Shown here: positions 1 to 64,000 of the stretch, piece after piece
Layout of the letters: each line of letters begins with the position of its first letter
How positions within the stretch are numbered: position 1 is the stretch's first letter
IMG/VR virus record: IMGVR_UViG_3300025117_000050
Coordinates: 1 to 64,000 of that record
DNA length: 64,000 nucleotides
Origin: a virus
Strand: one strand, 5' to 3'
Notes under the pieces: generated by a model
Database searches by the model: none
What the model saw: only the letters and a program-made list of their open reading frames with translations
Told to the model about the DNA's origin: nothing
Made by a program: the position numbers and the translations under genes

Positions 1-201
1 ATCCATAATTTGTTAAAAGAAAATAAAACCGTTGTAACATTAAAAATTGACATTGAAGATGTAAAGTATATTCAAAATTTATTATCAGAAAGGTTAAGAG
101 ATGTAGAAACAAGTATTGAATTAAGCAATGTTATAAAAATTAAAATTAAAGAATTAAATAACGAATGGAAAAGAATATGGAAATTGTTTAAGATTATTTA
201 A
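1..201 (+). CDS. hypothetical protein, 5' end outside window
   Basis: The last 66 codons of a reading frame open to the left edge. An internal TTG at 10 could start it, but no ribosome site is visible there, so it is treated as partial. The product is charged and mostly helical (EDVKYIQNLLSERL, ELNNEWKRIWKLF). No family recognised. Confidence 0.5.
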   Translation: MHNLLKENKTVVTLKIDIEDVKYIQNLLSERLRDVETSIELSNVIKIKIKELNNEWKRIWKLFKII

Positions 202-237
202 TTTTAATTAGAGAAATTGAAATTGGAGGATGATAAT

Positions 238-657
238 ATGCAAGACAACATTGATTACATAAAAGTTAAAAGACTTCGGCAATATATTAAATTCCCTATC
301 AATTGGGACAACATTGAAATAACCTACAAAGACATAATAGAAGGAATTAAAAATAATATTCCAGAGCAGAAAGATATTTTTGCTACTTCTTGGACTGACG
401 TTAAGAAAGATGAAGCAGATAAAGAATGGCACATAGGAAGAATTTTATACTTTGTAAATAATCCTGATAAAATAGAACCTATTGACTTAGATAATCAATG
501 TATGTTTTCTAGTATACTGCCTATTCCAATTATTACAGATGGACACCATAGATATATTGCAACAGTTATTAGAAAAAATGAATTTATACCTGCTAATTAT
601 AGCGGTTTGGTTAGTTTACTAGAGTATTTAAAAGGTGAAAGTGATATTAAACCATAA
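238..657 (+). CDS. ParB-like (DGHHR motif) small protein
   Basis: 139 residues. The ATG at 238 is chosen because it follows GGAGG with good spacing; an upstream ATG at 217 lacks a site. Near residue 103 is ITDGHHRYIATV, the DG(H/Q)HR signature of ParB/Srx-fold proteins, where it forms a nucleotide or phosphate-binding loop. The length fits a single such domain. Two other DGxxR proteins lie in the window (5464 and 45960). Function unknown; partition or nuclease roles would be guesses. Confidence 0.6.
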   Translation: MQDNIDYIKVKRLRQYIKFPINWDNIEITYKDIIEGIKNNIPEQKDIFATSWTDVKKDEADKEWHIGRILYFVNNPDKIEPIDLDNQCMFSSILPIPIITDGHHRYIATVIRKNEFIPANYSGLVSLLEYLKGESDIKP

Positions 658-672
658 AAGGAGAGATAAACT

Positions 673-893
673 ATGCTAAGAAATTTTAGAGATGGTGAAA
701 TTGGCTGTATAATAGTTTGTATCCCTGTTCATGGTCAATTTAAGGCAAAAAAGTGGTACATGGACATAATGAAGATGAATACAGTTATGGAAAAACTAAA
801 TTTCAAGCTGTGGAAGGATTAAAGGAAAAGATATTGAGTAAGTCAAGTTTTAAGCATTATGTATGGATGGTATTAGAGAATGGTGATTTGTAA
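673..893 (+). pseudogene. small phage protein, frameshifted
   Basis: Starts after GGAGAGATAAACT. The frame closes at 820-822, but reading on in the neighbouring frame from the A-run at 747-752 gives VHGHNEDEYSYGKTKFQAVE and a clean end at 893. One missing A in that run would join both halves into about 73 residues. Either a real single-base deletion or an assembly indel. No family recognised. Confidence 0.6.
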
Positions 894-941
894 AAATGTG
901 ATAAAAAATTTCTTTTGTGTTGAAATGAAGGGAGAATAAAC

Positions 942-1556
942 ATGACTGAGAAAACAGATATTATTAATGAATATATTAACTTTTCTGATTATATGTTAGC
1001 AGAGACTAAAACAAATAATATATCAATAGATGTAATTCTACAAATAAAATCTGAATGGAAAAGACTTTTTAAATTGCAGTTATCTGAATATGGATTTAAT
1101 AATATATCCATTCGCGAATTATTTATATGGGGTAATAATGGTCATAATTGGAATAAACTTCATACTAATGTTGAAGAAGAAAAGAAAAATGTAATTGAAT
1201 GGCTTGGTAAGATGGCAGGAGAAATATATTATTGTTGTGATAAAATGTCTCTTGATAGATTATTTAGATGTCATTGGTTATTCAATCATACTATAATTCA
1301 ATTTAAAAAAGAAAATGTACCTTTATATTGGTATAATGGTATTGTATTTGATGGATTCAATTGTTTTGACCCTGATAAAAATAATATTAATCAACAAAGA
1401 ATATTATGTGAAAATTGTGCTTCTAAATATAAAGGTGATGATTTAATATTTATTGAGGACAATTATTGGAAAAATAGTGACTGTAGTTTATGTGATGGAG
1501 AAGCAGAATATTTTATGAGGTTTGTAGATATATCATTAGTTAAAAAGATTAAATAA
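942..1556 (+). CDS. hypothetical protein with two C-terminal Cys pairs
   Basis: 204 residues, ribosome site GGGAG 10 bases upstream. The C-terminal third has CENC (about 160) and CSLC (about 184), spaced as in a zinc ribbon; the rest is Trp/Tyr-rich and helical. Followed 15 bases later by another small gene, suggesting co-transcription. Function not recognised. Confidence 0.7.
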   Translation: MTEKTDIINEYINFSDYMLAETKTNNISIDVILQIKSEWKRLFKLQLSEYGFNNISIRELFIWGNNGHNWNKLHTNVEEEKKNVIEWLGKMAGEIYYCCDKMSLDRLFRCHWLFNHTIIQFKKENVPLYWYNGIVFDGFNCFDPDKNNINQQRILCENCASKYKGDDLIFIEDNYWKNSDCSLCDGEAEYFMRFVDISLVKKIK

Positions 1557-1571
1557 AAAGGAGATATAAGT

Positions 1572-1817
1572 ATGAATATAAAAGATTGTATTACTTGTGA
1601 ATACGCTCAAAGAGACAAACATAATAGATTTGTTGATCCATGTTTGGGATATAGCAATTGTTCTTACTCTGAATTTAAAGGAGAAATTAAACCTACTCTT
1701 AGAGAATGTATTGATACATTTAATAAAAATATAGTTAACACTGATGAAAATTATCTTTATAAAAAGGGATTTAGAGATGCACTTAAATTTATTAAAAATT
1801 GGGATGATGCTGAGTAA
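1572..1817 (+). CDS. hypothetical small Cys-rich phage protein
   Basis: 81 residues, preceded by AAGGAGATATAAGT. The N-terminus has DCITCEY and two further Cys (PCLGYSNCSY), a possible metal site. The C-terminal half (YLYKKGFRDALKFIKNW) is helical. No family recognised. Confidence 0.65.
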   Translation: MNIKDCITCEYAQRDKHNRFVDPCLGYSNCSYSEFKGEIKPTLRECIDTFNKNIVNTDENYLYKKGFRDALKFIKNWDDAE

Positions 1818-1824
1818 ATAGTGG

Positions 1825-1853
1825 TTGCATTTATATTTTGATTGTGTTATAAT
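1825..1853 (+). promoter_or_regulatory. sigma-A-type promoter
   Basis: TTGCAT, 17-base spacer, TATAAT (1848-1853), 32 bases before the next start codon. Probably starts the 1886 gene and perhaps what follows. Confidence 0.65.
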
Positions 1854-1885
1854 GGATTATAAAGTTAAATGAGGAGGATACATAA

Positions 1886-2098
1886 ATGAATTTAAGCAAA
1901 ATAAAATTTAATTTAACTAATATACCAATTGCATTTTGTCCTAGTTGCGGTAAAAAATTAAAAATAATAGAAACAGATTATTTAGAATCTGAAACTATAT
2001 GTAATAATTGTAAATTAAAGTGGTTAATTATATGGGATATAGATGATAATGATAATTACGGAGTAAAAGGATTTCAATGTAATAATGAAGATCGTTAA
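1886..2098 (+). CDS. zinc-ribbon protein
   Basis: 70 residues after GAGGAGG. FCPSCGKK and CNNCKLKW form two CxxC knuckles about 20 residues apart, a classic zinc ribbon. Has its own promoter upstream and lies immediately before the structured RNA at 2117. Role unknown. Confidence 0.7.
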   Translation: MNLSKIKFNLTNIPIAFCPSCGKKLKIIETDYLESETICNNCKLKWLIIWDIDDNDNYGVKGFQCNNEDR

Positions 2099-2116
2099 TT
2101 TCAATTATAATATTGT

Positions 2117-2278
2117 ATAGCAAACGGTAAACCAGTGGGGATTATTTGATTTAGTAAGAGTCAACAGACAGGTACTCTGTTCCCAGGGAATCCATGCGAT
2201 AGATGAGAGGTGACATGGTAGAACTAAATTAGACCGTACCGTGAGTTGCTGGACGTAATCGGGTATTTTGCTATACAT
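2117..2278 (+). ncRNA. candidate structured non-coding RNA
   Basis: About 162 bases with no reading frame and clearly more G+C than everything around it. A perfect 10-bp terminal stem (2117-2126 with 2269-2278) encloses further complementary segments: CGGTA/TACCG, ATTTAGT/ACTAAAT, AACAGA/TCTGTT, CCATG/CATGG, CCAG/CTGG. A TATAAT-like box sits just upstream (2108-2113). Closed structure and composition argue for a folded RNA, transcribed + strand. I do not recognise a known class. Confidence 0.6.
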
Positions 2279-2303
2279 TAATAAATAAAGATGCTAAAAT
2301 GAT

Positions 2304-2362
2304 GATCTTACAAAGTGTTGATTTATAATGGTTTATTAAACTGGAAATCATCACCAAAGATC
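2304..2362 (+). promoter_or_regulatory. recurrent stem-loop element, copy 1
   Basis: GATCTT/AAGATC outer stem and GTGTTGATTT/AAATCATCAC inner stem (one mismatch) around a loop containing ATAATGGTTTATT. Related in sequence and architecture to elements at 8587 and 16103; lies in the leader of the 2408 gene. Confidence 0.45.
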
Positions 2363-2407
2363 GGTTTTGTCATATAATTTGGAAATTCAATATAGGAGGT
2401 AATATTA

Positions 2408-3094
2408 ATGAAAGCAGAATATTATTATAATGAATTAATGGATGAGAATCATAATAACGAAGGTTATGACGGATGGTATTGTAATGGTATGGTCACAATA
2501 CATAAGATTGGGAGCAATGATAAAGATGTGACATATACATTATATAGAAGTGGAAATATTATTGATAGTAATGGTAAACGTGATTATATAATTTCTGATT
2601 TAATCGGAGATTATGAACCGTATTCACCAGTACAAATTTTAAAGTGTGGATATTTATTATTTAATACCACTTCTTTTAATCAAGTAAAACACATTATAAG
2701 TAATTTACACGAGTATTTTGATTCTGAAGAATATGATTATAATCTCTTAGAAAAAGATAGGCATTTCATATGTGGTGGAAATAGTTGGGAGAATGGTTTA
2801 ACGGAAGGTTTTTCATACTATGCACCCAACGGTATAGAAGTGTCTATATGTTCAATTCCTAAATTATGCTATAAGAATTCCAGAAGAAGTAAATATGGGA
2901 AAAGATGTTTGCCATTCAATAAATCATATTCAAAAGTAAATTATGTATATGTATATTTTACAACTAATATTTTAGGACATTTGATAGATTCAGACTTAAA
3001 TTGTCTTGTAAATGAAGCGTTGACAGATTTAATTGATAATTTACCAGATTGTAAATATATTAATATGAAAATGTTTAAGTATATCTATAGTTAA
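2408..3094 (+). CDS. hypothetical protein
   Basis: 228 residues, ATAGGAGG ribosome site. Composition is that of a soluble mixed alpha/beta protein with many Tyr and Asn; Cys residues are scattered rather than paired. The leader carries the stem-loop at 2304. No family recognised. Confidence 0.7.
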   Translation: MKAEYYYNELMDENHNNEGYDGWYCNGMVTIHKIGSNDKDVTYTLYRSGNIIDSNGKRDYIISDLIGDYEPYSPVQILKCGYLLFNTTSFNQVKHIISNLHEYFDSEEYDYNLLEKDRHFICGGNSWENGLTEGFSYYAPNGIEVSICSIPKLCYKNSRRSKYGKRCLPFNKSYSKVNYVYVYFTTNILGHLIDSDLNCLVNEALTDLIDNLPDCKYINMKMFKYIYS

Positions 3095-3122
3095 TATAAA
3101 TATTATGAGGGAGGAATTTATT

Positions 3123-3587
3123 ATGATTATTATTGAAGTTACACATGATAGATATTTTGGAAAAGAATTTGGAGATACTGGTTTACAATGCATAAATATT
3201 CCTGCATATCTAGAAAACAATAAACTTATAATTGGTCATCATGGAGAAAGTGAATTATGTTTTCCATATTACATTCCTAATTATAATGCAGAAGATTTTG
3301 AATTTTTCTGTAATCATAAATACAGGAGGGCAAAAGAATCTAATCCTCATTACATTTATAAAGGAAATGTTTATGAATTAATGGGAGTTACTGATAATAA
3401 AAAAAATATATTATGTACATTCTTAACTCCATGTAGGAAAGGTACATTTCTTTGTAAATGTAAAGACTGTGGAGAAAATTTTGTTATTGACTGTTATGAA
3501 TCTCCTTATTATTATGTTAAGGAATTATCAATGCCAATTATAAGATGCAAAAGTTGTATATCAAAAAGAAAAAATAAAAGGAGGTGA
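3123..3587 (+). CDS. hypothetical protein with C-terminal zinc ribbon
   Basis: 154 residues from the ATG at 3123, which follows GAGGGAGGAATTTATT; an ATG at 3105 lacks a site. The C-terminal 45 residues carry CKCKDCGENF and IRCKSCISK, a four-Cys zinc ribbon with a basic tail. The final codons overlap a perfect AAAAGGAGGTGAT ribosome site that leads only to a tiny frame. Confidence 0.7.
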   Translation: MIIIEVTHDRYFGKEFGDTGLQCINIPAYLENNKLIIGHHGESELCFPYYIPNYNAEDFEFFCNHKYRRAKESNPHYIYKGNVYELMGVTDNKKNILCTFLTPCRKGTFLCKCKDCGENFVIDCYESPYYYVKELSMPIIRCKSCISKRKNKRR

Positions 3588-3642
3588 TTAAAATAGTATA
3601 ATTTACAAATTAACAATATTATATTGTAAAATTGTTAATTAT

Positions 3643-3682
3643 ATTGTTACTAATATTAGTAACAATATTTTTATTTTATTAA
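3643..3682 (+). terminator. palindromic terminator
   Basis: A perfect 24-base palindrome (3643-3666) followed by ATTTTTATTTT. It separates the 3123 gene from the HNH gene leader. Confidence 0.6.
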
Positions 3683-3699
3683 AAAGGAGGTAATTATTT

Positions 3700-3714
3700 T
3701 GAATAATATTTAGT
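3700..3714 (+). other. four-codon micro-ORF (MNNI) before HNH gene
   Basis: AAAAAGGAGG followed at 8 bases by TTG AAT AAT ATT TAG. A strong ribosome site thus leads to an immediate stop 46 bases before the endonuclease start. It may be a leader peptide or the stub of an interrupted gene. Confidence 0.3.
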
Positions 3715-3759
3715 CAATAAGATTATTAACATCAATATAAGAATAAAAATATAATATAA

Positions 3760-4323
3760 ATGAGGATGAATAATATTAGAAATGAATATGTAATAAATAA
3801 AAAATCAGCGTATATGAAACTTAAAAATAAGAAAGAAGAAATATATAAAGTATTTATTGATCATGAAGATATTGAAAAAATAAAACATTATAGATGGCAT
3901 CTTGAATATTATAAAACAGCAAAATGTTATTATGTTCGCACAACTATTCATCTTGGCATGATTGATGGTAAAAATAAATCTAAATGTATACTTCTTCATT
4001 CAATGATTATGGGCGTAGAAAAGAATACAATTATTGATCATAAAAATCATAATCCATTAGATAATAGAAAAAAGAATTTAAGAATTGTTGAAGCAAGTAA
4101 TAATTCTGCTAATAGAAAAGGTGCTAATTCAAATAATAAAACTGGTGTGAGAAATGTACATTTAATTAACAGGTATGGCGGTAAACAAATTTATATGGTA
4201 CAAATTATGAGAAAAGGAGAAAGATTTAGTTGGGAATTTGAATTAAATCAATTTGATGAAGCATGTATATTTGCTGAAGAAAAGAGAAAAGAATTATTTG
4301 GAAAATATGCAGGAAATGGTTAA
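3760..4323 (+). CDS. HNH homing endonuclease with AP2-like DNA-binding domain
   Basis: 187 residues. The middle has the HNH_3 pattern LHSMIMG, IIDHKNHNPLDNRKKNLRIV (about residues 83-114), with the metal-binding DH and DNR..NLR typical of free-standing phage endonucleases. The C-terminal 60 residues (NNKTGVRNVHLINRYGG to FGKYAGNG) match an AP2-like DNA-binding fold. A close paralogue lies at 10196, ending in the same FGKYAGNG. The usual role is to cut an allele lacking the gene and copy itself in. No good ribosome site precedes the ATG at 3760. Confidence 0.85.
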   Translation: MRMNNIRNEYVINKKSAYMKLKNKKEEIYKVFIDHEDIEKIKHYRWHLEYYKTAKCYYVRTTIHLGMIDGKNKSKCILLHSMIMGVEKNTIIDHKNHNPLDNRKKNLRIVEASNNSANRKGANSNNKTGVRNVHLINRYGGKQIYMVQIMRKGERFSWEFELNQFDEACIFAEEKRKELFGKYAGNG

Positions 4324-4418
4324 TATACATATATTTGTAATTATATAAATATTTAAATAAAGAAATGATAAAATAATACATAAATACTATTTTATTACAT
4401 GATATAGAAATTAGAACA

Positions 4419-4448
4419 ATAGAGACTGAATAAAGTCTCTATTTTTTA
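4419..4448 (+). terminator. Rho-independent terminator
   Basis: AATAGAGACT/AGTCTCTATT stem with a six-base loop and a run of T. It ends the transcript carrying the HNH gene. Confidence 0.75.
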
Positions 4449-4459
4449 TTTAAAATTTC

Positions 4460-4488
4460 TTGTATTCTTTGTTGAATCGTGCTATAAT
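4460..4488 (+). promoter_or_regulatory. promoter
   Basis: TTGTAT, 17 bases, TATAAT (4483-4488), just after the terminator and 36 bases before the next ATG. Confidence 0.65.
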
Positions 4489-4524
4489 TAGAATTATAAA
4501 ATAAATAATCAAGGAGATAATCTA

Positions 4525-4892
4525 ATGACTCGAACATACAATGCTTATGAGATTAAGAAAAAATGTGAAAAACTATATTCTGATATTATCTGTTTTAATA
4601 TTTACAATTTACCTACAAAAAATGCACAATGGAAACTATATAATGAAAACTTAATAAAATAGTAAACGAGGTAGCAGGCGAATATGATAGTTTGAATATA
4701 TACGATGAAATATTCACAATTGGAGATAAAATTAAGATACATTACCTGGATATAAAAATTGCAATTATAAAGTCAATAACTGTAAAATATAATACTTGCA
4801 CATGGATGCCTGAATTTATCGTTGAGTCAATGGATATTCACGATAATAGTGTTTATAAAACTTCTTATGATACTTGTATTCACTTGGCATGA
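4525..4892 (+). pseudogene. small phage protein, frameshifted
   Basis: ATG at 4525 follows AAGGAG. The frame ends at 4662, but the next frame continues directly (NKIVNEVAGEYDSLNIYDEI) to 4892. One extra A in the run at 4646-4649 would give one protein of about 122 residues ending in CIHLA. No family recognised. Confidence 0.6.
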
Positions 4893-4931
4893 GAGATTAA
4901 GAAATGTTTTTTAATTATCGTAATATTTACC

Positions 4932-4960
4932 TTGATTTATATAAGTTCTAATGATAAAAT
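4932..4960 (+). promoter_or_regulatory. promoter containing AATGATAAAAT motif
   Basis: TTGATT, 17 bases, TAAAAT. The -10 overlaps AATGATAAAAT, a motif found at other promoters here (7168, 17933, 24841, 30639, 42164). Confidence 0.45.
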
Positions 4961-4983
4961 AAAAATAAATGGAGGAATAGAAC

Positions 4984-5349
4984 ATGAAAACTAACAACTT
5001 AGAGGTCTTAAATATTCAAGATTTAATGTTTGCGAAGGTATTTGGAATGTCACAGGAAGAAATTGAGGAAATGGATTTATTTCAGCAAAAAAGGAAAATG
5101 CAAAATATGTTTGATAGAATGATGATTGAATGGAGTCAAGGTAATAAACCAGAATTAACACTAGAAGATGCACAGGAATTAGATAAAAAATATCAAAATA
5201 TAGTAGCACAGCTTGAATGTGAACACAATCATGATTATATGGGAGATTCATTAGTAAGATTTGAAGCAATCCCAAAAGATGATTATTCAATAGGATTATA
5301 TTTAGGGTTGCCAAGTGTAGTAGATTGGGCAAGTAAGATGTTAGATTAA
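4984..5349 (+). CDS. hypothetical acidic protein
   Basis: 121 residues after ATGGAGG. Mostly helical and acidic (KVFGMSQEEIEEMDLFQQKR, LTLEDAQELDKKYQNIV). Its promoter at 4932 makes it a separate unit from the broken gene upstream. No family recognised. Confidence 0.7.
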   Translation: MKTNNLEVLNIQDLMFAKVFGMSQEEIEEMDLFQQKRKMQNMFDRMMIEWSQGNKPELTLEDAQELDKKYQNIVAQLECEHNHDYMGDSLVRFEAIPKDDYSIGLYLGLPSVVDWASKMLD

Positions 5350-5388
5350 AATAAATGAAAATCAACTAATTATTTCATCAAATACCTA

Positions 5389-5417
5389 TTGCTTTTTAAT
5401 TAAAAGTGTGGTATTAT
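5389..5417 (+). promoter_or_regulatory. promoter
   Basis: TTGCTT, 17 bases, TATTAT, 46 bases upstream of the DUF262 gene start. Confidence 0.55.
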
Positions 5418-5463
5418 ATTTAACAGAATAAAAAAATAAATAAGAAAAAGGAGTTGCTGTTAA

Positions 5464-6666
5464 ATGATTAGAACCCCATTATCTTTAAGTGTGAAGCAAG
5501 TATGTACCATGATTAAGAAAGGTAGTATGACTTTTGATAATCCGATTCAAAGACCTCCTGGGCAATGGAATCAACAGAAGAAAAGTGATTTAATTGAATC
5601 AATTTTCAGAAGATTTATTCCTGATTTCTTTGCAGTTAAAACTAGGGAAGAAAAAGGAAACGTCTATGACGTGATCGATGGTTTGCAGAGATTCACAACT
5701 ATTTGTTCCTATCTTAACGATGAGTGGGAATTGCTAGAGATTAAACCTGTAAAAATAGAAACTACTGGTGAAATACATAATATATCAGGTTTAAAATATT
5801 CTCAATTGCCGGAAGATATACAGGATGTAATAAAAAGCCATATGTTGACTATAAGAACAATAGAATTTGAAGAAGATGAAGACGAAGAAGAACTTGTTGA
5901 AGAAATATTTTATCATCTTAACAGTGGTGTTCCGATGGCAAAAGAGCATTTAGCTCTTATCTCAGCACCTAAGAACGTACAGGAATTTTGTCATAGAATT
6001 ATAGCAGAACATGATTTATTTGTAGGAATTGCCAAATATTCAGAATCAGCAGTTAAAAAATCAGATAAGCATATGACAATTTTACAGAGTGTCTTGTTAA
6101 TATCTGGTTTACCCTATGAAAGTTTTGCAGCAAAGCACATTGAAGAAGTATTTGCTAAAAATGAAATAACAGAAGAAGTTTTAAAGCAGACAGAAAAGGC
6201 ATTTACAGACATTGCAGATACCTTTCAATCGACACATAAATTTGTAGTTAAAATCAATATACCAATTATGACCTATATGTTTTCTAATACTACAGAGGAA
6301 AATAAAATTCCTGTAAGAGAGAAATTATTGAATTATGTTAATAAAGAAATGTTACCTGGAGATAAATATAAGGCTTATACAGGTGCAGGGAATGTTAAGA
6401 AGGATAAAGTTATTAAGCGTATTAAAGGTATGTTTGAGATATGCGGAGTAGTAGAAAGACCAATAGAAGTAGTAAAACAGACTTATGAAGAGATTAATGC
6501 AGTATTACAGGAGTTTAAAAGTGAATCTGAAACTGAGACTGAAGACGATTCTACTAACGATAATGCTAATGTCAATGTACAATCTGAACTTGAATCTGAC
6601 GAAATACCAGAATTAACATTAGAAGATATACCTGACATTGAATTGGATGGCAAAGAAGTTAGTTAA
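5464..6666 (+). CDS. DUF262-family (GmrS/ParB-fold) protein
   Basis: 400 residues. The N-terminal 100 residues fit DUF262: NPIQRPPGQWNQQKKSDLIE, then IPDFFAVKT and DVIDGLQRFTTI at 69-80, the DGQQR-like NTP-binding motif of the ParB/Srx fold. DUF262 is the N-terminal domain of GmrSD-type modification-dependent restriction enzymes, but no C-terminal DUF1524 HNH domain follows. Instead there is a helical region and a very acidic tail (SETETEDDS) that may mimic DNA. A defence, anti-defence or regulatory role is inference. Confidence 0.8.
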   Translation: MIRTPLSLSVKQVCTMIKKGSMTFDNPIQRPPGQWNQQKKSDLIESIFRRFIPDFFAVKTREEKGNVYDVIDGLQRFTTICSYLNDEWELLEIKPVKIETTGEIHNISGLKYSQLPEDIQDVIKSHMLTIRTIEFEEDEDEEELVEEIFYHLNSGVPMAKEHLALISAPKNVQEFCHRIIAEHDLFVGIAKYSESAVKKSDKHMTILQSVLLISGLPYESFAAKHIEEVFAKNEITEEVLKQTEKAFTDIADTFQSTHKFVVKINIPIMTYMFSNTTEENKIPVREKLLNYVNKEMLPGDKYKAYTGAGNVKKDKVIKRIKGMFEICGVVERPIEVVKQTYEEINAVLQEFKSESETETEDDSTNDNANVNVQSELESDEIPELTLEDIPDIELDGKEVS

Positions 6667-6670
6667 TAGA

Positions 6671-6696
6671 GAGGGTTAAATTCCCTCCCTATTCTT
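6671..6696 (+). terminator. weak hairpin terminator
   Basis: GAGGG/CCCTC stem with a seven-base loop followed by a mixed C/T stretch, right after the DUF262 gene. Weak, perhaps an attenuator. Confidence 0.35.
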
Positions 6697-6719
6697 CTAA
6701 AATTTAAGGAGATGATATA

Positions 6720-6920
6720 ATGAGTAATAATAATAAAGATAGTATCTACCTAGAAAATGGTTATAAGAATAGAGATGATTATTTACAATCTTTATCTGAG
6801 GATTACGGAGTACCTTTAGAATTTGTTTATAACCTTGCCGATTTATTAGGTGAGAGCGAAGAATGGGATGGCTTAATTTCAGCTTTAGAAGATGCAGAAG
6901 GAATGATTTATGATGAATAA
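6720..6920 (+). CDS. hypothetical acidic protein
   Basis: 66 residues, AAGGAGATGATATA before the ATG. Strongly acidic, helical (LSEDYGVPLEFVYNLADLLG). In the same direction as the DUF262 gene. No family recognised. Confidence 0.65.
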   Translation: MSNNNKDSIYLENGYKNRDDYLQSLSEDYGVPLEFVYNLADLLGESEEWDGLISALEDAEGMIYDE

Positions 6921-6965
6921 GGGAGAAATAAACCTTCCCTATTAAAATAAAGGAGGCATGACAAA

Positions 6966-7145
6966 ATGGAATTCACTTTAAATAGAAATACCCTTCTCAA
7001 ACTGAGCAATGATGAGATATTAGAATTGCTTAACAGTATAACAAATTTTGATTTATACTCAATGTCACTTGATTGGAGAGAATCAGCAGAGTATATTTTG
7101 AAATGCAAAGGTGCTGAAGGTGATGTTTTAGTTTACTGGAGTTGA
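6966..7145 (+). CDS. hypothetical protein
   Basis: 59 residues from ATG 6966, after AAAGGAGGCATGACAAA. N-terminal helix TLLKLSNDEILELLNSI. Closely follows the 6720 gene and shares its style. No family recognised. Confidence 0.6.
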   Translation: MEFTLNRNTLLKLSNDEILELLNSITNFDLYSMSLDWRESAEYILKCKGAEGDVLVYWS

Positions 7146-7167
7146 CTATAACAAATTAATTTAACAA

Positions 7168-7212
7168 AATCATAAAATAATAGTTGCTATGTGCCTAACA
7201 TAGTGTTACAAT
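7168..7212 (+). promoter_or_regulatory. promoter with AAT(C/G)ATAAAATAA upstream element
   Basis: TTGCTA (7184-7189), 17 bases, TACAAT (7207-7212). Directly upstream lies AATCATAAAATAATAG, a variant of the element next to the -35 boxes at 24857 and 42180. Confidence 0.6.
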
Positions 7213-7263
7213 GAATATATAAATAATAATATATACAATACATAACACAAGGAGAGATATAAA

Positions 7264-7674
7264 ATGTGTAGAGCAAAACGATACACTGAACAATTACTAG
7301 AAATATATGATAACATTAATCAAGATTTAGAGTATTTCAATCATCAAATTAAAGAATATCAATTCTTAGAACAAGATGTATTACATATGATAGAAAATGA
7401 AAAGTTTAACGCAGCAGAAGGTTGTTTACTTGCTAATATGATTAAAGATGCCAGGATTAAGCGGAGATATTATAAAGATGAATTGGAAACAATGATTAAT
7501 TTAAAGAAGACATTTATTGATAAGAATATTGAACACTTAAAGTATACATATGACAGTGTTAAAAGACAAGATGAAATATTGTTAGAATTAAAAAGGAATA
7601 GGGTTTATAGACCAAGGGTGTTAAAGAGTATGGAATTGAAGAAAGTTGTGCCGTTGAAGAGAAAGGTGATATAA
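7264..7674 (+). CDS. hypothetical coiled-coil protein
   Basis: 136 residues after AAGGAGAGATATAAA, with its own promoter. Nearly all helical with heptad-like leucines (YNQ, LEYFNHQIKEYQFLEQDVL, DELETMINLKKTF) and a basic end. Possibly a structural or DNA-associated protein; no family recognised. Confidence 0.7.
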   Translation: MCRAKRYTEQLLEIYDNINQDLEYFNHQIKEYQFLEQDVLHMIENEKFNAAEGCLLANMIKDARIKRRYYKDELETMINLKKTFIDKNIEHLKYTYDSVKRQDEILLELKRNRVYRPRVLKSMELKKVVPLKRKVI

Positions 7675-7698
7675 TTAAAAATAAAAGGAGAATATATA

Positions 7699-8037
7699 AT
7701 GAATGTTAGAATTAATGAATGGATAAAAGGAACTATTATAACAGAAGAAGAAAATCTAAATTTACCAGTTCCACGTTTGGAAATAAGATATTTCAATATT
7801 AATGAAGATGGTAATAACCTTACAGCAATTTATAGTTTGATATATAAACATTTTCTAGGTGATTTAGTAAATGTAATTATGGGACAAACAAATTGTAGGT
7901 ATCCAAAACCTAATCCAATAGCAGAAAATGGAATAATAAAAACTCCATTTAAGGATGGAGTACATATAGAAAATGATAAGAAACAATTAAATTTACCTGC
8001 TTATGCAATTTATAAAGATAAATATCAGATTATTTGA
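7699..8037 (+). CDS. hypothetical protein
   Basis: 112 residues, AAAAGGAGAATATATA ribosome site. Mixed alpha/beta; no Cys pairs beyond one, no membrane segment. Follows the 7264 gene closely. No family recognised. Confidence 0.65.
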   Translation: MNVRINEWIKGTIITEEENLNLPVPRLEIRYFNINEDGNNLTAIYSLIYKHFLGDLVNVIMGQTNCRYPKPNPIAENGIIKTPFKDGVHIENDKKQLNLPAYAIYKDKYQII

Positions 8038-8092
8038 AACATGATCAATCGATAATTTTATAAAATTATAAAATAAAAGGAGATAAATACAT

Positions 8093-8575
8093 ATGAATAA
8101 TCAATTAGTACCTGCTATTGCTTCAGTTTCACGGAATAGAATTTTAACAGAAAAAGAATTAGAATCTTATAAAAAATGTTGTATTAAGTTACCTAAAAAG
8201 GATATAGTTAAAAAAATATTATCATTTATTGAAAATAACAATGTTACACAAGAAGACAAAAAGGTATTTAATAAAATACTTGGTGATACTAAAATATTAA
8301 ATAAACTTCAAATTTGTACTGATGGGTCTTATGTTAATGGAAGAATCTTTTTTAAAAATTTCTATAACAATAATACAACTAATATATGGGTGGATGGAAA
8401 GTATTGGAATCAACATTATAAAAAACATAAATCTAATTTGGATACAATGTCTAAACTTAATTATATGAAATATAATTTTGAAGTTATATTTTTACACTTA
8501 GTTAGTGATAGTAAAGCATGGGAAGATAAATTAGATAGTGAACAATGGGAAGATGAATATGATGATTGGTGTTAA
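8093..8575 (+). CDS. hypothetical protein
   Basis: 160 residues after AAAGGAGATAAATACAT. Lys-rich first half, Trp/Asp-rich C-terminus (KAWEDKLDSEQWEDEYDDWC). Not recognised; the acidic tail is unusual. Confidence 0.65.
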   Translation: MNNQLVPAIASVSRNRILTEKELESYKKCCIKLPKKDIVKKILSFIENNNVTQEDKKVFNKILGDTKILNKLQICTDGSYVNGRIFFKNFYNNNTTNIWVDGKYWNQHYKKHKSNLDTMSKLNYMKYNFEVIFLHLVSDSKAWEDKLDSEQWEDEYDDWC

Positions 8576-8586
8576 AAATTAATGTT

Positions 8587-8645
8587 GGTAACCATTGAAT
8601 TTATTGGGTTTGTGAATAGATAAATTGTAACAAAATGGTTAATTG
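8587..8645 (+). promoter_or_regulatory. recurrent stem-loop element, copy 2
   Basis: TAACCATT/AATGGTTA arms around ATTGAATTTATTGGGTTTG, which resembles the loop of the element at 16103. In the leader of the 8679 gene. Confidence 0.35.
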
Positions 8646-8678
8646 GTCACAATTTAATAATAAATGGAGGTAAATAAA

Positions 8679-8966
8679 ATGAAATTAGAATTAAAAGTTT
8701 ATAGTGCATTGCCTTGTGAGACAGAACAATTTATAATTAATGGTGTAGATTCTGATAAAAATTGGTTCGTTGATAATTATGATGATGGTAGAGGTGAAGA
8801 AATTGAATATGGATGCAATAATAGGGTAACTAAATTATTAAGAATTTCAGAAGTAAGAAACAATCTTCCAGAATCATTAAAAGAATTATCTGTTGAAGAA
8901 ATAGAAGAAATTCAAAATAAACTTGAAGAAGAATTAGTTAGTGGTGGTTGTGGTTGGTGCGTATAA
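8679..8966 (+). CDS. hypothetical protein with GGCGWC tail
   Basis: 95 residues from the ATG at 8679 (GGAGG spacing 9); an earlier in-frame ATG overlaps the ribosome site itself. Acidic C-terminal helix then SGGCGWCV at the end. No family recognised. Confidence 0.65.
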   Translation: MKLELKVYSALPCETEQFIINGVDSDKNWFVDNYDDGRGEEIEYGCNNRVTKLLRISEVRNNLPESLKELSVEEIEEIQNKLEEELVSGGCGWCV

Positions 8967-8988
8967 TATAAATTAGGAGGCTACATAT

Positions 8989-9648
8989 ATGAATTCATTG
9001 CTAAGAAAAAGAAAATCTAATCCAGAATTAGACAATAAAATTGATAAAATTATTGAACAGGTCAAAAATAAACAAATACCTGAATTCTATCCTAATGAAA
9101 TGGTTAACAACTTTAATATGGATAGAATTAGTTTAAGAAGTGACTTTATTAAAACTATAGGGTTTACTCTCATATCTAATGATTGGATTAAACCATTATC
9201 TCAATGGATAGGTAATAGAAAATGTCTTGAAGTTATGACAGGAACAGGTTCATTGAGTTTTGCTTTACAACAGCAAGGGATAGATATAATTGCTACTGAT
9301 AACTTTTCTTGGGAAGGTAGTTCTAACTGGAATGATAATGAAAATTATTGGACAGAAATTGAACATATAGATGCAATAGGAGCAGTTAAAAAATATGGTA
9401 AAGATATTGATATTATTATAATGTCGTGGCCTTATATGGATGATACTGCACATAGAATTTTACAGAGTATGAGAGAAGTAAATCCAAATTGTATTATGAT
9501 ATTTATTGGAGAGGGTATGGGTGGATGTACAGCAGATGATGAATTTTTTGAAAGTATTCAAGAAATTGAGGATACAGAGTTTGAGCAAGCAGTAAGTAAT
9601 TTTAAACAATGGTGGGGTATACATGATTATCCGCAATTGGTTAAATAA
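8989..9648 (+). CDS. SAM-dependent methyltransferase-like protein
   Basis: 219 residues, TTAGGAGG ribosome site. Residues 80-90 (LEVMTGTGSLS) fit class I methyltransferase motif I, ATDNFSW at 102 resembles the acidic end of strand 2, and IIMSWPYMDD near 146 sits where the catalytic D/N-P-P-Y would be. The degenerate motif IV leaves activity uncertain. May act on DNA or a small molecule, or only keep the fold. Confidence 0.65.
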   Translation: MNSLLRKRKSNPELDNKIDKIIEQVKNKQIPEFYPNEMVNNFNMDRISLRSDFIKTIGFTLISNDWIKPLSQWIGNRKCLEVMTGTGSLSFALQQQGIDIIATDNFSWEGSSNWNDNENYWTEIEHIDAIGAVKKYGKDIDIIIMSWPYMDDTAHRILQSMREVNPNCIMIFIGEGMGGCTADDEFFESIQEIEDTEFEQAVSNFKQWWGIHDYPQLVK

Positions 9649-9682
9649 ATTATAATAAATATTAAAAAGGAGAATGAGAAAT

Positions 9683-10093
9683 ATGAGTTATAAAAAATGT
9701 TTGGAATTGGCAAATGCAAACATTTTAACCTTTGAGCATTTTGGTAGTTATCAAGGAGATTGGTGGGCTAAAGTAGAATACCAAAGTAAATTAGGTTGGA
9801 TTCATGGATGGTTTGGTAGTTGCTCTGGATGTGATGCTTTTTAAGCAGAATTTGGTTATGAATCACATGAGCATGAAGATGATGATTGTATAAGTTATTA
9901 TGATTTACCTGAAAAATTTAAAGAAGATTGTCCTAATTGTCAAGATTTAATGAAAAGAATGAAAGAAATTGGTGAGAAATATTTAGATGATTTATATACA
10001 CAAGAAGAAGCAGAAAATAGAGCAAGTGAAAATTTAGATTGGGATGGAAATGCTCAAGAGATGTTAGATTTTATTAGAAATAATAAGATTTAA
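9683..10093 (+). pseudogene. phage protein with in-frame TAA
   Basis: A 137-codon frame with one internal stop (9842-9844) at GCDAF*AEFGYESH, where Gln (CAA to TAA) would fit. Coding character continues unchanged to 10093 (EDCPNCQDLMKRM). The N-terminus (GDWWAKVEYQSKLGWIHG, then GSCSGCDAF) is a type seen in phage orphans. Nonsense mutation or sequencing error. Confidence 0.65.
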
Positions 10094-10184
10094 AATATTA
10101 GAATACTATATATAGTATAAATAAGTATATAAAATAATTGGAATAAAAAATAAAAATCATAATATAAAAAGGAGGTGATAATTA

Positions 10185-10214
10185 AATGAAAGGAGGTGAT
10201 AAATATAAAAAATA
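10185..10214 (+). other. nine-codon micro-ORF (MKGGDKYKK) overlapping HNH start
   Basis: A perfect AAAAAGGAGGTGAT site leads to ATG AAA GGA GGT GAT and a stop at 10212-10214. The micro-ORF itself contains a second AAAGGAGGTGAT, which appears to serve the endonuclease frame. Suggests translational coupling. Confidence 0.4.
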
Positions 10215-10747
10215 ATTATATTATAGAAGGAGATATTGTTAAAATTGTTTTAGATACAAAACATGGAAAATTTTATGCATTAATAGATTTAGAAGACTTT
10301 GATAAGGCTAACAATTGTGAAAATAAATGGTGTTTACGTTCATTAAAACATCAATACGCTCAACAAATGAAAGTAATAGGCAAGGAAGGGAATAGAAGTA
10401 AATATACTACTATTAAATTACATAATATTATAATAGATTGTCCAGAAGGGATGCGAGTAGATCATATTAATCATAATACATTAGATAATCGAAAACAAAA
10501 CTTAAGGATTATAGAACATAAAAATAATATTACACATCGAAAAGGTGCTAATTCTAATAGTAAAACTGGTGTTAGAAATGTTAATCTAGTAACTAGATAT
10601 AGTGGAGAACAAGAATATTGGGTACAATTAATGAAAGATGGTAAAAGATTTAAATGGGAATTTCCACTAGAACAATTTAATGAAGCATGTATTTTTGCAG
10701 AACAAAAACGTCAAGAAATATTTGGCAAATATGCAGGGAATGGTTAA
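10196..10747 (+). CDS. HNH homing endonuclease with AP2-like domain
   Basis: 183 residues. HNH_3 pattern LHNIIIDCPEGMRVDHINHN then LDNRKQNLRII, and a C-terminal AP2-like region (SKTGVRNVNLVTRYSGEQE to FGKYAGNG). Close paralogue of the 3760 protein, indicating movement of the same element within the genome. The start is unclear: the GTG at 10196 lies inside the second ribosome site, and an ATA a few bases later is better spaced. Confidence 0.85.
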   Translation: MINIKNNYIIEGDIVKIVLDTKHGKFYALIDLEDFDKANNCENKWCLRSLKHQYAQQMKVIGKEGNRSKYTTIKLHNIIIDCPEGMRVDHINHNTLDNRKQNLRIIEHKNNITHRKGANSNSKTGVRNVNLVTRYSGEQEYWVQLMKDGKRFKWEFPLEQFNEACIFAEQKRQEIFGKYAGNG

Positions 10748-10757
10748 TACATAGTGA

Positions 10758-10797
10758 TATAATGGTTTGCGGTAATCCTTATACCGCAAACCATTAT
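10758..10797 (+). promoter_or_regulatory. extended -10 promoter overlapped by perfect inverted repeat
   Basis: TGATATAAT (10755-10763) is an extended -10. A perfect 16-bp inverted repeat, ATAATGGTTTGCGGTA with its complement at 10782-10797 and a 7-base loop, starts within it. No T-run follows, so it looks like an operator or 5' hairpin rather than a terminator. Confidence 0.5.
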
Positions 10798-10812
10798 AAG
10801 GAGTAATTTAAT

Positions 10813-10969
10813 ATGAATAAATACATTGCCAATATCAAAGTAATACAATTAGAAGTAGAATCTAAATCAATAACTGAAACAGAAGAATATTTTAAAAATT
10901 ACATTAAATATTGGGGGTGTAGTGTGGCCTGGATGGAAAGGTGCTGTTATTGTTAATATTGAAAAATAA
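10813..10969 (+). pseudogene. small phage protein, frameshifted
   Basis: ATG at 10813 after AAGGAG. Frame ends at 10956, while the adjacent frame reads VVWPGWKGAVIVNIEK to 10969. Removing one G from the run at 10913-10917 joins them into about 51 residues. The short leader is preceded by the inverted repeat at 10759. Confidence 0.6.
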
Positions 10970-10997
10970 ATTTATAAATTAAGAGGAGATGCTTAAT

Positions 10998-12011
10998 ATG
11001 TTAGAAATTAAAAAATTGAATTCTATAATGTCACCATTCTTCGGAGATATTTGTGTTTACTTAGAGTTAAATGATTATGCAGATACAAGCACAATTAAAT
11101 GTAAAATAGCAAATCTAAATGAGGAAATAATTCCTGATAAATTTGCTTATGATGGTTCACCTTATTTTTCATATGATAAATTTGAAAAGTATTCTAATGG
11201 TAATCATTATGCTAGAGTATACGTAGAAGTAGAATATAAATCTAAAGAATTAGAATTATCTGAAAGTACATTTAATACAGCAAAAGGTATAAATGATTAT
11301 ATAGTAGATTTAAAAACATTACATCATATTATGGGTATTAGGCATGTTGCTAAACATAAGAAGGGTATAAAATTAAATGAATTTGTTTGGAGAGGTGTAT
11401 TAAGTTTTGATCAATTCGGACAGACAATGTATTTATATGATCAAAAATTTATAGATGATACACCAAATAATATTAAATATGGTACAGTTGATTATAATAC
11501 ATTTAGATTTTATTGTGAAGGATATTGTGGAACATTTAGAGTAATACCAGATCAAGATGAAATATGTCCTGAGTGTAATAAAGCATGGACAATAGATAAT
11601 ATAGTTGATTATGTGACTATTGAAAAAGGTAATTATAAGAGAATTGGTTATCATAAAGAATGTTTAAAATCTCATAATGACAGAGAGCAATTAAAAGAAT
11701 TTGAAAATATATTCTCAAAGGTATATAATTTAAGTGAATTGAAATTTACTGCAATTCCTAATGAATATTGCTCATGTGAAAAATGTGCTTCATGGTTTAT
11801 AGTTTCTACTCTAGATGGAGATATTAAAATTGGTTGGAGGAAAAGAGTTATTAGCATTGTGTGGCTAGATAATTATAAACGATTTAAAGAAACATTTGTG
11901 AATGAGGATACTACAAAAGGCGGAAATTTAGATGGTGTTAGATATATTCATGCTTGGAATGTGGATAAAGCAATTGAATATTTGAATAGAGCGAAGGATA
12001 GTATAGTTTAA
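10998..12011 (+). CDS. hypothetical protein with zinc-binding Cys
   Basis: 337 residues from the ATG at 10998 (GAGGAGATGCTTAAT). Middle region has CEGYCG and CPECNKAW, then YHKECL, which could bind zinc; a second cluster CSCEKCASWF follows near 260. Large for this neighbourhood. No family recognised. Confidence 0.7.
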   Translation: MLEIKKLNSIMSPFFGDICVYLELNDYADTSTIKCKIANLNEEIIPDKFAYDGSPYFSYDKFEKYSNGNHYARVYVEVEYKSKELELSESTFNTAKGINDYIVDLKTLHHIMGIRHVAKHKKGIKLNEFVWRGVLSFDQFGQTMYLYDQKFIDDTPNNIKYGTVDYNTFRFYCEGYCGTFRVIPDQDEICPECNKAWTIDNIVDYVTIEKGNYKRIGYHKECLKSHNDREQLKEFENIFSKVYNLSELKFTAIPNEYCSCEKCASWFIVSTLDGDIKIGWRKRVISIVWLDNYKRFKETFVNEDTTKGGNLDGVRYIHAWNVDKAIEYLNRAKDSIV

Positions 12012-12033
12012 AATAAAGGAGTATAGTGTATAT

Positions 12034-12594
12034 ATGAAATTAATTGATATTGCTAACAAAATAGATAAATCTGAAAGAAATGAATCTTATGTAAATACTG
12101 ACCAATTTTCTTCAGAATTTAATTATGAATTTGATTGGGTAAAACAAGATAGACTTAAAGCATATTGGATTGGTAATTGGTATTGTACAGATTCTTATGT
12201 AGGGTATAGGATGTATTTTCTTGATGATGAACCTGTAGCATTTTCCATACAAAAAGGAAGAAAATGGTCTGAAAAATTTAATTGGATTAGTAAAGAATTA
12301 GCATTAAAAGTTAGAGAATATTTAATTTCTATTATGCCTAAAAGAGAAGATGAATTAAATATAAAAATATGTGATATTAACGAAGATATAGGAGATAGTT
12401 ATAAAATTGAATTTAATTCACAAATATTAAATCCTGATAATGCAATGCTTTATGGTGAATCAATTAAAATTTTAGAAAGAATAAAAGAAACACCAGATTG
12501 GGGAATAGATAAAATGTTAAAGATTCGATTAAGCAATGGAAAAGAAGAAATTGTAGACATAAAAGAATTAGATTTTAAGTATCATTTAGTATGA
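12034..12594 (+). CDS. hypothetical protein
   Basis: 186 residues, AAAGGAGTATAGTGTATAT upstream. Trp-rich central part (WIGNWYCTDSYVGYRMYF) and an acidic C-terminus. Follows the 10998 gene by 22 bases. No family recognised. Confidence 0.65.
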   Translation: MKLIDIANKIDKSERNESYVNTDQFSSEFNYEFDWVKQDRLKAYWIGNWYCTDSYVGYRMYFLDDEPVAFSIQKGRKWSEKFNWISKELALKVREYLISIMPKREDELNIKICDINEDIGDSYKIEFNSQILNPDNAMLYGESIKILERIKETPDWGIDKMLKIRLSNGKEEIVDIKELDFKYHLV

Positions 12595-12611
12595 AAGGAA
12601 AGTGAAAAAAT

Positions 12612-12796
12612 ATGATATCATGGTTATTAAAATTATTTAAAATAAAACATGATGCTAAATGTCTAAATTGTAATGGAAAAGGTTATGTAAAATTTCAGGA
12701 TGGGTAGAAAGCACTTGTGGTTGTTGTTATGGCGCAGGTAAAATAAATAAACGAAGATACAATAAACCCTTAGAATATAAGGGTTTATTTTTATAA
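12612..12796 (+). pseudogene. DnaJ-type zinc-finger-like small protein, frameshifted
   Basis: The first frame encodes KCLNCNGKGYVK, then stops at 12705-12707. One extra A at 12689-12692 would continue into GWVESTCGCCYGAGK, giving two CxxC(N/Y)GxG units as in DnaJ central zinc fingers. About 61 residues; the last codons overlap the terminator at 12764. Confidence 0.55.
12764..12792 (+). terminator. Rho-independent terminator
   Basis: AAACCCTT/AAGGGTTT stem, seven-base loop, then ATTTTTAT. The same stem recurs at 49754. Confidence 0.75.
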
Positions 12797-12824
12797 TAAT
12801 TAACAAAATATTAAAATAAATATA

Positions 12825-12853
12825 TTGACATTCAATTTCCCTTATGTTATTAT
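12825..12853 (+). promoter_or_regulatory. sigma-A promoter
   Basis: Consensus TTGACA, 17 bases, TATTAT, right after the terminator and 37 bases before the DUF2786 gene. Confidence 0.75.
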
Positions 12854-12889
12854 TATAGAAAGAAACAAATAACAAGGAGGTATTACATA

Positions 12890-13141
12890 ATGACACAAGA
12901 ACAACAACAACAAGAAACAATCCTAAGCAAAGTTAAGAAATTATTAGCACTTGCAGAGAATAATACTTCGGCAGACGAATCACAAAATTCTTTTCTTAAA
13001 GCACAAATGCTACTCTTAAAACATGGTTTAACTATGAATGACGTTGCTGAATCTAAAGAAGATTATAGGTACAGAGGTATGAGTGAATTTGAAATAAATA
13101 ATATTTTTAATAATGGTAAAAAGGTTGCTAGATTTTATTAG
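12890..13141 (+). CDS. short DUF2786 protein
   Basis: 83 residues after AAGGAGGTATTACATA. Residues 7-45 (ETILSKVKKLLALAENNTSA then FLKAQMLLLKHGLTMNDV) fit the DUF2786 helical domain common in phages and actinobacteria. The rest of the usual longer protein is absent. Role unknown; strong own promoter. Confidence 0.7.
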   Translation: MTQEQQQQETILSKVKKLLALAENNTSADESQNSFLKAQMLLLKHGLTMNDVAESKEDYRYRGMSEFEINNIFNNGKKVARFY

Positions 13142-13153
13142 GGAGGAATTAAC

Positions 13154-13396
13154 ATGTTAAGGTATTTACATTTACAATTTATTAAATTAAAATCACTAAT
13201 AAATAAAGATGTAATAATATGTGCCGTAGATAAAAAGGATAGTATGACTTATATTATTAAAAATGGTAGTATTGTAGACACTATTCCGATAAGTAATGAT
13301 ATAATTAGAGGCAAGAGAAGTAAGATACCATTATTTTATGATTTTGAATTTGATAAAGAGAATCTAAATAAAGTAATTAAAGAATACATAATTTAA
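13154..13396 (+). CDS. hypothetical protein
   Basis: 80 residues, AGGGAGGAATTAAC ribosome site, 12 bases after the DUF2786 gene. Alternating beta strands (DVIICAVDKKDSMTYIIKNG) and a C-terminal helix. No family recognised. Confidence 0.65.
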   Translation: MLRYLHLQFIKLKSLINKDVIICAVDKKDSMTYIIKNGSIVDTIPISNDIIRGKRSKIPLFYDFEFDKENLNKVIKEYII

Positions 13397-13414
13397 TAAA
13401 AGGAGAGATTAAAT

Positions 13415-13918
13415 ATGGCAATGGTAGACTATGGAGCAGTTTTAAAGAAGAATGGAATAGTAATTCACAGAGATGATTTCTTTATGGATATGCAAAAAGC
13501 TGTTGGATTTACTATTGATTCATTAAAAGATAAAGATGGTTATAATTATCAAATTAATGGCAACTATTTTGTATACATTGGTGATGAAGAATTATTGATT
13601 TGTGTATACAAAACACAATTGTTAATTATCTCAAATAACAAAATTATACATCGTGTATATGGTGCTAATGTTGATTCTTATAGTATACATGATAAATTTA
13701 GATTAAAATTTGAAGTTAATGGAATTAAATTTGATATAAAAAGAATAAGTTATAGTAATATGTATTTGCTTAGATTCTGGTATAAAAGGAATCTTTATGA
13801 ATGTATTTATGGTTATGGTGTTGATAATAGTGTAAAGAATTGGTATTACAATAATAATAGAGAAAGAAGAATTGCTAAAGAATTTTTTAGAAATAAGTCT
13901 TGGAAAATATTAACATAA
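13415..13918 (+). CDS. hypothetical protein
   Basis: 167 residues after AAAAGGAGAGATTAAAT. Tyr-rich beta-strand pattern, basic. Likely same transcript as 12890-13396. No family recognised. Confidence 0.65.
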   Translation: MAMVDYGAVLKKNGIVIHRDDFFMDMQKAVGFTIDSLKDKDGYNYQINGNYFVYIGDEELLICVYKTQLLIISNNKIIHRVYGANVDSYSIHDKFRLKFEVNGIKFDIKRISYSNMYLLRFWYKRNLYECIYGYGVDNSVKNWYYNNNRERRIAKEFFRNKSWKILT

Positions 13919-13968
13919 AAGATTAAATTACTTTTAACTTAAAAACATTATAAAGGAGAGATAATATT

Positions 13969-14165
13969 ATGTATTTAAGTATAACCTTTACTGATTATAA
14001 TAAAATAACAATGAATATAATTAGATTTACTTGCAATGAAAATGAAATCTTAAATAGAAATAATATGTACAATTGTTTTATAGTTGGAGATAATTACATA
14101 AAATGAAAGGCAATATGTTTGATATAGAATATTATGTAAAAAATGTTAGGGTATTTACAGTATAG
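13969..14165 (+). pseudogene. small phage protein, frameshifted
   Basis: AAAGGAGAG ribosome site. First frame stops at 14104-14106; the adjacent frame continues KGNMFDIEYYVKNVRVFTV to 14165. One A missing from the AAAA at 14100-14103 explains it. About 65 residues if repaired. Confidence 0.55.
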
Positions 14166-14180
14166 AGAGGATGAATTAAC

Positions 14181-14477
14181 ATAAATAATGCTCAGGAAAT
14201 ATTAAGAAAGATTGTTAATTTCATAGATGATTATTATAAAATAGCACCTATATTTTATAAAACATGGTTAGATAAATATGGGGTTAATAATCTTAATTTT
14301 ATAAACTATATAATTTTTGAAGAAGAAAATGAGTATATTGAAGAATATTTAAATTATTGTTTATATATGCTTGAAGAATGTGAAAAACAATATCCTAAAG
14401 GTAGTGAAATTATAGGATTTCAAATTGCTGATATTATGAGAATGATGGCAGAAAGTAAAGAATTAAATGAAATATAA
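14181..14477 (+). CDS. hypothetical protein with apparent ATA start
   Basis: A 98-codon frame of good coding character (AQEILRKIVNFIDDYYKIAP to MAESKELNEI) with no ATG, GTG or TTG near its beginning. AGAGAGGA is followed at 9 bases by ATA AAT AAT GCT. Either a real ATA start or an ATG damaged by one G-to-A change. No family recognised. Confidence 0.5.
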   Translation: MNNAQEILRKIVNFIDDYYKIAPIFYKTWLDKYGVNNLNFINYIIFEEENEYIEEYLNYCLYMLEECEKQYPKGSEIIGFQIADIMRMMAESKELNEI

Positions 14478-14495
14478 TATAGAGGAGGAATACAT

Positions 14496-15038
14496 ATGTT
14501 GGTAGATATTAACTTTAGACAATCTCTAATCAATGAGTATAGAAAGAAAATTGAAGAGCATTGTACACCTGAAAGATTTGAAGAAATTAAAAATAGCATA
14601 CCTAGAAATCTTGATGACATATTTCATAAAATAAATACAGGTATATATTATAGTGGATTAAATTTCGATCATAGAATTAAAATGCTTTCAAATGATAAAA
14701 TTAAAGATAAATATGAAAGTTTTACTTTTATGAAACGTATAAATGGAAAAGTAGATTGGAATTACATTCGTAAATGTATTAATGAAGGAAAAGAACATAA
14801 AGATAATTACGGTGTATGTGATAATTATCAACAAGTTTTAAATCACTATCCAGAATTAAATGATCCTAATAGAAAATTTATATTATCTTTATGTAAAATT
14901 AGTAAGAAAGAAGATGGTGGTTGGCGATGGCATAAGTGGGGTAAATATATAGGTATTCAAAAATCGCAATGTGAGTATATCGGTGATGAACCTGAGATTG
15001 AAGAAGTATATGTGTATCATATTTATGAAATGGAATAG
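14496..15038 (+). CDS. conserved phage-type hypothetical protein
   Basis: 180 residues, AGAGGAGG site. C-terminal GGWRWHKWGKYIGIQ then acidic EYIGDEPEIEEVYVYHIYE is the type of module I have seen in small phage orphans. No catalytic motif. Ends 13 bases before the next start. Confidence 0.65.
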   Translation: MLVDINFRQSLINEYRKKIEEHCTPERFEEIKNSIPRNLDDIFHKINTGIYYSGLNFDHRIKMLSNDKIKDKYESFTFMKRINGKVDWNYIRKCINEGKEHKDNYGVCDNYQQVLNHYPELNDPNRKFILSLCKISKKEDGGWRWHKWGKYIGIQKSQCEYIGDEPEIEEVYVYHIYEME

Positions 15039-15051
15039 GAGGAAGTACATA

Positions 15052-15450
15052 ATGCAATTAAAAGAAAAGTTTAAAGAATTATGGTTTTCTAAGGTTGAGG
15101 ATATAGCTAAAAAATGTTCTAATATTGAAGTATTTAATTTAATGAAACAAATTGAATATGGCAATATTTCAGATGAAGAAAAAGAAATGATAGCAAAACA
15201 ATTAGAGGAAATGAATATTCATGATATAAATGCAGTATGGTATATTGGTTTTATGATTAGTGATATTCAAAAATGTATATTTCAAGATAAAATAAATTTA
15301 AATTTGATTAATTCAGTATGTCAAATTAATGGTTGTTTAAATAGTGATAGTTATTGGAGCAACGTATGGGATGATAATATTAATTCAGAGGAAGCAAAAA
15401 ATCTTAAAGAATTGGGTATTTTGATGCAAGAATTAGTTAAATATTTATAA
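15052..15450 (+). CDS. hypothetical helical protein
   Basis: 132 residues from ATG 15052 (AGGAGGAAGTACATA). The frame is open further upstream but overlaps the preceding gene. Helical; no motif recognised. Confidence 0.65.
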   Translation: MQLKEKFKELWFSKVEDIAKKCSNIEVFNLMKQIEYGNISDEEKEMIAKQLEEMNIHDINAVWYIGFMISDIQKCIFQDKINLNLINSVCQINGCLNSDSYWSNVWDDNINSEEAKNLKELGILMQELVKYL

Positions 15451-15493
15451 GATAAATTTATTAATAAAGAAAAGTTTGGAGAGGAGAATTAAT

Positions 15494-15787
15494 ATGAATA
15501 AAGATTTAATTAATAAAGCAATTGATGTAATGGAAAGAGTTAAGATAGGGTCTTTAATTAGATTACATGGCATTCATGATTTTAGAGTAGTATATCAAGA
15601 ACCAAGTTATGAAGAAATATATGGTTGTTGTAAAATTCCCAGAGATCATGTAATTAGAATGGTTAACCAAACTATTCCTAATGCTTTAAACTGGACAAAA
15701 TCTAAATCAATAGATAGACTTAAAATAGAAATGGTGCAAAGTGCCGTAGCAGGTTTGTATAAAGATATTGAATTAATTGAAGAATAA
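15494..15787 (+). CDS. hypothetical protein
   Basis: 97 residues from ATG 15494 after GAGAGGAGAATTAAT. Opens MNKDLINKAIDVMERVKIGS, similar in layout to the 62764 protein (IIECIDIVEQIKLNS), so possibly distant paralogues. No family recognised. Confidence 0.65.
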   Translation: MNKDLINKAIDVMERVKIGSLIRLHGIHDFRVVYQEPSYEEIYGCCKIPRDHVIRMVNQTIPNALNWTKSKSIDRLKIEMVQSAVAGLYKDIELIEE

Positions 15788-15845
15788 AAGGAATAAGAAT
15801 GAAACAAAATTTAGATTAATATAATATATTCAGGGAGGATGAAAT

Positions 15846-16031
15846 ATGCTAAGTTTTAAAACAACTAATGAAACAGTTATAGATATGTATAAAGGCAAGA
15901 CATTCATTGAAACAAATATAAAATTATTCACAGAAATTAATGATGATTTGAAGAAGAAATTTTTTGGTAGGATAGATTTAATTGAAGATATTCTAAAAGC
16001 AATTAATATTAAAATGAAGAAATTGTTATGA
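15846..16031 (+). CDS. hypothetical protein
   Basis: 61 residues, GGGAGGATGAAAT site. Basic C-terminus KAINIKMKKLL. No family recognised. A 21-codon frame overlaps its end at 16028. Confidence 0.55.
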   Translation: MLSFKTTNETVIDMYKGKTFIETNIKLFTEINDDLKKKFFGRIDLIEDILKAINIKMKKLL

Positions 16032-16093
16032 ATAATTTAGAAGATAATACGGATATTGCTGAAATATTATCTTGCATAAGAGGTAAATTGTAA
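16028..16093 (+). CDS. possible 21-residue peptide
   Basis: ATG overlaps the TGA of the preceding gene (ATGA coupling) and reads NNLEDNTDIAEILSCIRGKL. Too short to judge; may be a stub. Confidence 0.25.
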   Translation: MNNLEDNTDIAEILSCIRGKL

Positions 16094-16102
16094 TTTCATA
16101 AT

Positions 16103-16159
16103 CTCACAAAGTATTGATTTTATTGGGTTTATAAAATTAAAAATCAATACAAATGAGAG
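16103..16159 (+). promoter_or_regulatory. recurrent stem-loop element, copy 3
   Basis: Perfect GTATTGATTT/AAATCAATAC (16111-16120 with 16141-16150) with CTC/GAG outside and a loop starting TATTGGGTTTATAA. Related to elements at 2304 and 8587; in the leader of the 16193 gene. Confidence 0.5.
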
Positions 16160-16192
16160 TATTTATTCAAACTTTAAAGGAGGAAAATTAAA

Positions 16193-16513
16193 ATGACAAA
16201 ATACGTGTTAAAAACAAATAGTAATTATTATGGAGATGGTTACATAAAAGAGTTTTATAATAATTATGGTGCACGTGATGATTTTCATGTAAGTAGTAAT
16301 ATTTTTGATGCAACTATCTATGATACAATTAGTAAAGCTAAAAATGGTATTAAATATTGCTTAAATATTATTGATGGTTATAATAATATGGATTCTGATT
16401 ATGTGAGAGATAATAAATTAGATTCAAAAAAGTTTCCTAAGATATGGTTAGATATATTTGAGGTGGAATTAACAGAAAAGAAAATTGATACTAAACAAAA
16501 GGAGGTTGGTTAA
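16193..16513 (+). CDS. hypothetical protein
   Basis: 106 residues after AAAGGAGGAAAATTAAA. Tyr/Asn-rich start (NYYGDGYIKEFYNNYGARDD), helix, Lys-rich end. Leader contains the stem-loop at 16103. No family recognised. Confidence 0.65.
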   Translation: MTKYVLKTNSNYYGDGYIKEFYNNYGARDDFHVSSNIFDATIYDTISKAKNGIKYCLNIIDGYNNMDSDYVRDNKLDSKKFPKIWLDIFEVELTEKKIDTKQKEVG

Positions 16514-16579
16514 GGAAAAGAATGAGTTAAGGAAGGAATTTAAAAAGATGTTTGAACTGATAAAGGAGAGAAATACATA

Positions 16580-16804
16580 ATGAGAGATAAAGAATTTTTC
16601 CATGATAGAAATAATGATATTTATTATTTAGTTAATTTTCAAGAAGAAAGATATATGAAAATAGCAGAAAAAGGAAGTCAATACTATGAATTATGCAGAC
16701 ATTTATATTGTAATAATTGGGAATATGCATATATCAGACATAAAATATTATCCACATTTAAGAAGGTAGATAAATTGATACAGATCGATGGGACAGAAGA
16801 TTAA
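16580..16804 (+). CDS. hypothetical protein
   Basis: 74 residues, AAAGGAGAGAAATACATA site. Aromatic-rich, no Cys pair pattern or membrane span. No family recognised. Confidence 0.6.
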   Translation: MRDKEFFHDRNNDIYYLVNFQEERYMKIAEKGSQYYELCRHLYCNNWEYAYIRHKILSTFKKVDKLIQIDGTED

Positions 16805-16833
16805 GAAAATATAAAATAAAGGTGGTAATATGT

Positions 16834-17109
16834 ATGAGATGTTATAATACTAATGGTCGTGGATATTTTGTAGTATTAAAAACTCCAAATGAGATAATTA
16901 ATTTGTTGAATAAATTGTGACATACATACACAATAGGGAAACATCATGTATTTTCAAAGGAAAATAATTATGTAATATTTATTAATAGTCATTCTCTTAA
17001 TCTAGCAGATCGAGTAGCAAATATATGGATTGAATCAATTTTAGGTAAATTTGAAATATTAGATACTTACAATGAATGTAAACTTAAAGATGTTGGTAAG
17101 TATTGGTGA
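16834..17109 (+). pseudogene. small phage protein with in-frame TGA
   Basis: A 92-codon frame interrupted once by TGA at 16918-16920 (LLNKL*HTYTIGKHHVFSKE); Trp (TGG to TGA) would fit. Coding character continues to 17109. No family recognised. Confidence 0.55.
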
Positions 17110-17146
17110 TATATAAATTGAAAAATAAAAAGGAGGATAAATTTTA

Positions 17147-17929
17147 TTGACAAGAGAAGAACGTAAACAATGGTATTATGAACAAACACATAAAATAATA
17201 GATAATATAATACATAAACAATGTACAGTTTGTAAAGAATGGTGTCCTGATACTGAAGAATATTTTTATTGGAGAAATAAAAATAAACCAGAAAAAGGCT
17301 TTCAATCAGAATGTAAAAAATGCTCATCAAATACTAATAATAATAGACAAAAGGCTAATTATGATAAATATAAAGAATATAGAGCAGAATGGATTGAAAA
17401 AAGTAATAATAAAGAAAATGTTAATAATACAGCAAGACAATGGAGGGAAGAAAATCAAGAGTGGAAACAAAAATATCAATTAAATTATTATAAAAACAAT
17501 CCAGATAAAATGAAAATATATAATCAAAATAAACAACAACATAAAAAACATAACATATCTAAAACAGAATGGGAAAATTGTAAACGATATTTTAATTACA
17601 AATGTGCTTATTGTGGTTTACCTATTGAAGAACATTATTTTACTAGAAATGGTATTATAAAACTCGGAGATTTTCACAAGGAGCATGTAGACCATAAAGG
17701 TAGTAATGATTTATCAAATTGTGTACCAAGTTGTGGAAGTTGTAATGATCATAAATGGAAATTTGATTTTGATTATTGGTATAATACAAATAACGAAAGA
17801 TATTCTCAAGAAAGATATGATAAAATAATTAAATGGTTGACAGATGATTATAAAGTATACATAGAACCACCTAAACCAAAAAGAACATATACTAGAAAAG
17901 AATTAAATAGATTAGAAAATAAATGTTGA
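17147..17929 (+). CDS. HNH endonuclease with N-terminal zinc module
   Basis: 260 residues from TTG 17147, preceded by AAGGAGGATAAATTTTA. N-terminal CTVCKEWCPDTEEYFYWRNK then CKKC is a zinc-binding module. Residues about 150-205 carry CAYCG, HKEHVDHKG, NCVPSCGSCNDHK, the ββα-metal HNH core with its structural four-Cys zinc site. The middle is a Lys/Asn-rich helical linker. Probably a free-standing homing endonuclease, of a different subfamily from those at 3760 and 10196. Confidence 0.85.
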   Translation: MTREERKQWYYEQTHKIIDNIIHKQCTVCKEWCPDTEEYFYWRNKNKPEKGFQSECKKCSSNTNNNRQKANYDKYKEYRAEWIEKSNNKENVNNTARQWREENQEWKQKYQLNYYKNNPDKMKIYNQNKQQHKKHNISKTEWENCKRYFNYKCAYCGLPIEEHYFTRNGIIKLGDFHKEHVDHKGSNDLSNCVPSCGSCNDHKWKFDFDYWYNTNNERYSQERYDKIIKWLTDDYKVYIEPPKPKRTYTRKELNRLENKC

Positions 17930-17955
17930 CAGAATGATAAAATAAATGTTATAAT
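17926..17955 (+). promoter_or_regulatory. promoter with AATGATAAAATAAATGTT in spacer
   Basis: TTGACA, 18-base spacer, TATAAT. The spacer is base-for-base identical to that of the promoter at 30632, and the motif recurs upstream of the -35 boxes at 24857 and 42180. Confidence 0.7.
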
Positions 17956-17984
17956 ACTAATAGAGTTGAAAGGAGGTGATTATA

Positions 17985-17993
17985 TGACATAAT
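17985..17993 (+). other. two-codon micro-ORF (ATG ACA TAA)
   Basis: Perfect GAAAGGAGGTGAT site followed by ATG ACA TAA, upstream of the 18042 gene and downstream of a strong promoter. Minimal frame; may stall or prime ribosomes, or be the stub of a lost gene. Confidence 0.3.
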
Positions 17994-18041
17994 AAAACAT
18001 TAATAAAATAAGTATAATATTGATTGGAGGAAAAATGATTT

Positions 18042-18284
18042 ATGAATACTGATAATATTATTGATAATGCAATTAAAACAAATGTTAGCTTTAAAAGAAA
18101 TCCATATTACATATATGATTTAGTGCAAGTAAATTGGATGTTAGAGCAAGGTTGCATACCCTTACAAGTAGGCAAAGGTGAAAAAAATGATGTATTTTTA
18201 AAATTTCCTAGAACACCTGAAGTAGAAGAAATAGTTTATAAATGGAAATTAAAAAATAAAAGATTAAGTAAATATAATTTGTAG
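18042..18284 (+). CDS. hypothetical protein
   Basis: 80 residues after GATTGGAGGAAAAATGATTT. Basic, with YDLVQVNWMLEQGCIPLQVG and a Lys-rich C-terminus. Ends just before the hairpin at 18286. No family recognised. Confidence 0.6.
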   Translation: MNTDNIIDNAIKTNVSFKRNPYYIYDLVQVNWMLEQGCIPLQVGKGEKNDVFLKFPRTPEVEEIVYKWKLKNKRLSKYNL

Positions 18285-18285
18285 T

Positions 18286-18313
18286 TAAGAGCTTAATTAT
18301 AAGCTCTTATAAA
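18286..18313 (+). terminator. hairpin terminator
   Basis: Perfect TAAGAGCTT/AAGCTCTTA stem with a six-base loop; only a short A/T tail follows. Confidence 0.5.
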
Positions 18314-18402
18314 TGTTTAATTAAATAATTGATAATTATTATGATGTTGATAATATGATAATTAAATTAATTCTGATAAAGATAAGGAGAATATAATATT
18401 TG

Positions 18403-19533
18403 ATGATAACGAATGAATTAGAAGTAGGTAAAAAATATAAAGATTTAAAAGTAATGTGTGAAGTATTAGATTTTGAGTATTTTGATAGTACAAACAGTAG
18501 AAAAGCAACTTTAAGAGAGATAGAATCTCATTATAAATTAGAAAAACAAGGTAGAGGATACATAGTATTAGAAAAATATGATACACCAATTATAATAAAA
18601 AATAACAATGATGGAAGGATTAATAATGGTGGAGGAATAAGAAATACTAAATATGATAAATTAATGGACGATTTAATAATTGATTGGTTACATAGAAAAA
18701 ATGAAGCAGAGTTTAATATTTCTTTTAATGAAATATTTACACAAGATAAAGAAAACAATAATAAAAATATACCTTTATTCTCAGATGAATATGCTAATTT
18801 AATGAATATTGGACACGAAGAATTTTCAAAGGAAATTGCTATTAGAAAAGATTTAGTAGATATGTTTAGAGAAAAAATGTATATGATATCAAGTAAATGT
18901 TTTGAAACTTCATTAGGAAGATTACAGAAGCAAAACATAATAATATGGAGTAAGGAAACTATGATTAAATATTATGGTGATATGACAGAAATTGCCGATG
19001 AAGATTTACTTGAAGAAATTAATCTGGCAGAACAAGAAACCTATGAAACAATGGAAATAACTTCATTTAAAAGAAGAAATCCAAATGTTAATAAGAAATT
19101 TAAAAGAGAAGTATGTAAAATATTATCACAACATAGAATTTCATCTTATTGGAAAGTATATAATATTGAAATATTAGAAGAAGATAAAATAATTTCAATA
19201 GAAAATGTAGATAAAATAAAAATTGAATTAGTTAATAGATTTGTAAATTCAATAAGAGATAGTTTATACAATAAAAAATATGATGAAATTGATGATACTC
19301 CAATTGCTATAGGCGAGAAAAGAGAAAGTGAAAAATATAATCCATTTATGAATAACACTGAAGATATGGTTAAATTATCAAATATATTATTTATAGATTA
19401 TGATAAAAGTAATATAGAAGTTATGGATGAAGAATGGGAGAAAGGTGAAGCAAAAAAAGAAAAAGAAAAAATGAAACAGAAAATAGAGGAAAAGAAAGTT
19501 AAGAGGAAGAAAAGAAAAATAATAACTAATTAA
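18403..19533 (+). CDS. large basic protein, mobile-element type, candidate replication factor
   Basis: 376 residues (an adjacent TTG at 18400 is an alternative). The N-terminus (LEVGKKYKDLKVMCEVLDFE, then NSRKATLREIESHYKLEKQG and an EKYDTP end) resembles a module recurrent in Firmicute plasmid and phage orphans, from memory. The middle is helical; the last 50 residues are a Lys/Glu-rich coiled region ending KVKRKKRKIITN. The gene-free repeat region at 19534 directly follows, as in initiator-origin pairs. A replication role is inference only. Confidence 0.55.
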   Translation: MITNELEVGKKYKDLKVMCEVLDFEYFDSTNSRKATLREIESHYKLEKQGRGYIVLEKYDTPIIIKNNNDGRINNGGGIRNTKYDKLMDDLIIDWLHRKNEAEFNISFNEIFTQDKENNNKNIPLFSDEYANLMNIGHEEFSKEIAIRKDLVDMFREKMYMISSKCFETSLGRLQKQNIIIWSKETMIKYYGDMTEIADEDLLEEINLAEQETYETMEITSFKRRNPNVNKKFKREVCKILSQHRISSYWKVYNIEILEEDKIISIENVDKIKIELVNRFVNSIRDSLYNKKYDEIDDTPIAIGEKRESEKYNPFMNNTEDMVKLSNILFIDYDKSNIEVMDEEWEKGEAKKEKEKMKQKIEEKKVKRKKRKIITN

Positions 19534-19884
19534 CAATACAATTTGCTGCTTACGCAGGATTATATAAACCGACCATAAGTTAAAAGTAATAATGGTAAAT
19601 ATATAATATACATAAATTATAACGACCATAAATTATTAGTGTAATGTTATTATGTTTTATATTATTCTATTTATCTATGGTCGGTTTAGTATTATAACTA
19701 TTAATTATTGATCGGTTTGTCATTAATCAATAATACACAGCATAATATTATTTAATTTATTATCTATTAATAAATATAAATTATTATTTTGACGTAGCTT
19801 TAGCGAAGTCAAACAGATTGTATTATTAAAGAATAAACAAAATAATAAAATATATTTAATCCACACAGAAAAGAGTTGATTCAA
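19534..19884 (+). repeat. gene-free region with iteron-like repeats, candidate origin
   Basis: 351 bases without a convincing gene. CCGACCATA-type units occur forward at 19566-19577 and 19621-19630, inverted at 19676-19687, with a partial inverted copy at 19710-19721. Also CTGC TTAC GCAG, ATTATTGAT/ATCAATAAT, and a hairpin TTGAC...GTCAA at about 19789-19812. Very AT-rich between. It could be a replication origin, a regulator-binding region or an RNA. Confidence 0.4.
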
Positions 19885-20046
19885 ATGATATTTTCTCATG
19901 AATGGGACGAAGCGTTATTCAAAGACAGAGTAGTGCGTAAAAAGAAAGAAGATAAACGCAAAAAGTTATTAGCAATGATTAATGATAAAGCTACCACTGA
20001 GGGAGAAAAAAATAATGCCAGAAAGTTATTATTAAAGTTTGAATAG
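19885..20046 (+). CDS. short DUF2786-like protein
   Basis: 53 residues, weak ribosome site. LLAMINDKATTEGEKNNARKL resembles the first helices of DUF2786 (KLLALAx, then a helix of Ala/Lys). Basic; less AT-biased codons than neighbours (GCG, CGC). Uncertain. Confidence 0.45.
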   Translation: MIFSHEWDEALFKDRVVRKKKEDKRKKLLAMINDKATTEGEKNNARKLLLKFE

Positions 20047-20092
20047 GTATAATATTTCCATTAATATTAATATAATAGAAGGAGTGATTAAA

Positions 20093-20146
20093 ATGGGTGC
20101 TATTATACTTGGCATTATTTTACTAGCAATATTCGGTGGTAAATAA
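20093..20146 (+). CDS. 17-residue single-span membrane micropeptide
   Basis: AAGGAGTGATTAAA then ATG GGT GCT; product GAIILGIILLAIFGGK is almost entirely hydrophobic with a C-terminal Lys. Good ribosome site supports translation. Could modulate a membrane protein; no family. Confidence 0.45.
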   Translation: MGAIILGIILLAIFGGK

Positions 20147-20166
20147 TAAAAAAGGAGCGTATAAAC

Positions 20167-20382
20167 ATGAACGCAATAAAATCATTTAACCTAACATTTG
20201 CATTATCAAATCTACCTAACAATGTAAAAGATATATTTATAGAAATTATTCGTAGTGCTATGACAGGTAAAGAATTAACCCAAAAAAATAAAGATATATT
20301 AGCGTATGCATGTTATCATAGCACATTGCCGATAGATGATGAAAAGGTGCTGAGTTGGAGTATTCCAAATGCGGAAGATTAA
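20167..20382 (+). CDS. hypothetical protein
   Basis: 71 residues after AAAAGGAGCGTATAAAC. Helical, e.g. NVKDIFIEIIRSAMTGKELT. No family recognised. Confidence 0.65.
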   Translation: MNAIKSFNLTFALSNLPNNVKDIFIEIIRSAMTGKELTQKNKDILAYACYHSTLPIDDEKVLSWSIPNAED

Positions 20383-20423
20383 TTAAATCAAATTAAATAA
20401 GTAGAAATAATCAAAAATTCATC

Positions 20424-20452
20424 TTGACTTTTTAACAGAATACAAATATAAT
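20424..20452 (+). promoter_or_regulatory. sigma-A promoter
   Basis: TTGACT, 17 bases, TATAAT, 24 bases before the AbrB-like start. Confidence 0.75.
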
Positions 20453-20476
20453 AATAGGAAGGAAGTGAACAATAAA

Positions 20477-20635
20477 TTGCCACATAAAATCATAAGAAAA
20501 CTTGATGATTTAGGTAGAATTCACATTGCAAAAGAAATAAGAAAACAAGTAGGCATTGAAGAAGGTGACGCTATATTAATGGAAGTTAATGAAAATGGTC
20601 AAATTGTATTGACTAAGGTTATGGATAAAGAGTAA
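20477..20635 (+). CDS. SpoVT/AbrB-domain (MazE-fold) DNA-binding protein
   Basis: 52 residues from TTG 20477 (GTG at 20465 also possible). HKIIRKLDDLGRIHIAKEIR then QVGIEEGDAILM and NGQIVLTKV is the swapped-hairpin AbrB domain found in transition-state regulators and MazE-type antitoxins. The usual P in GRIVIPKE is A here. A strong own promoter and likely autoregulation. With two MazF-like proteins at 39597 and 43333, it is a candidate distant antitoxin, though not adjacent. Confidence 0.8.
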   Translation: MPHKIIRKLDDLGRIHIAKEIRKQVGIEEGDAILMEVNENGQIVLTKVMDKE

Positions 20636-20659
20636 AATATAAGATAGGAGGTATTAATT

Positions 20660-20851
20660 GTGTTAGCATTAGAAACACTATCTGCTAATGGTAAGGAATT
20701 AATACCTAAAGGGAAGAAATATGTTGTAGGTAAAGAGGATTGTGGTTACAGCACTAAATATTTTGTTATAGATAATTATGGAGATAGATTATATTTGACA
20801 AAGGAAGAATTATTGTATAAATTTAAGTTATCAAACAAGGAGGATTTGTAA
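20660..20851 (+). CDS. hypothetical protein
   Basis: 63 residues from GTG 20660 after ATAGGAGGTATTAATT. Beta-rich SH3-like pattern (GKKYVVGKEDCGYSTKYFVI then GDRLYLTKEEL). Probably co-transcribed with the AbrB-like gene. Confidence 0.6.
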   Translation: MLALETLSANGKELIPKGKKYVVGKEDCGYSTKYFVIDNYGDRLYLTKEELLYKFKLSNKEDL

Positions 20852-20888
20852 GTTTAGTAAATTTGTATAATAAGGAGGAGAATTAACT

Positions 20889-21041
20889 ATGAATACAGAA
20901 ATAGCAATTTTGTTAGAATGTTTAATAGATGAAATAAGAGCAAGTGGAGAGCCTTCAGAAAAAACAATAATAGTCTTAGCGAAGTATGAAGATAAGTATG
21001 ATTTTGTAAAAGAATATTTTAAGGAATTAGATGAAGAATAA
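20889..21041 (+). CDS. small acidic hypothetical protein
   Basis: 50 residues, AAGGAGGAGAATTAACT site. Helical and acidic, ending FVKEYFKELDEE. Next gene starts 18 bases later. No family recognised. Confidence 0.55.
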   Translation: MNTEIAILLECLIDEIRASGEPSEKTIIVLAKYEDKYDFVKEYFKELDEE

Positions 21042-21058
21042 ATTAGGAGGAATATTAG

Positions 21059-21241
21059 ATGAAATTATTTGAAAAACAGGAGAATATCAATAAAGATAAA
21101 GTTAATTTAAAAGATATTCTCAATAAACTAAAAGAATCAGGAGTAGATTTAAAACTTGTTGGTGAAGTAGCCAGAGCATTTAATTATTCATATATGTCTG
21201 GTTATGAAGATGGGGAAGCAATAATTAGATCCAAACCGTGA
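21059..21241 (+). CDS. hypothetical protein
   Basis: 60 residues after TTAGGAGG. Two helices (LKDILNKLKESGVDLKLVGE, ARAFNYSYMSGYEDGE). No family recognised. Confidence 0.6.
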   Translation: MKLFEKQENINKDKVNLKDILNKLKESGVDLKLVGEVARAFNYSYMSGYEDGEAIIRSKP

Positions 21242-21280
21242 TTAAGTTATAATTTTAAAATGAAATAGGAGGAATTAGAT

Positions 21281-21559
21281 GTGATAAATTTTCGATATTT
21301 ATTATTTGCTTACAATACTTACTATCCTGTAGGTGGTTTCAATGATTTTATTTTTAAATTTTCAACTTTTGAAGAGTTTAAAGAAAAATTAGAAGAAATA
21401 AATATTGAAAAAATTGAATGTCAACATTTTCAAATACTTGATTTACTTAAATTAGAAAGTTTTAATGTTTTATATTTAGATGAACCAAGTGAAGTAAATA
21501 TTAAAAGTAAACTTAAACGAGCAGTAAGAGGGTATTTTCAATTTGATAAGACAAGATAA
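21281..21559 (+). CDS. hypothetical protein
   Basis: 92 residues from GTG 21281 after AGGAGGAATTAGAT. Phe-rich (NDFIFKFSTFEEFKEKLEEI). Ends 17 bases before the next ATG. No family recognised. Confidence 0.6.
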   Translation: MINFRYLLFAYNTYYPVGGFNDFIFKFSTFEEFKEKLEEINIEKIECQHFQILDLLKLESFNVLYLDEPSEVNIKSKLKRAVRGYFQFDKTR

Positions 21560-21576
21560 TTAACCAAATTAATAAC

Positions 21577-21921
21577 ATGAGTAGAGAATCATCCATGAAT
21601 TATGCAAAACATCAAATAAATACTCAATTAAATGATTTTCTAGAAAAGTTTAATATCATAAGTAAACAAATATCAGATATTATTAATTCTAATATATCAC
21701 CTGTTAGTAAAGTTTCAACATTGTTAATATTACTTAAAAGCATAGATAATAGTTTAGATGTTGCTACATTGGTAAATCTTTGTTCAAACTACGAATTTAA
21801 TTATGAGTGTATATGGTGTAGTTGCAGGAATTATGGATATGATAGATCAATATGTTTTAATTATATCCCTGAAAATTTATTGGGAAGGATGATTAATAAT
21901 GAAAGTAAAATGTTTACATGA
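21577..21921 (+). CDS. hypothetical protein
   Basis: 114 residues; weak ribosome site. Helical N-terminal two thirds, C-terminal CIWCSCRNYGYDRSIC cluster that may bind metal. Overlaps the next gene by 23 bases. Confidence 0.6.
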   Translation: MSRESSMNYAKHQINTQLNDFLEKFNIISKQISDIINSNISPVSKVSTLLILLKSIDNSLDVATLVNLCSNYEFNYECIWCSCRNYGYDRSICFNYIPENLLGRMINNESKMFT

Positions 21922-22087
21922 TTTATTTATTAATAATTTAGTATTTTATAGATTACATGAATATGGCATTTATTCTGAGAAAGGTGATTTTATAACTATT
22001 TTAGATGAGTATAATAACAAATTCAAAATTTTGAAAACCGTAAAATGTACAATTTCTTATGATTATTATTTTGAGAAAGTTATTTAA
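21899..22087 (+). CDS. hypothetical SH3-like protein
   Basis: 62 residues; AAGGATGATTAATA site inside the previous gene. YGIYSEKGDFITILDEYNNK suggests a small beta barrel. No family recognised. Confidence 0.55.
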   Translation: MKVKCLHDLFINNLVFYRLHEYGIYSEKGDFITILDEYNNKFKILKTVKCTISYDYYFEKVI

Positions 22088-22136
22088 TATATGATGGAAG
22101 TGTAGTTTTAAAATGATGTTAAAGGAGTGTTAATCA

Positions 22137-22397
22137 ATGATAAAAATCGGTAAAATTACTCAAGAACAACTAAACAAATTACAAAAATCAAGAAATCCTA
22201 AAACTATTTTTAAAGAATTAGTTGGATTAAATAAAACTGCTAAGTATGAAATAGGAGATACCTGTATTGACGCAGATAGAGTTAAGCCTATGGATATAAT
22301 TAAGAAATCATTTAATGGTCGTGATTTTTACTATATTATTGTGAAACAGTTTAATGAAGATTTGGTATTTGCTTATTCATTATATCCTGTCGGATAG
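22137..22397 (+). CDS. hypothetical protein
   Basis: 86 residues, AAAGGAGTGTTAATCA site. Basic N-terminal helix (ITQEQLNKLQKSRNPKTIFK) and beta-rich C-terminus. No family recognised. Confidence 0.6.
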   Translation: MIKIGKITQEQLNKLQKSRNPKTIFKELVGLNKTAKYEIGDTCIDADRVKPMDIIKKSFNGRDFYYIIVKQFNEDLVFAYSLYPVG

Positions 22398-22461
22398 TAA
22401 ATATGGGAGTTATTATTTACTCCTAATACATAATAATTAAAAATAAGAAGGAGAAAAAATA

Positions 22462-22842
22462 ATGCAAATAGGTGATAAGGTTTGGATATTTGATGGCAAT
22501 AGACGCATATATGAAGATGATAAAGGGAATAAAACACAAAATCCTTGGTATAGAGGTCATTTTGTTGAGAAGTATATTATAGGAGAGACTAAGCAAAGTT
22601 GGATTGTTGGTTATAAAGGAAATGATATAGATAGTAAAACAAATTTTAAAGCTAATAAGAAAACTCTTATCTATTCAATTATAAATAATTATAGTCTTGA
22701 TAAAAAATTATATATTTCTGAAGAAGAAATTGAACGTAAATGTTGGGTGTATGAAAATCGTAGTAGAATTATAAGAAAAGTTGAACAATGTCATGATTAT
22801 GATAAATTAAGGAAAATTGAAGAAATATTATTATTTGAATAA
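22462..22842 (+). CDS. hypothetical protein
   Basis: 126 residues after AGAAGGAGAAAAATA. Opens MQIGDKVWIFDGNRRIY, a KOW/SH3-like beta start often seen in phage orphans; helical acidic C-terminus. Followed by the GC-rich hairpin before the NMNAT-like gene. Confidence 0.6.
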   Translation: MQIGDKVWIFDGNRRIYEDDKGNKTQNPWYRGHFVEKYIIGETKQSWIVGYKGNDIDSKTNFKANKKTLIYSIINNYSLDKKLYISEEEIERKCWVYENRSRIIRKVEQCHDYDKLRKIEEILLFE

Positions 22843-22849
22843 ACCGACC

Positions 22850-22878
22850 GCACTCTCGCGACTTCAGTCGTGTGAGGT
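22850..22878 (+). promoter_or_regulatory. GC-rich hairpin in NMNAT-like leader
   Basis: GCGAC TTCA GTCGT stem-loop with additional CAC/GTG and ACC/GGT pairing outside, between two genes and directly before an AAAGGAG site. Much richer in G+C than surroundings; no T-run. Preceded by AAACCGACC, as in the 19.5-kb repeats. Confidence 0.4.
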
Positions 22879-22898
22879 TCACTAAAGGAGTATTTATT

Positions 22899-23423
22899 AT
22901 GAAAAATAAATTATATAATATTGGAGTGATTATTGGAGGATTTCAACCTTTTCATATTGGTCATGAGCAATTAGTAGATGTTGCTTTAGAATTATGTAAT
23001 AACATATATATTTACTTAGGAAAACGAAAAACTAATGAAGAAAATATGTTTTCATTTGAGACTAGAAAAAAATTAATAGAGAAAATTTATAAAAATTATT
23101 TAAATAGAATTAGATTTTTAGAAAATGAATATAAAAATAAAGATGAATGGAATAAATACATACTAAAATTGTTTCAGGGAACATTGCCAAATGGTAAGCC
23201 TGATATAATAATACATGGTGATGAAGATATCAGAAGATTATGGTTTAGTCAAAATGAAAGGAAATTCAATGAATTATTTATACCTAGAAATAAATTAATT
23301 GTTAGCGGAACAGCAATTAGAAATGCATTAATTGATAGTAATTTTGATTATTGTAGAAATGTAATGAATACATCAATTATAGATGAATTAGATAATTTAA
23401 GAAATGAATTAATAGGAGTATAA
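22899..23423 (+). CDS. nicotinamide-nucleotide adenylyltransferase-like protein
   Basis: 174 residues from ATG 22899 (AAAGGAGTATTTATT). Residues 13-22 GGFQPFHIGH are the (T/H)xGH nucleotidyltransferase signature; the C-terminal IVSGTAIRNALID is the ISGTxIR motif that binds phosphate. The fold transfers an adenylyl group, here most like NMN to NAD+. Large phages use such enzymes to restore NAD+, some against NAD-depleting defences; that role is inference. The 63-residue gene that follows may be co-translated. Confidence 0.85.
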   Translation: MKNKLYNIGVIIGGFQPFHIGHEQLVDVALELCNNIYIYLGKRKTNEENMFSFETRKKLIEKIYKNYLNRIRFLENEYKNKDEWNKYILKLFQGTLPNGKPDIIIHGDEDIRRLWFSQNERKFNELFIPRNKLIVSGTAIRNALIDSNFDYCRNVMNTSIIDELDNLRNELIGV

Positions 23424-23425
23424 GT

Positions 23426-23617
23426 ATGTTAACAGAAAAAGAATTATTAAAATTAGCAGGTAAACTTGCTTTAGCATGTGAACAAATATTAATAAGCAAT
23501 CCAAAAACATTAAGTGAAAATATAAAGAAAATGGAAATAAAATTAAATGAATACAATTATGCAATAGAAGAAAATTTATTTGATGAAGAAATAAATGAGA
23601 CATTTAAGCAATCGTAG
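23426..23617 (+). CDS. hypothetical helical protein
   Basis: 63 residues, start 3 bases after the NMNAT-like stop, ATAGGAG site inside that gene. Helical, with acidic end. Coupled translation suggests a related role. No family recognised. Confidence 0.6.
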   Translation: MLTEKELLKLAGKLALACEQILISNPKTLSENIKKMEIKLNEYNYAIEENLFDEEINETFKQS

Positions 23618-23643
23618 TAAATTAAGCAGAAAGGAATTCATTT

Positions 23644-24111
23644 ATGAAAAAGAAAATAATTATAGCAACATTTACATTATTATTTGTATTGCCGTTTTCA
23701 AGTGAATTATCTTATAGTCAGATGAATAATATTCAATCAGTTAATAAACCAATAAAATCAGTTAATATTCATAATCCTCCTGATATATCTTTAGAGTCAG
23801 AAAAGAAAAATAATGAATGCATAGAAATGTTTGCTACAAGTTATACAAAATCTGTAGAAGAGGGAACAAGCAAAGGAATAACTAAGAGTGGAGTACCAGT
23901 TAGTAGAGGAATAGTTTCAGTAGATCCTAAAATTATTCCTTTAGGAACTAAACTTTATGTTGAGGGTTATGGATATGCTACTGCTTTGGATATTGGTGGA
24001 GCAATAAAAGGTAATAAAATTGATTTATATATGAATAGTAAGAAAGAAGTATTTAAATGGGGAAGAAGAAATGTAAAGGTTTGGATTATTAAAGAAAAGG
24101 AGAATAAATGA
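23644..24111 (+). CDS. secreted 3D-domain (double-psi beta-barrel) protein
   Basis: 155 residues. Signal peptide at 1-25 (KKK, hydrophobic core IIIATFTLLFVLPFSS). Residues 60-150 fit the 3D domain: MFATSYTKS, VSVDPKIIPLGTKLYVEGYG, TALDIGGAIKG, NKIDLYM, with the three Asp that name the family, as in YabE/YocH/Rpf-like wall proteins. Such domains bind or cleave peptidoglycan. Phage use might be wall remodelling during release or a lysogen surface trait. Overlaps the next gene at ATGA. Confidence 0.85.
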   Translation: MKKKIIIATFTLLFVLPFSSELSYSQMNNIQSVNKPIKSVNIHNPPDISLESEKKNNECIEMFATSYTKSVEEGTSKGITKSGVPVSRGIVSVDPKIIPLGTKLYVEGYGYATALDIGGAIKGNKIDLYMNSKKEVFKWGRRNVKVWIIKEKENK

Positions 24112-24827
24112 AAAATATTTCAAAAGATTTAACTGGTATGAAGTTTAATAGATTAATTGTTATTAAAAGGGTAGATAATTATATTAGTCCACATGGCAAG
24201 AAACAATCTCAATGGTTATGCCAATGTGATTGTGAAGAACAAAATGAAATTATTGTTACTAGAAATAACTTACAATCTGGTAATACTAAATCATGTGGAT
24301 GTTTACAAAAAGAAAAAATAATTAAATTAAATAAATATAATATATACAACCTCACAGGTGAATTCGGGATAGGATATACAAATAATAATGAAGAATTTTA
24401 TTTCGATTTAGAAGATTATGATAAAATCAAGGATTATTGTTGGTGTAAAAGTAATAATGGATATATAATTACAAATGATTATAATAAGGAAAAACACATT
24501 ATTATATGGATGCACCGTTTAATTACAAATTGCCCTGATGATATGGAAGTTGACCATAAATTTCACGACCATTGGGATAATAGAAAAGAATTTTTAAGAA
24601 TAGTAACTAGAAGTCAAAATCAAATGAATATAGGTTTAAAATCACATAATACTTCTGGGATAACTGGTGTTAGCTGGATGGAAAAATATGGTAAATGGCA
24701 AGCATATATTAATATAAATGGAAAAAGAATTAATCTTGGTTATTATGATGATTTTCAAGATGCAGTAAGAGCAAGAAAAGAAGCAGAAGAAAAATATTTT
24801 GGTGAGTATAAATTTAAAGATAAGTAA
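24108..24827 (+). CDS. HNH homing endonuclease, zinc module-HNH_3-AP2
   Basis: 239 residues; ATG overlaps the TGA of the 3D gene, AAAGGAGAATAA site. N-terminal 70 residues (DLTGMKFNRLIVIKR, CQCDCEEQNE, KSCGCLQKE) are the zinc module common in phage endonucleases. Then MHRLITNCPDDMEVDHKFHD and DNRKEFLRIVTR (HNH_3) and an AP2-like end (SGITGVSWMEKYGKWQAYI to FGEYKF). Three-domain architecture is typical of free-standing homing endonucleases. Confidence 0.88.
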   Translation: MKNISKDLTGMKFNRLIVIKRVDNYISPHGKKQSQWLCQCDCEEQNEIIVTRNNLQSGNTKSCGCLQKEKIIKLNKYNIYNLTGEFGIGYTNNNEEFYFDLEDYDKIKDYCWCKSNNGYIITNDYNKEKHIIIWMHRLITNCPDDMEVDHKFHDHWDNRKEFLRIVTRSQNQMNIGLKSHNTSGITGVSWMEKYGKWQAYININGKRINLGYYDDFQDAVRARKEAEEKYFGEYKFKDK

Positions 24828-24840
24828 GAATAATTAATAA

Positions 24841-24885
24841 AATGATAAAATAAATGTTGACAAGTAGCTATACATAGTTTATTAT
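24841..24885 (+). promoter_or_regulatory. promoter with AATGATAAAATAAATG upstream element
   Basis: TTGACA (24857-24862), 17 bases, TATTAT. The element abuts the -35 box exactly as at 42164, while in 17926 and 30632 it fills the spacer. Confidence 0.65.
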
Positions 24886-24925
24886 ATTGTTAGGAAATAA
24901 ATAAATTTTAAAAGGAGTGGTTATA

Positions 24926-25228
24926 ATGATCACAATTAATTATATGAAAACAGGTGGATTATTATATGCAGATGGGAAAGCAGAGGAATCAGCAAAACAT
25001 TTAAAAGAATATATAATTAAAAATGTTAATATTAATTTAAATGTATCTTCTGAAGTTTTTATTAATGCTGTAAGAGTTTTAATTAAAGAAAAATATTTTG
25101 ATATTAATGATATTCAAATTATGTTTAATGGTGAGATAATTCCATTTGACCAAGACGGAAGAAGTTATTATTGGCCTGAAGGATTTTGTGATACTACAGA
25201 TGATTTTTTAATGAGGTTGTTGGAATAA
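24926..25228 (+). CDS. hypothetical protein
   Basis: 100 residues from ATG 24926 (AAAAGGAGTGGTTATA). Mixed helix/strand, acidic end. Own promoter. No family recognised. Confidence 0.65.
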   Translation: MITINYMKTGGLLYADGKAEESAKHLKEYIIKNVNINLNVSSEVFINAVRVLIKEKYFDINDIQIMFNGEIIPFDQDGRSYYWPEGFCDTTDDFLMRLLE

Positions 25229-25278
25229 GTATAATAATGTAAGTGAAGTAATTGATAGTGAATTTGAGAGGTGAAAAA

Positions 25279-25449
25279 ATGAAACCTATATTTAGTAAAG
25301 AAGAAGGATATAGTGGAACAATTTATAAATATTATAACTGTGGTAAATGTAAATATTTATTAGCTAATAATAAAGAAAGTTTACCAAATTATTGTCCTAA
25401 TTGTGGTGAAAAAGTAGATAAAATTAATAATATTAAAAAAGGAGAATGA
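25279..25449 (+). CDS. zinc-ribbon protein
   Basis: 56 residues from ATG 25279 after GAGAGGTG. NCGKCKYLLAN and YCPNCGEKV form two CxxC knuckles 20 residues apart. Lys-rich tail. Role unknown. Confidence 0.65.
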   Translation: MKPIFSKEEGYSGTIYKYYNCGKCKYLLANNKESLPNYCPNCGEKVDKINNIKKGE

Positions 25450-25455
25450 ATAATT

Positions 25456-25929
25456 ATGTCTAACAAAGAAATTTCATTAGCAACAGTAAGAAAAATTGCT
25501 AATGAGGAATTGAAGAATTATATAGGAAAGAAATTCACAGAAGAAAATATTAGAAGTATAATGCAAAGTCAATTAAACAAAACTGGAACAAGTATTATTT
25601 TTGAAGAATTAGGAATGAAAAAGGATAATTGGAGTAATAAATGGGAGATTAAAAATTTTAGTAAATTTAAAGATTTACATAGAGATTATAATAATCTTAT
25701 CAACGAAGTTGGGTACAAAGTATTTTTTGAAGTTATTAAAGATATTACACCTGAAAATGTTTTGGAATCTTTAACAAAAACAGATAAAAATATATTGAGA
25801 AAAGCGTATAAAGAAACATTGATTAAATCTTTTGAAGGAGAAATTAGAAAACTAGCAGATGAACATGGTAAACAATATGCACAGGAATTATTTGAGCAAT
25901 ATATGAGTGAAAGTGAAGAAGAAAAATAA
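25456..25929 (+). CDS. hypothetical helical protein
   Basis: 157 residues, AAAGGAGAATGAATAATT site. Helical throughout with acidic tail (EQYMSESEEEK). Ends just before the convergent terminator. No family recognised. Confidence 0.65.
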   Translation: MSNKEISLATVRKIANEELKNYIGKKFTEENIRSIMQSQLNKTGTSIIFEELGMKKDNWSNKWEIKNFSKFKDLHRDYNNLINEVGYKVFFEVIKDITPENVLESLTKTDKNILRKAYKETLIKSFEGEIRKLADEHGKQYAQELFEQYMSESEEEK

Positions 25930-25930
25930 A

Positions 25931-25957
25931 AAAGAATGATAGTAAATATCATTCTTT
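25931..25957. terminator. bidirectional terminator
   Basis: Perfect AAAGAATGATA/TATCATTCTTT 11-bp stem with a five-base loop and A/T runs on both sides, between convergent genes. Confidence 0.8.
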
Positions 25958-26465
25958 ATAAGACAAAAATTTAATATCATTAATAGGATAATAAATAAAT
26001 TCTGCTTTGCCTATAATATCATTAATAGAAACTGTTCTCCAAAATCTACTATCATAACTATTGTTTCTATTATCACCCATTAAAAAATAATTATTATCAG
26101 GTATTTTATAAGATTCAAAATTATTAATAGGTAATTCAGAGATATAAGGTTCATTTAATGGTTTATTATCTACATAGACAATACCATTATCAATACTTAT
26201 AGTTTCATTAGGTAATCCAATAACTCTTTTTACAAATGGACTTTTAGATTCTATTGGAGGATTGAATACTACAACGTCGCCTCTGTTAATATCAGTAAAA
26301 TTGTAAATAAATTTATTTGCAACAATGTGGTCATTGATTTTTAATGTAGGTATCATTGAACCACTAGGTATGTAATATGCTTCAGCAACATAGGTTCTGA
26401 ATGCAAAAAATATCACAAGAGTTATTAATAAAGTTTTAATCCATTCTAATATTGTTTTTTTTCAA
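25949..26465 (-). CDS. type I signal peptidase (S26), N-terminus frameshifted
   Basis: Nearly the only minus-strand gene. The intact frame (26416 to 25949, 155 residues) has YYIPSGSMIPTL with catalytic Ser about 20, FVKRVIGLPNE with catalytic Lys about 63, and box E MGDNRNNSYDSRFW: a complete SipS/LepB-like core. The N-terminal anchor (LEWIKTLLITLVIFFAFRTY) is encoded upstream from TTG at 26465-26463 after AAGGAGG, but one extra base in the 8-A run (26455-26462) breaks the frame. It removes signal peptides outside the membrane. Type I signal peptidase trims AgrD leaders in staphylococci, so a link to the AgrD-like gene at 43061 is possible. Confidence 0.85.
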
Positions 26466-26570
26466 TATTTGACCTCCTTAGTAATTGTTAAGTTGAATTA
26501 TATCATAAATTGGTAGCAATGAGTGGATTTTTATCATAATATAAAATACATATAATAGGAGGAATATATT

Positions 26571-27128
26571 ATGTCATCAAAAATAGATTACGAAAGAGAG
26601 AAAATGATTAAAAGTATAATAGAAATTTTCAGTCAAGGTGAAATAACAATAAATCAAATGAAAGAAGAAATAAATAATGTATTAAGAAAAGCAGATATTG
26701 AATTAGATAATATGTTCGAGGAAGATAGAATAATTAGACTAGATAGTTTATTAAGAGAATTAAAAGACAAATATTTACAAATATCAAATGGTACACATAA
26801 TGTATTTGAAGTAGATCCAATATGTATTGATAATATAATTAATAATTATAAGGATGTATTAATTACTTCAGATTTATATATTAATGGATTTATTAGCATT
26901 GGAAATATATCTCAAACAATGCGAAATATTAAAGATATTTATTCTACTAATAATTGGCTTGGAGTATCATGGAATTATGAAAATTGTGAAAGAGGTAAAT
27001 TTTATATTAAATTAAAAGATGTTAATAAAATTAAAGTAAATATAAGTTGTGAAACAATTTTATCATTTGATTTTTATGTTAACGATAAGAATTATACAAT
27101 GTTAAGTTTTAGACAAATAGGCAAGTGA
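26571..27128 (+). CDS. hypothetical protein
   Basis: 185 residues after ATAGGAGGAATATATT. Helical coiled-coil-like first half (VLRKADIELDNMFEEDRIIR), beta-rich second half. No family recognised. Confidence 0.65.
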   Translation: MSSKIDYEREKMIKSIIEIFSQGEITINQMKEEINNVLRKADIELDNMFEEDRIIRLDSLLRELKDKYLQISNGTHNVFEVDPICIDNIINNYKDVLITSDLYINGFISIGNISQTMRNIKDIYSTNNWLGVSWNYENCERGKFYIKLKDVNKIKVNISCETILSFDFYVNDKNYTMLSFRQIGK

Positions 27129-27144
27129 AAAGGAGAACAATTAA

Positions 27145-27429
27145 ATGCAAAAACATTGTATTTACAAATTAAAAGATAGTAAATCGACAGGTTATATGGA
27201 AGAATCGCTTAGTGAATATGTTATAGTAGAAGAATTTGCAACAAATCCTTTAGATAGTGATAAAATTATGCAATGTGTTTATAAGCATATCATTCCTGAA
27301 ACTATGAAATATACTAGTATGATACTTGGATATTGTGTTTTACCATGCAATGTGTTTGAAAATTATTTTGAGTTATATATGGAAACTTTTGAAATTAATG
27401 AGAAACTTAGAGAGTTAGGAATAGAATAA
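27145..27429 (+). CDS. hypothetical protein
   Basis: 94 residues, AAAGGAGAACAATTAA site. Short, acidic, three isolated Cys. No family recognised. Confidence 0.6.
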   Translation: MQKHCIYKLKDSKSTGYMEESLSEYVIVEEFATNPLDSDKIMQCVYKHIIPETMKYTSMILGYCVLPCNVFENYFELYMETFEINEKLRELGIE

Positions 27430-27462
27430 TAAAAACATTAAAATAAAAGGAGTAGATTAATT

Positions 27463-27639
27463 ATGCGTATAGTCATTGACAACAAATTATATTTCAAATC
27501 AATTAATGTATCATCTAAAACATCTAAACTAACTAAATTTCGTGAGAAACTATTTAATGTAATATCAAAAGTTTGGCCTTGGGCGTTGACATTAGTAATG
27601 TTTCTTGGATTGGCAGTATTGGGTTTGAGGTGTTTTTAA
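27463..27639 (+). CDS. small single-span membrane protein
   Basis: 58 residues after AAAAGGAGTAGATTAATT. Basic N-terminal 35 residues, then WPWALTLVMFLGLAVLGLRC as one membrane helix. Stop ends one base before the GNAT gene start, implying coupling. Confidence 0.55.
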   Translation: MRIVIDNKLYFKSINVSSKTSKLTKFREKLFNVISKVWPWALTLVMFLGLAVLGLRCF

Positions 27640-27640
27640 T

Positions 27641-28048
27641 ATGTTCAAACAATTAACCAATAAACAATTTCAACAATACATACAACAATATTGGAATCAA
27701 GAAGATGTATTAGAATATAAAAATTCAAAACTAGGACAAGGCATAGGGTATTACAAAGATGATAAACTTTTAGGTTTTGCATGGTATAATACTAAAACCA
27801 GTAAGTATTGGAGATTAAAACATTTATATCCTGAAATATGGATGATTTATTTATTAGAAGTACATCCAGAATATAGACAAAAAGGAATAGGAAGTAGTAT
27901 ATTAACTGAGATATATAAAAGAATGTCAAAAGGCAAGACATTGATTGTAGGTAGTGAGAGAATAGAAAAGCATAGGGAGTTTTATTCAAAGAATGGATTT
28001 ATCGAAGATGTAAGTATGAAATGGTCTTTTATTAAAAGTAAATTATAG
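27641..28048 (+). CDS. GNAT N-acetyltransferase
   Basis: 135 residues. YLLEVHPEYRQKGIGSSILT near 68-87 is GNAT motif A, with the Q/R-x-x-G-x-G/S acetyl-CoA loop; FYSKNGFIED matches the motif B end. Small stand-alone acetyltransferase with unknown acceptor. It starts immediately after the small membrane protein gene. Confidence 0.85.
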   Translation: MFKQLTNKQFQQYIQQYWNQEDVLEYKNSKLGQGIGYYKDDKLLGFAWYNTKTSKYWRLKHLYPEIWMIYLLEVHPEYRQKGIGSSILTEIYKRMSKGKTLIVGSERIEKHREFYSKNGFIEDVSMKWSFIKSKL

Positions 28049-28065
28049 AAAAGGAGAATTATACT

Positions 28066-28755
28066 ATGAATCCATGCATAAATTATCTTACTCATATGCC
28101 AACAGATATTATGAATACATATGGCATAACAAAAACATTATTAACTAGAAGAGAAACTATATATTTGAAACATATTATGAAAAATATCTTTATATATGGA
28201 AACGAAGAAGAATTAAATGAAAAACTTAAAATGATGCAATTTGATTCTTTATTTCAATATTTAGGTTTTCTCACAAATAAGTTAAGAGCAATTTATAAAA
28301 TACCTAGAGATTATACAACAAATGATGCAGATAATATTGTCAAACAATACAGAAATAGTTTCTTTAAATTACTTGAAGATTTATATAAAGATTTAAAACC
28401 TATTATTGTGCTTGATTTTGATAAAACGATAACTAATAAAAATTTTCATAGTTTATATAATTATATTATAAATGATTATTATGTGATTATTAATAGTGCC
28501 AATCCTCAAAAAGATGTGATTGAGAATTATTTAATTAAAAATAATCTTCCTTTTCCAAAATTAATTTATGCCAATAAAGGGAAACAACGTAAAATTGTTA
28601 AATTGAAAAATATTGTATTTAAAAATCAAAAAAGAGTAATAATTTACATTGATGATGAAGAAGAATATTTAGATTATGGAATGTTGTTGACGATGTATTG
28701 TTATAAATATACAAAAGATGGAAGAATATTAAATCATACAATATTTAAGAAATAG
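28066..28755 (+). CDS. HAD-superfamily phosphatase-like protein
   Basis: 229 residues. IVLDFDKTIT (115-124) is HAD motif I with the nucleophile Asp, INSANPQ is motif II, the Lys-rich KGKQRK region can supply motif III, and IYIDDEEEYL (193-202) is motif IV. The first 110 residues are a helical domain I do not recognise. The layout is reminiscent of phage polynucleotide kinase/phosphatase phosphatase domains, but no kinase P-loop is present. Confidence 0.75.
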   Translation: MNPCINYLTHMPTDIMNTYGITKTLLTRRETIYLKHIMKNIFIYGNEEELNEKLKMMQFDSLFQYLGFLTNKLRAIYKIPRDYTTNDADNIVKQYRNSFFKLLEDLYKDLKPIIVLDFDKTITNKNFHSLYNYIINDYYVIINSANPQKDVIENYLIKNNLPFPKLIYANKGKQRKIVKLKNIVFKNQKRVIIYIDDEEEYLDYGMLLTMYCYKYTKDGRILNHTIFKK

Positions 28756-28809
28756 AAAGTTGAATAAGTTTGCTTTATATTGTTAATTTTACATAAGGAG
28801 ATTGATATT

Positions 28810-29052
28810 ATGCGTTGGAAACAAATTTTAATATGTATGTTGCTCAGTATGTTATTAGGATATTTAAATCAATATTTCAAATTAATCACAGTTGATTACA
28901 ATGTGAAATATATGATAGATTCAAGTTTAATATTTATGTGTATAATGTTTTTATTGTCAATGTTTGATTTTTATTATAGTAAATATTGGTATCCTAAGAA
29001 TGAATGGGAGGTGCTTAAACAGAAAAATAAAAAAGCAAAAGGAGATAAATAA
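28810..29052 (+). CDS. two-span membrane protein
   Basis: 80 residues from ATG 28810 (AAGGAGATTGATATT). Spans at about 5-24 (ILICMLLSMLLGYL) and 38-56 (SLIFMCIMFLLSMF), basic C-terminus. Could be an inner-membrane phage protein or holin-like; no lysin adjacent. Confidence 0.6.
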   Translation: MRWKQILICMLLSMLLGYLNQYFKLITVDYNVKYMIDSSLIFMCIMFLLSMFDFYYSKYWYPKNEWEVLKQKNKKAKGDK

Positions 29053-29055
29053 ATT

Positions 29056-29259
29056 ATGATTATAAATACAATAAAAGACTTAAATGGTTGTGTAAGAGAT
29101 AATTATCCTTGTAAATATTTATCAGGTTATTTAAGTTTAGAACCTATAATGGTAAGATGTAATTTTAGAGGAAATGAATGTGGAAGAGGGTATTGTTGTT
29201 TTTATCGTTCTGGTAATAAGAATGTAGATGAAATTATTAGAGAAGAAAAAGGAGAATAG
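29056..29259 (+). CDS. Cys-rich small protein
   Basis: 67 residues beginning 3 bases after the previous stop. Six Cys (GCVRDNYPCKYL, RCNFRGNECGRGYCCF) suggest metal binding. No family recognised. Confidence 0.6.
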   Translation: MIINTIKDLNGCVRDNYPCKYLSGYLSLEPIMVRCNFRGNECGRGYCCFYRSGNKNVDEIIREEKGE

Positions 29260-29262
29260 AAT

Positions 29263-29448
29263 ATGAAATCTACTGAAGAAAACTTTCCATATTGCTATAA
29301 TGGAACTAATTGTTGTATTATTGACTATGAAAAAGGTAAAGGTGACTTAGTAATTATCACAAATGATTATGGTGAAATAATGTATAGAGGTTATTGCCAA
29401 TTTGTTGATAAATTTCTTGATGATTTAAAGTCAGGTGTTTTTGCTTAA
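29263..29448 (+). CDS. hypothetical protein
   Basis: 61 residues, AAAGGAGAATAGAAT site overlapping the end of the previous gene. Cys pair NCCIIDYE. No family recognised. Confidence 0.55.
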   Translation: MKSTEENFPYCYNGTNCCIIDYEKGKGDLVIITNDYGEIMYRGYCQFVDKFLDDLKSGVFA

Positions 29449-29493
29449 AATTATGTTTTATTTTAATATCAAATAAAAAAGGAGAGATTAAAT

Positions 29494-29904
29494 ATGGCAA
29501 TATGGATAGAAGGAAAGGCATTCATACCAGAAATAAGTGATGAAAAATTAAATAGTTTAATTGAAAAAATTGTTCCTGTAGTAAAAGAAAATGATAAATT
29601 GTATCAGATTGAAATTCCTAATTTGCGTAATATAGCATACACATGGGAACCAAAAATAATTAAAGAATGTGATAATTTAAAAGAGATTAAAAGAATAAAA
29701 ACTCATCATTATTGTGGATATTACGGTATGTTTAAACCAAGTATTGCAGAAGTATTATCTCAAATTCCAGAAGATTTGATTGATAAAGTAAATGCTTTTG
29801 AAATTATTAATGATGTTAATTCTGGGACTGATACAGAAATAAAAATATTTAGAGAAGGTAATGGTCATTTAGCAATTACTATATTGTATGAAAAATCATT
29901 ATAA
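29494..29904 (+). CDS. hypothetical protein
   Basis: 136 residues, AAAGGAGAGATTAAAT site. Contains IKTHHYCGYYGMFKPSIAEV, a conserved-looking segment; alpha/beta. No family recognised. Confidence 0.65.
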   Translation: MAIWIEGKAFIPEISDEKLNSLIEKIVPVVKENDKLYQIEIPNLRNIAYTWEPKIIKECDNLKEIKRIKTHHYCGYYGMFKPSIAEVLSQIPEDLIDKVNAFEIINDVNSGTDTEIKIFREGNGHLAITILYEKSL

Positions 29905-29927
29905 AATATTAAAGGAGGAAAATAATA

Positions 29928-30302
29928 ATGGGACATATGACTACATTAACATTTCTTAATGATGGATTTGACCAAATTGAGGAATATCCAGAACAGTTTA
30001 TTGAGGCAATTAAATTAGGTATGTACGGAATTGATAAACATAATAGAAATTCTAATAGAAAGTTTATAACTACTCATGGTATTGGATATCATGGAAATTT
30101 AGTAGAAGTTGCTAAATCTCATCATGCAGATGATTATAGATTGTATTTAGTTGGTAGAAATGCAATGACCACATTTGGGTATGCAAATGAGATTGATAAT
30201 ATTAAATATAGAAAAGAATTAGTAGAAATGGCAAAATGGATTATTAAAGATGAAGAAAAGAGGATTAAGGAATTAGAGGAAAAGATATTAAAAGGAGAAT
30301 AA
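29928..30302 (+). CDS. conserved phage-type hypothetical protein
   Basis: 124 residues after AAAGGAGG. MGHMTTLTFLNDGFDQIEE and THGIGYHGNLVEVAKSHHAD give a His-rich centre; helical acidic C-terminus. I have the impression of similar orphans in other Firmicute phages, but no function. Confidence 0.65.
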   Translation: MGHMTTLTFLNDGFDQIEEYPEQFIEAIKLGMYGIDKHNRNSNRKFITTHGIGYHGNLVEVAKSHHADDYRLYLVGRNAMTTFGYANEIDNIKYRKELVEMAKWIIKDEEKRIKELEEKILKGE

Positions 30303-30304
30303 TT

Positions 30305-30454
30305 ATGCAAACATTTTATGTAATATTATTAATTATATTATTTGGTATTATATCAGGATTATCAGGTGGTTGGATGCTTGGGTATGTTTTAGTTAAAGAA
30401 ATGAGAAGATTTGAAAAGAAATATAAACATTTATTTGTTGAAGGAGATAAATAA
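30305..30454 (+). CDS. small single-span membrane protein
   Basis: 49 residues, AAAGGAGAATAATT site in the preceding gene end. VILLIILFGIISGLSGGWML span then basic tail. Overlapping style with neighbours; role unknown. Confidence 0.5.
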   Translation: MQTFYVILLIILFGIISGLSGGWMLGYVLVKEMRRFEKKYKHLFVEGDK

Positions 30455-30455
30455 A

Positions 30456-30635
30456 ATGAATAAATATAATTGCCCTCATTGTAATACAGAAATGATGCCA
30501 ATGACACAAGAAGAAAATTGTATACAAGAATATAAATATTCTACTTGTGGTTTTAGTGATTTATATGATAGTTTACCTGTCGAGGAATGGGAAGATGGTA
30601 TGGATAAATTTATGAAATGTTTAAAATTAACTTGA
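30456..30635 (+). CDS. zinc-ribbon protein
   Basis: 59 residues from ATG 30456 (GAAGGAGATAAATAAA). YNCPHCNTEM and YKYSTCGFSD look like a zinc ribbon with one Cys lost in the second knuckle. Stop codon overlaps the next promoter. Confidence 0.55.
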   Translation: MNKYNCPHCNTEMMPMTQEENCIQEYKYSTCGFSDLYDSLPVEEWEDGMDKFMKCLKLT

Positions 30636-30661
30636 CAGAATGATAAAATAAATGTTACAAT
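30632..30661 (+). promoter_or_regulatory. promoter, spacer identical to 17926 promoter
   Basis: TTGACA, the 18-base spacer with AATGATAAAATAAATGT, TACAAT. Drives the 686-residue protein gene 105 bases downstream. Confidence 0.75.
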
Positions 30662-30765
30662 GTAAACATGAGAACGGGATTGAAACTTATGTAAAATATA
30701 TAAGGTAAAACATTAGAATACTACAATAATAATAAAAAAATAATATAAAAAAGGAGATCGTAAAC

Positions 30766-32826
30766 ATGAATATGAAAAATGATATGTCTTTTGGAGAATT
30801 TAAGGTTTTATTTCAGAAGAATTTTAAGGAGTTAGTAAAAGATGCTACACATTTGTTTGAAATTGAATTAGACAAAGATGTTATGTGGGAAGATAAATAT
30901 CTCAATAGTTTTTTACCAAAAGATAATCCAATTTATAGACAACGTAGAGAATATGATTGCTCATATTGTAGGAATTTTATAAGAAATATTGGTAATGTAG
31001 TTGTAATCAAAAATAATCAAATTAAGACCATTTGGGATTTTGAAACTGGTGATAAAATTTTTCAACCAGTAGTAAATGCTTTAGATGAATTTGTTAAATC
31101 TCATGTTGTTTCAGATGTTTGGATTAGTAAACTTAAAAAGATTGGAACAGATAAAAACTTTGAACAATTAGAAAATGGAAAAGTAACTGAATGGAAACAT
31201 TTTTATCTTGAATTACCGCAGAAATTTTATGATGTAACAAATAGATCGGAAGGTGAAATTAGAGGTAATTTTAGGAGTACAAGAGATGTATTCAAAGGCT
31301 CTTTAGATAAAATTACAGAAGATAGTTTGCTTACTGTATTAGAATTGATTTCTTCTAATTCATTATACAGAGGAAAGGAATGGGAGTCAGTATTAAATAA
31401 ATTTCTCAAGTATAAGAAAGAATATGATAAATTAGAAACAAATGAAGAAAAAGATAATTATACATGGGAACAATCTGTAAAAGTTGGAGATGTTGTTGGT
31501 AAAATCAAAAACCACTCAATGGGAACATTGCTTATTGATATTAGTGAAGGTATGAATTTAGATAAAGCAGTCAATAAATTTGAATTTATTGTTGGTGACG
31601 GTTATAAAAGGCCAAATCCTGTATATACAGAAAAAATGAGAAGAGATGCCAAAGAAAAAATTATTGAATTAGGATATATGGATTCATTAAGTAGAAGATT
31701 CGCAACACTTGAGGATATTACTATTAATAATATTTTATTTTCTAATAAAGATTCTGCTAAGAAAATGGGTGTAGATGTATTTGATGAAATGTTAAAAGAA
31801 ATTTCTATTAATCCTAAGAAATTCTCTAAAGTCGCAGAAGTTACAATTGATGATTTTATTGTAAATGTACTACCTACAGTAAGAGAAATTGAAGTATTTT
31901 TAGAGAATAAACATAATAGTAATATGGTATCATTAATTGCACCTGAGATTAAGGATAGTAAAACAATGTTTAAATGGGATAATGGATTTTCTTGGGCATA
32001 TAGTGGTAATATTACTGATTCTTCTATGAAAGAAAGAGTTAAATCTGCTGGTGGTAATGTTGATGGTATATTGAGATTTAGTATTCAATGGAATGATAAT
32101 AAATTTGACGGAAATGATTTAGATGCACATTGCTATGAACCAGATGGCAATGAAATTTATTACAGCAATAAAAAGAATTATCGTACTACTGGTGAATTAG
32201 ATATTGATATTATACATCCAGAAAAAGGTAAACCTGCTGTTGAAAATATAACTTGGACAGATAGAAATAAAATGCAAGAAGGTACTTATAGATTTTTTGT
32301 TCATAATTTTTTTCATAGAGGTGGGAAGGAAGGATTTAGTGCAGAAGTAGAAATTGATGGACAAATTTTTACTTTTGAATACAATAAAGAATTAAGACAA
32401 AGTGAAAAAGTACAAGTAGCAGAAGTTACATTTAGTAAAGTTAATGGATTTAGTATTAAAGAAAAATTACCTTCTAATGTATCTAGTAAAGAAGTATGGG
32501 GATTGAAAACTAATCAATTTGTGCCTGTGAGTGTTGTGATGTTATCCCCGAATTACTGGAATTTGCATCAAGGTTGTGGGAATTTACACTATATGTTCAT
32601 GTTAAAGAATTGCACTAATTTAGAATCACCTTCGGCTTTTTACAATGAGTTTTTGAATCAAGAATTAAATCAACATAGAAAGGTAATGGAAGCCCTTGGT
32701 TCTAAAATGGCAGTAAAAGATAGTGAAAAACAGCTTAGTGGACTAGGGTTTTCTTCAACTAAAAGAAATGAATTATTAGTGAAAGTTAAATCTCAGACAG
32801 AGAGAATGTTAAAAATTAAATTTTAA
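30766..32826 (+). CDS. large conserved phage protein with DUF2135-like C-terminal region
   Basis: 686 residues, the largest protein here. N-terminal part contains CSYCRNF and a long helical region. Residues about 435-560 (FSIQWNDNKFDGNDLDAHCY, YEPDGNEIYYSNKK, GELDIDI, NITWTDR, GTYRFFVHNF) match the DUF2135/YfaP-type beta-sandwich with DxDxH. The C-terminal 100 residues (LSPNYWNLHQGCGNLHYMFM) form a separate module. Strong own promoter; the 32863 gene follows. Function unknown, possibly an early host-interaction protein. Confidence 0.65.
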   Translation: MNMKNDMSFGEFKVLFQKNFKELVKDATHLFEIELDKDVMWEDKYLNSFLPKDNPIYRQRREYDCSYCRNFIRNIGNVVVIKNNQIKTIWDFETGDKIFQPVVNALDEFVKSHVVSDVWISKLKKIGTDKNFEQLENGKVTEWKHFYLELPQKFYDVTNRSEGEIRGNFRSTRDVFKGSLDKITEDSLLTVLELISSNSLYRGKEWESVLNKFLKYKKEYDKLETNEEKDNYTWEQSVKVGDVVGKIKNHSMGTLLIDISEGMNLDKAVNKFEFIVGDGYKRPNPVYTEKMRRDAKEKIIELGYMDSLSRRFATLEDITINNILFSNKDSAKKMGVDVFDEMLKEISINPKKFSKVAEVTIDDFIVNVLPTVREIEVFLENKHNSNMVSLIAPEIKDSKTMFKWDNGFSWAYSGNITDSSMKERVKSAGGNVDGILRFSIQWNDNKFDGNDLDAHCYEPDGNEIYYSNKKNYRTTGELDIDIIHPEKGKPAVENITWTDRNKMQEGTYRFFVHNFFHRGGKEGFSAEVEIDGQIFTFEYNKELRQSEKVQVAEVTFSKVNGFSIKEKLPSNVSSKEVWGLKTNQFVPVSVVMLSPNYWNLHQGCGNLHYMFMLKNCTNLESPSAFYNEFLNQELNQHRKVMEALGSKMAVKDSEKQLSGLGFSSTKRNELLVKVKSQTERMLKIKF

Positions 32827-32862
32827 ATAAAATATAAAAATAAAAAGGAGAAGTGATTTATT

Positions 32863-33255
32863 ATGACAATGCAAAACGTAAATATGTTTGAGGTAGCAAC
32901 TAGAAATCAGTTTAGGTTTGCTTTTAAGGGTATGCTTAATGTTGAGGATTTGTGGCAATTATCACCTAGAGATTTAGATGCTATCTTCAAATCTCTTAAT
33001 TCTGAATTAAAGAAAGTAAAAGAAGAAAGCCTACTTGAAATAAAATCAGCAGAAGATCAGATTCTTGATGTAAAGATTAATATTGTAAAACATATTTTTA
33101 ATGTTAAACAAGAAGAAGAGAACCAAAGATTGAAAGCAAAAGAAAATAAAGAGAAGAAGCAGAAATTGATGGAAATTTTAGCGAATAAGGAAGATCAAGA
33201 TTTACTAGATAAATCAGCAGAAGACATTCAAAAAATGATTGATGAATTGAATTAA
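32863..33255 (+). CDS. hypothetical coiled-coil protein
   Basis: 130 residues, AAAGGAGAAGTGATTTATT site. Residues 40-110 are a charged coiled coil (LNSELKKVKEESLLEIKSAE, KEKKQKLMEIL). Same transcript as the 686-residue protein, closed by the hairpin at 33264; likely its partner. Confidence 0.7.
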   Translation: MTMQNVNMFEVATRNQFRFAFKGMLNVEDLWQLSPRDLDAIFKSLNSELKKVKEESLLEIKSAEDQILDVKINIVKHIFNVKQEEENQRLKAKENKEKKQKLMEILANKEDQDLLDKSAEDIQKMIDELN

Positions 33256-33263
33256 GTTTTAAA

Positions 33264-33300
33264 TTTAGGGAGTGATTGTTTTAATTGCTCCCTAAAAATA
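33264..33300 (+). terminator. hairpin terminator
   Basis: TTTAGGGAG/CTCCCTAAA perfect stem with a 15-base loop, A-rich after rather than T-rich. Confidence 0.5.
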
Positions 33301-33348
33301 CATAAATAAATTATAAATAAAATACACAATAAAAGGAGAATTAACTAT

Positions 33349-33588
33349 ATGAATTTAACAAAAGAAGATAAATTATTAATATTAAAGGCATTTGAAGTCA
33401 AAGACTATGAATGTGGTTTAGAAGAAAGAGAAAAGAAAATAATGTTGGATATTGCTAAAGAATTAAATATAAAAAGATGCGGATACAATGAAGATACACA
33501 GTACGTAGAATGTCCTGTTGAAGATTTTGATTGTGAAAAATGCAAATATTATGTGGAATATTTTATATCTACAGATAGAGAAATATAA
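33349..33588 (+). CDS. small Cys-containing hypothetical protein
   Basis: 79 residues, AAAGGAGAATTAACTAT site. C-terminal RCGYNEDTQYVECPVEDF then CEKCKYYVEYF suggests a metal site. No family recognised. Confidence 0.6.
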   Translation: MNLTKEDKLLILKAFEVKDYECGLEEREKKIMLDIAKELNIKRCGYNEDTQYVECPVEDFDCEKCKYYVEYFISTDREI

Positions 33589-33607
33589 ATAATGAGATGA
33601 ATTTATT

Positions 33608-33838
33608 ATGAAAACTAATATTATGAAAGTTAATTATATGCATACTGATAAATCTCCTGACTGATATATTTGGAATGCATTTTGTGATGAGTGTGGTAAA
33701 CAATTTAGAAATCATAAAATTTATAGTAGCAGTAAACCAGACAAAAGTGAAAAGGATTATTGTTTAGATTGTATGAGGGAAATGATTGATAATAAAATTA
33801 ATAATAAAGGAGCAGAAAATACATATGAAAAATATTGA
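33608..33838 (+). pseudogene. zinc-ribbon-like protein with in-frame TGA
   Basis: 77-codon frame with one TGA at 33662-33664 (KSPD*YIWNAFCDECGKQF). After it come CDECGKQF and YCLDCMREM, a zinc ribbon. Trp at the stop fits. Overlaps the next gene by 14 bases. Confidence 0.55.
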
Positions 33839-34022
33839 TAAAATAAGATTGAAACTACAAGAAGATTTAGATGATAAAATTAAACATATATTAGAAAATG
33901 AATGTCCGTTTCATTATGATTTAAAAGGTTTTGAAGATGATAATGATGAAAGATGTTATGAAAATAATAAAGATAAAGAAAGTTGTAAAAAATGTTGGGA
34001 TTTAGAAGACATAGAAGAATAA
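33825..34022 (+). CDS. small Cys-containing hypothetical protein
   Basis: 65 residues from ATG 33825 (AAAGGAGCAGAAAATACAT). CPFHYDLKGF, RCYENNKDKESCKKC. Acidic end. No family recognised. Confidence 0.6.
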   Translation: MKNIDKIRLKLQEDLDDKIKHILENECPFHYDLKGFEDDNDERCYENNKDKESCKKCWDLEDIEE

Positions 34023-34089
34023 AAAAATGTAAGTCGTTAGCAAACAAATCTTTGCTCGTGATTCCAGTAGTAAATATTAGGAGAAATAT

Positions 34090-34731
34090 ATGCAGACTAA
34101 AAAACTCAATTCATTAATTAAAAGATTAGATTACAAAAATTTAAGTAAGAAAAAGAAAAGAAAATGTTTGCAAGAGATTAATATAATAGAACAAAAAGAA
34201 TCTAACAAAGAAAGAAAATTAAAAATGGAAAATAAAAATCTATGGGACATTGAAGATATTATAAAACAATTAGCATTAGATGAATATGATAAAATAGGTT
34301 TATTTGAAACAAGTAAATATCTAAAAATATCTCAAGATAAAGTATTAGAATGTTTTATTTATTTATCAGAAAGAGATTATCCTAAACTTAATATTAAAAT
34401 TTTAATTACTTGTCCAATACATAGAGAAGTATTATATTCTTATGATTTAAACAAAGGATTAAATCAAATACAGCCTCAATACTATTGTCATTATTGCGAA
34501 GATATTATAGATGTAAATGCTGAATATGTATATCTACAATTTTTAATTGATAAAAATTATTTAAAATTTGCTAAAGAATGTAGAAGAAAAAGGAAATTAG
34601 AAAAGGCAAAAGAGTTAGCAAAATATATTAATCGGAAAACTGAAGAAGCAGGATTAACTTATGAAGAGATTCAAGAAGATGTGTATAGAGCATGGTTAGA
34701 GATTAGAAAAGAAAAAGAAGAAAATAAATAA
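34090..34731 (+). CDS. hypothetical protein, possible HTH
   Basis: 213 residues, TTAGGAGAAATAT site. Basic N-terminus (LSKKKKRKCLQ), then ETSKYLKISQDKVLECFIYL, which resembles a helix-turn-helix, a CPIH...CHYCED metal cluster, and a charged C-terminal coil. Possibly DNA-binding; unproven. Confidence 0.6.
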   Translation: MQTKKLNSLIKRLDYKNLSKKKKRKCLQEINIIEQKESNKERKLKMENKNLWDIEDIIKQLALDEYDKIGLFETSKYLKISQDKVLECFIYLSERDYPKLNIKILITCPIHREVLYSYDLNKGLNQIQPQYYCHYCEDIIDVNAEYVYLQFLIDKNYLKFAKECRRKRKLEKAKELAKYINRKTEEAGLTYEEIQEDVYRAWLEIRKEKEENK

Positions 34732-34752
34732 TTAATAGGAGGATGAAATTAT

Positions 34753-35007
34753 ATGAAAAAGTTTTATTTAGATGATGGTTGTTTCTATTGTAATAAAGAA
34801 GTTGATAGTACACTACATGAAACACATACCGAAGTAAGAACTTTAACAAAGTATGATGTAGAATTTGGGAGAATACAAAAACCTAGTATTATAAATAGAC
34901 TTAAGGATAATTATCTTTATTTAGTTTGTTCTTGTGGAGAAATTGAGGACATTTCAGGTGAATTTATGATTAAAGATGATCATATTATGAAAAGAAAAAG
35001 AAGGTGA
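34753..35007 (+). CDS. hypothetical protein with Cys pairs
   Basis: 84 residues after ATAGGAGGATGAAATTAT. CFYCNKEV near the start and VCSCGEIED in the middle can form a zinc ribbon. Basic end. Eight bases before the next gene. Confidence 0.6.
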   Translation: MKKFYLDDGCFYCNKEVDSTLHETHTEVRTLTKYDVEFGRIQKPSIINRLKDNYLYLVCSCGEIEDISGEFMIKDDHIMKRKRR

Positions 35008-35014
35008 ATAATTT

Positions 35015-35209
35015 ATGAAATCTATTACATTTATTAGTGCAGTATTTGACTATGATAATAAACATAATATGGAATGTTTAGGCATATTAGATGAAAATAA
35101 TGATGAAATTATAGGAACAATTTATTTTGATAATAATTTTGGAAATGAAGAATTTCTTAAAAATTATGCAATTGTTAAAATAGAAAGAAAAGATAAAGGA
35201 GAGAAATAA
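35015..35209 (+). CDS. hypothetical protein
   Basis: 64 residues; site AAGAAGGTGAATAATTT. Beta-rich, acidic. Two bases before the next TTG start, so translation is likely coupled. Confidence 0.55.
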   Translation: MKSITFISAVFDYDNKHNMECLGILDENNDEIIGTIYFDNNFGNEEFLKNYAIVKIERKDKGEK

Positions 35210-35210
35210 A

Positions 35211-35603
35211 TTGATTTCTATTGATAAAACAAGGCAACTCAAAGAATTAGGATTAGTATGGAATCCTCAATGTGGTGATTGGTATAAAATAGATTATTGG
35301 CCTACACCTATTTTATTAACTATAGATATATCAAGATTAGATGATAAAGAAATTGAATGTGTAATAGAAAATGTTAAGAATAATACTTGGTTGCCTAGAT
35401 TAGATCAAATGTTAGATGAAATTAAAAAATATAATTGGACTTATGCATTATATAGTGAAAATAAAATAGAAATTGAAATTGAAACACGTATCGAGTATGT
35501 ATCAATAATTGATAGGCATAGAAATTTTAAAGGCAATATAATAGAGAATGTAATTGCAGATGCTTTGATTTATATATTAGGAAAAGAGAAGGAGAAAATA
35601 TGA
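35211..35603 (+). CDS. hypothetical protein
   Basis: 130 residues from TTG 35211 after AAAGGAGAGAAATAAA. Opens with TRQLKELGLVWNPQCGDWYK, a segment common in Firmicute phage orphans; acidic. Overlaps the next gene by 4 bases. Confidence 0.6.
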   Translation: MISIDKTRQLKELGLVWNPQCGDWYKIDYWPTPILLTIDISRLDDKEIECVIENVKNNTWLPRLDQMLDEIKKYNWTYALYSENKIEIEIETRIEYVSIIDRHRNFKGNIIENVIADALIYILGKEKEKI

Positions 35604-35791
35604 TTATACGTGAATTAGACGAACAAGAATGTATTAATGATTTTGGATATAAATATATTATGCTAGATGAATTAATTAAAGATAATATTTTATATATGTA
35701 TGATTTAATTGATAAATGTGATGAGTGTGGTCTTTGTTGGATGAATGAAGAAGAAATTGATTGGTATATAGAAAAGACAAGAAAATTTTAA
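35600..35791 (+). CDS. small protein with CDECGLCWM motif
   Basis: 63 residues, ATGA overlap with the previous gene. C-terminal CDECGLCWMNEEEIDW is shared with the 55-residue protein at 54722 (CNECGLCWMSEDEIFY), so these are paralogues. Probably metal-binding. Confidence 0.6.
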   Translation: MIIRELDEQECINDFGYKYIMLDELIKDNILYMYDLIDKCDECGLCWMNEEEIDWYIEKTRKF

Positions 35792-35839
35792 ATTATAACT
35801 AAAGTTTAGTTTGGTGATAATATTAAGGAGATTTTTATT

Positions 35840-36280
35840 ATGAGAGACAAAATAAGATTTCATTTTAGTTCAGGTTGTTATTTTGATAATTTTATGAAAG
35901 ATTTTATAGAAAAAATAAAAAATAGTATTAATAAAAAAGATATATTATTTGAGTATAAAAATATTTTAGTATATAAATCAAGCAATACAGAGGTATCTAT
36001 TTCTAATACAGGTTTTGATGTATATTTTTTGGAAATTGAAGAAATAAATATTCAAGAAAATACTAATATATTACTGCAAGAACATAAAAAATTAAAAGAC
36101 TTATATGAACATTATCCAAAAATATATGAATTTACAATATTCACAAATCAAAATTATTGTGACAAGATAAGAAAACAATTAATAAAATTAAAAGCTGATT
36201 TTACTGAAAATAATTTTAAATCTTTTGATGAAATGACATATACTTTTCACGTATATACTAAAATAAAATTTTTTGAGTAA
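35840..36280 (+). CDS. hypothetical protein
   Basis: 146 residues, AAGGAGATTTTTATT site. Alternating strands and helices, Asn/Lys-rich. Ends 14 bases before the Pth2-like start. No family recognised. Confidence 0.6.
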   Translation: MRDKIRFHFSSGCYFDNFMKDFIEKIKNSINKKDILFEYKNILVYKSSNTEVSISNTGFDVYFLEIEEINIQENTNILLQEHKKLKDLYEHYPKIYEFTIFTNQNYCDKIRKQLIKLKADFTENNFKSFDEMTYTFHVYTKIKFFE

Positions 36281-36293
36281 GGAGGAAAATATT

Positions 36294-36707
36294 ATGGAAA
36301 ATGAAAATGAAATTATCCAATATTTTATAGTTAATTCAGAAATTAAAATATCAGCACCTAAGTTATCAGTACAGATAGGACATGTAGCAACTATAATTAC
36401 ACATGATATTATAAAAAGAATGTATCAACCAATAAGTGAAAATGAAGAATATATTAATCCTAATATATTGATTAATATTAATGATTGGTTAGAATGGTAT
36501 AACGATGGCAAAAATCAAAAGAAGATTATACTTAGAGGTAAAGAGAAACAATTATTAAAATTGATTGATCAGGGATTTTATTATATTAGAGATAATGGGT
36601 GTAATGAGTTAGAAAAAGGGACACTTACAACGGTAGGTCTGCCACCTATGAAAAGAAGCGAAGCACAAAAATATATAAAAAAATTACAATTATATAAAGG
36701 AGATTAA
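36294..36707 (+). CDS. Pth2-like (peptidyl-tRNA hydrolase 2 fold) protein
   Basis: 137 residues from ATG 36294 (AAGGAGG). IQYFIVNSEIKISAPKLSVQ then IGHVATIITHD fits the Pth2 start (VxN..l..S.GKlaAQ.GHA), followed by W..WYNDGKNQKKIILRGKE and NELEKGTLTTVGLPPMKR, like the D-x-G-xT and TVLGIGP ends of Pth2. The catalytic Lys of GK is replaced by PK and the D of the DAG motif is not obvious, so activity is doubtful. Pth2 normally frees tRNA from stalled peptides. Confidence 0.7.
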   Translation: MENENEIIQYFIVNSEIKISAPKLSVQIGHVATIITHDIIKRMYQPISENEEYINPNILININDWLEWYNDGKNQKKIILRGKEKQLLKLIDQGFYYIRDNGCNELEKGTLTTVGLPPMKRSEAQKYIKKLQLYKGD

Positions 36708-36711
36708 ATAT

Positions 36712-36867
36712 ATGTTAGTTGAATTCAAAGCATGTAAAGATTGCTTATGTATATCTTGTTATTGTGTATATGATTGTCCAAAAGTAAAAGGATTAGCATG
36801 TGTAGAATGTAGTGGCAATCCACCAAAATTAGCAGAAGAATGTAAATATTATGAGGAAGGTTCATAA
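36712..36867 (+). CDS. Cys-rich small protein
   Basis: 51 residues, AAAGGAGATTAAATAT site. Nine Cys (CKDCLCISCYCVYDCPK, ACVEC) in 50 residues point to a metal cluster. Five bases after the Pth2-like gene. Confidence 0.55.
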   Translation: MLVEFKACKDCLCISCYCVYDCPKVKGLACVECSGNPPKLAEECKYYEEGS

Positions 36868-36909
36868 GTATAAATTAAATATAATCAGAAGGAGAAAATA
36901 AAATATAAA

Positions 36910-37092
36910 TTGAGATATATTAAATTAAAATGTGAACAATATGATTGCAAAGCAGAATTTTTAATAGAATTAAATGATTGGTATAATAAAGAATATGAAG
37001 AAATAGTTCAAGATTTTTATATCTGTCCTATTTGTAATTCTTTAGTTCATTCAAATAAAGAAGATTGTATTATTGAAATTAAATCATTATAA
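36910..37092 (+). CDS. zinc-ribbon protein
   Basis: 60 residues from TTG 36910 after AGAAGGAG. KCEQYDCKAEF and YICPICNSLVH resemble a rubredoxin-like ribbon. No further assignment. Confidence 0.55.
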   Translation: MRYIKLKCEQYDCKAEFLIELNDWYNKEYEEIVQDFYICPICNSLVHSNKEDCIIEIKSL

Positions 37093-37142
37093 AACAGAAT
37101 CTATTTAAAAAAATATAAATTAGCCGAAAGGAGTAATTATAT

Positions 37143-37463
37143 ATGGATAGACTGACAAAAAGAACACCAAAAGGAATTGCATACATGGCTATCGCAGACA
37201 CATTACCTAAAATAGAGCAAGAAATAGAAGGTTCAAAACCGATACTTGAAGAATTGTATGCAATGTTTCAAAAATTAGCAGATTATGAGGATAGAGACAC
37301 TTCACAAAAACCAAGAGAGCATTATAATTGGGGTGATTTCTCAGATAAAGAAGAATATTCACATTGGTTTTGTGGTAAATGTGGTTGGGAATTGGATGAA
37401 GATAAAAACTTCTGTAGTGAATGTGGACAAAGGATTGATTGGAGTTATACAAATAAAATTTAA
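37143..37463 (+). CDS. phage zinc-ribbon protein
   Basis: 106 residues after GAAAGGAGTAATTATAT. N-terminus MDRLTKRTPKGIAYMA and a LADYED segment are typical of clostridial phage orphans; C-terminus FCGKCGWELDEDKNFCSECG is a zinc ribbon. Confidence 0.7.
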   Translation: MDRLTKRTPKGIAYMAIADTLPKIEQEIEGSKPILEELYAMFQKLADYEDRDTSQKPREHYNWGDFSDKEEYSHWFCGKCGWELDEDKNFCSECGQRIDWSYTNKI

Positions 37464-37511
37464 CAAAAAGTTCATTTGGTTTTAATTTTAAATAAAAAGG
37501 AGAGAAATAAT

Positions 37512-37694
37512 ATGGCGGATAAATCAATTTTCAAATGTCCTAAATGTGGTAAAAAATTTATTAGAGATTTGCATTATAATACAATAGTTGGTATGCAAAA
37601 TCTTATAAGTATTTCTTCTGATGGAGATGGAATTGAAGATATGTGTATGTGTTGTGGTTATATCGTTGTAAACAAAGATGTGGAGGATAAATAA
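37512..37694 (+). CDS. zinc-ribbon protein
   Basis: 60 residues from ATG 37512 (AAAGGAGAGAAATAAT). FKCPKCGKKFIRD and MCMCCGYIVV knuckles. Short gap to a membrane micropeptide. Confidence 0.65.
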   Translation: MADKSIFKCPKCGKKFIRDLHYNTIVGMQNLISISSDGDGIEDMCMCCGYIVVNKDVEDK

Positions 37695-37697
37695 TAA

Positions 37698-37793
37698 ATG
37701 AAAATGAATCCATTTAAGTTATATATGATTATGATAGGTTGTTTTATGATGGGTGTTTCCACTGGTATATCAATAGGAATAATTATCAAATAG
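37698..37793 (+). CDS. 31-residue membrane micropeptide
   Basis: ATG 37698, three bases after the preceding stop. Mostly one hydrophobic span with Gly/Ser (GCFMMGVSTGISIGIIIK). Plausible but short. Confidence 0.4.
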   Translation: MKMNPFKLYMIMIGCFMMGVSTGISIGIIIK

Positions 37794-37828
37794 GACTTTC
37801 ATCACGATTTTAGAAAGGAGTAAATTTT

Positions 37829-37975
37829 ATGAATAATAATATTACTAAAGATATTAAATATCTAATTTTTAAACTTAATTGCGCAGAAGAAGACCAAAAC
37901 TGGAGTTTGGTTATAGATGTAAGGGTGGAATTGGAAATGTTGATTGATAAAATTAATAAAGGAGAAGGAGAATAA
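37829..37975 (+). CDS. hypothetical protein
   Basis: 48 residues, AAAGGAGTAAATTTT site. Helical, with DVRVELEMLIDKINKGEGE end. No family recognised. Confidence 0.5.
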   Translation: MNNNITKDIKYLIFKLNCAEEDQNWSLVIDVRVELEMLIDKINKGEGE

Positions 37976-37977
37976 TA

Positions 37978-38184
37978 ATGTTAAAAATTAAATATTATTG
38001 TGGACTAAGTTTAGATTTAAATCAAGAAAAAGAATGTGAGAGTCAAGGGATAATAGAATTGGATGACGATGATATTGAAGAGTATCATGAAGGATTTTAT
38101 AGTATGGTATGTCCTTCATGTAAAAGAGAATTATATCAGTCAGAGGATCATTTTGAATTTATTGATGGAATGGAAGGAGAATAA
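37978..38184 (+). CDS. zinc-ribbon protein
   Basis: 68 residues, GAGAAGGAGAATA site. YYCGLSLDLNQEKECES and MVCPSCKRELY. Acidic. Two bases to the next gene. Confidence 0.6.
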   Translation: MLKIKYYCGLSLDLNQEKECESQGIIELDDDDIEEYHEGFYSMVCPSCKRELYQSEDHFEFIDGMEGE

Positions 38185-38186
38185 CC

Positions 38187-38594
38187 ATGACAACTAAATT
38201 GTTATTAGAATTTACATTTGTAATATTCTTATTGCAAGTATATAAAACTAAATCATACTTCACACCATTAAAAATTAAGCAAGAAAAATTTGATAGTAAT
38301 AGAGAAAATGTAGAAAAGTTTATAAATAAGAAAATATTAAATAAGATATTTATAATATTATCAATGTTATATGGCTCAATATATTTTACCTTCTACATAA
38401 TTGGAATAGAATTATTTAAAGAGACAAATTTAGTAGTATTTCCTATATTGATGATTGGATTGTTAACATATGATATTGTTAAAACTTTGTTAGAATTTAA
38501 AAGTGGTATGTTGTGGAATAGTATAATAGATAAATTAGAACATCCAATGACTACAGCATACTTGTTATATTTTGTTTATTATGTTTTGAGATAG
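38187..38594 (+). CDS. multi-span membrane protein
   Basis: 135 residues, AAGGAGAATAACC site. Spans at about 5-20, 53-72, 82-100 and a hydrophobic end near 122-135; a basic loop between the first two. No family recognised. Confidence 0.6.
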   Translation: MTTKLLLEFTFVIFLLQVYKTKSYFTPLKIKQEKFDSNRENVEKFINKKILNKIFIILSMLYGSIYFTFYIIGIELFKETNLVVFPILMIGLLTYDIVKTLLEFKSGMLWNSIIDKLEHPMTTAYLLYFVYYVLR

Positions 38595-38623
38595 GATTAT
38601 AATTAGAAAAAGGAGATAAAAAT

Positions 38624-38938
38624 ATGAAACGATTTAAATGCAAAGTAGAAAGAGTAAATGAATACATAATTGAGTTTGATGAAAATATATTAAATGAGGA
38701 ATGGATGGAATACTTTAGAAGTGTATTTTTTAATTATCATGAATTGGATGAACATGCTGAACATATAGCACAAATGAGAGCGAGATTTAAAAAAAGTTTT
38801 ATTGAAGGTTATGGTGTGCCGTTGATTGATGGTAAAGTATCATATTTTGCTAATGAAAAGAGTGTTAATAAAGCAATTAATATTATTATTGTAAGTGAAG
38901 ATGAAGATTATGAAGTAGATGTAGAAGAGATTATTTAA
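38624..38938 (+). CDS. hypothetical acidic protein
   Basis: 104 residues, AAAGGAGATAAAAAT site. C-terminus IIIVSEDEDYEVDVEEII. Ends 13 bases before the phosphoesterase. No family recognised. Confidence 0.65.
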   Translation: MKRFKCKVERVNEYIIEFDENILNEEWMEYFRSVFFNYHELDEHAEHIAQMRARFKKSFIEGYGVPLIDGKVSYFANEKSVNKAINIIIVSEDEDYEVDVEEII

Positions 38939-38951
38939 AGGAGATTAAATT

Positions 38952-39464
38952 ATGAACTTATTATTCAGTTCAGATATGCACTATTATCATAAAAATCTAT
39001 CAATACACAGAGGATTTAATTCAATAGAAGAGATGAACGAGTTGATGATTGATAATCACAATGAAAAAGTTACTAAGAATGATCATATTTATATTCTAGG
39101 TGATTTTTCATTTGGTACAGTTGAACAAACATTAAAAATATTAGATAGGTTAAATGGAAATAAATATTTAATTATTGGAAATCACGATGAAAAAATGTTA
39201 AAGAGCAGAGAAGTGGTTAGTAAATTTGCATGGGTTAAAGATTATTATAAGTTAAAACATAATGGATTGAAAATTATATTATCACATTATCCATTTTATA
39301 GATGGGATTGTAGTCATTATGAATCGTTGATGTTTTATGGGCATATTCATGATCAAAAATTAGATATTGAGATTAAGAATTCTTATAATGTAGGTGTTGA
39401 TGTTAATGATTATGAACCTGTGAGTTTGGAGGAGATATTAGGGAAGATTGATTATAAAAAATAA
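38952..39464 (+). CDS. calcineurin-like metallophosphoesterase
   Basis: 170 residues. All family motifs are present: SSDMHYYH (Asp8, His10), YILGDFSFG (Asp51), LIIGNHDEKM (Asn77, His78), ILSHYPF (His about 113) and YGHIHDQ (His about 133, 135). They bind two metal ions and hydrolyse phosphoesters. Small stand-alone versions are common in phages, with unknown substrates. Ribosome site AAAGGAGATTAAATT. Confidence 0.9.
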   Translation: MNLLFSSDMHYYHKNLSIHRGFNSIEEMNELMIDNHNEKVTKNDHIYILGDFSFGTVEQTLKILDRLNGNKYLIIGNHDEKMLKSREVVSKFAWVKDYYKLKHNGLKIILSHYPFYRWDCSHYESLMFYGHIHDQKLDIEIKNSYNVGVDVNDYEPVSLEEILGKIDYKK

Positions 39465-39500
39465 TTACAAAAATTAACATAATATTAATATAAAAAATGA

Positions 39501-39582
39501 TTGCATAGGACGAACTCTGGTTATAATATATATTATAAAGCACTATAGAAGTGTTACAAAAGTGTAAAATAATATATATTAT
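39501..39582 (+). promoter_or_regulatory. promoter with paired palindromic operators
   Basis: TTGCAT (39501-39506), 17 bases, TAATAT (39524-39529). A perfect palindrome of 18 bases (39521-39538, TTATAATATATATTATAA) covers the -10; its 14-base core recurs at 39569-39582, just before the ribosome site. Two operator-like sites fit autoregulation of the MazF-like gene. Confidence 0.55.
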
Positions 39583-39596
39583 AAGGAGTGATTTTA

Positions 39597-40037
39597 ATGA
39601 TTATTAAAACTCAAACTGCTAATGCTGTTAATGCTCAATGTTATAGGAAAGAGGAAGAGGTTGATTGGAGGTCGTGGTGTCCTAAACGTGGAGAGATTTA
39701 TTTGTGTCAGTTAGGAAATGAAGGTTTATTATATTCAGAAATTAAGGGTTATCGTCCAGTTTTAATAGCATCAAATGATATAGCGAACAGGCATAGCCCA
39801 GTAGTTACTATAATTCCATTAACTTCCAGTCAAATAAAAAATAACTTACCTGTTCATGTTAAAGTAGGGGTAGAAGAAGGGTTGCGAAATTTGAGTTTAA
39901 TTTGTTGCGAGCAGACTAAAACTGTGTCAAAAAATAGAATGTTTATAAACGGTAGTTTAGTTAAAATATGCAAATTAAGTAATGAATTAATGTGTAAAGT
40001 GGACAACGCATTAAAAATACAATTCGGATTAGTTTAA
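39597..40037 (+). CDS. MazF/PemK-like endoribonuclease-fold protein
   Basis: 146 residues from ATG 39597 (AAGGAGTGATTTTA). Residues 28-145 follow MazF: CPKRGEIYLCQLG, GYRPVLIASNDIANRHSPVV (Arg53 and Ser67 at the usual catalytic positions), TIIPLTS, LPVHVKVG, CEQTKTVSKNR, KVDNALKIQFGL. MazF toxins cut mRNA at short sites. No antitoxin gene is adjacent; its promoter has two palindromes. A paralogue is fused to an HTH domain at 43333. Confidence 0.85.
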   Translation: MIIKTQTANAVNAQCYRKEEEVDWRSWCPKRGEIYLCQLGNEGLLYSEIKGYRPVLIASNDIANRHSPVVTIIPLTSSQIKNNLPVHVKVGVEEGLRNLSLICCEQTKTVSKNRMFINGSLVKICKLSNELMCKVDNALKIQFGLV

Positions 40038-40184
40038 TTAAAATAGTGTGGTTAGAATGTTAATATAATTATACATATTAATAAAAGGATGTGATGTTAT
40101 TTGATTGTGTGAAAATTTATAAAGTATTGTGTTTTTAGTTTATTGGTTTGGATTGAAATAATAAAATATTAAAGGAGGATAAAT
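40038..40184 (+). other. leader with micro-ORF before homing endonuclease
   Basis: AAAAGGATGTGAT leads to TTG ATT GTG TGA (40100-40111), a three-codon frame. Otherwise T/A-rich with AAAGTATTG and TTTATTGG, distantly like the stem-loop element, but without clear pairing. Confidence 0.25.
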
Positions 40185-41543
40185 TTGTTAGTTAAAAATC
40201 AAAAAGTTAAAGTTAAATGGAATGGAGCACATAGAAAATATTATGAAGAAAAAGGTTATCCATTTACTAATTATGGTGATGAATTAGAGATAGACATAAA
40301 AGATTTAGCACCAAAAAGTCAAAAATATGTTTTAGTTAGTTGTGATTATTGCGGTATACCATTTATGAGGAGGTATTGTAATTACAATACAAGAAAAGAA
40401 AAATACGGTAAAGATGATAAAGATTGTTGTGATGATTGCAGAGTACATAAAAGAGAAGAAACATGTTTAGATAAATATGGTTTTAAAAATGCTGTTCAAG
40501 TAGAAGAAATACAAAATAAAATAAAAGAAACTATTAAGGAAAAATATGGAGTAGAATATATATCTCAAGTAGAAGAAATTAAAAATAAAAAGAAACAAAC
40601 TTGTTTAGATAGATATGGAGTAGAATATACCTTGCAAGTTCCAGAGATTAGAGAAATGATTATAGAAACTAATATAAATAAATATGGAGTTGAAAATCCA
40701 TTTCAAAATGAAGAAATTAAAGAAAAAATCAGACAAGTCAATATGGATAAATATGGTGTAGAATATCCAATGCAATTACCTGAAATAAGAGAAAAAAGTC
40801 AAGAAACAACTTTTAAAAATCTTGGTGTTAAATATGCTATGCAATCTTATAAAACACAAGAAAAAAATAAACAATCTATTCAAGATAAATACGGATATAC
40901 AAATATTTTTCAGATACCAGAGATAAAAGAAAAAATAAAGAAAATTAATATTAAAAAATATGGAGCGGAAAATCCTTTAAATAATAAAGAAATTAGAGAA
41001 AAAGCTAATAAAACTATAAAAGATAAATATGGTGTTGATAATGTTTCACAGAATCCAGAAATACAAGCAAAAATTAGACGTTCATTTTATAAAAATGGTA
41101 CTACTCCTACTTCAATTCAACAAAGATATATTTGTTTTTTAGTAAACGGTAAATTAAATTTTCCTATTGGAAGAACAAATGCAGATATATTGATAAATAA
41201 TAATATAATTATTGAATATGATGGTGGTGGACATAATCTAAGTGTAAAAATAGGAAATATAACGCAAGATCAATTTAATAGAAAAGAAATTAAAAAATAT
41301 TATTTTTTAAAAAGTAAAGGATATAAGATTATTAGAATTGTATCTGCTAAAGATAATTTACCTAAAGAAGAGAAAAGATTAATTGATGCTATAAATATAG
41401 CAATTGATTATTTAAATCAAAATCATTCTTGGTTTGAAATAAATATTGATGATGGAAAATTAAGATGTATTTGTTATGAAAAAGATTATAATTTTGGAGA
41501 ATTAAGAAGAGGAACAAAAGAAAATTTAGCTATAAATACATAA
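40185..41543 (+). CDS. putative homing endonuclease with repeats (DUF7487-like)
   Basis: 452 residues from TTG 40185 after AAAGGAGG. N-terminal zinc cluster CDYCGIPF and CCDDC. Then about eight repeats of 27-28 residues with the core KYGVE(Y/N)..Q..EI..KI (residues about 88-300), of the sort that reads DNA. The C-terminus (INNNIIIEYDGGGHN, then KKYYFLKSKGYKIIRI) resembles an EDxHD/Vsr-like nuclease: E-Y-D-G-G-H and a following strand. Likely a mobile endonuclease inserted between the MazF-like and DUF5317 genes. Confidence 0.7.
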   Translation: MLVKNQKVKVKWNGAHRKYYEEKGYPFTNYGDELEIDIKDLAPKSQKYVLVSCDYCGIPFMRRYCNYNTRKEKYGKDDKDCCDDCRVHKREETCLDKYGFKNAVQVEEIQNKIKETIKEKYGVEYISQVEEIKNKKKQTCLDRYGVEYTLQVPEIREMIIETNINKYGVENPFQNEEIKEKIRQVNMDKYGVEYPMQLPEIREKSQETTFKNLGVKYAMQSYKTQEKNKQSIQDKYGYTNIFQIPEIKEKIKKINIKKYGAENPLNNKEIREKANKTIKDKYGVDNVSQNPEIQAKIRRSFYKNGTTPTSIQQRYICFLVNGKLNFPIGRTNADILINNNIIIEYDGGGHNLSVKIGNITQDQFNRKEIKKYYFLKSKGYKIIRIVSAKDNLPKEEKRLIDAINIAIDYLNQNHSWFEINIDDGKLRCICYEKDYNFGELRRGTKENLAINT

Positions 41544-41582
41544 ATATTATATATTAAAAATAAAAGGAGGATTATATATTTA

Positions 41583-42176
41583 TTGATTGAATTTATTATA
41601 GGAGCATTTTTATATGCTAAATTTAAAAAAGGTTATAAGTTAAAATACATATTTAAATACCCATACATATTTGCGATAATACCACCTTTATTATGTGTTT
41701 TACTATACATATATTTAGAATATTGTGTTTTTAATCAGCAATATTGGTTTTTCCCTTATCAACATATAATAAAGACTACAACGCTTATAAGTTATGTTCC
41801 GTTGATTTATATATATAATTTATATTATAATGATATATATGAAAATGATACATTAAAATCATTTTTAACATCTCCTGCTAGTAAAACTACATTTTGTTTA
41901 GGATTAGGCTCATTTTTAAACTATATGGCAATTATCTCTAACAATATGAAAATGCCAGTATTTCCCAGTAATTGTTATTGGACTGGTTATATTAAACCTG
42001 AATTCATTAATGATGGTTTACATGTGCTAGGTGATGCTTATACTAAAGCAATCCCCTTATGCGATTGGATCGATTTTGGAATATATGTAGCTAGTCCAGG
42101 TGATATATTAATAAGATCATTTGCATTTTTAATTATTTATCATTCTATAAAAAATTCTAATAAAATGATAAAATAA
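41583..42176 (+). CDS. DUF5317-like membrane protein
   Basis: 197 residues from TTG 41583 after AAAGGAGG. Spans at about 1-13, 29-46, 66-80, 103-120 and 172-188. The segments SNNMKMPVFPSN and VASPGDILIRSFAF fit the DUF5317 family of clostridial membrane proteins (NxxKMPV and SPGDI). Unknown function. Lies just upstream of the Agr-like genes, with a promoter between, so an accessory role in that circuit is possible. Confidence 0.65.
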   Translation: MIEFIIGAFLYAKFKKGYKLKYIFKYPYIFAIIPPLLCVLLYIYLEYCVFNQQYWFFPYQHIIKTTTLISYVPLIYIYNLYYNDIYENDTLKSFLTSPASKTTFCLGLGSFLNYMAIISNNMKMPVFPSNCYWTGYIKPEFINDGLHVLGDAYTKAIPLCDWIDFGIYVASPGDILIRSFAFLIIYHSIKNSNKMIK

Positions 42177-42208
42177 TTGTTGACACATAATTAACTCTGT
42201 GGTAATAT
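42164..42208 (+). promoter_or_regulatory. promoter of Agr-like operon
   Basis: TTGACA (42180-42185), 17 bases, TAATAT. AATGATAAAATAATTG abuts the -35 box, as at 24841. It overlaps the end of the DUF5317 gene. Confidence 0.7.
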
Positions 42209-42244
42209 ATAAATAGAAAAAGTTGCTAAGGAGTTGATAGAGAA

Positions 42245-43039
42245 ATGATACATGATATTACAAATGCTTTGTTAAATTTTTTACTTGTAAGTGTTTTGGA
42301 GGAGTTTGTATGGTTGTTAATAACCATAATATTATTAAAAAGATTTGATTTGCTTGATAGATATAGATGGAAAGAGAGTATGCGAGAATTTTTAATACCT
42401 ATCTTACCAACTGCACTTTATATCAATTTATCTAGATATGTTTTACATATGCCTAGAATAATAATATTATTTGGATGTATATTTATATTTTATGGTTTGA
42501 CATTATATATAATAAAGAAAAATTCATTTATAGATGAAAAATTACCATATTTAAAAATATTAATGTTTGTATTTATAGGTATTCTTATTATAGGAATAAC
42601 AGAATTGATTTATATGCCAATAATTTTATATATTATACAACAACCAGTAACAATAATGAATCAAAATATTTTAATGAATTTTGCATTTTCAATACCATCT
42701 AGAATATTTCAAATATTATTAATTCTTGCATTAATTTATAAATATAATGAAATTAAATTATTCAGCAATATAATAAAAGATAAAGTATTATTAATTATTA
42801 CAGTGTTGTTTTTAAGTATTATATTGCTAATAGTATTTATTACAACAAAAATTATTCATAGTTATTGTTTAATTTTAAACTTTTCTTTATATTCACAAAT
42901 ATTAATTGGAATTAGCATAACAACAATTATAACATTAATAATATTTTTTTATCTTATTCCAATTAATTATTTAATAAATAAAATGTTTTTACTTAACAAA
43001 TCACATCAAAATATGTTTGATGATGATTATATAGATTAA
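42245..43039 (+). CDS. AgrC-like membrane sensor lacking a kinase domain
   Basis: 264 residues, AAGGAGTTGATAGAGAA site. Begins like clostridial AgrC sensors (DITNALLNFLLVSVLEEFVW, LLITIILLKRF) and has about seven hydrophobic segments (10-30, 47-62, 68-92, 104-130, 145-165, 178-202, 210-246). AgrC then continues into a His-kinase of about 200 residues; here the frame ends at NKMFLLNKSHQNMFDDDYID, with no His box or ATPase motifs and no continuation in other frames. AgrD follows 21 bases later. It may be a decoy receptor, a regulator of the host AgrC or a non-kinase signal receptor. Confidence 0.65.
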   Translation: MIHDITNALLNFLLVSVLEEFVWLLITIILLKRFDLLDRYRWKESMREFLIPILPTALYINLSRYVLHMPRIIILFGCIFIFYGLTLYIIKKNSFIDEKLPYLKILMFVFIGILIIGITELIYMPIILYIIQQPVTIMNQNILMNFAFSIPSRIFQILLILALIYKYNEIKLFSNIIKDKVLLIITVLFLSIILLIVFITTKIIHSYCLILNFSLYSQILIGISITTIITLIIFFYLIPINYLINKMFLLNKSHQNMFDDDYID

Positions 43040-43060
43040 AATAGAAAGGAGGGAAATTTC

Positions 43061-43180
43061 ATGAAAAAGTTTGCAATTATTACTTCTTTAATTGGTATTA
43101 TCGGCATTATCTGTGCAAATTGTATTAATTCTGCTTGGACATTTAACCAACCGAAAGCACCATCTATGTTAGTTAAGTAA
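43061..43180 (+). CDS. agrD: AgrD-like cyclic-peptide propeptide
   Basis: 39 residues, GAAAGGAGGGAAATTTC site. Architecture of AgrD: an N-terminal amphipathic/hydrophobic helix (MKKFAIITSLIGIIGIIC), a core (NCINSAWTF, 20-28), then the recognition tail NQPKAPSML like the QPxxPxSL tail of clostridial AgrD. By alignment on QP the ring residue is Ser24, giving a five-residue SAWTF lactone; Cys21 would need a larger ring. AgrB (44627) would cleave after Phe28 and cyclise. Too short for usual ORF filters. Confidence 0.8.
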   Translation: MKKFAIITSLIGIIGIICANCINSAWTFNQPKAPSMLVK

Positions 43181-43199
43181 TTTATAACTACATAGAATA

Positions 43200-43235
43200 T
43201 TTATAGTAGAGGATGATTGTTTTCTCTACTATAAA
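43200..43235 (+). terminator. attenuator-like hairpin after agrD
   Basis: TTTATAGTAGAG/CTCTACTATAAA stem (43200-43211 with 43224-43235), 12-base loop, no long T-run. Between agrD and the next promoter; may reduce read-through or stabilise agrD mRNA. Confidence 0.5.
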
Positions 43236-43257
43236 TACAAAAAATAAATATAAATAC

Positions 43258-43286
43258 TTGTATTCTGGAGGATAGTATGGTAAAAT
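43258..43286 (+). promoter_or_regulatory. promoter of HTH-MazF gene
   Basis: TTGTAT, 17 bases, TAAAAT, 46 bases upstream of the start codon. Confidence 0.5.
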
Positions 43287-43332
43287 AATAGATGTAATAT
43301 ATATAAAATATTAAATTGAGGAGTGATTAATA

Positions 43333-44229
43333 ATGTCAATATTATTTGGTAAGAAGAATGTATTAAAACCTACTTCTACAAATTCTATTTCTGAAATAAC
43401 AAAGAAAGAGTTAGCTTACAATATAAGAGTTGCCGTAGGTCATCGAAGTATTACTCAAGTCTGTAATATATTAAAAATGGTCGATCCAAAACCATTAGTT
43501 GACTTAATAAAAATGAATTATAATGAATTACCTGATAGACAATTACTTAGAAAAATTGCATCTGCAAGCGAAGGTAGGGTTTCTTATCAAAACCTTTATT
43601 CTGTCTGCGGTTATTCCGAATTTGATTCTGAAGAAGATCGTAGTTGGGCAAAGTGGGTTCCTGAACGTGGTAGTTGTTATATGATTGATTTAGGATGGAA
43701 TATGGATAGTGAGCAAAATTCTGTGCGTCCGGCAATAGTGATGCAAAACAACAAAGGCAATCAATACTCAGGAACAACCGTTATTATCCCTATATCTTCT
43801 CGTTCTAAAAAATTTTCTTCACAGATTCATGTATTATTAGAAAAAGAATTAGGATTTTTACGGGAATGTCAATGTTTTCCAGAACAAATTCGCTGTGTTT
43901 CAAAAAGGAGGTTCTTCTATAATTCTGTACCTTATAAAATCACTACTTTACCAGAACATAAATTATTAGAAATCAAAAACGCACTTGAGTTTGAACTAGG
44001 TTTTGAGCCTTTATATTTTGACGAAGAAAAAATATTTAAATTAATTTCTCATATTCGTTCTTTAGAAAATAATATTAAAATCAAAAAATCACATAATCTA
44101 ATTGATATATTAAATCAAAAAATGGATGATCTAAAAGAATACTGTTCAAAATATCATAAGAATCACAAGATTATCTTACAAGAATACGATAGAATCAACA
44201 ATTGCGGTTACAATGCAGTATCCATATAA
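43333..44229 (+). CDS. HTH-MazF fusion protein
   Basis: 298 residues after GAGGAGTGATTAATA. Residues 20-97 look like an XRE-type helical DNA-binding/repressor end (LAYNIRVAVGHRSITQVCNI, then LLRKIASASEGRVSYQNLYS). Residues 108-225 are MazF-like: WVPERGSCYMIDLG, SVRPAIVMQNN (Arg132), SGTTVIIPISS, QIHVLL, EQIRCVSKRR, LEIKNALEFELGF. The last 65 residues form a coiled coil. Between agrD and agrB, it is a candidate output of the circuit: RNA cleavage and DNA binding in one chain. C-ending codons are more frequent than in flanking genes. Confidence 0.8.
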   Translation: MSILFGKKNVLKPTSTNSISEITKKELAYNIRVAVGHRSITQVCNILKMVDPKPLVDLIKMNYNELPDRQLLRKIASASEGRVSYQNLYSVCGYSEFDSEEDRSWAKWVPERGSCYMIDLGWNMDSEQNSVRPAIVMQNNKGNQYSGTTVIIPISSRSKKFSSQIHVLLEKELGFLRECQCFPEQIRCVSKRRFFYNSVPYKITTLPEHKLLEIKNALEFELGFEPLYFDEEKIFKLISHIRSLENNIKIKKSHNLIDILNQKMDDLKEYCSKYHKNHKIILQEYDRINNCGYNAVSI

Positions 44230-44291
44230 AACAACAAATCCAACCAAAATAAACAAATAAAACTAAAACAAAAAAAAGGAGATCAATTAAA

Positions 44292-44633
44292 ATGATAATC
44301 TTTGATGAAAAACAATTAAAATACTTATTTAATAAATACAAAATAAGATATAAAATATTTGAAGAAACAAATATTCTACTTATAGATAGTGGTCTTGATG
44401 AGTGGTTAATCAAGTATCAACATGGAAGAGATCAACCATATTGCCTTATGCACAAAAATAAATTAAAACAAACTAAAAGGTTCCATGTGCAGAGATGGTT
44501 GTCAAATTTTTATCAATCACTTGATAGTCTATTGTCACATAAAAATATTTTTGTAGATCATTCAAGTTCAAAAAATACATATAAAAAATATAGAAATAAT
44601 AAAATAAATAATAAAAGGAGAAAAAGTTGTTAA
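44292..44633 (+). CDS. hypothetical basic protein in Agr-like cluster
   Basis: 113 residues, AAAGGAGATCAATTAAA site. Aromatic and basic with a disordered Lys/Asn tail; no HTH or catalytic motif recognised. Overlaps the AgrB start by 7 bases, so the two are translationally coupled. Confidence 0.6.
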   Translation: MIIFDEKQLKYLFNKYKIRYKIFEETNILLIDSGLDEWLIKYQHGRDQPYCLMHKNKLKQTKRFHVQRWLSNFYQSLDSLLSHKNIFVDHSSSKNTYKKYRNNKINNKRRKSC

Positions 44634-45421
44634 AATATATAAAAAACTACATAATAACATTTCGTTATATCAAACTATTCTCATATTGGAATGCAAGATA
44701 TTTGCATAACAAACTAAAAGAAGAAAGAATTAGAGAATCACAAAACTTACATAATCCACATAAAGAAAAACATAAATATTATTATATATTGCAAATGATA
44801 ATTAAAAAATTATTTCAAATAATTAATAAAATAATTTCTTTAACTCCATTAGGAAGAAAACTATCATCGTACATAACTGAAAAATATTCACAATATAAAC
44901 AGAAAGAGAAAAAACCTAAAAAAATATACAACAGATACACCTACTATTATGGTCTTCAAATAATCATCGGAGGCATAAATAAATTCCTTCTACTAATCAT
45001 ACCAGGCTTACTATTTAACATCTTGCCGCAACTATTACTAACCACGTTATCATTTGTATCACTAAGAATATGGACTGGTGGTCTGCACTACAATTCTTAT
45101 ACCAAATGCAGCTACATATCACTATTATCCTTCACACTCACAGCACTACTATCAAAATACATCATATTAAATCAATTTATCACTATGTCAATATTTCTAT
45201 CTGTATTTATATTAATTTTAATCTATGCCCCTGTAGAACATCCAAACAGACCAATAAAAGAAAAAGAAAAAATTAAATACAAATTAATCGCATTATTTGT
45301 ATTAAGCACCTTAACTATTATCTATATGTTTACAAATAATGTTATTATCTGTAATTCTATTATATATGGGATATTATTAGCAGGTATAATTATGTTACCA
45401 ATTATAAATAAACTAAGATAA
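44627..45421 (+). CDS. agrB: AgrB-like peptide-processing membrane protease
   Basis: 264 residues from TTG 44627 (AAAGGAGAAAAAG). Residues about 100-264 are AgrB: YYYGLQIIIGGINKFLLLII, SLRIWTGGLHYNSYTKCSYI with catalytic His154 and Cys161 seven residues apart as in known AgrB, then YAPVEHPNRPI and two further spans. The first 95 residues are an unusual Lys-rich extension compared with the usual 190-210-residue protein. AgrB cleaves AgrD C-terminally and forms the ring in the membrane. Confidence 0.88.
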   Translation: MLKYIKNYIITFRYIKLFSYWNARYLHNKLKEERIRESQNLHNPHKEKHKYYYILQMIIKKLFQIINKIISLTPLGRKLSSYITEKYSQYKQKEKKPKKIYNRYTYYYGLQIIIGGINKFLLLIIPGLLFNILPQLLLTTLSFVSLRIWTGGLHYNSYTKCSYISLLSFTLTALLSKYIILNQFITMSIFLSVFILILIYAPVEHPNRPIKEKEKIKYKLIALFVLSTLTIIYMFTNNVIICNSIIYGILLAGIIMLPIINKLR

Positions 45422-45552
45422 TTATTAACATAATTTCGTAAATGGTCGATAAATGTCGGTAGGTGCGTATTGTTAATATGCTAAATATTATATAGAATAA
45501 TAGTATTAAAACATATTAATCACAAATTAAATTAAAATATGAATTTAGGCTA

Positions 45553-45608
45553 TTGTTTTTTTATTATTAAGGTATTATAATAGAACAAATATACAAACAA
45601 ATGTTCTA
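45553..45608 (+). promoter_or_regulatory. promoter with overlapping inverted repeat
   Basis: TTGTTT, 17 bases, TATAAT (45576-45581). TAGAACA (45581-45587) and TGTTCTA (45602-45608) form a perfect 7-bp inverted repeat with 14 bases between, starting in the -10 and covering +1: a good candidate repressor operator. Confidence 0.6.
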
Positions 45609-45861
45609 CAAACAAATAGAGGAGGAGATTGTTACGAATAAAACAGTTTACACAATAAAAGATGAAAATGACAAATATGTACATGGTAATAGTATTAAAA
45701 AAATTAATGAAAAGTATTATTATTCCCCATATTCATGTTTAGAAGATGGTTGTATTGCTTATACTAATAAAATAAGAGTAGAGGAAGCATTGACTACTCT
45801 TAAATTACATAATCAACTAGGTGGGCTAGGTCACAAATTTATTATTACGCTTGTTTCATAA
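45601..45861 (+). CDS. hypothetical protein downstream of agrB
   Basis: Up to 86 residues. The ATG at 45601 lies in the operator-like repeat and has no site; AGGAGGAG at about 45620 points to a later, non-standard start (ATT/GTT/ACG), giving about 76 residues. Beta-rich (TVYTIKDENDKYVHGN). Not recognised. Confidence 0.5.
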   Translation: MFYKQIEEEIVTNKTVYTIKDENDKYVHGNSIKKINEKYYYSPYSCLEDGCIAYTNKIRVEEALTTLKLHNQLGGLGHKFIITLVS

Positions 45862-45883
45862 TCAATAAATAATAATTTTTCTA

Positions 45884-45912
45884 TTGACATAGCATACTAA
45901 TACATATATAAT
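45884..45912 (+). promoter_or_regulatory. strong promoter of yopQ-mrpR-like operon
   Basis: Perfect TTGACA, 17 bases, TATAAT, 48 bases before the 45960 start. Confidence 0.8.
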
Positions 45913-45959
45913 AATCATTAATGAGATATTATATATAAATAAAAAAGAGGTGAGTAACT

Positions 45960-47336
45960 ATGCTTAATATTAAAAATGCTATGTTGATAAAAGAATTAAA
46001 ACCACTAATAATTAAATATGGAAACAATTCAAAAATTTATAATCTTGTTCACGAATCCTTTATTAAAAAGGGTTTAACGGGTAGTAATGCAAAAAATCTA
46101 TTTACAGGTAAACTACCATTAGAATCTTTAGATATCACTTGTCAAAAAGAATTATATTTATTATTTTCTTTTACTGATAGCATGAGAAAAGCATTAAATT
46201 CATTTGATGAAATGTCTAAAGATACTTTTGGTTCAGAAGAAGAGTACTCAAAATTAAAACTAGAAAATTATTTTACTCCTATGGAAATTGAAGAGTTTAC
46301 GGATTTCGTGATAGAGAAAGAAGAAATAAGTAGATATCCTTACAGATTAAAAAACATGTTAAAAGTTGGGGAAAATCACTATATAGGCATTATATCTGCT
46401 AGAGAATTATCTTGGATAGATGCCTCCAATGACATTGTTTATGATTTCGCTGTACAGCGTGATCCCAAAATTGATATATTTGGCATGAAACGTATTAATA
46501 CTGATTTAAAGAAAATAGATGAAATGACAGAGAAGTTACTTTCTGGCAATTACTTTTCAGATGAAATTAAGTTAAATGTTAAGAATGATGGTGAAGATCA
46601 TATCGAATTCGATTCAAAAGACGGAATTTATGGTGATCTTATTATTCATTCAGGAACAATAACTTGTTTTGACGGTTATCACAGAAAAGCAGCCAATTCA
46701 AAAGTTATGAATATTAATAATGAATTGCAATTTAATTGGAAACTAGGTGTTACTAACTATCCAGAACCTAAAGCAAAAAAATTCATGATTCAAATTAACA
46801 AACAAAAACCTATTAAGATTGAACACATCAGAAATATTGATGAAACAAGAAATGAAAATGTAATTGTCAATAATATTATCAATAATTCTAATTCCGAACT
46901 TGCTGATAAGATTAAAGATTCTGATGCAGAATTAAAACATGGTGGATTAACTAAAAAATCTATATTATCTTTAGCAATAGAAGAACAATATAAGGAATTT
47001 TTAGTTACTAAAATCAATAATATTGAAATATCTAATTGGATAGTAGAATTCACAAATCATTTAATGGGATTATATACTAACGAATTTTTATTTAATGTAG
47101 ACAAAACTAAAAAAATAAGTTATATTAATCATAAGAATATGTTTATGGGATATATCGCACTTTCAAGAAAATTGTATAAGCAAGATGATTGGAAAAATAA
47201 AACTAAAAAAATAATGGAAAGCGTTGATTTTAGCATTGATAATGATATTTGGAAAAGTATTAAAATCAATGAAGATAATTTAAATAAAACATCAAAGAAT
47301 GAATTATATAATATATTTATTAAAAAGCAGGTGTAA
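45960..47336 (+). CDS. YopQ-like DGYHR protein (DndB/ParB-fold type)
   Basis: 458 residues after AAAGAGGTGAGTAACT. FAVQRDPKID (163-172) and ITCFDGYHRKAAN (234-246) are the two signatures of DGQHR/DndB-like proteins with a ParB/Srx-like core. Size, motif and position directly before an integrase-fold protein match SPbeta YopQ (460 residues) next to YopR. In SPbeta these genes lie in the lysogeny region; YopQ's biochemical role is not settled as far as I know. Confidence 0.7.
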   Translation: MLNIKNAMLIKELKPLIIKYGNNSKIYNLVHESFIKKGLTGSNAKNLFTGKLPLESLDITCQKELYLLFSFTDSMRKALNSFDEMSKDTFGSEEEYSKLKLENYFTPMEIEEFTDFVIEKEEISRYPYRLKNMLKVGENHYIGIISARELSWIDASNDIVYDFAVQRDPKIDIFGMKRINTDLKKIDEMTEKLLSGNYFSDEIKLNVKNDGEDHIEFDSKDGIYGDLIIHSGTITCFDGYHRKAANSKVMNINNELQFNWKLGVTNYPEPKAKKFMIQINKQKPIKIEHIRNIDETRNENVIVNNIINNSNSELADKIKDSDAELKHGGLTKKSILSLAIEEQYKEFLVTKINNIEISNWIVEFTNHLMGLYTNEFLFNVDKTKKISYINHKNMFMGYIALSRKLYKQDDWKNKTKKIMESVDFSIDNDIWKSIKINEDNLNKTSKNELYNIFIKKQV

Positions 47337-47341
47337 AATAA

Positions 47342-48412
47342 ATGGTAAAACATAGAAACGGGAGAAAAAATTTAGCAGAAAGAGTGTTTAAGCATGATAG
47401 AGATGTTAAAGAAGAATTCTTAAAATCATTGAAACCCTCAACTGCTAATACTGTAAGAAGTATACTTTTTAAGGTAGATGAATATGAAGAATTAATTGGG
47501 AAAAGTATATATGATTTTAATTTAGATGATCGTGATGATTTTATTATATCTATGTTCCCTAATAAAAGTAAAGGTGTTATTAATACAACTAGATCATATC
47601 TGGTAGGATATATTAATTATTGTATTGACAATAACCTTGTTAGACATATGGAAAATAGATTTAGTTTAATCTCTAAAGATGATATAGATAATTATGTCAA
47701 TGATATGGCTATGCAAATGAAGTACCTGTCGAAGGAAGAAATTAAAGAAGCACAAAGTAAATTGGTTAATAATTGTGATAAATTAATTTTGCAATTAGTT
47801 CCTTTATCAGCCAGAGGTCGCACCGAAAAGGATAATACTAATGAAGAATTAATAAATTTAAGAGTGCAAGATGCTGTAGAATCTTACGAAAAAGGCAATC
47901 TAAAACTTTGGAATAATGATGGAGATTTTAGGTATATAAAAATTGATGATGAAACAATAGAATTATTAAAGAAAACTATAAATGATGATAAATATATCAT
48001 TAATAATGGAAGTGAATATAGTCGTAAAAGACATGATAAAAAACTTGGCAGAGGCATGGGAGAAAAAAGTTTCCCTTTAAATGATACTGGCTATGTTTTT
48101 AGAACTGCTGGCAAGAATAAAAGGGGTAAAGTTAAATCCAATTATTTTAATTCTAAAATTAATATAATAAAAGATTGGGTGGAGAATCCATTTATTAACA
48201 TAACTAATTTACACGCATCAGGTATGATTGATTATGTCATCCAATTAGAAAATGAAAAAGGAGAAGAATTAGATAATAACGACTATATAGATGTTTGTGA
48301 AAAATATTTATTTGGTAAACCTAGAATTTTGCCCAATGGTGAAAATGATTGGAGTATGTCAATATCAAAATTAAAGACAATGGTAAAAGATTATATTAAT
48401 ATTAAATCATAA
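47342..48412 (+). CDS. MrpR (YopR)-like integrase-fold repressor
   Basis: 356 residues, GCAGGTG site, 5 bases after the yopQ-like gene. Residues 22-110 resemble an integrase SAM-like N-terminal domain; LVPLSARGRTEKDNTNEELI (152-171) corresponds to the catalytic-Arg box. The HxxR box is degenerate (LHASGMIDYV at 290-299) and no clear active-site Tyr follows, as in SPbeta MrpR, a recombinase turned lysogeny repressor. Operon with the YopQ-like and DUF4046 genes. An active integrase is less likely. Confidence 0.7.
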   Translation: MVKHRNGRKNLAERVFKHDRDVKEEFLKSLKPSTANTVRSILFKVDEYEELIGKSIYDFNLDDRDDFIISMFPNKSKGVINTTRSYLVGYINYCIDNNLVRHMENRFSLISKDDIDNYVNDMAMQMKYLSKEEIKEAQSKLVNNCDKLILQLVPLSARGRTEKDNTNEELINLRVQDAVESYEKGNLKLWNNDGDFRYIKIDDETIELLKKTINDDKYIINNGSEYSRKRHDKKLGRGMGEKSFPLNDTGYVFRTAGKNKRGKVKSNYFNSKINIIKDWVENPFINITNLHASGMIDYVIQLENEKGEELDNNDYIDVCEKYLFGKPRILPNGENDWSMSISKLKTMVKDYINIKS

Positions 48413-48424
48413 GGATGTGAAAAA

Positions 48425-49279
48425 ATGGCGAAAAATAGTATTAACTTATCTGACTATGAAGATATAGAAGTTTATAATATGGTTAGGTTTGGAATTATAG
48501 GTAGATTTCCTAATAATTTTTGGGGTGGATTAGATACTTATAAAACTGCAAAAGACCTGACTAGATATATGTTTGAAAATATTCTTGAATGGAGTATAGA
48601 AGATATTAAGCATAAGGTAACAGCAGATATTTTTTATGAAAATAAACTTGGTAATATGCTAAAAACACTTTTTGATAATAATTTATTAGATGCATTGCTT
48701 AACGCATACCCAGAATTAGCAGATTGGGTAGAAGAAAAAAAGAATAAAATTATTATCGAAAAAGAACCAAGAGAAAAATATACAGATGAAGAGTTAATAG
48801 AAAATTTACAGCAAAAATATAAGGAATTAAATAGAACACCTTATATAAGAGAAATGTCTGAACCAGAAGGAAATGTTTATATATCAAGATTTGGTAGTTG
48901 GAGTAATGCTTTAATTCTTGCTGAGTTAATTGAGGACATATGTGTAGATGTAGATAATTCAGAAGAAGCAATTAATAAAGCGCAAAGGGAAATTAAAGAT
49001 TTTGCGTATAAAGTAGAAAGATTACCAACTAAAAAAGAAGTAGATAATTTATTTTCTCCTGGAGAATTAATATCATATTTCGGTTCTTTAAAAGGACTTT
49101 ATGATTATTTAAGTGAAGGTTATACAGAAGAAGAATTAATAAATATATTAATTGATAAAAGAAATAAATTAGGGAGAAATCCAATAAATAAGGATATAAA
49201 ATTCCCAAGACCAATTATCTTTATTGATAAATTCAATAGTTGGGAGAATGCCTTAAAAGAAGCAAGATTAGATGAATAA
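48425..49279 (+). CDS. DUF4046 protein with homing-endonuclease-associated repeats
   Basis: 284 residues, AAGGATGTGAAAAA site. Residues 10-110 fit DUF4046 (RFGIIGRFPNNFWGGLDTYK, IEDIKHKVTADIFYENKLGN). Residues 118-284 are three repeats of about 55 residues: YTDEELIENLQQKYKELNRT ... FGSWSNAL, PTKKEV...FGSLKGLY, YTEEELINILIDKRNKLGRN ... FNSWENAL, which match HNH-associated DNA-reading repeats. No nuclease motif. Probably DNA-binding. Third gene of the repressor operon. Confidence 0.75.
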   Translation: MAKNSINLSDYEDIEVYNMVRFGIIGRFPNNFWGGLDTYKTAKDLTRYMFENILEWSIEDIKHKVTADIFYENKLGNMLKTLFDNNLLDALLNAYPELADWVEEKKNKIIIEKEPREKYTDEELIENLQQKYKELNRTPYIREMSEPEGNVYISRFGSWSNALILAELIEDICVDVDNSEEAINKAQREIKDFAYKVERLPTKKEVDNLFSPGELISYFGSLKGLYDYLSEGYTEEELINILIDKRNKLGRNPINKDIKFPRPIIFIDKFNSWENALKEARLDE

Positions 49280-49298
49280 TTTAATCTTGCTTCTTTTA
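49259..49298. terminator. bidirectional terminator
   Basis: Perfect GAAGCAAGATTA/TAATCTTGCTTC stem overlapping the 3' end of the 48425 gene, followed by TTTTATTTAT. Separates it from the minus-strand gene. Confidence 0.8.
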
Positions 49299-49299
49299 T

Positions 49300-49533
49300 T
49301 TATGTCAAACCCTTAATCCATTTTTCAGCAGCTAAACAGCATCCTTCAAAACTATTGAATTTAATATCTTCATTCAAAGAAATATAAATAATATCGTTAT
49401 CACGATCTATCTGAAAGTGATAGTAATATGTATCAGGCATATAATAAATATACGCTTTACATCCTTTTGCTCATCTTGCTATGCTGACCCACGTAGGGTA
49501 TACTTTACGCTTTAATATTCTTTTAAATTTCAT
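49300..49533 (-). pseudogene. small minus-strand protein with in-frame TGA
   Basis: From ATG at 49533-49531 (AAGGAAGTGACATA upstream) a 77-codon frame, interrupted by TGA at 49473-49471 (WVSIAR*AKGCKAYIYYMPD; Trp would fit). Basic N-terminus, then DTYYYHFQIDRDNDIIYISL, GCCLAAEKWIKG. Only the second minus-strand gene found. Function unknown. Confidence 0.5.
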
Positions 49534-49753
49534 TATGTCACTTCCTTGATGATAAATTGGTTAAGCTATAAATGTTGTTTTTTGTCGATATTTATAAGAA
49601 TTTGCTGAATATTAATTAATATTATATCATTAAGTTAATATTTTGGGAATATTATAAGAGATATTGTAGTTTTGATGGTAATATATGATAATATATAGAA
49701 AAATATGGTAATAATCAATAAAAATACTAAAAATCTTGTTTTTCTATATTCAG

Positions 49754-49776
49754 AAACCCTTGTTTTATAAGGGTTT
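49754..49776. terminator. hairpin AAACCCTT/AAGGGTTT
   Basis: Same eight-base stem as the terminator at 12764, seven-base loop; no T-run on the + side. Confidence 0.45.
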
Positions 49777-49849
49777 GTGGGATCGGATTTCGTGATAAAA
49801 TAACTCTTTTGTGTTGAGTTAAATATTTGAAAAATAATTGAAATATTTC

Positions 49850-49878
49850 TTGCATTTATTTTTACATTGTGTTATTAT
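49850..49878 (+). promoter_or_regulatory. promoter
   Basis: TTGCAT, 17 bases, TATTAT, 55 bases before the 49934 gene. Confidence 0.6.
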
Positions 49879-49933
49879 ATGTGTAAGGTAAAAGTAAGTA
49901 AATAAAATATTAAAGAGAAGGAGAGATAATTTA

Positions 49934-50086
49934 ATGAGTAGCATACATGACAAACCAGAATTATTAATTCCACCAAAAGGTGTTTGTATGAACCCACCGA
50001 GATTACATAATTTTAATTGTGAAGGGTGTAAGTATTTTGAGGGATGCACTAATGAAAAGAAAGGTAATTATAAGAAGACTAAATAG
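49934..50086 (+). CDS. small Cys-containing protein
   Basis: 50 residues, AGAAGGAGAGATAATTTA site. GVCMNPPR, CEGCKYFEGC: a compact metal-binding pattern seen in phage orphans. Basic tail. Confidence 0.55.
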   Translation: MSSIHDKPELLIPPKGVCMNPPRLHNFNCEGCKYFEGCTNEKKGNYKKTK

Positions 50087-50156
50087 AAATAAATTGAATT
50101 ATTCAAAAAACAGTAGTATAATATAAGTAAACATTATTCAATAAAGGATGTTGCAA

Positions 50157-50396
50157 ATGACTACAAACAACAATGAATCCAATATATATATTATTTGCTC
50201 AGGAGATAATTCAGGGAACATAGAAACATTCGATTATAGGTGTCCCAAGGAAGGGATTAATAAAGGTGATTGCAGACTAAATGGTAAAACATGTGAATAT
50301 TTTATAGGTATTAAAAATGATAAGTTAAATTTTGATATTATGAATATTAAGGGTTATTGTGAGTTTATATTGAATATAAAAAGTAAGTTTAGGTGA
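50157..50396 (+). CDS. hypothetical Cys-containing protein
   Basis: 79 residues from ATG 50157 (AAAGGATGTTGCAA). Five Cys including FDYRCPKEGINKGDCRLNGK. No family recognised. Confidence 0.55.
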   Translation: MTTNNNESNIYIICSGDNSGNIETFDYRCPKEGINKGDCRLNGKTCEYFIGIKNDKLNFDIMNIKGYCEFILNIKSKFR

Positions 50397-50405
50397 TATA
50401 ATATA

Positions 50406-51017
50406 ATGAAACCTATAAACAAAGAATTAATCATCAAAGTATGTGAGCATATAATAGAACACAATCTTTCTTATAGAAAAATAGCTGATATATTCGGAAT
50501 CAATTTCAAAACTGTTTACAATTATACACAAATGATTGAAAGTATTGATTCCGAATTACATATAAAAGTCCAAAAATGTTTAAAAGAGAGAAAGGAAAAA
50601 CATCATAAACATTTATTGAAAAACTTAAACAATATCTATAAAGAAATTTGTGAATATTTTATTTGTGGAAGTACCATGAAACAGACTGGAATACATTTTA
50701 ATTCCAGTAATCGCTCTATACACTATTTATTCCATAATTATGTTAAATATAATGATCCTGAATTATATGTTATGATTTTAGAAATGATAGAATTAAATAA
50801 ACTTAAATCAATTAAGACACGTTCTGGAATAAGAAAGATGAAAAACATTGAAGAAAGATTAAATCTTTGTAAGACTATTATTAGTGACAAATTAACTTTG
50901 AAAGCAACAAGTGAAATATTTGATTTAGATGTAAAGACGATAAAAAGTTATATTAATAGTATAAGAGATGTGGATTATGGATTGCATGATGAAGTTTATA
51001 AACATTTGTGGAGATAA
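50406..51017 (+). CDS. triple SpoIIID-like HTH protein
   Basis: 203 residues. Three repeats of a helix-turn-helix: LSYRKIADIFGINFKTVYNY (25-44), then about 97-115 (TGIHFNSSNRSIHYLFHNYV), and LTLKATSEIFDLDVKTIKSY (167-186). Each resembles SpoIIID (TVRxxAxxFxISxSTVHK). Likely a transcription regulator that reads a long site; a target could be host sporulation genes, but this is speculation. Confidence 0.7.
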   Translation: MKPINKELIIKVCEHIIEHNLSYRKIADIFGINFKTVYNYTQMIESIDSELHIKVQKCLKERKEKHHKHLLKNLNNIYKEICEYFICGSTMKQTGIHFNSSNRSIHYLFHNYVKYNDPELYVMILEMIELNKLKSIKTRSGIRKMKNIEERLNLCKTIISDKLTLKATSEIFDLDVKTIKSYINSIRDVDYGLHDEVYKHLWR

Positions 51018-51023
51018 GGAGGA

Positions 51024-51248
51024 ATGAATATGTGGAATCAAAGCATTAAAACTGATTTTGAAATTAAAGGATTTAAATTAATTGGTAAAATTCATCAAGT
51101 AGAATATCTAGCAAAAATCAATGAAGATAGAGAATTAATATATGTGACTATGTACAATGACAAATCAACAGGTAATCCAAGAAGTTTAAGTGTGGATGAA
51201 ATTGAATTATTTTATAATGCATTGAAAATGTTAAAGGAGATTAAATAA
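51024..51248 (+). CDS. hypothetical protein
   Basis: 74 residues, AAGGAGGAATGAAT site (ATG at 51030 also possible). Beta-rich then helical. Overlaps the next start by one base. Confidence 0.6.
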   Translation: MNMWNQSIKTDFEIKGFKLIGKIHQVEYLAKINEDRELIYVTMYNDKSTGNPRSLSVDEIELFYNALKMLKEIK

Positions 51249-51442
51249 TGAAAATATTAAAAGTAATTGTAGATGAAGAATTGCCTAAATCGTGTAAAGA
51301 ATGTGGATTTAGGCATAATTGGGAAACAAAATGTTATTGTCATATAAAATCATATACTACTAGTAAAAGGAATCATTTCATAGGTAAATATGATGATATT
51401 AAAGGTAGACATAAAAATTGTCCGTTAGTATATAATGGTTAA
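51248..51442 (+). CDS. Cys-containing small protein
   Basis: 64 residues, AAAGGAGATTAAATA site. CKECGFRHNWETKCYCH suggests a zinc site; ends HKNCPLVYNG, a form typical of phage orphans. Confidence 0.6.
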   Translation: MKILKVIVDEELPKSCKECGFRHNWETKCYCHIKSYTTSKRNHFIGKYDDIKGRHKNCPLVYNG

Positions 51443-51462
51443 TATTTAAAGGAGAAATAAAT

Positions 51463-51747
51463 ATGAAAAACATTCAATTAGATATGATTGTTGAAACTAA
51501 ATTATCAGTTATTGAATTTAATAAAAAATTTATTGAATGGGTAGAATTTAATAATTGGACTTGTGGTGGGATAATGATTGAAGTAGATGATGATGGTAAT
51601 AAAATTAAGAAAAGTAGTCTAAAACAAACAATTATAAATCAATAGTATAAACTAGAAAACGCAAAACATTTAAAAGATGTGCTAATTATTTTACCTGAAG
51701 TAGAAGATAATTTGGATAAAAATTTATTTGATAATGAAGATGATTGA
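51463..51747 (+). pseudogene. small protein with in-frame TAG
   Basis: The frame runs to TAG at 51643-51645 (TIINQ*YKLENAKHLKDV) and then continues 34 codons to TGA. Gln (CAG to TAG) would fit. Could alternatively be a 60-residue protein followed by unused codons. Confidence 0.5.
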
Positions 51748-51792
51748 AATTTAATAGATTATTTATTATGTTTTAAGTGAAAGGATAAAACA

Positions 51793-52179
51793 ATGAATAT
51801 AAAATTACCCATAGAGAAACAACAAAAATTTCAAATAGGTGATATATGTAAAATTGTTGAAAAGGGAATTTTTGAAGTTATAGTACAGTATCCTCCTTCA
51901 GAATTAGAAGATTATAAAAAAGACAGAGAATGTATTATTCTTCATACCTATTCACAAGTTTATTGGGGAAGTAATTTTAGTAATTATAGTGTATATTTGC
52001 TTCCAAGAAATAAAAATGAATATGCTGGAAATTTAGCATGGATAGAAGAAAATCAATTGAGATTCATAAGAAAATCAACAGAAAAAGAAATTACAATAGT
52101 GATTCAAGAAGATAATAAGATGCTATCTTATAAAAATTGTCCTTATACATCAATTTTTAATGAAACAAAACATGATTAA
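51793..52179 (+). CDS. hypothetical protein
   Basis: 128 residues, GAAAGGATAAAACA site. FQIGDICKIVEKGIFEVIVQ suggests an SH3-like barrel. No family recognised. Confidence 0.6.
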   Translation: MNIKLPIEKQQKFQIGDICKIVEKGIFEVIVQYPPSELEDYKKDRECIILHTYSQVYWGSNFSNYSVYLLPRNKNEYAGNLAWIEENQLRFIRKSTEKEITIVIQEDNKMLSYKNCPYTSIFNETKHD

Positions 52180-52218
52180 ACTTATATTTTATGTCGATCT
52201 TGAAAGGATATTAAAATT

Positions 52219-52398
52219 ATGAAACAAATTGATCAAGAAATAATAAATGATATACAATATTTATTAAATATGTATGAAGCATATATTGATGATATAGTTG
52301 GCGAAGCATGGGAAGATGAAAGGTTTATAAAACTTACTACTAAATATAGATTTACAAAAGAAAATTTACATAAAGGATTAGAAGATTTACATTGTTAA
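52219..52398 (+). CDS. hypothetical acidic helical protein
   Basis: 59 residues, GAAAGGATATTAAAATT site. Acidic helices (EIINDIQYLLNMYEAYIDDI). No family recognised. Confidence 0.55.
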   Translation: MKQIDQEIINDIQYLLNMYEAYIDDIVGEAWEDERFIKLTTKYRFTKENLHKGLEDLHC

Positions 52399-52426
52399 TA
52401 ATAAATATATAGAGGAGGAAAAGTTT

Positions 52427-52603
52427 ATGTTTGATTGGTAAGAAGAATATGACAAAATGTATGAGGTAAGTGGCAACATGTGGAGTAACGAGCAATGTCT
52501 ACAATTACAACATTCTCTTCTTGAGTATCAAGAATTAGGATGTCCTAATGGAGAGAATATTGGTGGTTGGATTACATGGAAAGTAAATAATAAAAATATA
52601 TAA
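52427..52603 (+). pseudogene. small protein with in-frame TAA
   Basis: AGAGGAGG site, then MFDW and TAA at 52439-52441, followed by 54 codons of good coding character (EEYDKMYEVSGNMWSNEQCL to WKVNNKNI). Gln fits the stop. Confidence 0.5.
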
Positions 52604-52621
52604 ATTAAGAGGTATAATATT

Positions 52622-52825
52622 ATGTCAAAACAAACTGATAGAGATGTAAGGATGGTTGGTTTAGTTATTGAGCAACAATTAAAAGAAAAGAACGAAATAT
52701 TAAATATTTTAAAAGAGTTATATTATTGTTCTTCTAATCCTTGGACTGATGAACAAACACAAAGAAAATTAATTGCTCAGGTTAATGCAGAGGAAATTTT
52801 GAAAAAATATAATATGATCAATTAA
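52622..52825 (+). CDS. hypothetical helical protein
   Basis: 67 residues, weak AAGAGGTATAATATT site. Helical (MVGLVIEQQLKEKNEILNIL). No family recognised. Confidence 0.55.
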   Translation: MSKQTDRDVRMVGLVIEQQLKEKNEILNILKELYYCSSNPWTDEQTQRKLIAQVNAEEILKKYNMIN

Positions 52826-52849
52826 AAATTTTACAATGAGGATATCATC

Positions 52850-53216
52850 ATGCAAAAATTAAGAAACAATCGTAAACAAAAAGGTTTATAATATATATTG
52901 TGGTGAAAAGATGGATAGAGAAGGAATCCATTGTACGTCTTGCAATAAACAATATAATATATGGGAAAATGAATACAGAACAATTCTAATTGAAAATTCT
53001 TTATGTCCTCAATGTGGTGAGCAATTAGATCGTGAAGGTTTATTTTGCTCAGAATGTTGTAAAAATTCTAGATTTAAGGCAAGGATTAGAAATGCAGAGA
53101 GAAGAGCGTTAGGTTTATGCGTTCAATGTGGAGAGAAAGCAGAAGAAGATAGGTCATACTGTCGTAGATGTTTGGATGCGAGAATGGATAGGTATAGGAA
53201 GAAGAAAGGAGGATAA
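52850..53216 (+). pseudogene. multi-zinc-knuckle protein, frameshifted
   Basis: ATG 52850 begins MQKLRNNRKQKG and stops at 52889-52891; the next frame from about 52890 reads YCGEKMDREGIHCTSCNKQY to 53216. Removing one A from 52878-52882 restores one protein of about 121 residues with three CxxC(G) knuckles (CPQCGEQ, CVQCGEK, CRRCLD). The intact frame could still start at ATG 52911. Confidence 0.6.
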
Positions 53217-53218
53217 AT

Positions 53219-53359
53219 ATGATTTTGATTGTAAAAAATTATTTACATACTAACAAAACAGAACCAGTTAGATTGTGTTTTACAGAAATTGAAGCACATC
53301 AATGGATAAAAGAAAATGAACCAGAAATAGGTATTGTGTATAGGTATATAAATTATTAG
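53219..53359 (+). CDS. hypothetical protein
   Basis: 46 residues, AAAGGAGGATAAAT site immediately upstream. Strand-helix-strand (MILIVKNYL, FTEIEAHQWIKEN, IGIVYRYINY). Probably complete. Confidence 0.5.
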   Translation: MILIVKNYLHTNKTEPVRLCFTEIEAHQWIKENEPEIGIVYRYINY

Positions 53360-53415
53360 ATGATCAAAATAGTATTTATATTGAAATTTAACAAATATAT
53401 AAAGGAGAGAATATT

Positions 53416-53613
53416 ATGATAAGATTAAGAGATATTTATTTAAATGAAGGAGAATTATTAGTCGTTTATTTAAAATGTTTTGATGGTACATTTGAGAGAG
53501 TAGAAATAAGTGTTGATAAAGATTGCAATAAAGAAATTAAACATGGTATAAGTGTTACTGGAAGATGTATTTTAGGATTAAATAATAATTATAAAAAGGA
53601 GAATAATCTATGA
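53416..53613 (+). CDS. hypothetical protein
   Basis: 65 residues, AAAGGAGAGAATATT site. Beta-rich. Overlaps the next gene by 4 bases, so coupled. Confidence 0.55.
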   Translation: MIRLRDIYLNEGELLVVYLKCFDGTFERVEISVDKDCNKEIKHGISVTGRCILGLNNNYKKENNL

Positions 53614-53795
53614 AAAATAAATGCGAATGTTGCGATAAACTTGTAGAGCAAGAATGGGAATTATTTCAAAGTGGAAATTGTAAAATTTGTGGTGATTGTG
53701 CTATTAAAGAAATTATGATAGTTCATGGTGTTTCTGAAAATGAAGCATATCATATTCTTGAGAGAATTCAATTTGGAAATGGATATGGGTATTAA
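53610..53795 (+). CDS. zinc-finger-like small protein
   Basis: 61 residues, AAAAGGAGAATAATCT site. CECCDKLVEQEWELFQSGNC then CKICGDCAIKE: two Cys pairs framing a short loop. Role unknown. Confidence 0.6.
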   Translation: MKNKCECCDKLVEQEWELFQSGNCKICGDCAIKEIMIVHGVSENEAYHILERIQFGNGYGY

Positions 53796-53809
53796 GGAGG
53801 TTAATAGGC

Positions 53810-54116
53810 ATGGAAGATATGATTAAACAAACTAATTCTATTAATAAATGTATTTGTCCGTATTGTAATGTAATGTTTTATGTTTACCCACCACCAGCAC
53901 ATGGTCAGGATAAAATTATAGTATGTTCTTCATGTAAAAAAAGAAATTAAAGTTACAGCTACAATTGAATTTACGTGCTATACTATTAAAGACCAATCAA
54001 AATCTACAACTCCTGTGATGAAAGAAAATAAATGTAATGATTATGACTATGAAAGAGAAATGTATTTAGCAGGACATAGGGATGCTTATAGGAATTTTGC
54101 AAGAAAAATATTTTAA
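53810..54116 (+). pseudogene. zinc-ribbon protein, frameshifted
   Basis: AAGGAGG site. First frame has CICPYCNVMFYV and CSSCKK, then stops at 53948-53950. Removing one A from the 7-A run 53936-53942 continues to EIKVTATIEFTCYTIKDQSK and ends at 54116 (AGHRDAYRNFARKIF), about 101 residues. Confidence 0.6.
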
Positions 54117-54129
54117 GGAGAAAATTATT

Positions 54130-54399
54130 ATGGAGATAAATGAAATAGAAAAACATTTAATTACTATATATGGAGAGAATGTATTTGAAGAAATGTTTAA
54201 TGAAGTTAAGTATTTAAAGAAATATTCAAATATTACTTTTGACCAAAAATATATAAAACTAAGTTTATCTTTTTGTGCTATAAAAGCAGAGCAAATAATT
54301 AATGGTGAAAAGAAAAAATGTAGTTTACGGTCATTGGTTAGTGAAAGTTTTGGAGAGGCAGAAATATATAGGAGTAATGTTTGTGGTGGTGTATTGTAA
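54130..54399 (+). CDS. hypothetical protein
   Basis: 89 residues from ATG 54130 (AAGGAGAAAATTATT). Helical, with EKHLITIYGENVFEEMFNEV. No family recognised. Confidence 0.6.
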   Translation: MEINEIEKHLITIYGENVFEEMFNEVKYLKKYSNITFDQKYIKLSLSFCAIKAEQIINGEKKKCSLRSLVSESFGEAEIYRSNVCGGVL

Positions 54400-54436
54400 T
54401 TTATAAACGAAGATATGTTTTAAGGAGGATTTTAAT

Positions 54437-54700
54437 ATGAATGCAATTAAAGCAAGAATATTATTAGAACAAATAAAACCAACTCATCTAAATAATAAAA
54501 ATATGACAGAAACAATTAACCTAGCAATTCAAGCATTAAATAAACAAATACCAACAAGTCCAAAAATACAATCTTATTGCCCTGCGCTATGTCCTTCGTG
54601 TGGTAATGAATTGAGTGAAGATTTAGATGATGGGTATTATAAACATTATTATGGTTTAAGTATTTGCGAGTGTGGACAAAAATTGAAATGGAGTGATTAA
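54437..54700 (+). CDS. phage zinc-ribbon protein
   Basis: 87 residues after AAGGAGG. Helix NMTETINLAIQALNKQIPTS then CPALCPSCGNELSED and CECGQKLKW. This helix plus ribbon layout is common in clostridial phages. Confidence 0.65.
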   Translation: MNAIKARILLEQIKPTHLNNKNMTETINLAIQALNKQIPTSPKIQSYCPALCPSCGNELSEDLDDGYYKHYYGLSICECGQKLKWSD

Positions 54701-54721
54701 TTAATTTAGGAGGAAATTTAT

Positions 54722-54889
54722 ATGACTGATGAATTATATGATGATTTAAAATTATTCGTATTAGTTAGAGATTATCTTAAAAAAGATAGTCAAAAATGTA
54801 TTAGAAATATTGGTGCATGTAACGAATGTGGTTTATGTTGGATGAGTGAAGATGAAATATTTTATCTTTTAGGGTATTTTAATGCTTGA
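54722..54889 (+). CDS. small protein with CNECGLCWM motif
   Basis: 55 residues, TTAGGAGG site. Paralogue of the 35600 protein by the shared C(D/N)ECGLCWM(N/S)E(E/D)EI. The end overlaps the next -35 box. Confidence 0.6.
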   Translation: MTDELYDDLKLFVLVRDYLKKDSQKCIRNIGACNECGLCWMSEDEIFYLLGYFNA

Positions 54890-54914
54890 CAAATTAACAA
54901 AATATAAATATAAT
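54886..54914 (+). promoter_or_regulatory. strong promoter
   Basis: TTGACA, 17 bases, TATAAT, overlapping the preceding stop codon. Confidence 0.75.
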
Positions 54915-54941
54915 AATAAACAAAAGAAGGAGTAAATAAAT

Positions 54942-55328
54942 ATGAACAAACAAATTAGATTCTTAAAATGTAGTAATTGTGGATATGAAGATAGTTCTAT
55001 TCTTACAATGTCTTTACCTATCGGGAATGGCATATTAAAATGTCATAATTGCAAAGAAGAAGTTAAATTTAATGAATTTTATTGTGAACAAGGCAAAGGA
55101 ATGACATTTAAAGAATATGCTGAATTACTTAAATACATAGTAGATAATCATGGGTGGAGAAATTTTCTTAAAGAAGGTTCAAAACATATCAAATATATGA
55201 GAAATTCATTTGATACTAGGACGAATTTAATATTTTCTATTCAATTAGATAATGAGGATTTTACAATTGTAAATCAGAATAGACATAGAAATTTAAAAGA
55301 ATGGATTTATGAGTATTTGAAAAGTTAA
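54942..55328 (+). CDS. zinc-ribbon protein
   Basis: 128 residues, AGAAGGAGTAAATAAAT site. LKCSNCGYEDS and LKCHNCKEEV near the N-terminus; helical C-terminal half (YAELLKYIVDNHGWRNFLKE). Unknown role. Confidence 0.65.
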   Translation: MNKQIRFLKCSNCGYEDSSILTMSLPIGNGILKCHNCKEEVKFNEFYCEQGKGMTFKEYAELLKYIVDNHGWRNFLKEGSKHIKYMRNSFDTRTNLIFSIQLDNEDFTIVNQNRHRNLKEWIYEYLKS

Positions 55329-55355
55329 TAGAATAATAAATATAAAGGAGATTCA

Positions 55356-55634
55356 ATGGATAATATAATCAATAATTTTATTTGTAGTAAGTGTAATGGA
55401 ACATCTGTATTTATTAAAAAGACTAATACACAAACAGGTTTGTATTGTTCTAAATGTGGTAAGTGGATTAAATGGTTAGGAAAAGAAGAAATTAGGTTAT
55501 ATGAAAGACAATTGGAAATAGACAAAATGAAGTCTGAAGTAGTTATGGAAGTAGAAGAACCTGAAATATAAATTAGTTTATCGCAATTTAGTAATGAAGA
55601 ATTGATTGATGAAATTAGAAAAAGAATGAATTAA
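55356..55634 (+). pseudogene. zinc-ribbon protein with in-frame TAA
   Basis: 71 codons with CSKCNGTSVF and YCSKCGKW, then TAA at 55569-55571 (EEPEI*ISLSQFSNEELID), then 20 more coding-like codons. May be a 71-residue protein or a 92-residue one with a CAA-to-TAA change. Confidence 0.5.
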
Positions 55635-55665
55635 AATATTAAAAAAATAAAGGAGAAAAATACAT

Positions 55666-56091
55666 ATGAACGACAATGATAATATTACTAGTATTTTTAG
55701 AGGAACAGTAGCAAGAAAAATATTTAGAGTTGTAAATAGATATTCACAATATAATATATACCATGATAAACCATACATACAAGGATATAAAGAGTTTATT
55801 AAACATGATATATTTTATAAGTGTGAAATAGAAAGACCACCGTTTGAAGCAGGTGAAAAGGTTTATATAAATGATCTTGATTTAACAGTTACAATTAAAG
55901 AAGCAATTAGAAGTACAAATGGAGAATATGTTTATAATACAGATTATTATTATGATATTATTGAAGATGAAAAAACTAAAGAATCTAAAATAGAAGCAGA
56001 AAAAATGTTAAAAGAAGAATTAATTAAATATAATGAATGTTTATCACAGCAATTAAAGCGAAATAAAAAGTGGTATCAGTTTTGGAAATAA
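55666..56091 (+). CDS. hypothetical protein, paralogue of 56695
   Basis: 141 residues, AAGGAGAAAAATACAT site. Shares ARKIFRVVNRYSQYN/RKIYSIRKN and GEKVYINDLDLTVTIKEAIR with the protein at 56695 (GEKIYINKLDVNITIEDTI), so a tandem duplication. No known family. Confidence 0.65.
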   Translation: MNDNDNITSIFRGTVARKIFRVVNRYSQYNIYHDKPYIQGYKEFIKHDIFYKCEIERPPFEAGEKVYINDLDLTVTIKEAIRSTNGEYVYNTDYYYDIIEDEKTKESKIEAEKMLKEELIKYNECLSQQLKRNKKWYQFWK

Positions 56092-56106
56092 ATAGGAGGT
56101 ATACAT

Positions 56107-56496
56107 ATGACTAGAGAAGAAACAATTAATAAAATAAATGAAGTAAAAGCAATGAATTTACCACATATGAGTTATGCAAAACTAAAAGAATATTATGGTA
56201 AAATATCAGGATTCAAAGAAACAGAAGAAAATATTATAATAATGGATGAATATTTAAATAATTATCTCGATCCTAAAAATAAAGCATTTGAAAATGGATG
56301 TTGGTTTTGTGGTAATAAAGATGTATATTTATCTTGGGGAATAATTCATGGTGTCGCACATTCCAATTGTTGTGGATTATCATATAAGTGTTATCATTAT
56401 TCAGATGATATTTGTGAAGATAAAAAGTTGTTTAATGGTAGAATAGATATAATTCTTCAATATCATCCTGATGGGTTTGAGATTGATGAAGAATGA
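56107..56496 (+). CDS. hypothetical protein with Cys/His cluster
   Basis: 129 residues, ATAGGAGGTATACAT site. Centre has CWFCGNKDVYLSWGIIHGVA, HSNCC, CYHYSDDIC: possible metal binding. Acidic tail. Lies between the two paralogues. Confidence 0.6.
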   Translation: MTREETINKINEVKAMNLPHMSYAKLKEYYGKISGFKETEENIIIMDEYLNNYLDPKNKAFENGCWFCGNKDVYLSWGIIHGVAHSNCCGLSYKCYHYSDDICEDKKLFNGRIDIILQYHPDGFEIDEE

Positions 56497-56535
56497 TGAA
56501 GAATAATGAATAATATGGAAAGGAAGAATATTATT

Positions 56536-56682
56536 ATGCTCAAACAATTAGTAGAAAACATTAAAAATGCCAAAACAAATGAAGATATTAAGAAAGTATT
56601 GTGTGAAATGTATGTGGTAATACTATTGGATTCAAAAGTTAGAAAAGAATTTGATGAGTATATTAATAAAAATACATATTAA
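56536..56682 (+). CDS. hypothetical helical protein
   Basis: 48 residues, GAAAGGAAGAATATTATT site. Helical (MLKQLVENIKNAKTNEDIKK). No family recognised. Confidence 0.5.
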   Translation: MLKQLVENIKNAKTNEDIKKVLCEMYVVILLDSKVRKEFDEYINKNTY

Positions 56683-56694
56683 GATTAAAGGAGT

Positions 56695-57583
56695 GGCAGT
56701 CTTATTTATACATAAGAATATTTTTAAAGGAAAAGTATTAAGAAAAATATATTCTATAAGAAAAAATACATGCACTGAAAAAATTACACAAGAAGAATTT
56801 GTAGAATATAAAATATTAAATGAACGTGAAGAAGATAAAATCTATAGAATTGGAGAAAAAATTTATATCAACAAATTAGATGTAAATATTACAATTGAAG
56901 ATACAATTAAAAATACAAATAATGAATATATTTATTATACTAATTACATAAGTATAATCGAAGATGAAAAAAGTAAATTATCAGAACAAGAAACAAATAA
57001 AATAATAAAAGAATATTTAGATATGGTTAAAAAGAAAGATAAAGAAAGAGAAGAAAGAATTAAACAATCAATGATTGAACCTATTAAAGAAGTAATGACA
57101 AACGGATATTATTATATTGCTAGAGGTTATTTTAGTTACTGTGGAATACAAAAACCATATCTAACGCAAAGTATAATTGAAGCATATGATTTTAGTTGTC
57201 GTCATGATTATATTGATCATAGAAATTTATCTATAGACATTAGGTTTATGTTAGAAAAATATAGTATTCCAGATAAATTTGAATATAAAAAAATATACGA
57301 AAATGTATTTAATGAATTATGCGAAAAAGAAGGAAAATATATTGGAGAAAATGGATTACATGATTTTTATCCATATTATAAGAAAGATAATAAAGTGTAT
57401 ACATATAAAGATTTAAATAAAACAAGAAATACAATATTACGCGCAACTGCAATTATAGAAGGGCAAGGATTTATGATTAAACATGGTTCCAAAGTAATAA
57501 GAAAAATAACAAAAAACAATTGTAATAATATAAATATGTATGCATTTAATTACTTAATTAAAATTTGTGATTATAATTTTTAA
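56695..57583 (+). CDS. hypothetical protein, paralogue of 55666
   Basis: About 290 residues; start uncertain. AAAGGAG at 56688 precedes GTG 56695 too closely, and no later ATG/TTG fits; a non-standard start near 56709 would align with the 55666 protein. The first 110 residues match that paralogue; a unique C-terminal half (ARGYFSYCGIQKPYLTQSII) follows. Upstream ATGs overlap the previous gene. Confidence 0.55.
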
Positions 57584-57623
57584 AAAATATTATATTATAT
57601 ATTATTGAAAAGGAGAATATATT

Positions 57624-57785
57624 ATGAAAATTTTAATTGGTTATTGTAAATAATGTGGTTCACCTGTTTATAATACTGACGAATTAATTCCTGATTACAA
57701 AAATGTATTTGAATGTTCTAATTGTAGTCAACCACATGCAAAAGATGAATTGTGGGATGAAGTGCCATATTATATTGAGAAATAA
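57624..57785 (+). pseudogene. zinc-ribbon protein with in-frame TAA
   Basis: AAAAGGAGAATATATT site. MKILIGYCK, TAA (57651-57653), CGSPVYNTDELIPDYKNVFE, CSNCSQPH. YCKQCG would restore a CxxC knuckle, so the stop (CAA to TAA) breaks a zinc ribbon. Confidence 0.6.
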
Positions 57786-57834
57786 TTTAATGAATTGTCA
57801 CTTCTGTAATAATATTAGAAAGGAGGTTAGTAAT

Positions 57835-58155
57835 CTGAAAGGAAAAATTAAATTAAAACTACATGATAGAGATTATACTAAATGGTTAGAAATATATCTT
57901 AAAATGGAAGATGAATGGTTTTATTGGCATTCTGGTACTATTGTTAGTCATTGGGATAAGACAGAGGAAGAATTCTATGATGCAGTAATTAAATATCTAT
58001 CAGATGTTAATAATATAAAAATGTCTGGAGAAGAATTAATGAGAGAGGTTATTGAAAATAAAATGAAAAATGCAAAAAATAATAATAAAGATAAAATAGT
58101 AAAAGATATGTTAAAGAAACTTAAAGAACCAATTGAGATTGAAGTGAAAATGTAA
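57835..58155 (+). CDS. hypothetical protein with likely CTG start
   Basis: 106 residues if started at CTG 57835, which has a perfect AAAGGAGG 8 bases upstream; the open frame extends back to 57703 but overlaps the previous gene. KLKLHDRDYTKWLEIYLKME suggests an alpha/beta domain; Lys-rich end. Start codon unusual. Confidence 0.55.
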   Translation: MKGKIKLKLHDRDYTKWLEIYLKMEDEWFYWHSGTIVSHWDKTEEEFYDAVIKYLSDVNNIKMSGEELMREVIENKMKNAKNNNKDKIVKDMLKKLKEPIEIEVKM

Positions 58156-58193
58156 TAGTATAAAAAATAAATATAATAAAGGAGACATGTATT

Positions 58194-59046
58194 ATGAATT
58201 TAAATCACAAGGGTAGAAAAGTAAGGATTATCAACACTAAAGGTTTCATCAGAGATGATTATAAATATTTAGAAAAGTATATTGATCAAACAGGAATCAT
58301 CAGATATGATTATGGGAAAGGTAGTGAACATAGATTATCAATTAAATTTGATGATGAAATATTAGATAATATAAATGATAATAATGGAAGATTATGTTTT
58401 AGGATTGATAGTGTTGAGTTTATTGATGATACATATGTGAAACCTTTAGAAAATGATAGTAAATTAAATATAAATCATGCTAAATTAGGTGATATTGTAG
58501 AATTATCAAATGGTTTAAAAATGGAAATATGTGAAGATGAAAAATATCCACAATGCTATAGGACAGTGGATATATCTACAAAAGAAAATGTAACAACAAT
58601 AATATCAAAACATAGTTTGAAAACATATTGTATAGGTAATAAAGTTTGGGGGATATGGTTCAGATAAATTTAAAATAGTAAATATTAAACGTGAAGAACA
58701 AAAAGTTAAAAACAAAGATATTAAAGAAAAGAAAAATAAATTAGAATCAAAAACAAAACAAAAACCAACAAATAAAGTATATACATATGAAATGATGCCA
58801 CATAAAATCAATTGGAAAATAACGCATAATGGTGAAATCATAAATCAAACGATTGATTCAGGCAATGAATCATATAAATTAATTATCAATGGAAATACTA
58901 CTATTGTTATTTTAGATGATGGATGCAAGGGTGTGGCAAAATGTTTACCTAGTAATGAGTATGATTTGGATAAAGGTGTAGATATCGCTTATACAAAAGC
59001 AATTATTAAGAGTAATCAGAAAAAGTTAAAAGGATTAGTTAGATAA
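58194..59046 (+). pseudogene. SH3-like phage protein, frameshifted
   Basis: First frame (157 codons) starts GRKVRIINTKGFIRDDYKYL and resembles the 61248 protein. It stops at 58665-58667; the next frame continues YGSDKFKIVNIKREEQKVKN to 59046. Removing one G from the run 58648-58652 yields about 283 residues. The C-terminal part is a separate beta domain. Confidence 0.6.
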
Positions 59047-59068
59047 AATAATTAATTAAAATAAAATT

Positions 59069-59311
59069 ATGAAAAATTTAGGTAAAGAAGCGAAAGATAA
59101 AATTACAGGATTTGAAGGTATCATTATTGGTAAGATTAATTATTTATTCGGTTGTGCTCAATATGGAATTGCACCAAAAAGCAAAGATGGAAAAATAAAT
59201 GATACTAATTGGTTTGACGAAGGAAGAATTGAAATTATCGGGAATGGTATTGTTCCTGAAGAAGTTAAGGTAGAAAAGAATGGTGGAGTGAATAGGGATT
59301 GTCCTAGATAG
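59069..59311 (+). CDS. conserved phage-type small protein
   Basis: 80 residues; weak site. NLGKEAKDKITGFEGIIIGK then YLFGCAQYGIAPK and WFDEGRIEII is a beta-barrel orphan family frequent in phages. Function unknown. Confidence 0.7.
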   Translation: MKNLGKEAKDKITGFEGIIIGKINYLFGCAQYGIAPKSKDGKINDTNWFDEGRIEIIGNGIVPEEVKVEKNGGVNRDCPR

Positions 59312-59315
59312 GTAC

Positions 59316-59344
59316 TTGACAGAATATAAATATAATCGTATAAT
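59316..59344 (+). promoter_or_regulatory. strong promoter
   Basis: TTGACA, 17 bases, TATAAT. TTGACAGAAT start is shared with 17926 and 30632. Confidence 0.75.
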
Positions 59345-59391
59345 ATAATCAGTTATTAAATAATAAAACTTACGAAAGGAGGAAAATACAT

Positions 59392-59610
59392 ATGATTGAT
59401 ATAGAACATAAAAACGAACCTAAAGTTAAAATTGATTTTGCTTACACTGACGAATTCGACAATAATAGTAGACTTATCAAAACACTTATGAAAGTAGATT
59501 CAAACATTCAAACTCAATTAGAATTATTAATAGAAGAATTTAAATGTTTTTTAATGGGTGTTGGATTTTCGCCTGAAACAGTTGATGCTATACAGATTGT
59601 AGAGAATTAG
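59392..59610 (+). CDS. hypothetical protein
   Basis: 72 residues, GAAAGGAGGAAAATACAT site. C-terminal helix QTQLELLIEEFKCFLMGVGF and SPETVDAIQI are typical of small phage orphans. Unknown. Confidence 0.65.
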   Translation: MIDIEHKNEPKVKIDFAYTDEFDNNSRLIKTLMKVDSNIQTQLELLIEEFKCFLMGVGFSPETVDAIQIVEN

Positions 59611-59633
59611 ATTAAATATTAGAAAGGATAAAT

Positions 59634-59885
59634 ATGAATAAAATTATATTTGAAAATGGTAGTGAAGTAAAAATAGTTGAATCTGCATCTACTTTTAGAA
59701 GTAAGAGAAGTGAATTGATTAGTTTTTATTGTACAGAATGTAGAGATATGCATATAGATGTTCCTATATCAGAAATGTTGCATATTAAAGATGATATTTT
59801 TATATGTAAAACAAGTTTTGAAAATAATTTATATCAATATTTTACTGAAGAATCATATTTATATTTACCACCGAAAGAAAATTAA
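59634..59885 (+). CDS. hypothetical protein with Cys pair
   Basis: 83 residues, GAAAGGATAAAT site. FYCTECRDMHIDV in a beta-rich context. No family recognised. Confidence 0.55.
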   Translation: MNKIIFENGSEVKIVESASTFRSKRSELISFYCTECRDMHIDVPISEMLHIKDDIFICKTSFENNLYQYFTEESYLYLPPKEN

Positions 59886-59944
59886 GTTGTTATCAATCTT
59901 ATCTTTGGTTTTAATTTAATAAACAAAAAAAGGAGAAAATGAAT

Positions 59945-60196
59945 ATGTATAAAATTAAAATAGAAAATAATAATAATTCTAAAAAAATAGAAATACCAGA
60001 AACACCATTCTTTCTATCTCATTGTGATGGTAAAAGTTATTATATTGTTTCAAAAAATTCAGATAAAGATAGATATTTATTAACTGCTGTTGACAATGGA
60101 ATTACATATGATAATAATTATGTAGGAAAACAAGTTTATAATAATTTAAATAATGGCACTTGGATATTGCATGAATCTAAAATTGTAATAATTTAA
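59945..60196 (+). CDS. hypothetical protein
   Basis: 83 residues; ATG 59945 is better spaced from AAAAGGAG than ATG 59939. Beta-rich, Asn-rich. No family recognised. Confidence 0.55.
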   Translation: MYKIKIENNNNSKKIEIPETPFFLSHCDGKSYYIVSKNSDKDRYLLTAVDNGITYDNNYVGKQVYNNLNNGTWILHESKIVII

Positions 60197-60220
60197 TAAA
60201 CAAAAAAAGAGATTGAAAAT

Positions 60221-60976
60221 ATGTACGATTATTATGAAGAACCACCTTATTATGAACCAACTTTAGCGGATGAAATTTTAATAGAATATCAACAAAAAAT
60301 GAAAGATGCTTTGTTAGATAGTGTTAAGTCACAAATTGAGAATATCAAGGATGAAAATGTAAGATTAAAAGAAGAAAATGGAAACTATAAACAACGTGAA
60401 AGAGATATTATAAATAAAGAAAATGATTTAAAATACAAAGAAGAAAATCTTAAAAGAGAAGTTACTAATGAATTTTATCAAAGTAATATTGGTGATACTT
60501 TAAAGCAATATGTAGAAGAGTGTGAAGTATGGTTTGCTGATATAAATCGTTATCAAAATGAAAAATGTAATTTATGTAACGAAGAAAGAAAATTAGTTGC
60601 AAATTTTCCAAATGGTGAAATTATTAAAACTGCATGTGCTTGTGCAAAAATGTTAAGTAAATATGTTCCTGCTATAAGCACAACTACAATGATTAAATTT
60701 AGTAAACGAGATAGTAGGTATTCTTCAGAAAGAATATTTTATTTTAGTAGAAGTTATTCTCCTAATAATGATAGAAATAGTTATGATTATGATTATCAAG
60801 AATTTAAAATATATCATGTTGTTAATGAATTTAATGAAAGTATTATTGAATTGCATAAAAATAAATCATATGGCGAGAGACTAGGATTTAAAAGCAAAGA
60901 AGAATGTCAGAAGTATTGTGACTGGCTGAATAAAAAAGATGATAATTGCGAAGAAATTGAATTAGATGATGAATAA
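60221..60976 (+). CDS. coiled-coil protein with Cys cluster
   Basis: 251 residues. Residues 15-95 are a coiled coil (IENIKDENVRLKEENGNYKQ). Then CNLCNEERKLVAN and TACACAK form a zinc-like site, followed by a mixed C-terminal domain and acidic end. A type seen in Firmicute phages; unknown. Confidence 0.65.
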   Translation: MYDYYEEPPYYEPTLADEILIEYQQKMKDALLDSVKSQIENIKDENVRLKEENGNYKQRERDIINKENDLKYKEENLKREVTNEFYQSNIGDTLKQYVEECEVWFADINRYQNEKCNLCNEERKLVANFPNGEIIKTACACAKMLSKYVPAISTTTMIKFSKRDSRYSSERIFYFSRSYSPNNDRNSYDYDYQEFKIYHVVNEFNESIIELHKNKSYGERLGFKSKEECQKYCDWLNKKDDNCEEIELDDE

Positions 60977-60991
60977 AAGGAGCATAAATAC

Positions 60992-61198
60992 ATGATCGTT
61001 AAAATAGGAAACACTTATTACAATTCCACAGAACAATTAATATTACTAATACTTAGCAAAGAAGAAAAATCTCATATTGCTAATATGGAAGAAAATAAAA
61101 AGAAATATTTATCTTTTCCTAGTGATTATAATATAAATAATGCTAAGATGATTTTAGAAAATGTACCTGAGTGGATACTTAAGTGTATTGATTGTTAG
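60992..61198 (+). CDS. hypothetical protein
   Basis: 68 residues, AAAAGGAGCATAAATAC site. Strand pair then helices. No family recognised. Confidence 0.55.
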   Translation: MIVKIGNTYYNSTEQLILLILSKEEKSHIANMEENKKKYLSFPSDYNINNAKMILENVPEWILKCIDC

Positions 61199-61247
61199 AA
61201 TATAAAAATAAATAAGGTATAAAATAAATAGTAAAGGAGAATATATT

Positions 61248-61817
61248 ATGTCAGAATATATAGATAAAGTAGTAAAAGTAATAAATACAGATGGATTTCA
61301 ATTTCAAGACAGTAATGAATTAGAAATGTACATAGGTAAAATAGGAATAATTAAAATTGATCATAATTATGGATTTAGAAATAGATTTATTGTAGAATTT
61401 TATGATAAAAATGTAAATGATATTGATAATCAAAAAGGTAAAATATGTTTTGCTATAGATAATTTAGAGTTTATAGGTAAAAATGAAGAAAAAGATAAAG
61501 AAGATGTAAATGATAATACTTTACCAGATGATAATATAAATAAAAATAATTTGCAAGACATAATTAAACAAATGCTAAATGTAATAGGTGACTACGAAGG
61601 AAGTAAAATATCAATGGGTATTTGGCCTCCAAATGAAATATATTTTTTAGTTTATGAAACTGAAGCATTAATTGAAATAGATAAAAAAGAAAAATGTGCT
61701 TATTTAAATACTGATACAATGACACATCATTTGACTAGTAGTATGTTAGATGAATTGAATCAGATTGTTAAAATAATTGATGATAATATTGATGTTATTT
61801 TAGAGTGTGTAAAATAG
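61248..61817 (+). CDS. hypothetical SH3-like protein, paralogue of 58194
   Basis: 189 residues, AAAGGAGAATATATT site. The first 80 residues (KVVKVINTDGFQFQDSNELE, GKIGIIKIDHNYGFRNRFIV, GKICFAIDNLEFIG) match the 58194 protein's N-terminus; a different acidic C-terminal domain follows. No known family. Confidence 0.65.
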   Translation: MSEYIDKVVKVINTDGFQFQDSNELEMYIGKIGIIKIDHNYGFRNRFIVEFYDKNVNDIDNQKGKICFAIDNLEFIGKNEEKDKEDVNDNTLPDDNINKNNLQDIIKQMLNVIGDYEGSKISMGIWPPNEIYFLVYETEALIEIDKKEKCAYLNTDTMTHHLTSSMLDELNQIVKIIDDNIDVILECVK

Positions 61818-61878
61818 TAATACATTATAACGTATTATTATTAAATAAAATATAAAAAAGAAAAGGAGAAATGAAAAC

Positions 61879-62196
61879 ATGAACGAATTATTAACTAGTT
61901 TATTGGAGAATCCAGAGGCATTAAAAGAAATGATTAAAGAACAAGTAGGTCAGTACAAACCATTAGTTTATATGATTGGGACAGAATTATTAGAAGTTTA
62001 TAAAGACTTCGCAAATAATACTGAATATTTTATTGTCAAAGCAAAAGTAAGAAAGAATCAATTTGATGCATATGTTGAAGTAGGATTTACAAAAGAACAA
62101 GCAATGATGTTTTTACTTGCTGATATGGATAGTATGAAAAAATCAATTAGTAATGTTACAAACAGTGTAGGGAATAAGAGTAAAAAAGAAAAATAA
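61879..62196 (+). CDS. hypothetical protein
   Basis: 105 residues, AAAAGGAGAAATGAAAAC site. Helical; MNELLTSLLENPEALKEMIK resembles small phage proteins of unknown role. Followed by a strong hairpin. Confidence 0.65.
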   Translation: MNELLTSLLENPEALKEMIKEQVGQYKPLVYMIGTELLEVYKDFANNTEYFIVKAKVRKNQFDAYVEVGFTKEQAMMFLLADMDSMKKSISNVTNSVGNKSKKEK

Positions 62197-62208
62197 AATG
62201 ATACATAT

Positions 62209-62248
62209 TATATGTTGTGGTTGATGTCTATTATAACCACAACATATA
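62209..62248 (+). terminator. hairpin terminator
   Basis: Perfect 14-bp stem (62209-62222 with 62235-62248, TATGTTGTGGTT core), 12-base loop, no T-run. Confidence 0.5.
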
Positions 62249-62307
62249 GTTAAATGTTTGAATAAAATGAATGTTTTGAGATGAAACTAAAAAGGAGTAG
62301 AAATAAT

Positions 62308-62738
62308 ATGTCATTAAAACACTACAAATATAATAATAACCAATGTATTATTAATAATCATTCAGAATCATAAAATTATTAAAATGGTTTTTACATCATG
62401 GAGCAGAAAATTATTGTGGTGGAGATATTCCAATGTTTAATAATTTATATGATATGTTAGATGAATTAGATGTAATATATAAGAATTTTAATTATGAAAG
62501 TGACAATGAAGATGATTCTTATCTAATAAATGATGTTTCTGAATTAGAAGAATTCTTATTAAATAATATTAATGAAAATACATTAATTCCATCAGAAGAT
62601 GAATATCCTATATTAGTATCATGGTATAGAGTGGAAAGTTTTGATAGACATGGAGATGTTAGTATTAAATTAATGAATTTTACTTCTATGAAGGAAATTA
62701 AAAGTGTGAATGATTTTATTGATGAATATAAAAAATAA
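62308..62738 (+). pseudogene. small acidic phage protein, frameshifted
   Basis: AAAAGGAG site; first frame stops at 62371-62373, the next continues LLKWFLHHGAENYCGGDIPM to 62738. One missing base near 62370 would give about 143 residues. The C-terminal part alone could start at ATG 62433. Confidence 0.55.
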
Positions 62739-62763
62739 ATAGAATGGAGAAATAATATAAAAC

Positions 62764-63027
62764 ATGAATAAAAACTTTATAATCGAATGTATTGATATCG
62801 TAGAACAAATAAAATTAAATTCAATAGTAGCAATAACTAAGGATAACGAAGAATTAAAATATCAACTTAAATATGATGAAGAATTTAAAGATTTAAATTT
62901 AGAATGTTTAGACAAAGAAAATGAAATATGGGATTTTGGTGATACGATAGAAAATGTTAAAGAAGGGTTAGTATGTGATGCTGTTAGATATAAATATCAG
63001 AAAATAAGATTAATAAAGGAGGATTAA
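62764..63027 (+). CDS. hypothetical protein
   Basis: 87 residues; AATGGAG site. Possible distant paralogue of the 15494 protein (same helix-strand opening and ending). No family recognised. Confidence 0.6.
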   Translation: MNKNFIIECIDIVEQIKLNSIVAITKDNEELKYQLKYDEEFKDLNLECLDKENEIWDFGDTIENVKEGLVCDAVRYKYQKIRLIKED

Positions 63028-63031
63028 TATT

Positions 63032-63196
63032 ATGATTGATAAATCATGTTATACTTGTAAAAGTGCTAATTTATCAAAGGACAAATTTCCTTGCAATAAA
63101 TGTCATAATCAGAATAATTGGAGTTATAGATTCGATGTTCAATTATTATGTTTAGTCGGAGTAGGTATAATAGTTGCTGGATTTATATTGTTATAG
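63032..63196 (+). CDS. zinc-knuckle membrane micropeptide
   Basis: 54 residues, AAAGGAGGATTAATATT site. CYTCKSANLS and CNKCHNQ, then one span LLCLVGVGIIVAGFILL. A zinc head with a membrane tail. Confidence 0.55.
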   Translation: MIDKSCYTCKSANLSKDKFPCNKCHNQNNWSYRFDVQLLCLVGVGIIVAGFILL

Positions 63197-63236
63197 TAAT
63201 AATAAAATAAGTTAATAAGGAGGAATAATACATAAT

Positions 63237-63464
63237 ATGAAAGTTAAAATTTTAAAAATTAAGAATAGTATTTCTAAAAGAAAAATTGGAGAAATAATTG
63301 AAGCAAAGAGACTTTATGAATTAACCAATGAAGAATTAGAAGAATCTATAGGTTATATTCCTAATGATGAATCGTTATGGGAGAAGAATGATATATTTAT
63401 CCATGAAGAAGGAAATTATTATGTATATATGCTTGAAAATGAAATAGAGATTATTGGAGAATAA
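63237..63464 (+). CDS. hypothetical protein
   Basis: 75 residues, AAGGAGGAATAATACATA site. Starts KVKILKIKNSISKRKIGEII, a beta-barrel-like phage orphan; acidic. Ends before a strong hairpin. Confidence 0.6.
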   Translation: MKVKILKIKNSISKRKIGEIIEAKRLYELTNEELEESIGYIPNDESLWEKNDIFIHEEGNYYVYMLENEIEIIGE

Positions 63465-63469
63465 TTTTA

Positions 63470-63517
63470 TTACTACATATAGTTATTATTATATTATTAA
63501 ATAACTATATGTAGTAA
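63470..63517 (+). terminator. long hairpin
   Basis: Perfect 18-bp stem (63470-63487 with 63500-63517), 12-base loop, between two genes. Terminator or operator. Confidence 0.55.
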
Positions 63518-63537
63518 AATATTCACATAGAAAAGAG

Positions 63538-64000
63538 ATGATTATTATAGGTAGTACAATTTATAGTGACCAAAAACTCATGTATTTTCCTACACAAGAA
63601 TATGAGACACATAGATTATTAGCATTATTAGGAGATATTCAATTAGACTATATGCAAGAAAGATATTTGAAAGAATATGTATTTAGTAAAGAAGAATATA
63701 ATGAATTATTTATACAAAGTGCTAATAGTAGTGTCCCAATGAAATTTGTTCTATACGATAAATGGTTAAAAGAAAACAAATACGATTATATTAAATCATA
63801 TTTTACTATTAAATTTGGCAGTAAGGGAAATAATACTAATAGCAATGATAATTTTCCTATTACAATTTGTGATCCATTTTCTGGAGAAGGAAATTTCTTA
63901 GATGTATTCAAGTCATTCATCCCTAAAAATGATTATGGCAGTGATATACTATTAATTGGAAATGAATTAGAGGAAAATCGTTTTAATTTTATAAAAGAAA
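63538..64000 (+). CDS. DUF6094-like N-6 DNA methyltransferase, partial
   Basis: Starts near ATG 63538 and runs off the window after 154 codons. ITICDPFSGEGNFLDVF fits class I methyltransferase motif I (DPxxGxG) and LIGNELEENRFNFIKE resembles the motif II acidic strand of DUF6094-type phage methyltransferases. The catalytic (D/N)PP(Y/F) motif would lie beyond the edge. May modify phage DNA against restriction. Confidence 0.6.
   Translation, partial: MIIIGSTIYSDQKLMYFPTQEYETHRLLALLGDIQLDYMQERYLKEYVFSKEEYNELFIQSANSSVPMKFVLYDKWLKENKYDYIKSYFTIKFGSKGNNTNSNDNFPITICDPFSGEGNFLDVFKSFIPKNDYGSDILLIGNELEENRFNFIKE

What the first reader, a model, noticed from the sequence alone, without database searches (positions are those of the whole stretch)
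2117..2278. Compact GC-rich RNA of unknown class
A perfect 10-bp terminal stem, several nested or crossing helices, a TATAAT-like box just upstream and composition unlike the flanks. No coding frame. I cannot match it to a named RNA family.
Basis: seen in the sequence. Interest (0 to 1): 0.75.

Follow-up and report, generated by a model that had tools for sequence, protein, structure and literature searches.

The report
Orphan noncoding RNA in phage cassette
A bacterial virus carries a 164-base stretch that does not code for protein, is unusually GC-rich and changes far less than its neighbours between two related viruses, so it is probably a structured RNA of no catalogued family, though its fold and role are unproven.

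Summary
The island is real. Window 2114-2277 has perfect 11-bp terminal arms (2114-2124/2267-2277) and 43% GC against 24.9% for the window; it is the most GC-rich 162-nt stretch of the 64 kb. Rfam has nothing for it, even with permissive filters. One relative was found, in G011, a 106-kb phage record. There 158 of 164 bases are identical, while the adjoining 70-codon zinc-ribbon-like gene (ORF70) differs at 32% of synonymous sites (Fisher p = 6.6e-6). ORF70 and the RNA form one 407-bp block with unrelated flanks, placed about 53 kb apart on otherwise collinear backbones. Best reading: a constrained noncoding RNA in the 3' part of the ORF70 transcript, moved with it as a promoterless cassette. 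Fold and function stay open. No third homologue turned up in 50,697 phage records or 1,575 genome searches.

The parts
2114..2277 (+). candidate structured noncoding RNA (whole element between the outer ends of the arms)
   Evidence: GC peak, 158/164 identical in G011 against 32% synonymous divergence of ORF70
2114..2124 (+). 5' arm of the terminal stem, TGTATAGCAAA
   Evidence: perfect complement of 2267-2277
2267..2277 (+). 3' arm of the terminal stem, TTTGCTATACA
2136..2142 (+). possible helix strand TGGGGAT, partner 2179-2185 (GTTCCCA)
   Evidence: helix list; unvaried in two sequences; not proven
2145..2155 (+). possible long-range strand TTTGATTTAGT, 11 pairs with 2223-2233 (ACTAAATTAGA); crosses the previous helix
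   Evidence: not proven
2214..2220 (+). possible helix strand CATGGTA, partner 2237-2243 (TACCGTG); competes with ACGGTA 2124-2129 for the same partner
   Evidence: not proven
1886..2098 (+). ORF70, zinc-ribbon-like protein of 70 aa, conserved together with the RNA
   Evidence: weak Pfam zinc-ribbon matches below cut-offs, beta-rich model with mean pLDDT 75.6 from one sequence, 11 synonymous against 2 nonsynonymous changes
1825..1853 (+). possible promoter of ORF70 and RNA: TTGCAT-17-TATAAT with TG before the -10
   Evidence: read, not listed by the scan; G011 has TTGACA-17-TATAAT upstream of its ORF70
1886..2292 (+). whole block shared with G011 (101281-101697, minus strand); flanks unrelated

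Best explanation
The element is a compact noncoding RNA of a SPbeta-like phage, probably of Clostridia. It is transcribed from the plus strand as the 3' part of the ORF70 message, from the promoter upstream of ORF70, and its ends are closed by the 11-bp stem, which would protect or help excise it. Its sequence is held by selection; the interior probably folds through GC-rich helices, perhaps with crossing pairs. It travels with ORF70 as a promoterless cassette that recombination has placed at different sites in two phages. It probably acts in trans or as a binding platform, perhaps for the ORF70 protein. Shown: arms, GC peak, low divergence between two phages, linkage to ORF70, change of place. 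Inferred: transcription, fold, excision, any partner.
For: RNA 6/164 changed against 11 of 34.8 synonymous sites in ORF70 and pooled synonymous divergence 0.287 over 14 shared ORFs; 3.7% against 10.4% in other shared non-ORF sequence, p = 0.005. The only non-ORF GC islands in the two phages are the two copies and a stretch at a group I intron. Minus-strand frame broken in the relative. Plus strand folds better than minus (-43.1 against -33.9 kcal/mol). Shared block begins at the ORF70 start codon and ends 15 nt after the arm, and the downstream genes differ, so the RNA belongs with ORF70 and not with what follows.
Against: Only two sequences; no covariation possible. Fold stability not significant. 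The RNA is not significantly more conserved than ORF70 as a whole (p = 0.35); the contrast rests on synonymous sites. The phages are mosaic and one shared ORF has zero synonymous changes (59939-60196), so a recent exchange of the RNA alone could mimic constraint. No terminator-like site follows. ORF70 is frameshifted in the relative (may be an assembly error), which weakens the RNA-protein pair idea. No expression data.
Confidence: 0.5

Rival explanations
1. A 3'-UTR element of ORF70 only: a fold that stabilises the ORF70 message, ends it, or controls it in cis, without an independent RNA product.
For: Linked to the 3' side of ORF70 in both phages, with different downstream genes. Structured 3'-UTR elements in bacteria have been proposed (L17 downstream element, PMC2864571, passage seen).
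Against: No terminator-like tail; 164 nt of near-invariant sequence is much for a simple stabiliser; RNA intact where ORF70 is frameshifted.
Confidence: 0.22
2. A DNA element: a recombination, replication or protein-binding site with terminal inverted repeats, or a miniature mobile element.
For: Perfect inverted ends, position at the end of a block that changed place.
Against: Single copy in each phage; found with ORF70, not alone; no clean flanking target duplication seen by eye; conservation covers the whole interior and the plus strand folds better.
Confidence: 0.15
3. A recently exchanged foreign stretch (degenerate RNA gene, intron scrap or other insert) with no present function; low divergence reflects recent transfer.
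For: Composition unlike the rest of the phage; mosaic genomes with some modules nearly identical.
Against: It shares its block with ORF70, which is old enough for 32% synonymous divergence; no Rfam match to intron, tRNA or rRNA.
Confidence: 0.1
4. A minus-strand protein gene of 57 codons.
For: The frame 2105-2278 spans the whole element.
Against: A stop closes it in the relative; no Pfam match; no ribosome-binding site seen upstream by eye.
Confidence: 0.03

Closest known systems
Phage or plasmid structured RNAs of unknown role (GOLLD, ROOL; PMC12286853 seen in search listing only)
   Same: noncoding, structured, phage-associated (recalled), role unknown
   Different: those are several hundred bases with deep covariation (recalled); this is 164 nt, two members, and no Rfam match
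L17 downstream element (RF01708; passages of PMC2864571 seen)
   Same: noncoding element in a 3' UTR, not tied to the downstream gene
   Different: different gene, sequence and host; no Rfam match
phi29-type packaging RNA (recalled)
   Same: of similar length, ends paired, phage-borne (recalled)
   Different: no Rfam match; phage is SPbeta-like by RecJ, not a small podovirus
Retron msr-msd RNA (recalled)
   Same: inverted-repeat ends, similar length
   Different: no reverse-transcriptase-like frame found in either phage; no Rfam match
Integron gene cassette, ORF plus attC (recalled)
   Same: promoterless ORF followed by a site with inverted ends, found at different places
   Different: no attC-type core seen at the ends by eye; attC model and integrase not tested

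Membership tests
Any Rfam 15 family | score at or near the gathering threshold | tested here: not met
   0 hits at gathering; permissive scans: two snoRNA chance hits outside the element, none for the relative, none in the window at E 0.01. Positive control: permissive mode found a group I intron in L003 that the gathering mode missed
tRNA / tmRNA | ARAGORN hit | tested here: not met
   0 genes in the window
Group I intron | match to Intron_gpI | tested here: not met
   no match at E<=10, although the phage has a true one
Retron | reverse transcriptase gene | tested here: not met
   five frames of 150 or more residues with the [YF][AVMI]DD motif listed over both phages, none RT-like by eye
Structured RNA in general | covarying base pairs | tested here: inconclusive
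   two sequences, none of 36 pairs varies
Structured RNA in general | folding energy beyond shuffles | tested here: inconclusive
   z -0.44, -1.58, -1.74
Structured RNA in general | transcript | not testable with these tools
   no RNA-seq
Protein-coding gene | open frame conserved in a relative | tested here: not met
   stop in the minus frame of the relative
Integron attC / cassette | attC core sites and integrase | not tested
   recalled only

The most novel reading that the evidence does not exclude
ORF70 and the RNA are a two-part ribonucleoprotein cassette of a new kind: a zinc-ribbon protein and its cognate RNA that phages exchange as one promoterless unit, for example to control or decoy a host factor.
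Probability: 0.15. Interest if true: 0.7.

Novelty: new member of a known kind. Interest (0 to 1): 0.42.

Why it matters
If real, it is an uncatalogued phage noncoding RNA that is inherited with one small protein gene, and the pair gives a small, testable system. It also suggests that, in AT-rich phages, non-ORF GC islands point to RNA genes: here they gave only a group I intron stretch and this element.

Tried and rejected
Known families: Rfam in both modes, ARAGORN. Cis-regulator of the downstream gene: rejected because downstream genes differ in the two phages. Own promoter at 2106-2111: weakened, box not conserved. Minus-strand protein: rejected. Retron: no reverse transcriptase. Defence partner next door: no PADLOC match for ORF70 or the two ORFs on either side of it and the RNA. 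Paralogues: none in the window or in L002, L003, L034-L039 apart from the G011 copy.

Searches for more relatives that led nowhere: neighbour proteins in IMG/VR (none); one search used a wrong gap (100-130; true gap 141) and could not have matched the element itself; the pattern gave 13 stretches, of which 12 were chance and one was L014; one search gave L014 only; ORF70 in IMG/VR gave only the G011 copy and in phages nothing; phages and plasmids by blastn gave only short chance hits; genome pattern nothing. Covariance model R1: 1 of 12 records (G011), 1 of 397 genomes at E 0.5, taken as chance and not followed up, 0 of 392, 0 of 391, 0 of 7, 0 of 388; the genome sets overlap somewhat. R1 rests on two near-identical sequences, and searches over 40 genomes use stricter filters. 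Sensitivity check: blastn found random-substitution copies in 59 of 60 trials at 20% divergence and 47 of 60 at 25%; the two exact patterns tested survived in at most 9 of 60 at 10% divergence.

Structure: the best pairing depends on the helix penalty. With a high penalty, four helices and 0 of 6 substitutions in 72 paired of 167 positions (p = 0.03); with lower penalties, seven helices and 4 of 6 substitutions in paired positions (p = 0.77), so neither is established. The hairpin 2163-2168/2176-2181 loses one pair in the relative.

Full report
What the sequence is. The window is the first 64 kb of a 96,701-base virus record. Its RecJ-like protein is closest to SPbeta-group Bacillus phages among the rows listed (34-37% identity), and the record also carries DNA polymerase III alpha, RecD-like helicase, NAD-ligase and primase genes by my reading. 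The only bacterial genome with a relative of its polymerase, from 20 stretches that matched a pattern, is an uncultured Clostridiaceae bin (48% identity), so a clostridial host is likely but inferred.

The observation. Between ORF70 (1886-2098) and the next gene (2408-3094) lie 309 bases without a plus-strand gene. The arms alone are not rare: 24 perfect inverted repeats of at least 11 bp at 60-250 nt occur in the window, 5 with three or more GC pairs. What is unusual is that the GC peak and the arms coincide. In 205,031 bases of the two phages (2,000 bases counted twice) 16 islands reach 40% GC over 120 nt; 13 lie in ORFs, and the other 3 are this element, its copy in the relative and a stretch that overlaps a group I intron.

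Folding. Allowing crossing helices gives z -1.74 with 4 of 60 shuffles as good. The helix list holds several mutually exclusive choices: ACGGTA 2124-2129 and CATGGTA 2214-2220 compete for TACCGT at 2237-2242. The 11-pair helix 2145-2155/2223-2233 crosses 2136-2142/2179-2185. The fold is therefore open.

The relative. One exact 18-base pattern found one IMG/VR record, G011 (106,330 bases). Its element differs at 6 of 164 positions, all transitions. The shared block runs from the ORF70 start codon to 15 nt after the 3' arm (1886-2292); both flanks align at background level (48% and 50%). G011 is otherwise collinear, in reverse, with record positions from 49,575 onward, yet the block lies in G011 between segments matching 54,536-54,691 and 55,356-55,629. 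In that place the window has a promoter like that of G011 followed by a different gene of 128 codons. So ORF70 and the RNA appear to have moved as one unit, without their promoter.

Selection. In ORF70, 11 changes are synonymous and 2 are not (69 codons, the gapped one dropped): 32% of synonymous sites against 1.2% of nonsynonymous ones. The RNA, at 3.7%, lies far below the synonymous level (Fisher p = 6.6e-6) and below other shared non-ORF sequence (98 of 941, p = 0.005; that baseline is biased towards similar sequence because blastn chose it). Against this, the RNA is not significantly more conserved than ORF70 as a whole (p = 0.35), and mosaic exchange could lower its divergence: in 14 shared ORFs synonymous divergence ranges from 0 to 0.52. 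ORF70 is frameshifted in G011 in a run of A, and a 12-nt insertion precedes the RNA there.

Expression. Upstream of ORF70 the window has TTGCAT-17-TATAAT with a TG before it (read) and G011 a full-consensus TTGACA-17-TATAAT. This favours one transcript with the RNA at its 3' side. No terminator-like site was listed near it in either.

What it is not. No Rfam family, and the permissive mode is shown to work by a group I intron in L003 at 55.3 bits, which the faster gathering mode missed. No tRNA or tmRNA. No minus-strand protein. No retron. No known defence partner next to it.

How it may work. The most economical mechanism is an RNA carried in the 3' part of the ORF70 message, ends locked by the arms, perhaps cut out by a host double-strand-specific nuclease, and acting in trans or as a scaffold. 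All of this is inference. Linkage with ORF70 suggests, but does not show, that the protein is its partner; the frameshift in G011 speaks against it unless it is an assembly error.

Novelty. Literature seen: search listings, and passages of PMC2864571; none described this element. That is a thin search. I rate it as an additional unclassified phage noncoding RNA candidate, not a new category, because class-defining evidence is missing.

Noticed in passing
L003:4410-4648 (record position about 86410-86648): Group I intron (55.3 bits, gathering score 50) behind a homing-endonuclease-like ORF (3523-4371) that follows a DnaB-like gene with an intein-like insert (my reading); the gathering-mode Rfam scan missed it.
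   Followed up: partly
window 44627-45421: AgrB (Pfam E 9e-37) in a phage: part of a peptide quorum-sensing system.
   Followed up: partly
window 43333-44229: PemK/MazF-like toxin domain (Pfam E 3e-17) close to AgrB, in one of the few GC-rich coding stretches.
   Followed up: partly
window 3760-4323 and 10196-10747; L014 361-921: Family of HNH endonucleases sharing a similar 3' part at different places (77% over 290 nt in the window), suggesting mobile genes in these phages.
   Followed up: no
window 40469-41042: Eight repeats at 69-nt spacing inside a 452-aa ORF with DUF7487 (three stretches).
   Followed up: no
window 5464-6666: GmrSD_N/DUF262-type protein, best PADLOC match NsnA (E 1e-28).
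   Followed up: no
window 54880-54930 and L014 4395-4340: A similar strong promoter stands before different genes in the two phages, as if promoters were fixed docking places for exchanged genes.
   Followed up: partly

What the first reader, a model, noticed from the sequence alone, without database searches (positions are those of the whole stretch)
41583..48412. Agr cyclic-peptide circuit in the place of arbitrium, next to MrpR/YopQ-like lysogeny genes
The sequence shows DUF5317, an AgrC-like sensor, AgrD, HTH-MazF, an orphan and AgrB, then a YopQ-like and an integrase-fold YopR/MrpR-like gene, all in one direction. In SPbeta, aimR-aimP-aimX lie just upstream of yopQ-yopR. Known: clostridial phage phiCDHM1 carries agr genes. 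Inference: here an Agr signal may feed the lysogeny switch instead of arbitrium.
Basis: partly seen in the sequence, partly recalled or inferred. Interest (0 to 1): 0.95.

Follow-up and report, generated by a model that had tools for sequence, protein, structure and literature searches.

The report
Phage Agr-type signalling beside lysogeny genes
A group of large SPbeta-like phages carries, beside the gene for their master lysogeny repressor, genes for making and probably sensing a small ring-shaped Agr-type peptide where their Bacillus relatives carry the arbitrium peptide system, so these phages may have evolved a second chemical language for choosing between killing and sparing the host.

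Summary
AgrB, an AgrD-like precursor, a MazF-domain protein, a kinase-less membrane protein, YopQ and MrpR stand in one direction at the stated place on a 96.7-kb SPbeta-like phage contig. It is not a lone transfer. I found the same cassette (DUF5317, membrane protein, AgrD, MazF protein, AgrB) upstream of YopQ-MrpR in 14 distinct viral contigs. A search by AgrB alone returned only loci beside YopQ-MrpR. Among 59 MrpR-bearing records, AimR and AgrB never co-occur (34 AimR only, 12 AgrB only, 13 neither). Three further SPbeta-like phages carry a second form: membrane protein, AgrB, AgrD and a LytTR regulator. All 14 AgrD rings differ; 13 of 14 have Ser, not Cys, at the ring position. Two phages with identical YopQ and MrpR carry different signalling alleles. 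Two labels need correcting: homology of the 'AgrC' to AgrC is not detectable, and no kinase was found. Most likely this is a phage-encoded cyclic-peptide quorum system that replaces arbitrium and acts through a kinase-less membrane receptor on a MazF-domain effector that biases the MrpR switch. Genomic linkage is strong; signalling and any effect on lysogeny are inferred.

The parts
41583..42176 (+). DUF5317 membrane protein, a constant upstream neighbour of the cassette
   Evidence: Pfam DUF5317 9e-13; present in 12 of 14 cassettes; not seen in L189, and L192 begins just upstream of its membrane-protein gene
42163..42181 (+). copy of a repeated phage promoter element (GAATGATAAAATAAATGTT, 2 mismatches) just upstream of the cassette promoter; candidate operator
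   Evidence: 4 copies with up to 2 mismatches in the window against 0.09 expected; element kept upstream of the same promoter in L169 and L192
42180..42208 (+). sigma-A-like promoter TTGACA-17-TAATAT for membrane protein-agrD
   Evidence: -35 and spacer AACTCTrTGG kept in L169 and L192
42245..43039 (+). kinase-less polytopic membrane protein (264 aa, about 7 hydrophobic segments, acidic C-terminal tail); proposed receptor
   Evidence: 14-member family A7 with invariant E19, D38, K104; hydropathy; no Pfam, PDB or fold match
43061..43180 (+). AgrD-like signal precursor, 39 aa; predicted 5-residue lactone ring Ser-Ala-Trp-Thr-Phe
   Evidence: alignment A11: Ser24 in 9 of 10 (Cys in 1), Gln30 and Pro34 invariant; 14 phages have 14 different rings
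43198..43237 (+). RNA hairpin between agrD stop and mazF promoter; no T-run after it
   Evidence: z-score -4.5 here, -2.9 to -6.8 in the ten phages tested; four pairs with changes on both sides; also in the four further phages
43258..43286 (+). promoter-like site TTGTAT-17-TAAAAT (extended -10) in front of the MazF-domain gene
   Evidence: read; a similar site stands at this place in the other nine phages of the first set
43333..44229 (+). MazF-domain protein with N-terminal extension (XRE-HTH-like by eye only) and C-terminal tail; proposed effector
   Evidence: Pfam PemK_toxin 3e-17; PDB MazF 1e-14; catalytic Arg invariant and Ser/Thr at the catalytic Thr position in 10 of 10 (A8)
44292..44633 (+). 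orphan protein, found also in L169 and L192 only
   Evidence: 29-30% identity
44627..45421 (+). AgrB, the AgrD-processing membrane peptidase; the true start may lie downstream of the listed TTG
   Evidence: Pfam AgrB 9e-37; His154 and Cys161 (catalytic spacing of AgrB) invariant in 13 AgrB proteins (A9)
45601..45861 (+). small conserved ORF (86 aa) between AgrB and YopQ
   Evidence: relatives of 106-157 aa at the same place in eight of the other nine first-set phages
45884..45912 (+). perfect sigma-A promoter TTGACA-17-TATAAT of the yopQ-mrpR operon
   Evidence: 12 of 12 match
45960..47336 (+). YopQ homologue (DndB-like family)
   Evidence: phrog_5732 1.8e-62, which SPbeta YopQ matches at 7e-171
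47342..48412 (+). MrpR/YopR homologue, master lysogeny repressor of integrase fold
   Evidence: Pfam MrpR_N_CB 4e-13; phrog_5830 2.7e-46; tblastn to SPbeta yopR 1e-9 and Geobacillus virus E3 1e-19
48425..49279 (+). HNH-repeat / DUF4046 protein at the end of the operon
   Evidence: Pfam 6e-32 and 4e-5
49254..49298 (+). intrinsic terminator-like stem closing the operon
   Evidence: 20-pair stem

Best explanation
This is a phage-encoded, kinase-less Agr-type cyclic-peptide signalling module that stands in the place of arbitrium beside the YopQ-MrpR lysogeny module of a clade of SPbeta-like phages. Proposed working: AgrB cuts and cyclises AgrD into a five-residue, mostly Ser-lactone, peptide that builds up as infected cells or lysogens accumulate. 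The membrane protein senses it outside the cell. Without a kinase, the signal passes by direct protein contact: at low signal the membrane protein holds the MazF-domain protein inactive, and at high signal it releases it. The freed MazF-domain protein acts on phage transcripts, and perhaps on promoters, so that MrpR wins and the phage turns to lysogeny. Shown: the genes, their conservation, their constant linkage to YopQ-MrpR, their exclusivity with AimR, and the diversification and swapping of signal alleles. Inferred: that the peptide is made and sensed, the receptor-effector contact, the sign of the response, and the effect on lysogeny.
For: 1. Family membership of AgrB, MazF, YopQ and MrpR. 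2. An SPbeta-like phage: the 81.5-94 kb region is collinear with SPbeta yorG-yorL, polymerase 42% identical. 3. The cassette lies upstream of YopQ-MrpR in 14 distinct phages; a reverse scan by AgrB alone gave 14 of 14 loci beside YopQ-MrpR. 4. Of 59 MrpR-bearing records, 34 have AimR only, 12 AgrB only, none both, 13 neither. 5. AgrB catalytic His and Cys invariant in 13; AgrD Ser/Cys, Gln and Pro kept while ring residues vary. 6. L188 and L189 have YopQ and MrpR 100% identical, but membrane protein 45%, AgrD 57%, MazF 59%, AgrB 65%, the pattern of specificity groups. 7. A second architecture, membrane protein-AgrB-AgrD-LytTR: directly downstream of mrpR in two SPbeta-like phages and 14 kb from it in a third. 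8. Precedents: arbitrium of phi3T works through host MazF, whose activity promotes lysogeny (PMC10769878); LytTR regulatory systems use a kinase-less membrane inhibitor of a regulator (PMC6193735).
Against: No experiment. Homology of the membrane protein to AgrC is not detectable, so its receptor role rests on place, conservation and diversity. MazF could be a defence or addiction element. Many SPbeta-like phages do without any such system (13 MrpR-bearing records have neither). The 59 records were gathered by similarity, not at random, and are related to one another. The contigs come from a few metagenome series with unknown hosts, and the window contig is incomplete. The link from effector to MrpR is unproven, and no MrpR operator was identified.
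Confidence: 0.62

Rival explanations
1. The cassette is a prophage-carried defence or abortive-infection device. MazF is the toxin, and the Agr peptide lets lysogens arm it at high density against rival phages. It sits beside mrpR only because that operon is the one expressed in lysogens.
For: MazF-domain protein in every type I cassette with catalytic residues kept; a second stand-alone MazF-like gene just upstream in most; rapid allele turnover also fits defence genes.
Against: Never found with AimR, whereas a defence cargo should combine freely with arbitrium; found only beside YopQ-MrpR in a search that did not use them; type II cassettes have a LytTR regulator and no MazF in the unit.
Confidence: 0.2
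2. The phage peptide addresses the host: it activates or jams the host's own Agr system, and the phage membrane protein is an immunity or decoy protein.
For: No kinase (HATPase_c_5) or LytTR regulator found in the window contig; agr genes known in phage phiCDHM1, also without a response regulator (PMC3901668).
Against: The membrane protein, MazF protein and AgrB diverge together with AgrD between phages of identical YopQ-MrpR, which points to a self-contained sender-receiver set; a phage regulator is encoded in the unit in both architectures.
Confidence: 0.1
3. The MazF-domain protein is itself the cytoplasmic peptide receptor, as AimR is, and the membrane protein only carries or excludes the peptide.
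For: In the L188/L189 swap the MazF domain diverges (37-50%) while its N-terminal part is kept (62-92%).
Against: Other pairs do not show this domain contrast; Agr peptides are known to be read outside the cell.
Confidence: 0.06
4. Chance or hitch-hiking: Agr genes landed here once and do nothing for the phage.
For: AgrB is absent from all 44 records of the first relatives set at the curated cut-off.
Against: 14 distinct phages keep it, with intact frames, catalytic residues and a covarying hairpin.
Confidence: 0.02

Closest known systems
Arbitrium (AimR-AimP-AimX) of SPbeta-like Bacillus phages
   Same: Peptide-signal genes placed a few kb upstream of the YopQ-MrpR lysogeny module; precursor gene followed by a hairpin and then the next gene (phi3T has a terminator between aimP and aimX, PMC10769878); MazF as downstream player in phi3T; many signal alleles.
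   Different: Ring peptide made by AgrB in place of a linear imported hexapeptide; membrane protein in place of the cytoplasmic receptor AimR, which is absent; the phage brings its own MazF-domain protein.
Agr quorum sensing (AgrBDCA) of Gram-positive bacteria
   Same: AgrB with catalytic His and Cys, AgrD-like precursor with a 5-residue ring.
   Different: No detectable AgrC homology, kinase or AgrA-type regulator in the type I cassette; mostly Ser at the ring position; membrane protein plus MazF-domain protein in their stead.
agr3 genes of Clostridioides difficile phage phiCDHM1 (PMC3901668)
   Same: agrB and agrD in a temperate phage, no response regulator in the phage.
   Different: phiCDHM1 agrC has a HATPase domain and lies beside the endolysin gene; the paper showed transcription, not a role in lysogeny, and the phage is a 54-kb myovirus, not SPbeta-like.
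LytTR regulatory systems (HdrRM, BrsRM; PMC6193735)
   Same: Kinase-less membrane protein paired with a regulator; a plausible model for signal transfer, closest to the type II cassettes.
   Different: Those have no AgrB/AgrD signal, and type I cassettes have a MazF-domain protein in place of a LytTR regulator.
phi3T arbitrium-MazEF network (PMC10769878)
   Same: A phage peptide signal decides the fate of MazF, which favours lysogeny.
   Different: There MazF belongs to the host and is controlled by AimX, YosL and phi3T_93; here a MazF-domain protein is part of the phage cassette.

Membership tests
Agr quorum sensing | AgrB peptidase with catalytic His and Cys | tested here: met
   Pfam AgrB 9e-37; His154 and Cys161 invariant in 13
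Agr quorum sensing | AgrD precursor with Cys/Ser ring position and conserved C-terminal recognition part | tested here: met
   No HMM hit, but the alignment keeps Ser/Cys, Gln and Pro in ten phages
Agr quorum sensing | AgrC receptor histidine kinase | tested here: not met
   Membrane protein has no kinase and no detectable AgrC homology; no HATPase_c_5 in the contig. PF02518 was not searched.
Agr quorum sensing | AgrA LytTR response regulator | tested here: not met
   No LytTR in the window contig; LytTR proteins occur in the type II cassettes of G057, G058 and G094
Arbitrium | AimR receptor | tested here: not met
   PF22871 absent from G000 and from all Agr-bearing records tested
Arbitrium | peptide signal that controls lysogeny | not testable with these tools
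   needs experiment
SPbeta-like phages | YopQ-MrpR lysogeny module | tested here: met
SPbeta-like phages | yorG-yorL replication block in order | tested here: met
   tblastn to SPBc2
MazEF toxin-antitoxin | MazF fold with catalytic Arg and Thr | tested here: met
   PDB MazF 1e-14; Arg invariant, Ser/Thr at the Thr position in 10
MazEF toxin-antitoxin | adjacent MazE-type antitoxin | tested here: inconclusive
   No MazE antitoxin identified among the neighbouring proteins scanned; the N-terminal extension might serve
LytTR regulatory systems | kinase-less membrane inhibitor plus LytTR regulator | tested here: not met
   True in outline for type II cassettes; the window has no LytTR; inhibition untested

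The most novel reading that the evidence does not exclude
SPbeta-like phages outside the arbitrium clade evolved an independent peptide language for the lysis-lysogeny decision: an Agr-type cyclic lactone read by a kinase-less membrane receptor that directly controls a MazF-domain effector (or a LytTR regulator in other hosts), with swappable specificity alleles beside the MrpR repressor.
Probability: 0.55. Interest if true: 0.94.

Novelty: new variant of a known kind. Interest (0 to 1): 0.88.

Why it matters
Arbitrium is the textbook case of virus communication, and it is known from Bacillus-type phages. If these phages put an unrelated signalling chemistry at the same place in the same lysogeny module, communication at the MrpR switch has evolved more than once, and what is conserved is the target rather than the messenger. 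It would also be an Agr system without a kinase and would suggest MazF as a recurring output of phage signals. The paired phages L188 and L189, identical in repressor but different in signal genes, are a ready natural test of signal specificity. My literature searches found no report of Agr genes at the MrpR locus, and a 2026 review of phage communication does not mention agr.

Tried and rejected
Close-relative scans with the window AgrB alone in IMG/VR and GTDB genomes found nothing, and tblastn of AgrB against named phages and plasmids found nothing. This first suggested a lone transfer; relatives found through YopQ, MrpR and DNA polymerase overturned it.

Single-sequence fold of the membrane protein was poor (pLDDT 62). 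With 14 relatives it reached 76, but no fold match was found in PDB or BFVD.

phiCDHM1 is not held in the collections.

Search for the MrpR operator: the pipeline recovers a 12-copy element in SPBc2 upstream of aimR and yosX, in line with the published SPBRE (PMC10516654). That element has no convincing copies in the window contig. A different repeated promoter element was found, one copy of it at the cassette promoter; its binder is unknown.

Hairpin as intrinsic terminator: no T-run follows it in most phages, so its role is left open. Rfam found nothing relevant.
Full report
What the window is. The window is bases 1-64000 of a 96,701-base IMG/VR virus record. G+C is 25%, nearly all genes point one way, and no tRNA genes were found. 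The block at 81.5-94 kb is collinear with SPbeta yorG-yorL: Sak4-like protein, YorH, helicase with a large insertion, YorJ, RecJ-like nuclease and DNA polymerase at 42% identity. It is a distant SPbeta-like phage. The host is unknown; a clostridial host is a guess from base composition.

Check of the observation. SPbeta YopQ and YopR score best in the same PHROG families as the window proteins. An alignment profile that includes the window protein finds the solved MrpR structures. Two labels do not stand. The 264-aa membrane protein shows no kinship with AgrC by sequence or fold and has no kinase. The HTH in front of MazF is not seen by Pfam. HATPase_c_5 and LytTR are absent from the contig; PF02518 was not tested.

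Is it a lone transfer? At first it looked so. AgrB had no close relative in phages, plasmids, IMG/VR or GTDB genomes, and 44 SPbeta-like IMG/VR records had no AgrB over the cut-off. Those records turned out to be mostly of the arbitrium type (33 with AimR). Scans with small alignments of polymerase, MrpR and YopQ brought in nearer relatives, and AgrB was then found in 12 of 50 further records. In nine of them (L169, L186-L193) the whole cassette stands upstream of YopQ-MrpR; L190 ends inside the module, after YopQ. A scan that used AgrB only returned 14 loci, all beside YopQ-MrpR. They include four new distinct phages (L249, L252 seen in four samples, L253, L258). In all, 14 distinct phages including the window. 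In L249, L252 and L258 YopQ and MrpR are only 26-28% identical to the others, so the partnership is old, or the cassette moves between lysogeny modules. L192 points to the latter: its AgrB and MazF are 78% and 60% identical to the window's, but YopQ and MrpR only 37% and 34%.

Mutual exclusion with arbitrium. Of 59 records with MrpR, 34 have AimR only, 12 AgrB only, none both, 13 neither. Fisher's test gives 5e-6, but the records are related and were not drawn at random, so the number is descriptive. In most of the arbitrium records AimR lies 4-5 kb upstream of MrpR. In the window the membrane protein and agrD lie 4-5 kb upstream of mrpR, so the cassette takes the same place.

A second architecture. 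In G057 and G094 the unit membrane protein-AgrB-AgrD-LytTR protein (or AgrB first) lies directly downstream of mrpR. In G058 a similar unit lies 14 kb upstream of it. The LytTR domain is supported at 2e-5, 1.6e-3 (below the curated cut-off) and 1.5e-7. Here too the membrane protein (216-224 aa) lacks a kinase.

Anatomy of the signal. AgrB keeps the catalytic His and Cys in all 13 aligned proteins. The AgrD-like peptides keep Ser (13 of 14) or Cys (1 of 14) six residues before a conserved Gln, mostly with a Pro a few residues after it, while the ring residues differ in all 14: SAWTF, SFMGL, SAAWL, SMFFS, SWLFT, SYFIS, SWFWL, CRFWF, SMVVW, SAFLW, SWFFA, SWAFS, SWLGA, SAMWS. Between agrD and the mazF promoter stands a hairpin in every phage (for ten, for four) with compensatory changes. 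The MazF-domain proteins keep the catalytic Arg and a Ser/Thr at the second catalytic place. A copy of a repeated phage promoter element stands at the cassette promoter.

Evidence of specificity groups. L188 and L189 have identical YopQ and MrpR and 94-99% identical flanking DNA, but membrane protein 45%, AgrD 57%, MazF 59% and AgrB 65% identical. L190/L191 (YopQ 92%, membrane protein 45%, AgrD 33%) and L187/L191 (MrpR 87%, membrane protein 41%, AgrD 35%) show the same. Signal, receptor candidate and effector diverge while the lysogeny module stays. This is what one expects of sender-receiver alleles under diversifying selection, as known for agr groups and arbitrium types (general knowledge). 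It is not proof of signalling.

How it most likely works. The peptide is made by AgrB and read by the membrane protein. Lacking a kinase, the signal would pass by contact to the MazF-domain protein, as in LytTR regulatory systems, where a kinase-less membrane protein holds a regulator inactive (PMC6193735). In phi3T, arbitrium works through MazF, and active MazF promotes lysogeny (PMC10769878). I therefore propose that high peptide frees the phage's own MazF-domain protein and tips the switch to lysogeny under MrpR. The sign and the contact are inference.

Novelty. Agr genes in a phage (phiCDHM1, PMC3901668) and peptide control of SPbeta lysogeny are both known. Their joining at the MrpR locus, without a kinase, with a MazF-domain effector and in many phages, I found nowhere in the searched literature. 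I file it as a new variant of a known kind.

Noticed in passing
window 39588-40037: A second, stand-alone MazF-like gene lies just upstream of the cassette, and relatives lie at a similar place in most of the related phages.
   Followed up: partly
window 40185-41543: Homing-endonuclease-like gene (phrog_12131, DUF7487); similar genes sit at different spots around the cassette in relatives (L188, L189, L190, L193), in L188, L189 and L193 between the small ORF and YopQ.
   Followed up: partly
record 83126-85471 (L004): YorI-type DnaB helicase gene with about 350 extra residues in the middle, probably an intein.
   Followed up: no
window 17932, 24840, 30638, 42163; record 76374: Repeated promoter element GAATGATAAAATAAATGTT; wider family of about 12 intergenic copies against 0.13 expected. 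Candidate operator of a phage regulator.
   Followed up: partly
L186, L187, L190, L193, L252: A second copy of the membrane-protein family lies between the signalling genes and YopQ in these phages; L186 and L193 have AgrB at the other end of the cassette.
   Followed up: partly
upstream of the MazF-domain gene in L252 (about 9080-9139), L253, L258, L189, L190: Second inverted repeat (TAAGATAT ... ATATCTTA) spanning the -10 region and the leader of mazF, possible operator or leader hairpin.
   Followed up: no
SPBc2 76202, 77891, 129211, 129279 (L005, L012): Simple repeat counting recovers a 12-copy element TATGCATATTTTTTG that fits the published MrpR-binding SPBRE.
   Followed up: yes
window 50406-51017: SpoIIID-like HTH gene downstream of the lysogeny operon.
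   Followed up: no
window 5464-6666: GmrSD-N (DUF262) domain protein, possible restriction-type or defence gene.
   Followed up: no

What the first reader, a model, noticed from the sequence alone, without database searches (positions are those of the whole stretch)
43061..43180. Unannotated AgrD with a predicted serine lactone ring
The 39-residue propeptide has leader, core and the QPxxP tail, but alignment on QP puts Ser24 where clostridial AgrD has the ring Cys, giving SAWTF. A Ser-lactone is rare (known from some staphylococci and GBAP). Two Cys upstream make alternative, larger rings possible.
Basis: partly seen in the sequence, partly recalled or inferred. Interest (0 to 1): 0.85.

Follow-up and report, generated by a model that had tools for sequence, protein, structure and literature searches.

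The report
Phage agr signal beside lysogeny repressor
A virus of Clostridia carries genes for a small ring-shaped signalling peptide, probably closed through a serine, in a gene block shared by four divergent viruses beside their 'stay dormant or kill the host' switch, so these viruses may use a bacterial-style signal where Bacillus viruses use another.

Summary
ORF 43061-43180 is an AgrD propeptide: an AgrD profile built from other clostridial loci ranks it first of 607 phage ORFs (E 1.8e-4; next 0.89). Ser24 occupies the ring position. The serine assignment is supported: three divergent phage orthologues keep Ser there, and two of them have no cysteine at all, so Cys21 is an unlikely ring residue. 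The rarity claim is overstated: about 12% of a class-wide sample of clostridial AgrDs have Ser there. No ring chemistry was shown.

The larger result is the setting, an SPbeta-like phage. The order DUF5317, kinase-less membrane protein, agrD, hairpin, PemK/MazF-like gene, ORF X, agrB, small ORF, yopQ, mrpR is conserved in two other phages, and in a third without DUF5317 and X, at 29-60% protein identity. In phi3T and SPbeta, arbitrium genes aimR-aimP lie upstream of the same yopQ-mrpR pair. No AgrC kinase domain, LytTR domain or AimR was detected in the record. The cassette most likely makes a serine-lactone signal; lysis-lysogeny control is its most likely role (about 50%). Phage agr was known; this wiring was not found in the papers searched.

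The parts
41583..42176 (+). DUF5317 membrane protein (197 aa, TTG start), an agr-associated gene
   Evidence: PF17248 E 9e-13; homologues upstream of agrB in five clostridial loci; orthologues in L165 and L168 at 43-55% identity
42180..42208 (+). promoter-like site TTGACA-17-TAATAT upstream of the receptor-like gene and agrD
   Evidence: consensus scan, 10/12; such sites are common by chance in this AT-rich region
42245..43039 (+). REC: putative receptor, 264-aa multi-helix membrane protein without a kinase domain
   Evidence: no Pfam hit; full-length homologues next to agrD/agrB in bacterial loci L143, L145, L146; orthologues in three phages; AlphaFold model all-helical, low confidence
43061..43180 (+). 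agrD propeptide, 39 aa
   Evidence: orthologues in L165, L168, L170 at 34-44% identity to the window
43130..43144 (+). predicted ring SAWTF (Ser24 to Phe28)
   Evidence: Ser at Q-6 invariant in four phages
43198..43237 (+). 16-bp RNA hairpin just after agrD, no U-tract
   Evidence: MFE -19.4, z -4.95; a strong hairpin of different sequence at the same place in L165, L168, L170
43333..44229 (+). PemK/MazF-like protein with an N-terminal and a C-terminal extension
   Evidence: PF02452 E 3e-17; orthologues at the same place in three agr-bearing phages; PemK-like gene also upstream of yopQ in two agr-less loci
44292..44633 (+). ORF X, 113 aa, unknown
   Evidence: orthologues in L165 and L168
44627..45421 (+). 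agrB, 264 aa (TTG start); catalytic His154 and Cys161
   Evidence: PF04647 E 9e-37; GG[LV]H[YF]N[SN]YTKC invariant in four phages
45601..45861 (+). small ORF, 86 aa; weakly similar ORF at the same place in L165
45884..45912 (+). perfect promoter-like site TTGACA-17-TATAAT in front of yopQ
   Evidence: 12/12; 12/12, 11/12 and 10/12 at the same place in three other phages
45960..47336 (+). yopQ-like gene
   Evidence: phrog_5732 E 2e-62; tblastn to SPbeta and phi3T yopQ
47342..48412 (+). mrpR/yopR-like gene (homologue of the SPbeta master repressor)
   Evidence: PF22822 E 4e-13; tblastn to SPbeta yopR E 1e-9

Best explanation
This is a phage-borne agr signalling cassette built into the lysogeny module of an SPbeta-like phage of Clostridia. 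AgrB is predicted to cut AgrD after Phe28 through its Cys161; the hydroxyl of Ser24 then closes a five-residue lactone SAWTF, and the peptide leaves the cell with a short N-terminal tail. The signal is most likely sensed by the neighbouring kinase-less membrane protein REC, in the same cell or in other infected cells. The output is most likely the lysis-lysogeny decision, through the PemK/MazF-like gene next to agrD and/or the downstream yopQ-mrpR genes. Shown: gene identity, conserved order in four phages, invariant Ser, intact AgrB catalytic motif. Inferred: processing, lactone chemistry, REC as receptor, output on lysogeny.
For: AgrD profile test. AgrB with catalytic His/Cys in all four phages. 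Same gene order in L165, in L168 with its duplicate contig L169, and in L170 without DUF5317 and X, with 29-60% protein identity between phages (AgrD 34-56%). Ser at Q-6 invariant; L168 and L170 AgrDs lack Cys. REC homologues sit beside agrD in three bacterial loci. yopQ-mrpR homology; aimR-aimP upstream of the same genes in SPbeta and phi3T. In phi3T the arbitrium output runs through MazF and a terminator after aimP (PMC10769878). No HATPase_c_5 or LytTR domain in the record and no AimR hit.
Against: No expression, mass-spectrometry or genetic data. The link to lysogeny rests on synteny and homology. Three other clostridial yopQ-mrpR loci (L159, L166, L167) have no agr genes within the stretch read, so agr is not required for the module. 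A strong promoter-like site in front of yopQ in all four phages suggests that yopQ-mrpR can be transcribed apart from agr. The post-agrD hairpins lack U-tracts, so they are not plain terminators. The record is a fragment, so a kinase, response regulator or AimR outside it cannot be excluded, and the AimR search had no positive control.
Confidence: 0.5

Rival explanations
1. The cassette is a real agr signal system, but it manipulates host behaviour (for example host agr, sporulation, biofilm) instead of phage lysis-lysogeny; its place beside mrpR is a convenient lysogenically expressed site.
For: DUF5317 plus a small membrane protein upstream of agrB also occur in bacterial agr loci; the C. 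perfringens operon CPE1563-CPE1562-agrB-agrD controls host genes (PMC2706048). phiCDHM1 agr was proposed to act on the host (PMC3901668).
Against: Four divergent phages keep the cassette in the same order with the PemK gene inside it and yopQ-mrpR directly after it; a cargo cassette would be expected to move.
Confidence: 0.33
2. The ring closes through Cys21, giving an eight-residue thiolactone CINSAWTF; Ser24 is inside the ring.
For: Cys at Q-9 is kept in the L165 orthologue. Five class-sample AgrDs have their nearest Cys at Q-8, so rings larger than six may exist.
Against: L168 and L170 orthologues have no Cys at all, while Ser at Q-6 is invariant. In the L047/L049 AgrDs a Cys at Q-9 coexists with the ring Cys at Q-6, and the similar L059 keeps the Q-9 Cys while Q-6 is Ser, which marks Q-9 as a tail position.
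Confidence: 0.08
3. The 39-aa product is not cyclised but acts as a small membrane peptide, or the cassette is decayed.
For: The leader is very hydrophobic; agrD and agrB are 1.4 kb apart; no curated AgrD model hits it.
Against: AgrB is intact and the QP/EP..P tail is kept in all four phages; the ORFs are intact with good ribosome-binding sites.
Confidence: 0.07

Closest known systems
Arbitrium (AimR-AimP-AimX) of SPbeta-group Bacillus phages
   Same: peptide signal genes a few kb upstream of yopQ-yopR/mrpR; receptor gene directly before the peptide gene; a hairpin after the peptide gene; MazF-like function implicated
   Different: linear peptide and cytoplasmic RRNPP receptor in arbitrium; here an AgrB-processed peptide, a membrane protein as putative receptor, and no AimR found
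Clostridial agr operon with two upstream membrane proteins (C. perfringens CPE1563-CPE1562-agrB-agrD and the L036-type loci)
   Same: two membrane proteins, one DUF5317 in the L036-type loci, with agrB and agrD
   Different: order; PemK and ORF X sit between agrD and agrB; REC is longer (264 against about 150 aa) and only weakly alignable (hhalign P 0.001, prob 20%); Ser ring. That CPE1563/CPE1562 are the same two proteins is inferred, not tested
Phage agr genes of phiCDHM1 and Brevibacillus/Paenibacillus phages Davies, Emery, Abouo
   Same: phage-borne agrB and agrD; Davies has kinase-less membrane proteins beside agrB
   Different: phiCDHM1 encodes an AgrC with HATPase domain; neither is described beside yopQ-mrpR; Davies AgrB is 21% identical to the window's
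Serine-lactone peptides of the Staphylococcus intermedius group; GBAP of Enterococcus faecalis
   Same: lactone instead of thiolactone ring
   Different: other genera with AgrC/FsrC kinases; the GBAP ring is four residues larger (PMC3673130)

Membership tests
AgrD propeptide | hydrophobic leader, core, [QE]P-x-x-P tail | tested here: met
AgrD propeptide | ring nucleophile (Cys or Ser) at the conserved distance from QP | tested here: met
   Ser at Q-6
AgrD propeptide | match to the curated AgrD model (PF05931) | tested here: not met
   in the control genomes this model rang only below its cut-off, so its reach outside staphylococci was not tested
AgrD propeptide | processed to a cyclic peptide by AgrB | not testable with these tools
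   needs co-expression and mass spectrometry
AgrB peptidase | PF04647 domain with catalytic His and Cys | tested here: met
AgrC sensor kinase (for REC) | membrane sensor plus HATPase kinase domain | tested here: not met
   no kinase domain in REC and no HATPase_c_5 in the record
Full agr two-component system | LytTR response regulator AgrA | tested here: not met
   no LytTR hit in the 96.7-kb record; the record is a fragment
Arbitrium system | AimR receptor and AimP-type linear peptide | tested here: inconclusive
   no AimR hit at E<=1 with one SPbeta sequence and no positive control
SPbeta-like phage lysogeny module | adjacent yopQ and yopR/mrpR genes | tested here: met

The most novel reading that the evidence does not exclude
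A second, non-arbitrium class of phage communication: SPbeta-like phages of Clostridia use an AgrB-made serine-lactone peptide, sensed by a kinase-less membrane receptor, to set lysis-lysogeny through a MazF-like protein and the MrpR repressor.
Probability: 0.42. Interest if true: 0.92.

Novelty: new variant of a known kind. Interest (0 to 1): 0.76.

Why it matters
Phage agr genes have been known since 2014 without a clear role. A conserved block that joins agr, a MazF-like gene and the master repressor, at the place of arbitrium, makes the role directly testable and would mean that unrelated peptide signalling systems were recruited to the same phage switch. It also gives a phage family in which a serine at the ring position is conserved, and a kinase-less receptor candidate whose way of signalling is unknown.

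Tried and rejected
Single-protein searches of viral contigs with AgrB, REC and YopQ, and of phage and plasmid records with AgrB and REC, found no relatives; they became productive only once an orthologue pair was available. The MrpR search of viral contigs found only another fragment of the same phage (L002). The AgrD query was too short for one tool. The closest AgrBs in the class-wide sample mostly have no recognisable AgrD, so Ser or Cys type could not be read from AgrB relatedness. Structure comparison of REC gave a low-confidence model and no PDB match. The inverted repeat after agrD is not a repeated operator: other copies match chance expectation. No Rfam hit. Most YopQ-profile hits in bacterial genomes (L152-L158) lack mrpR and were set aside. 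The idea that the serine is a one-off was rejected.

Full report
Observation. The ORF at 43061-43180 (+) encodes MKKFAIITSLIGIIGIICANCINSAWTFNQPKAPSMLVK with a clear ribosome-binding site. Curated AgrD models do not hit it, and PHROG 17065 does so only weakly. To test it independently I collected small ORFs beside agrB genes from Clostridia, built a profile from 72 of them and searched all 607 ORFs of the 96.7-kb record. The candidate came first at E 1.8e-4; the next ORF had 0.89. agrB is at 44627-45421.

Serine. In 60 AgrDs from a class-wide sample, Cys is at Q-6 in 37 and at Q-7 in 9; Ser is at Q-6 in 7 and at Q-7 in 2; 5 have neither. In a second set, found through an AgrB motif and therefore biased, all 14 have Ser at Q-6. 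About half of the Ser-type AgrDs have no Cys between Q-5 and Q-12. Similar AgrDs differ by Cys or Ser at the ring position (L047/L049 against L059; L090/L117 against L094). Ser at this position is thus a recurrent minority type in Clostridia. These counts depend on the [QE]P..P pattern used to pick AgrDs, and the sampled sequences are related, so they are descriptive. Ser lactones have been shown chemically in the Staphylococcus intermedius group, and GBAP has a lactone ring (PMC3673130).

What the window is. It is bases 1-64000 of a 96.7-kb IMG/VR virus record. Downstream of agrB lie a yopQ-like gene (phrog_5732, E 2e-62) and an mrpR-like gene (PF22822), both with tblastn matches to SPbeta-group phages. 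MrpR is the master repressor of SPbeta (PMC10516654, listed). In SPBc2 and phi3T, aimR-aimP lie about 2.3 kb upstream of yopQ.

The conserved module. A genome search with YopQ led to L165, on a 149-kb contig of a genome of the class searched (Clostridia, by the starting locus L015), with the order DUF5317, REC, agrD, PemK, X, agrB, small ORF, yopQ, mrpR, as in the window. An AgrB pair alignment then found the same order in viral contigs L168 and L169 (one phage, two samples) and, without DUF5317 and X, in L170. Identity between the four phages is 34-40% for REC, 33-48% for AgrB, 39-60% for PemK, 36-46% for YopQ and 33-58% for MrpR, so these are not recent copies. The viral hits were found through AgrB, so they cannot be used to estimate how often yopQ-mrpR loci carry agr. 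Three other clostridial yopQ-mrpR loci have no agr; two of them have a PemK gene upstream of yopQ.

The four phage AgrDs end in SAWTFNQPKAPSMLVK (window), SHLLFNEPRVPSMLSK (L165), SFMWLNQPKTPSMLSK (L168) and SLMWLHQPKTPSELR (L170). Within the core before [QE]P, only Ser is invariant. L168 and L170 contain no Cys. The closest bacterial AgrB found outside the phages (L172) also has a Cys-free AgrD with Ser at Q-6. This makes Ser24 the best-supported ring residue and Cys21 a tail residue.

Receptor. REC has no kinase domain. Full-length homologues of about 280-340 aa, also without a kinase, lie beside agrD in bacterial loci L143, L145 and L146, and XRE-type regulators adjoin the homologues in L121, L123 and L146. 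The record has no HATPase_c_5 or LytTR hit. Kinase-less AgrC-like membrane proteins beside agrB were noted in three Paenibacillus/Brevibacillus phages (PMC3901668). How REC would pass on a signal is unknown.

Regulatory features. In all four phages a strong hairpin follows agrD, each of different sequence (z about -3.7 to -5.4), and a good promoter-like site precedes yopQ. The hairpins lack U-tracts. In phi3T a terminator after aimP is the AimR target and MazF is the effector (PMC10769878). The likeness is suggestive, not proof.

Judgement. An AgrB-processed signal: about 85%. Closure through Ser24: about 80%. Control of lysis-lysogeny: about 50%. The main rival is a host-directed cassette. 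A phage with agr genes is not new; agr as a conserved part of an SPbeta-type lysogeny module was not found in the papers searched. One review mentions agr homologues in 'SPbeta-like phages' in passing, with a reference on another subject (PMC11945551), so prior notice cannot be fully excluded; bioRxiv was not held.

Noticed in passing
44627-44860: AgrB has an N-terminal extension of about 60-75 residues compared with L165 and L170; L168 has a partly similar one, so it is probably not an annotation error.
   Followed up: partly
39588-40037: A second PemK/MazF-like gene (PF02452, E 5e-23) upstream of the cassette.
   Followed up: partly
40185-41543: A DUF7487 protein matching a PHROG family called homing endonuclease lies between the second PemK gene and the agr cassette.
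   Followed up: no
L036, L044, L093, L110, L098: DUF5317 and a ~150-180-aa membrane protein are a fixed pair upstream of agrB in bacterial agr loci; in four of the five (L098 ends before it) a GGDEF-like membrane protein follows agrD.
   Followed up: partly
L159 9911-10510; L167 1232-1810: PemK-like genes upstream of yopQ-mrpR in clostridial loci without agr: the MazF-like gene may be an older part of this lysogeny module than agr.
   Followed up: partly
L121, L123, L146: XRE-type regulators adjoin kinase-less REC homologues, a possible signalling partner.
   Followed up: no
L013 13165-13659: Brevibacillus phage Davies has an AgrD-like 39-aa ORF without Cys after agrB, and a weak LytTR hit in the next gene; L029 holds a near-identical AgrD-like ORF.
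   Followed up: no
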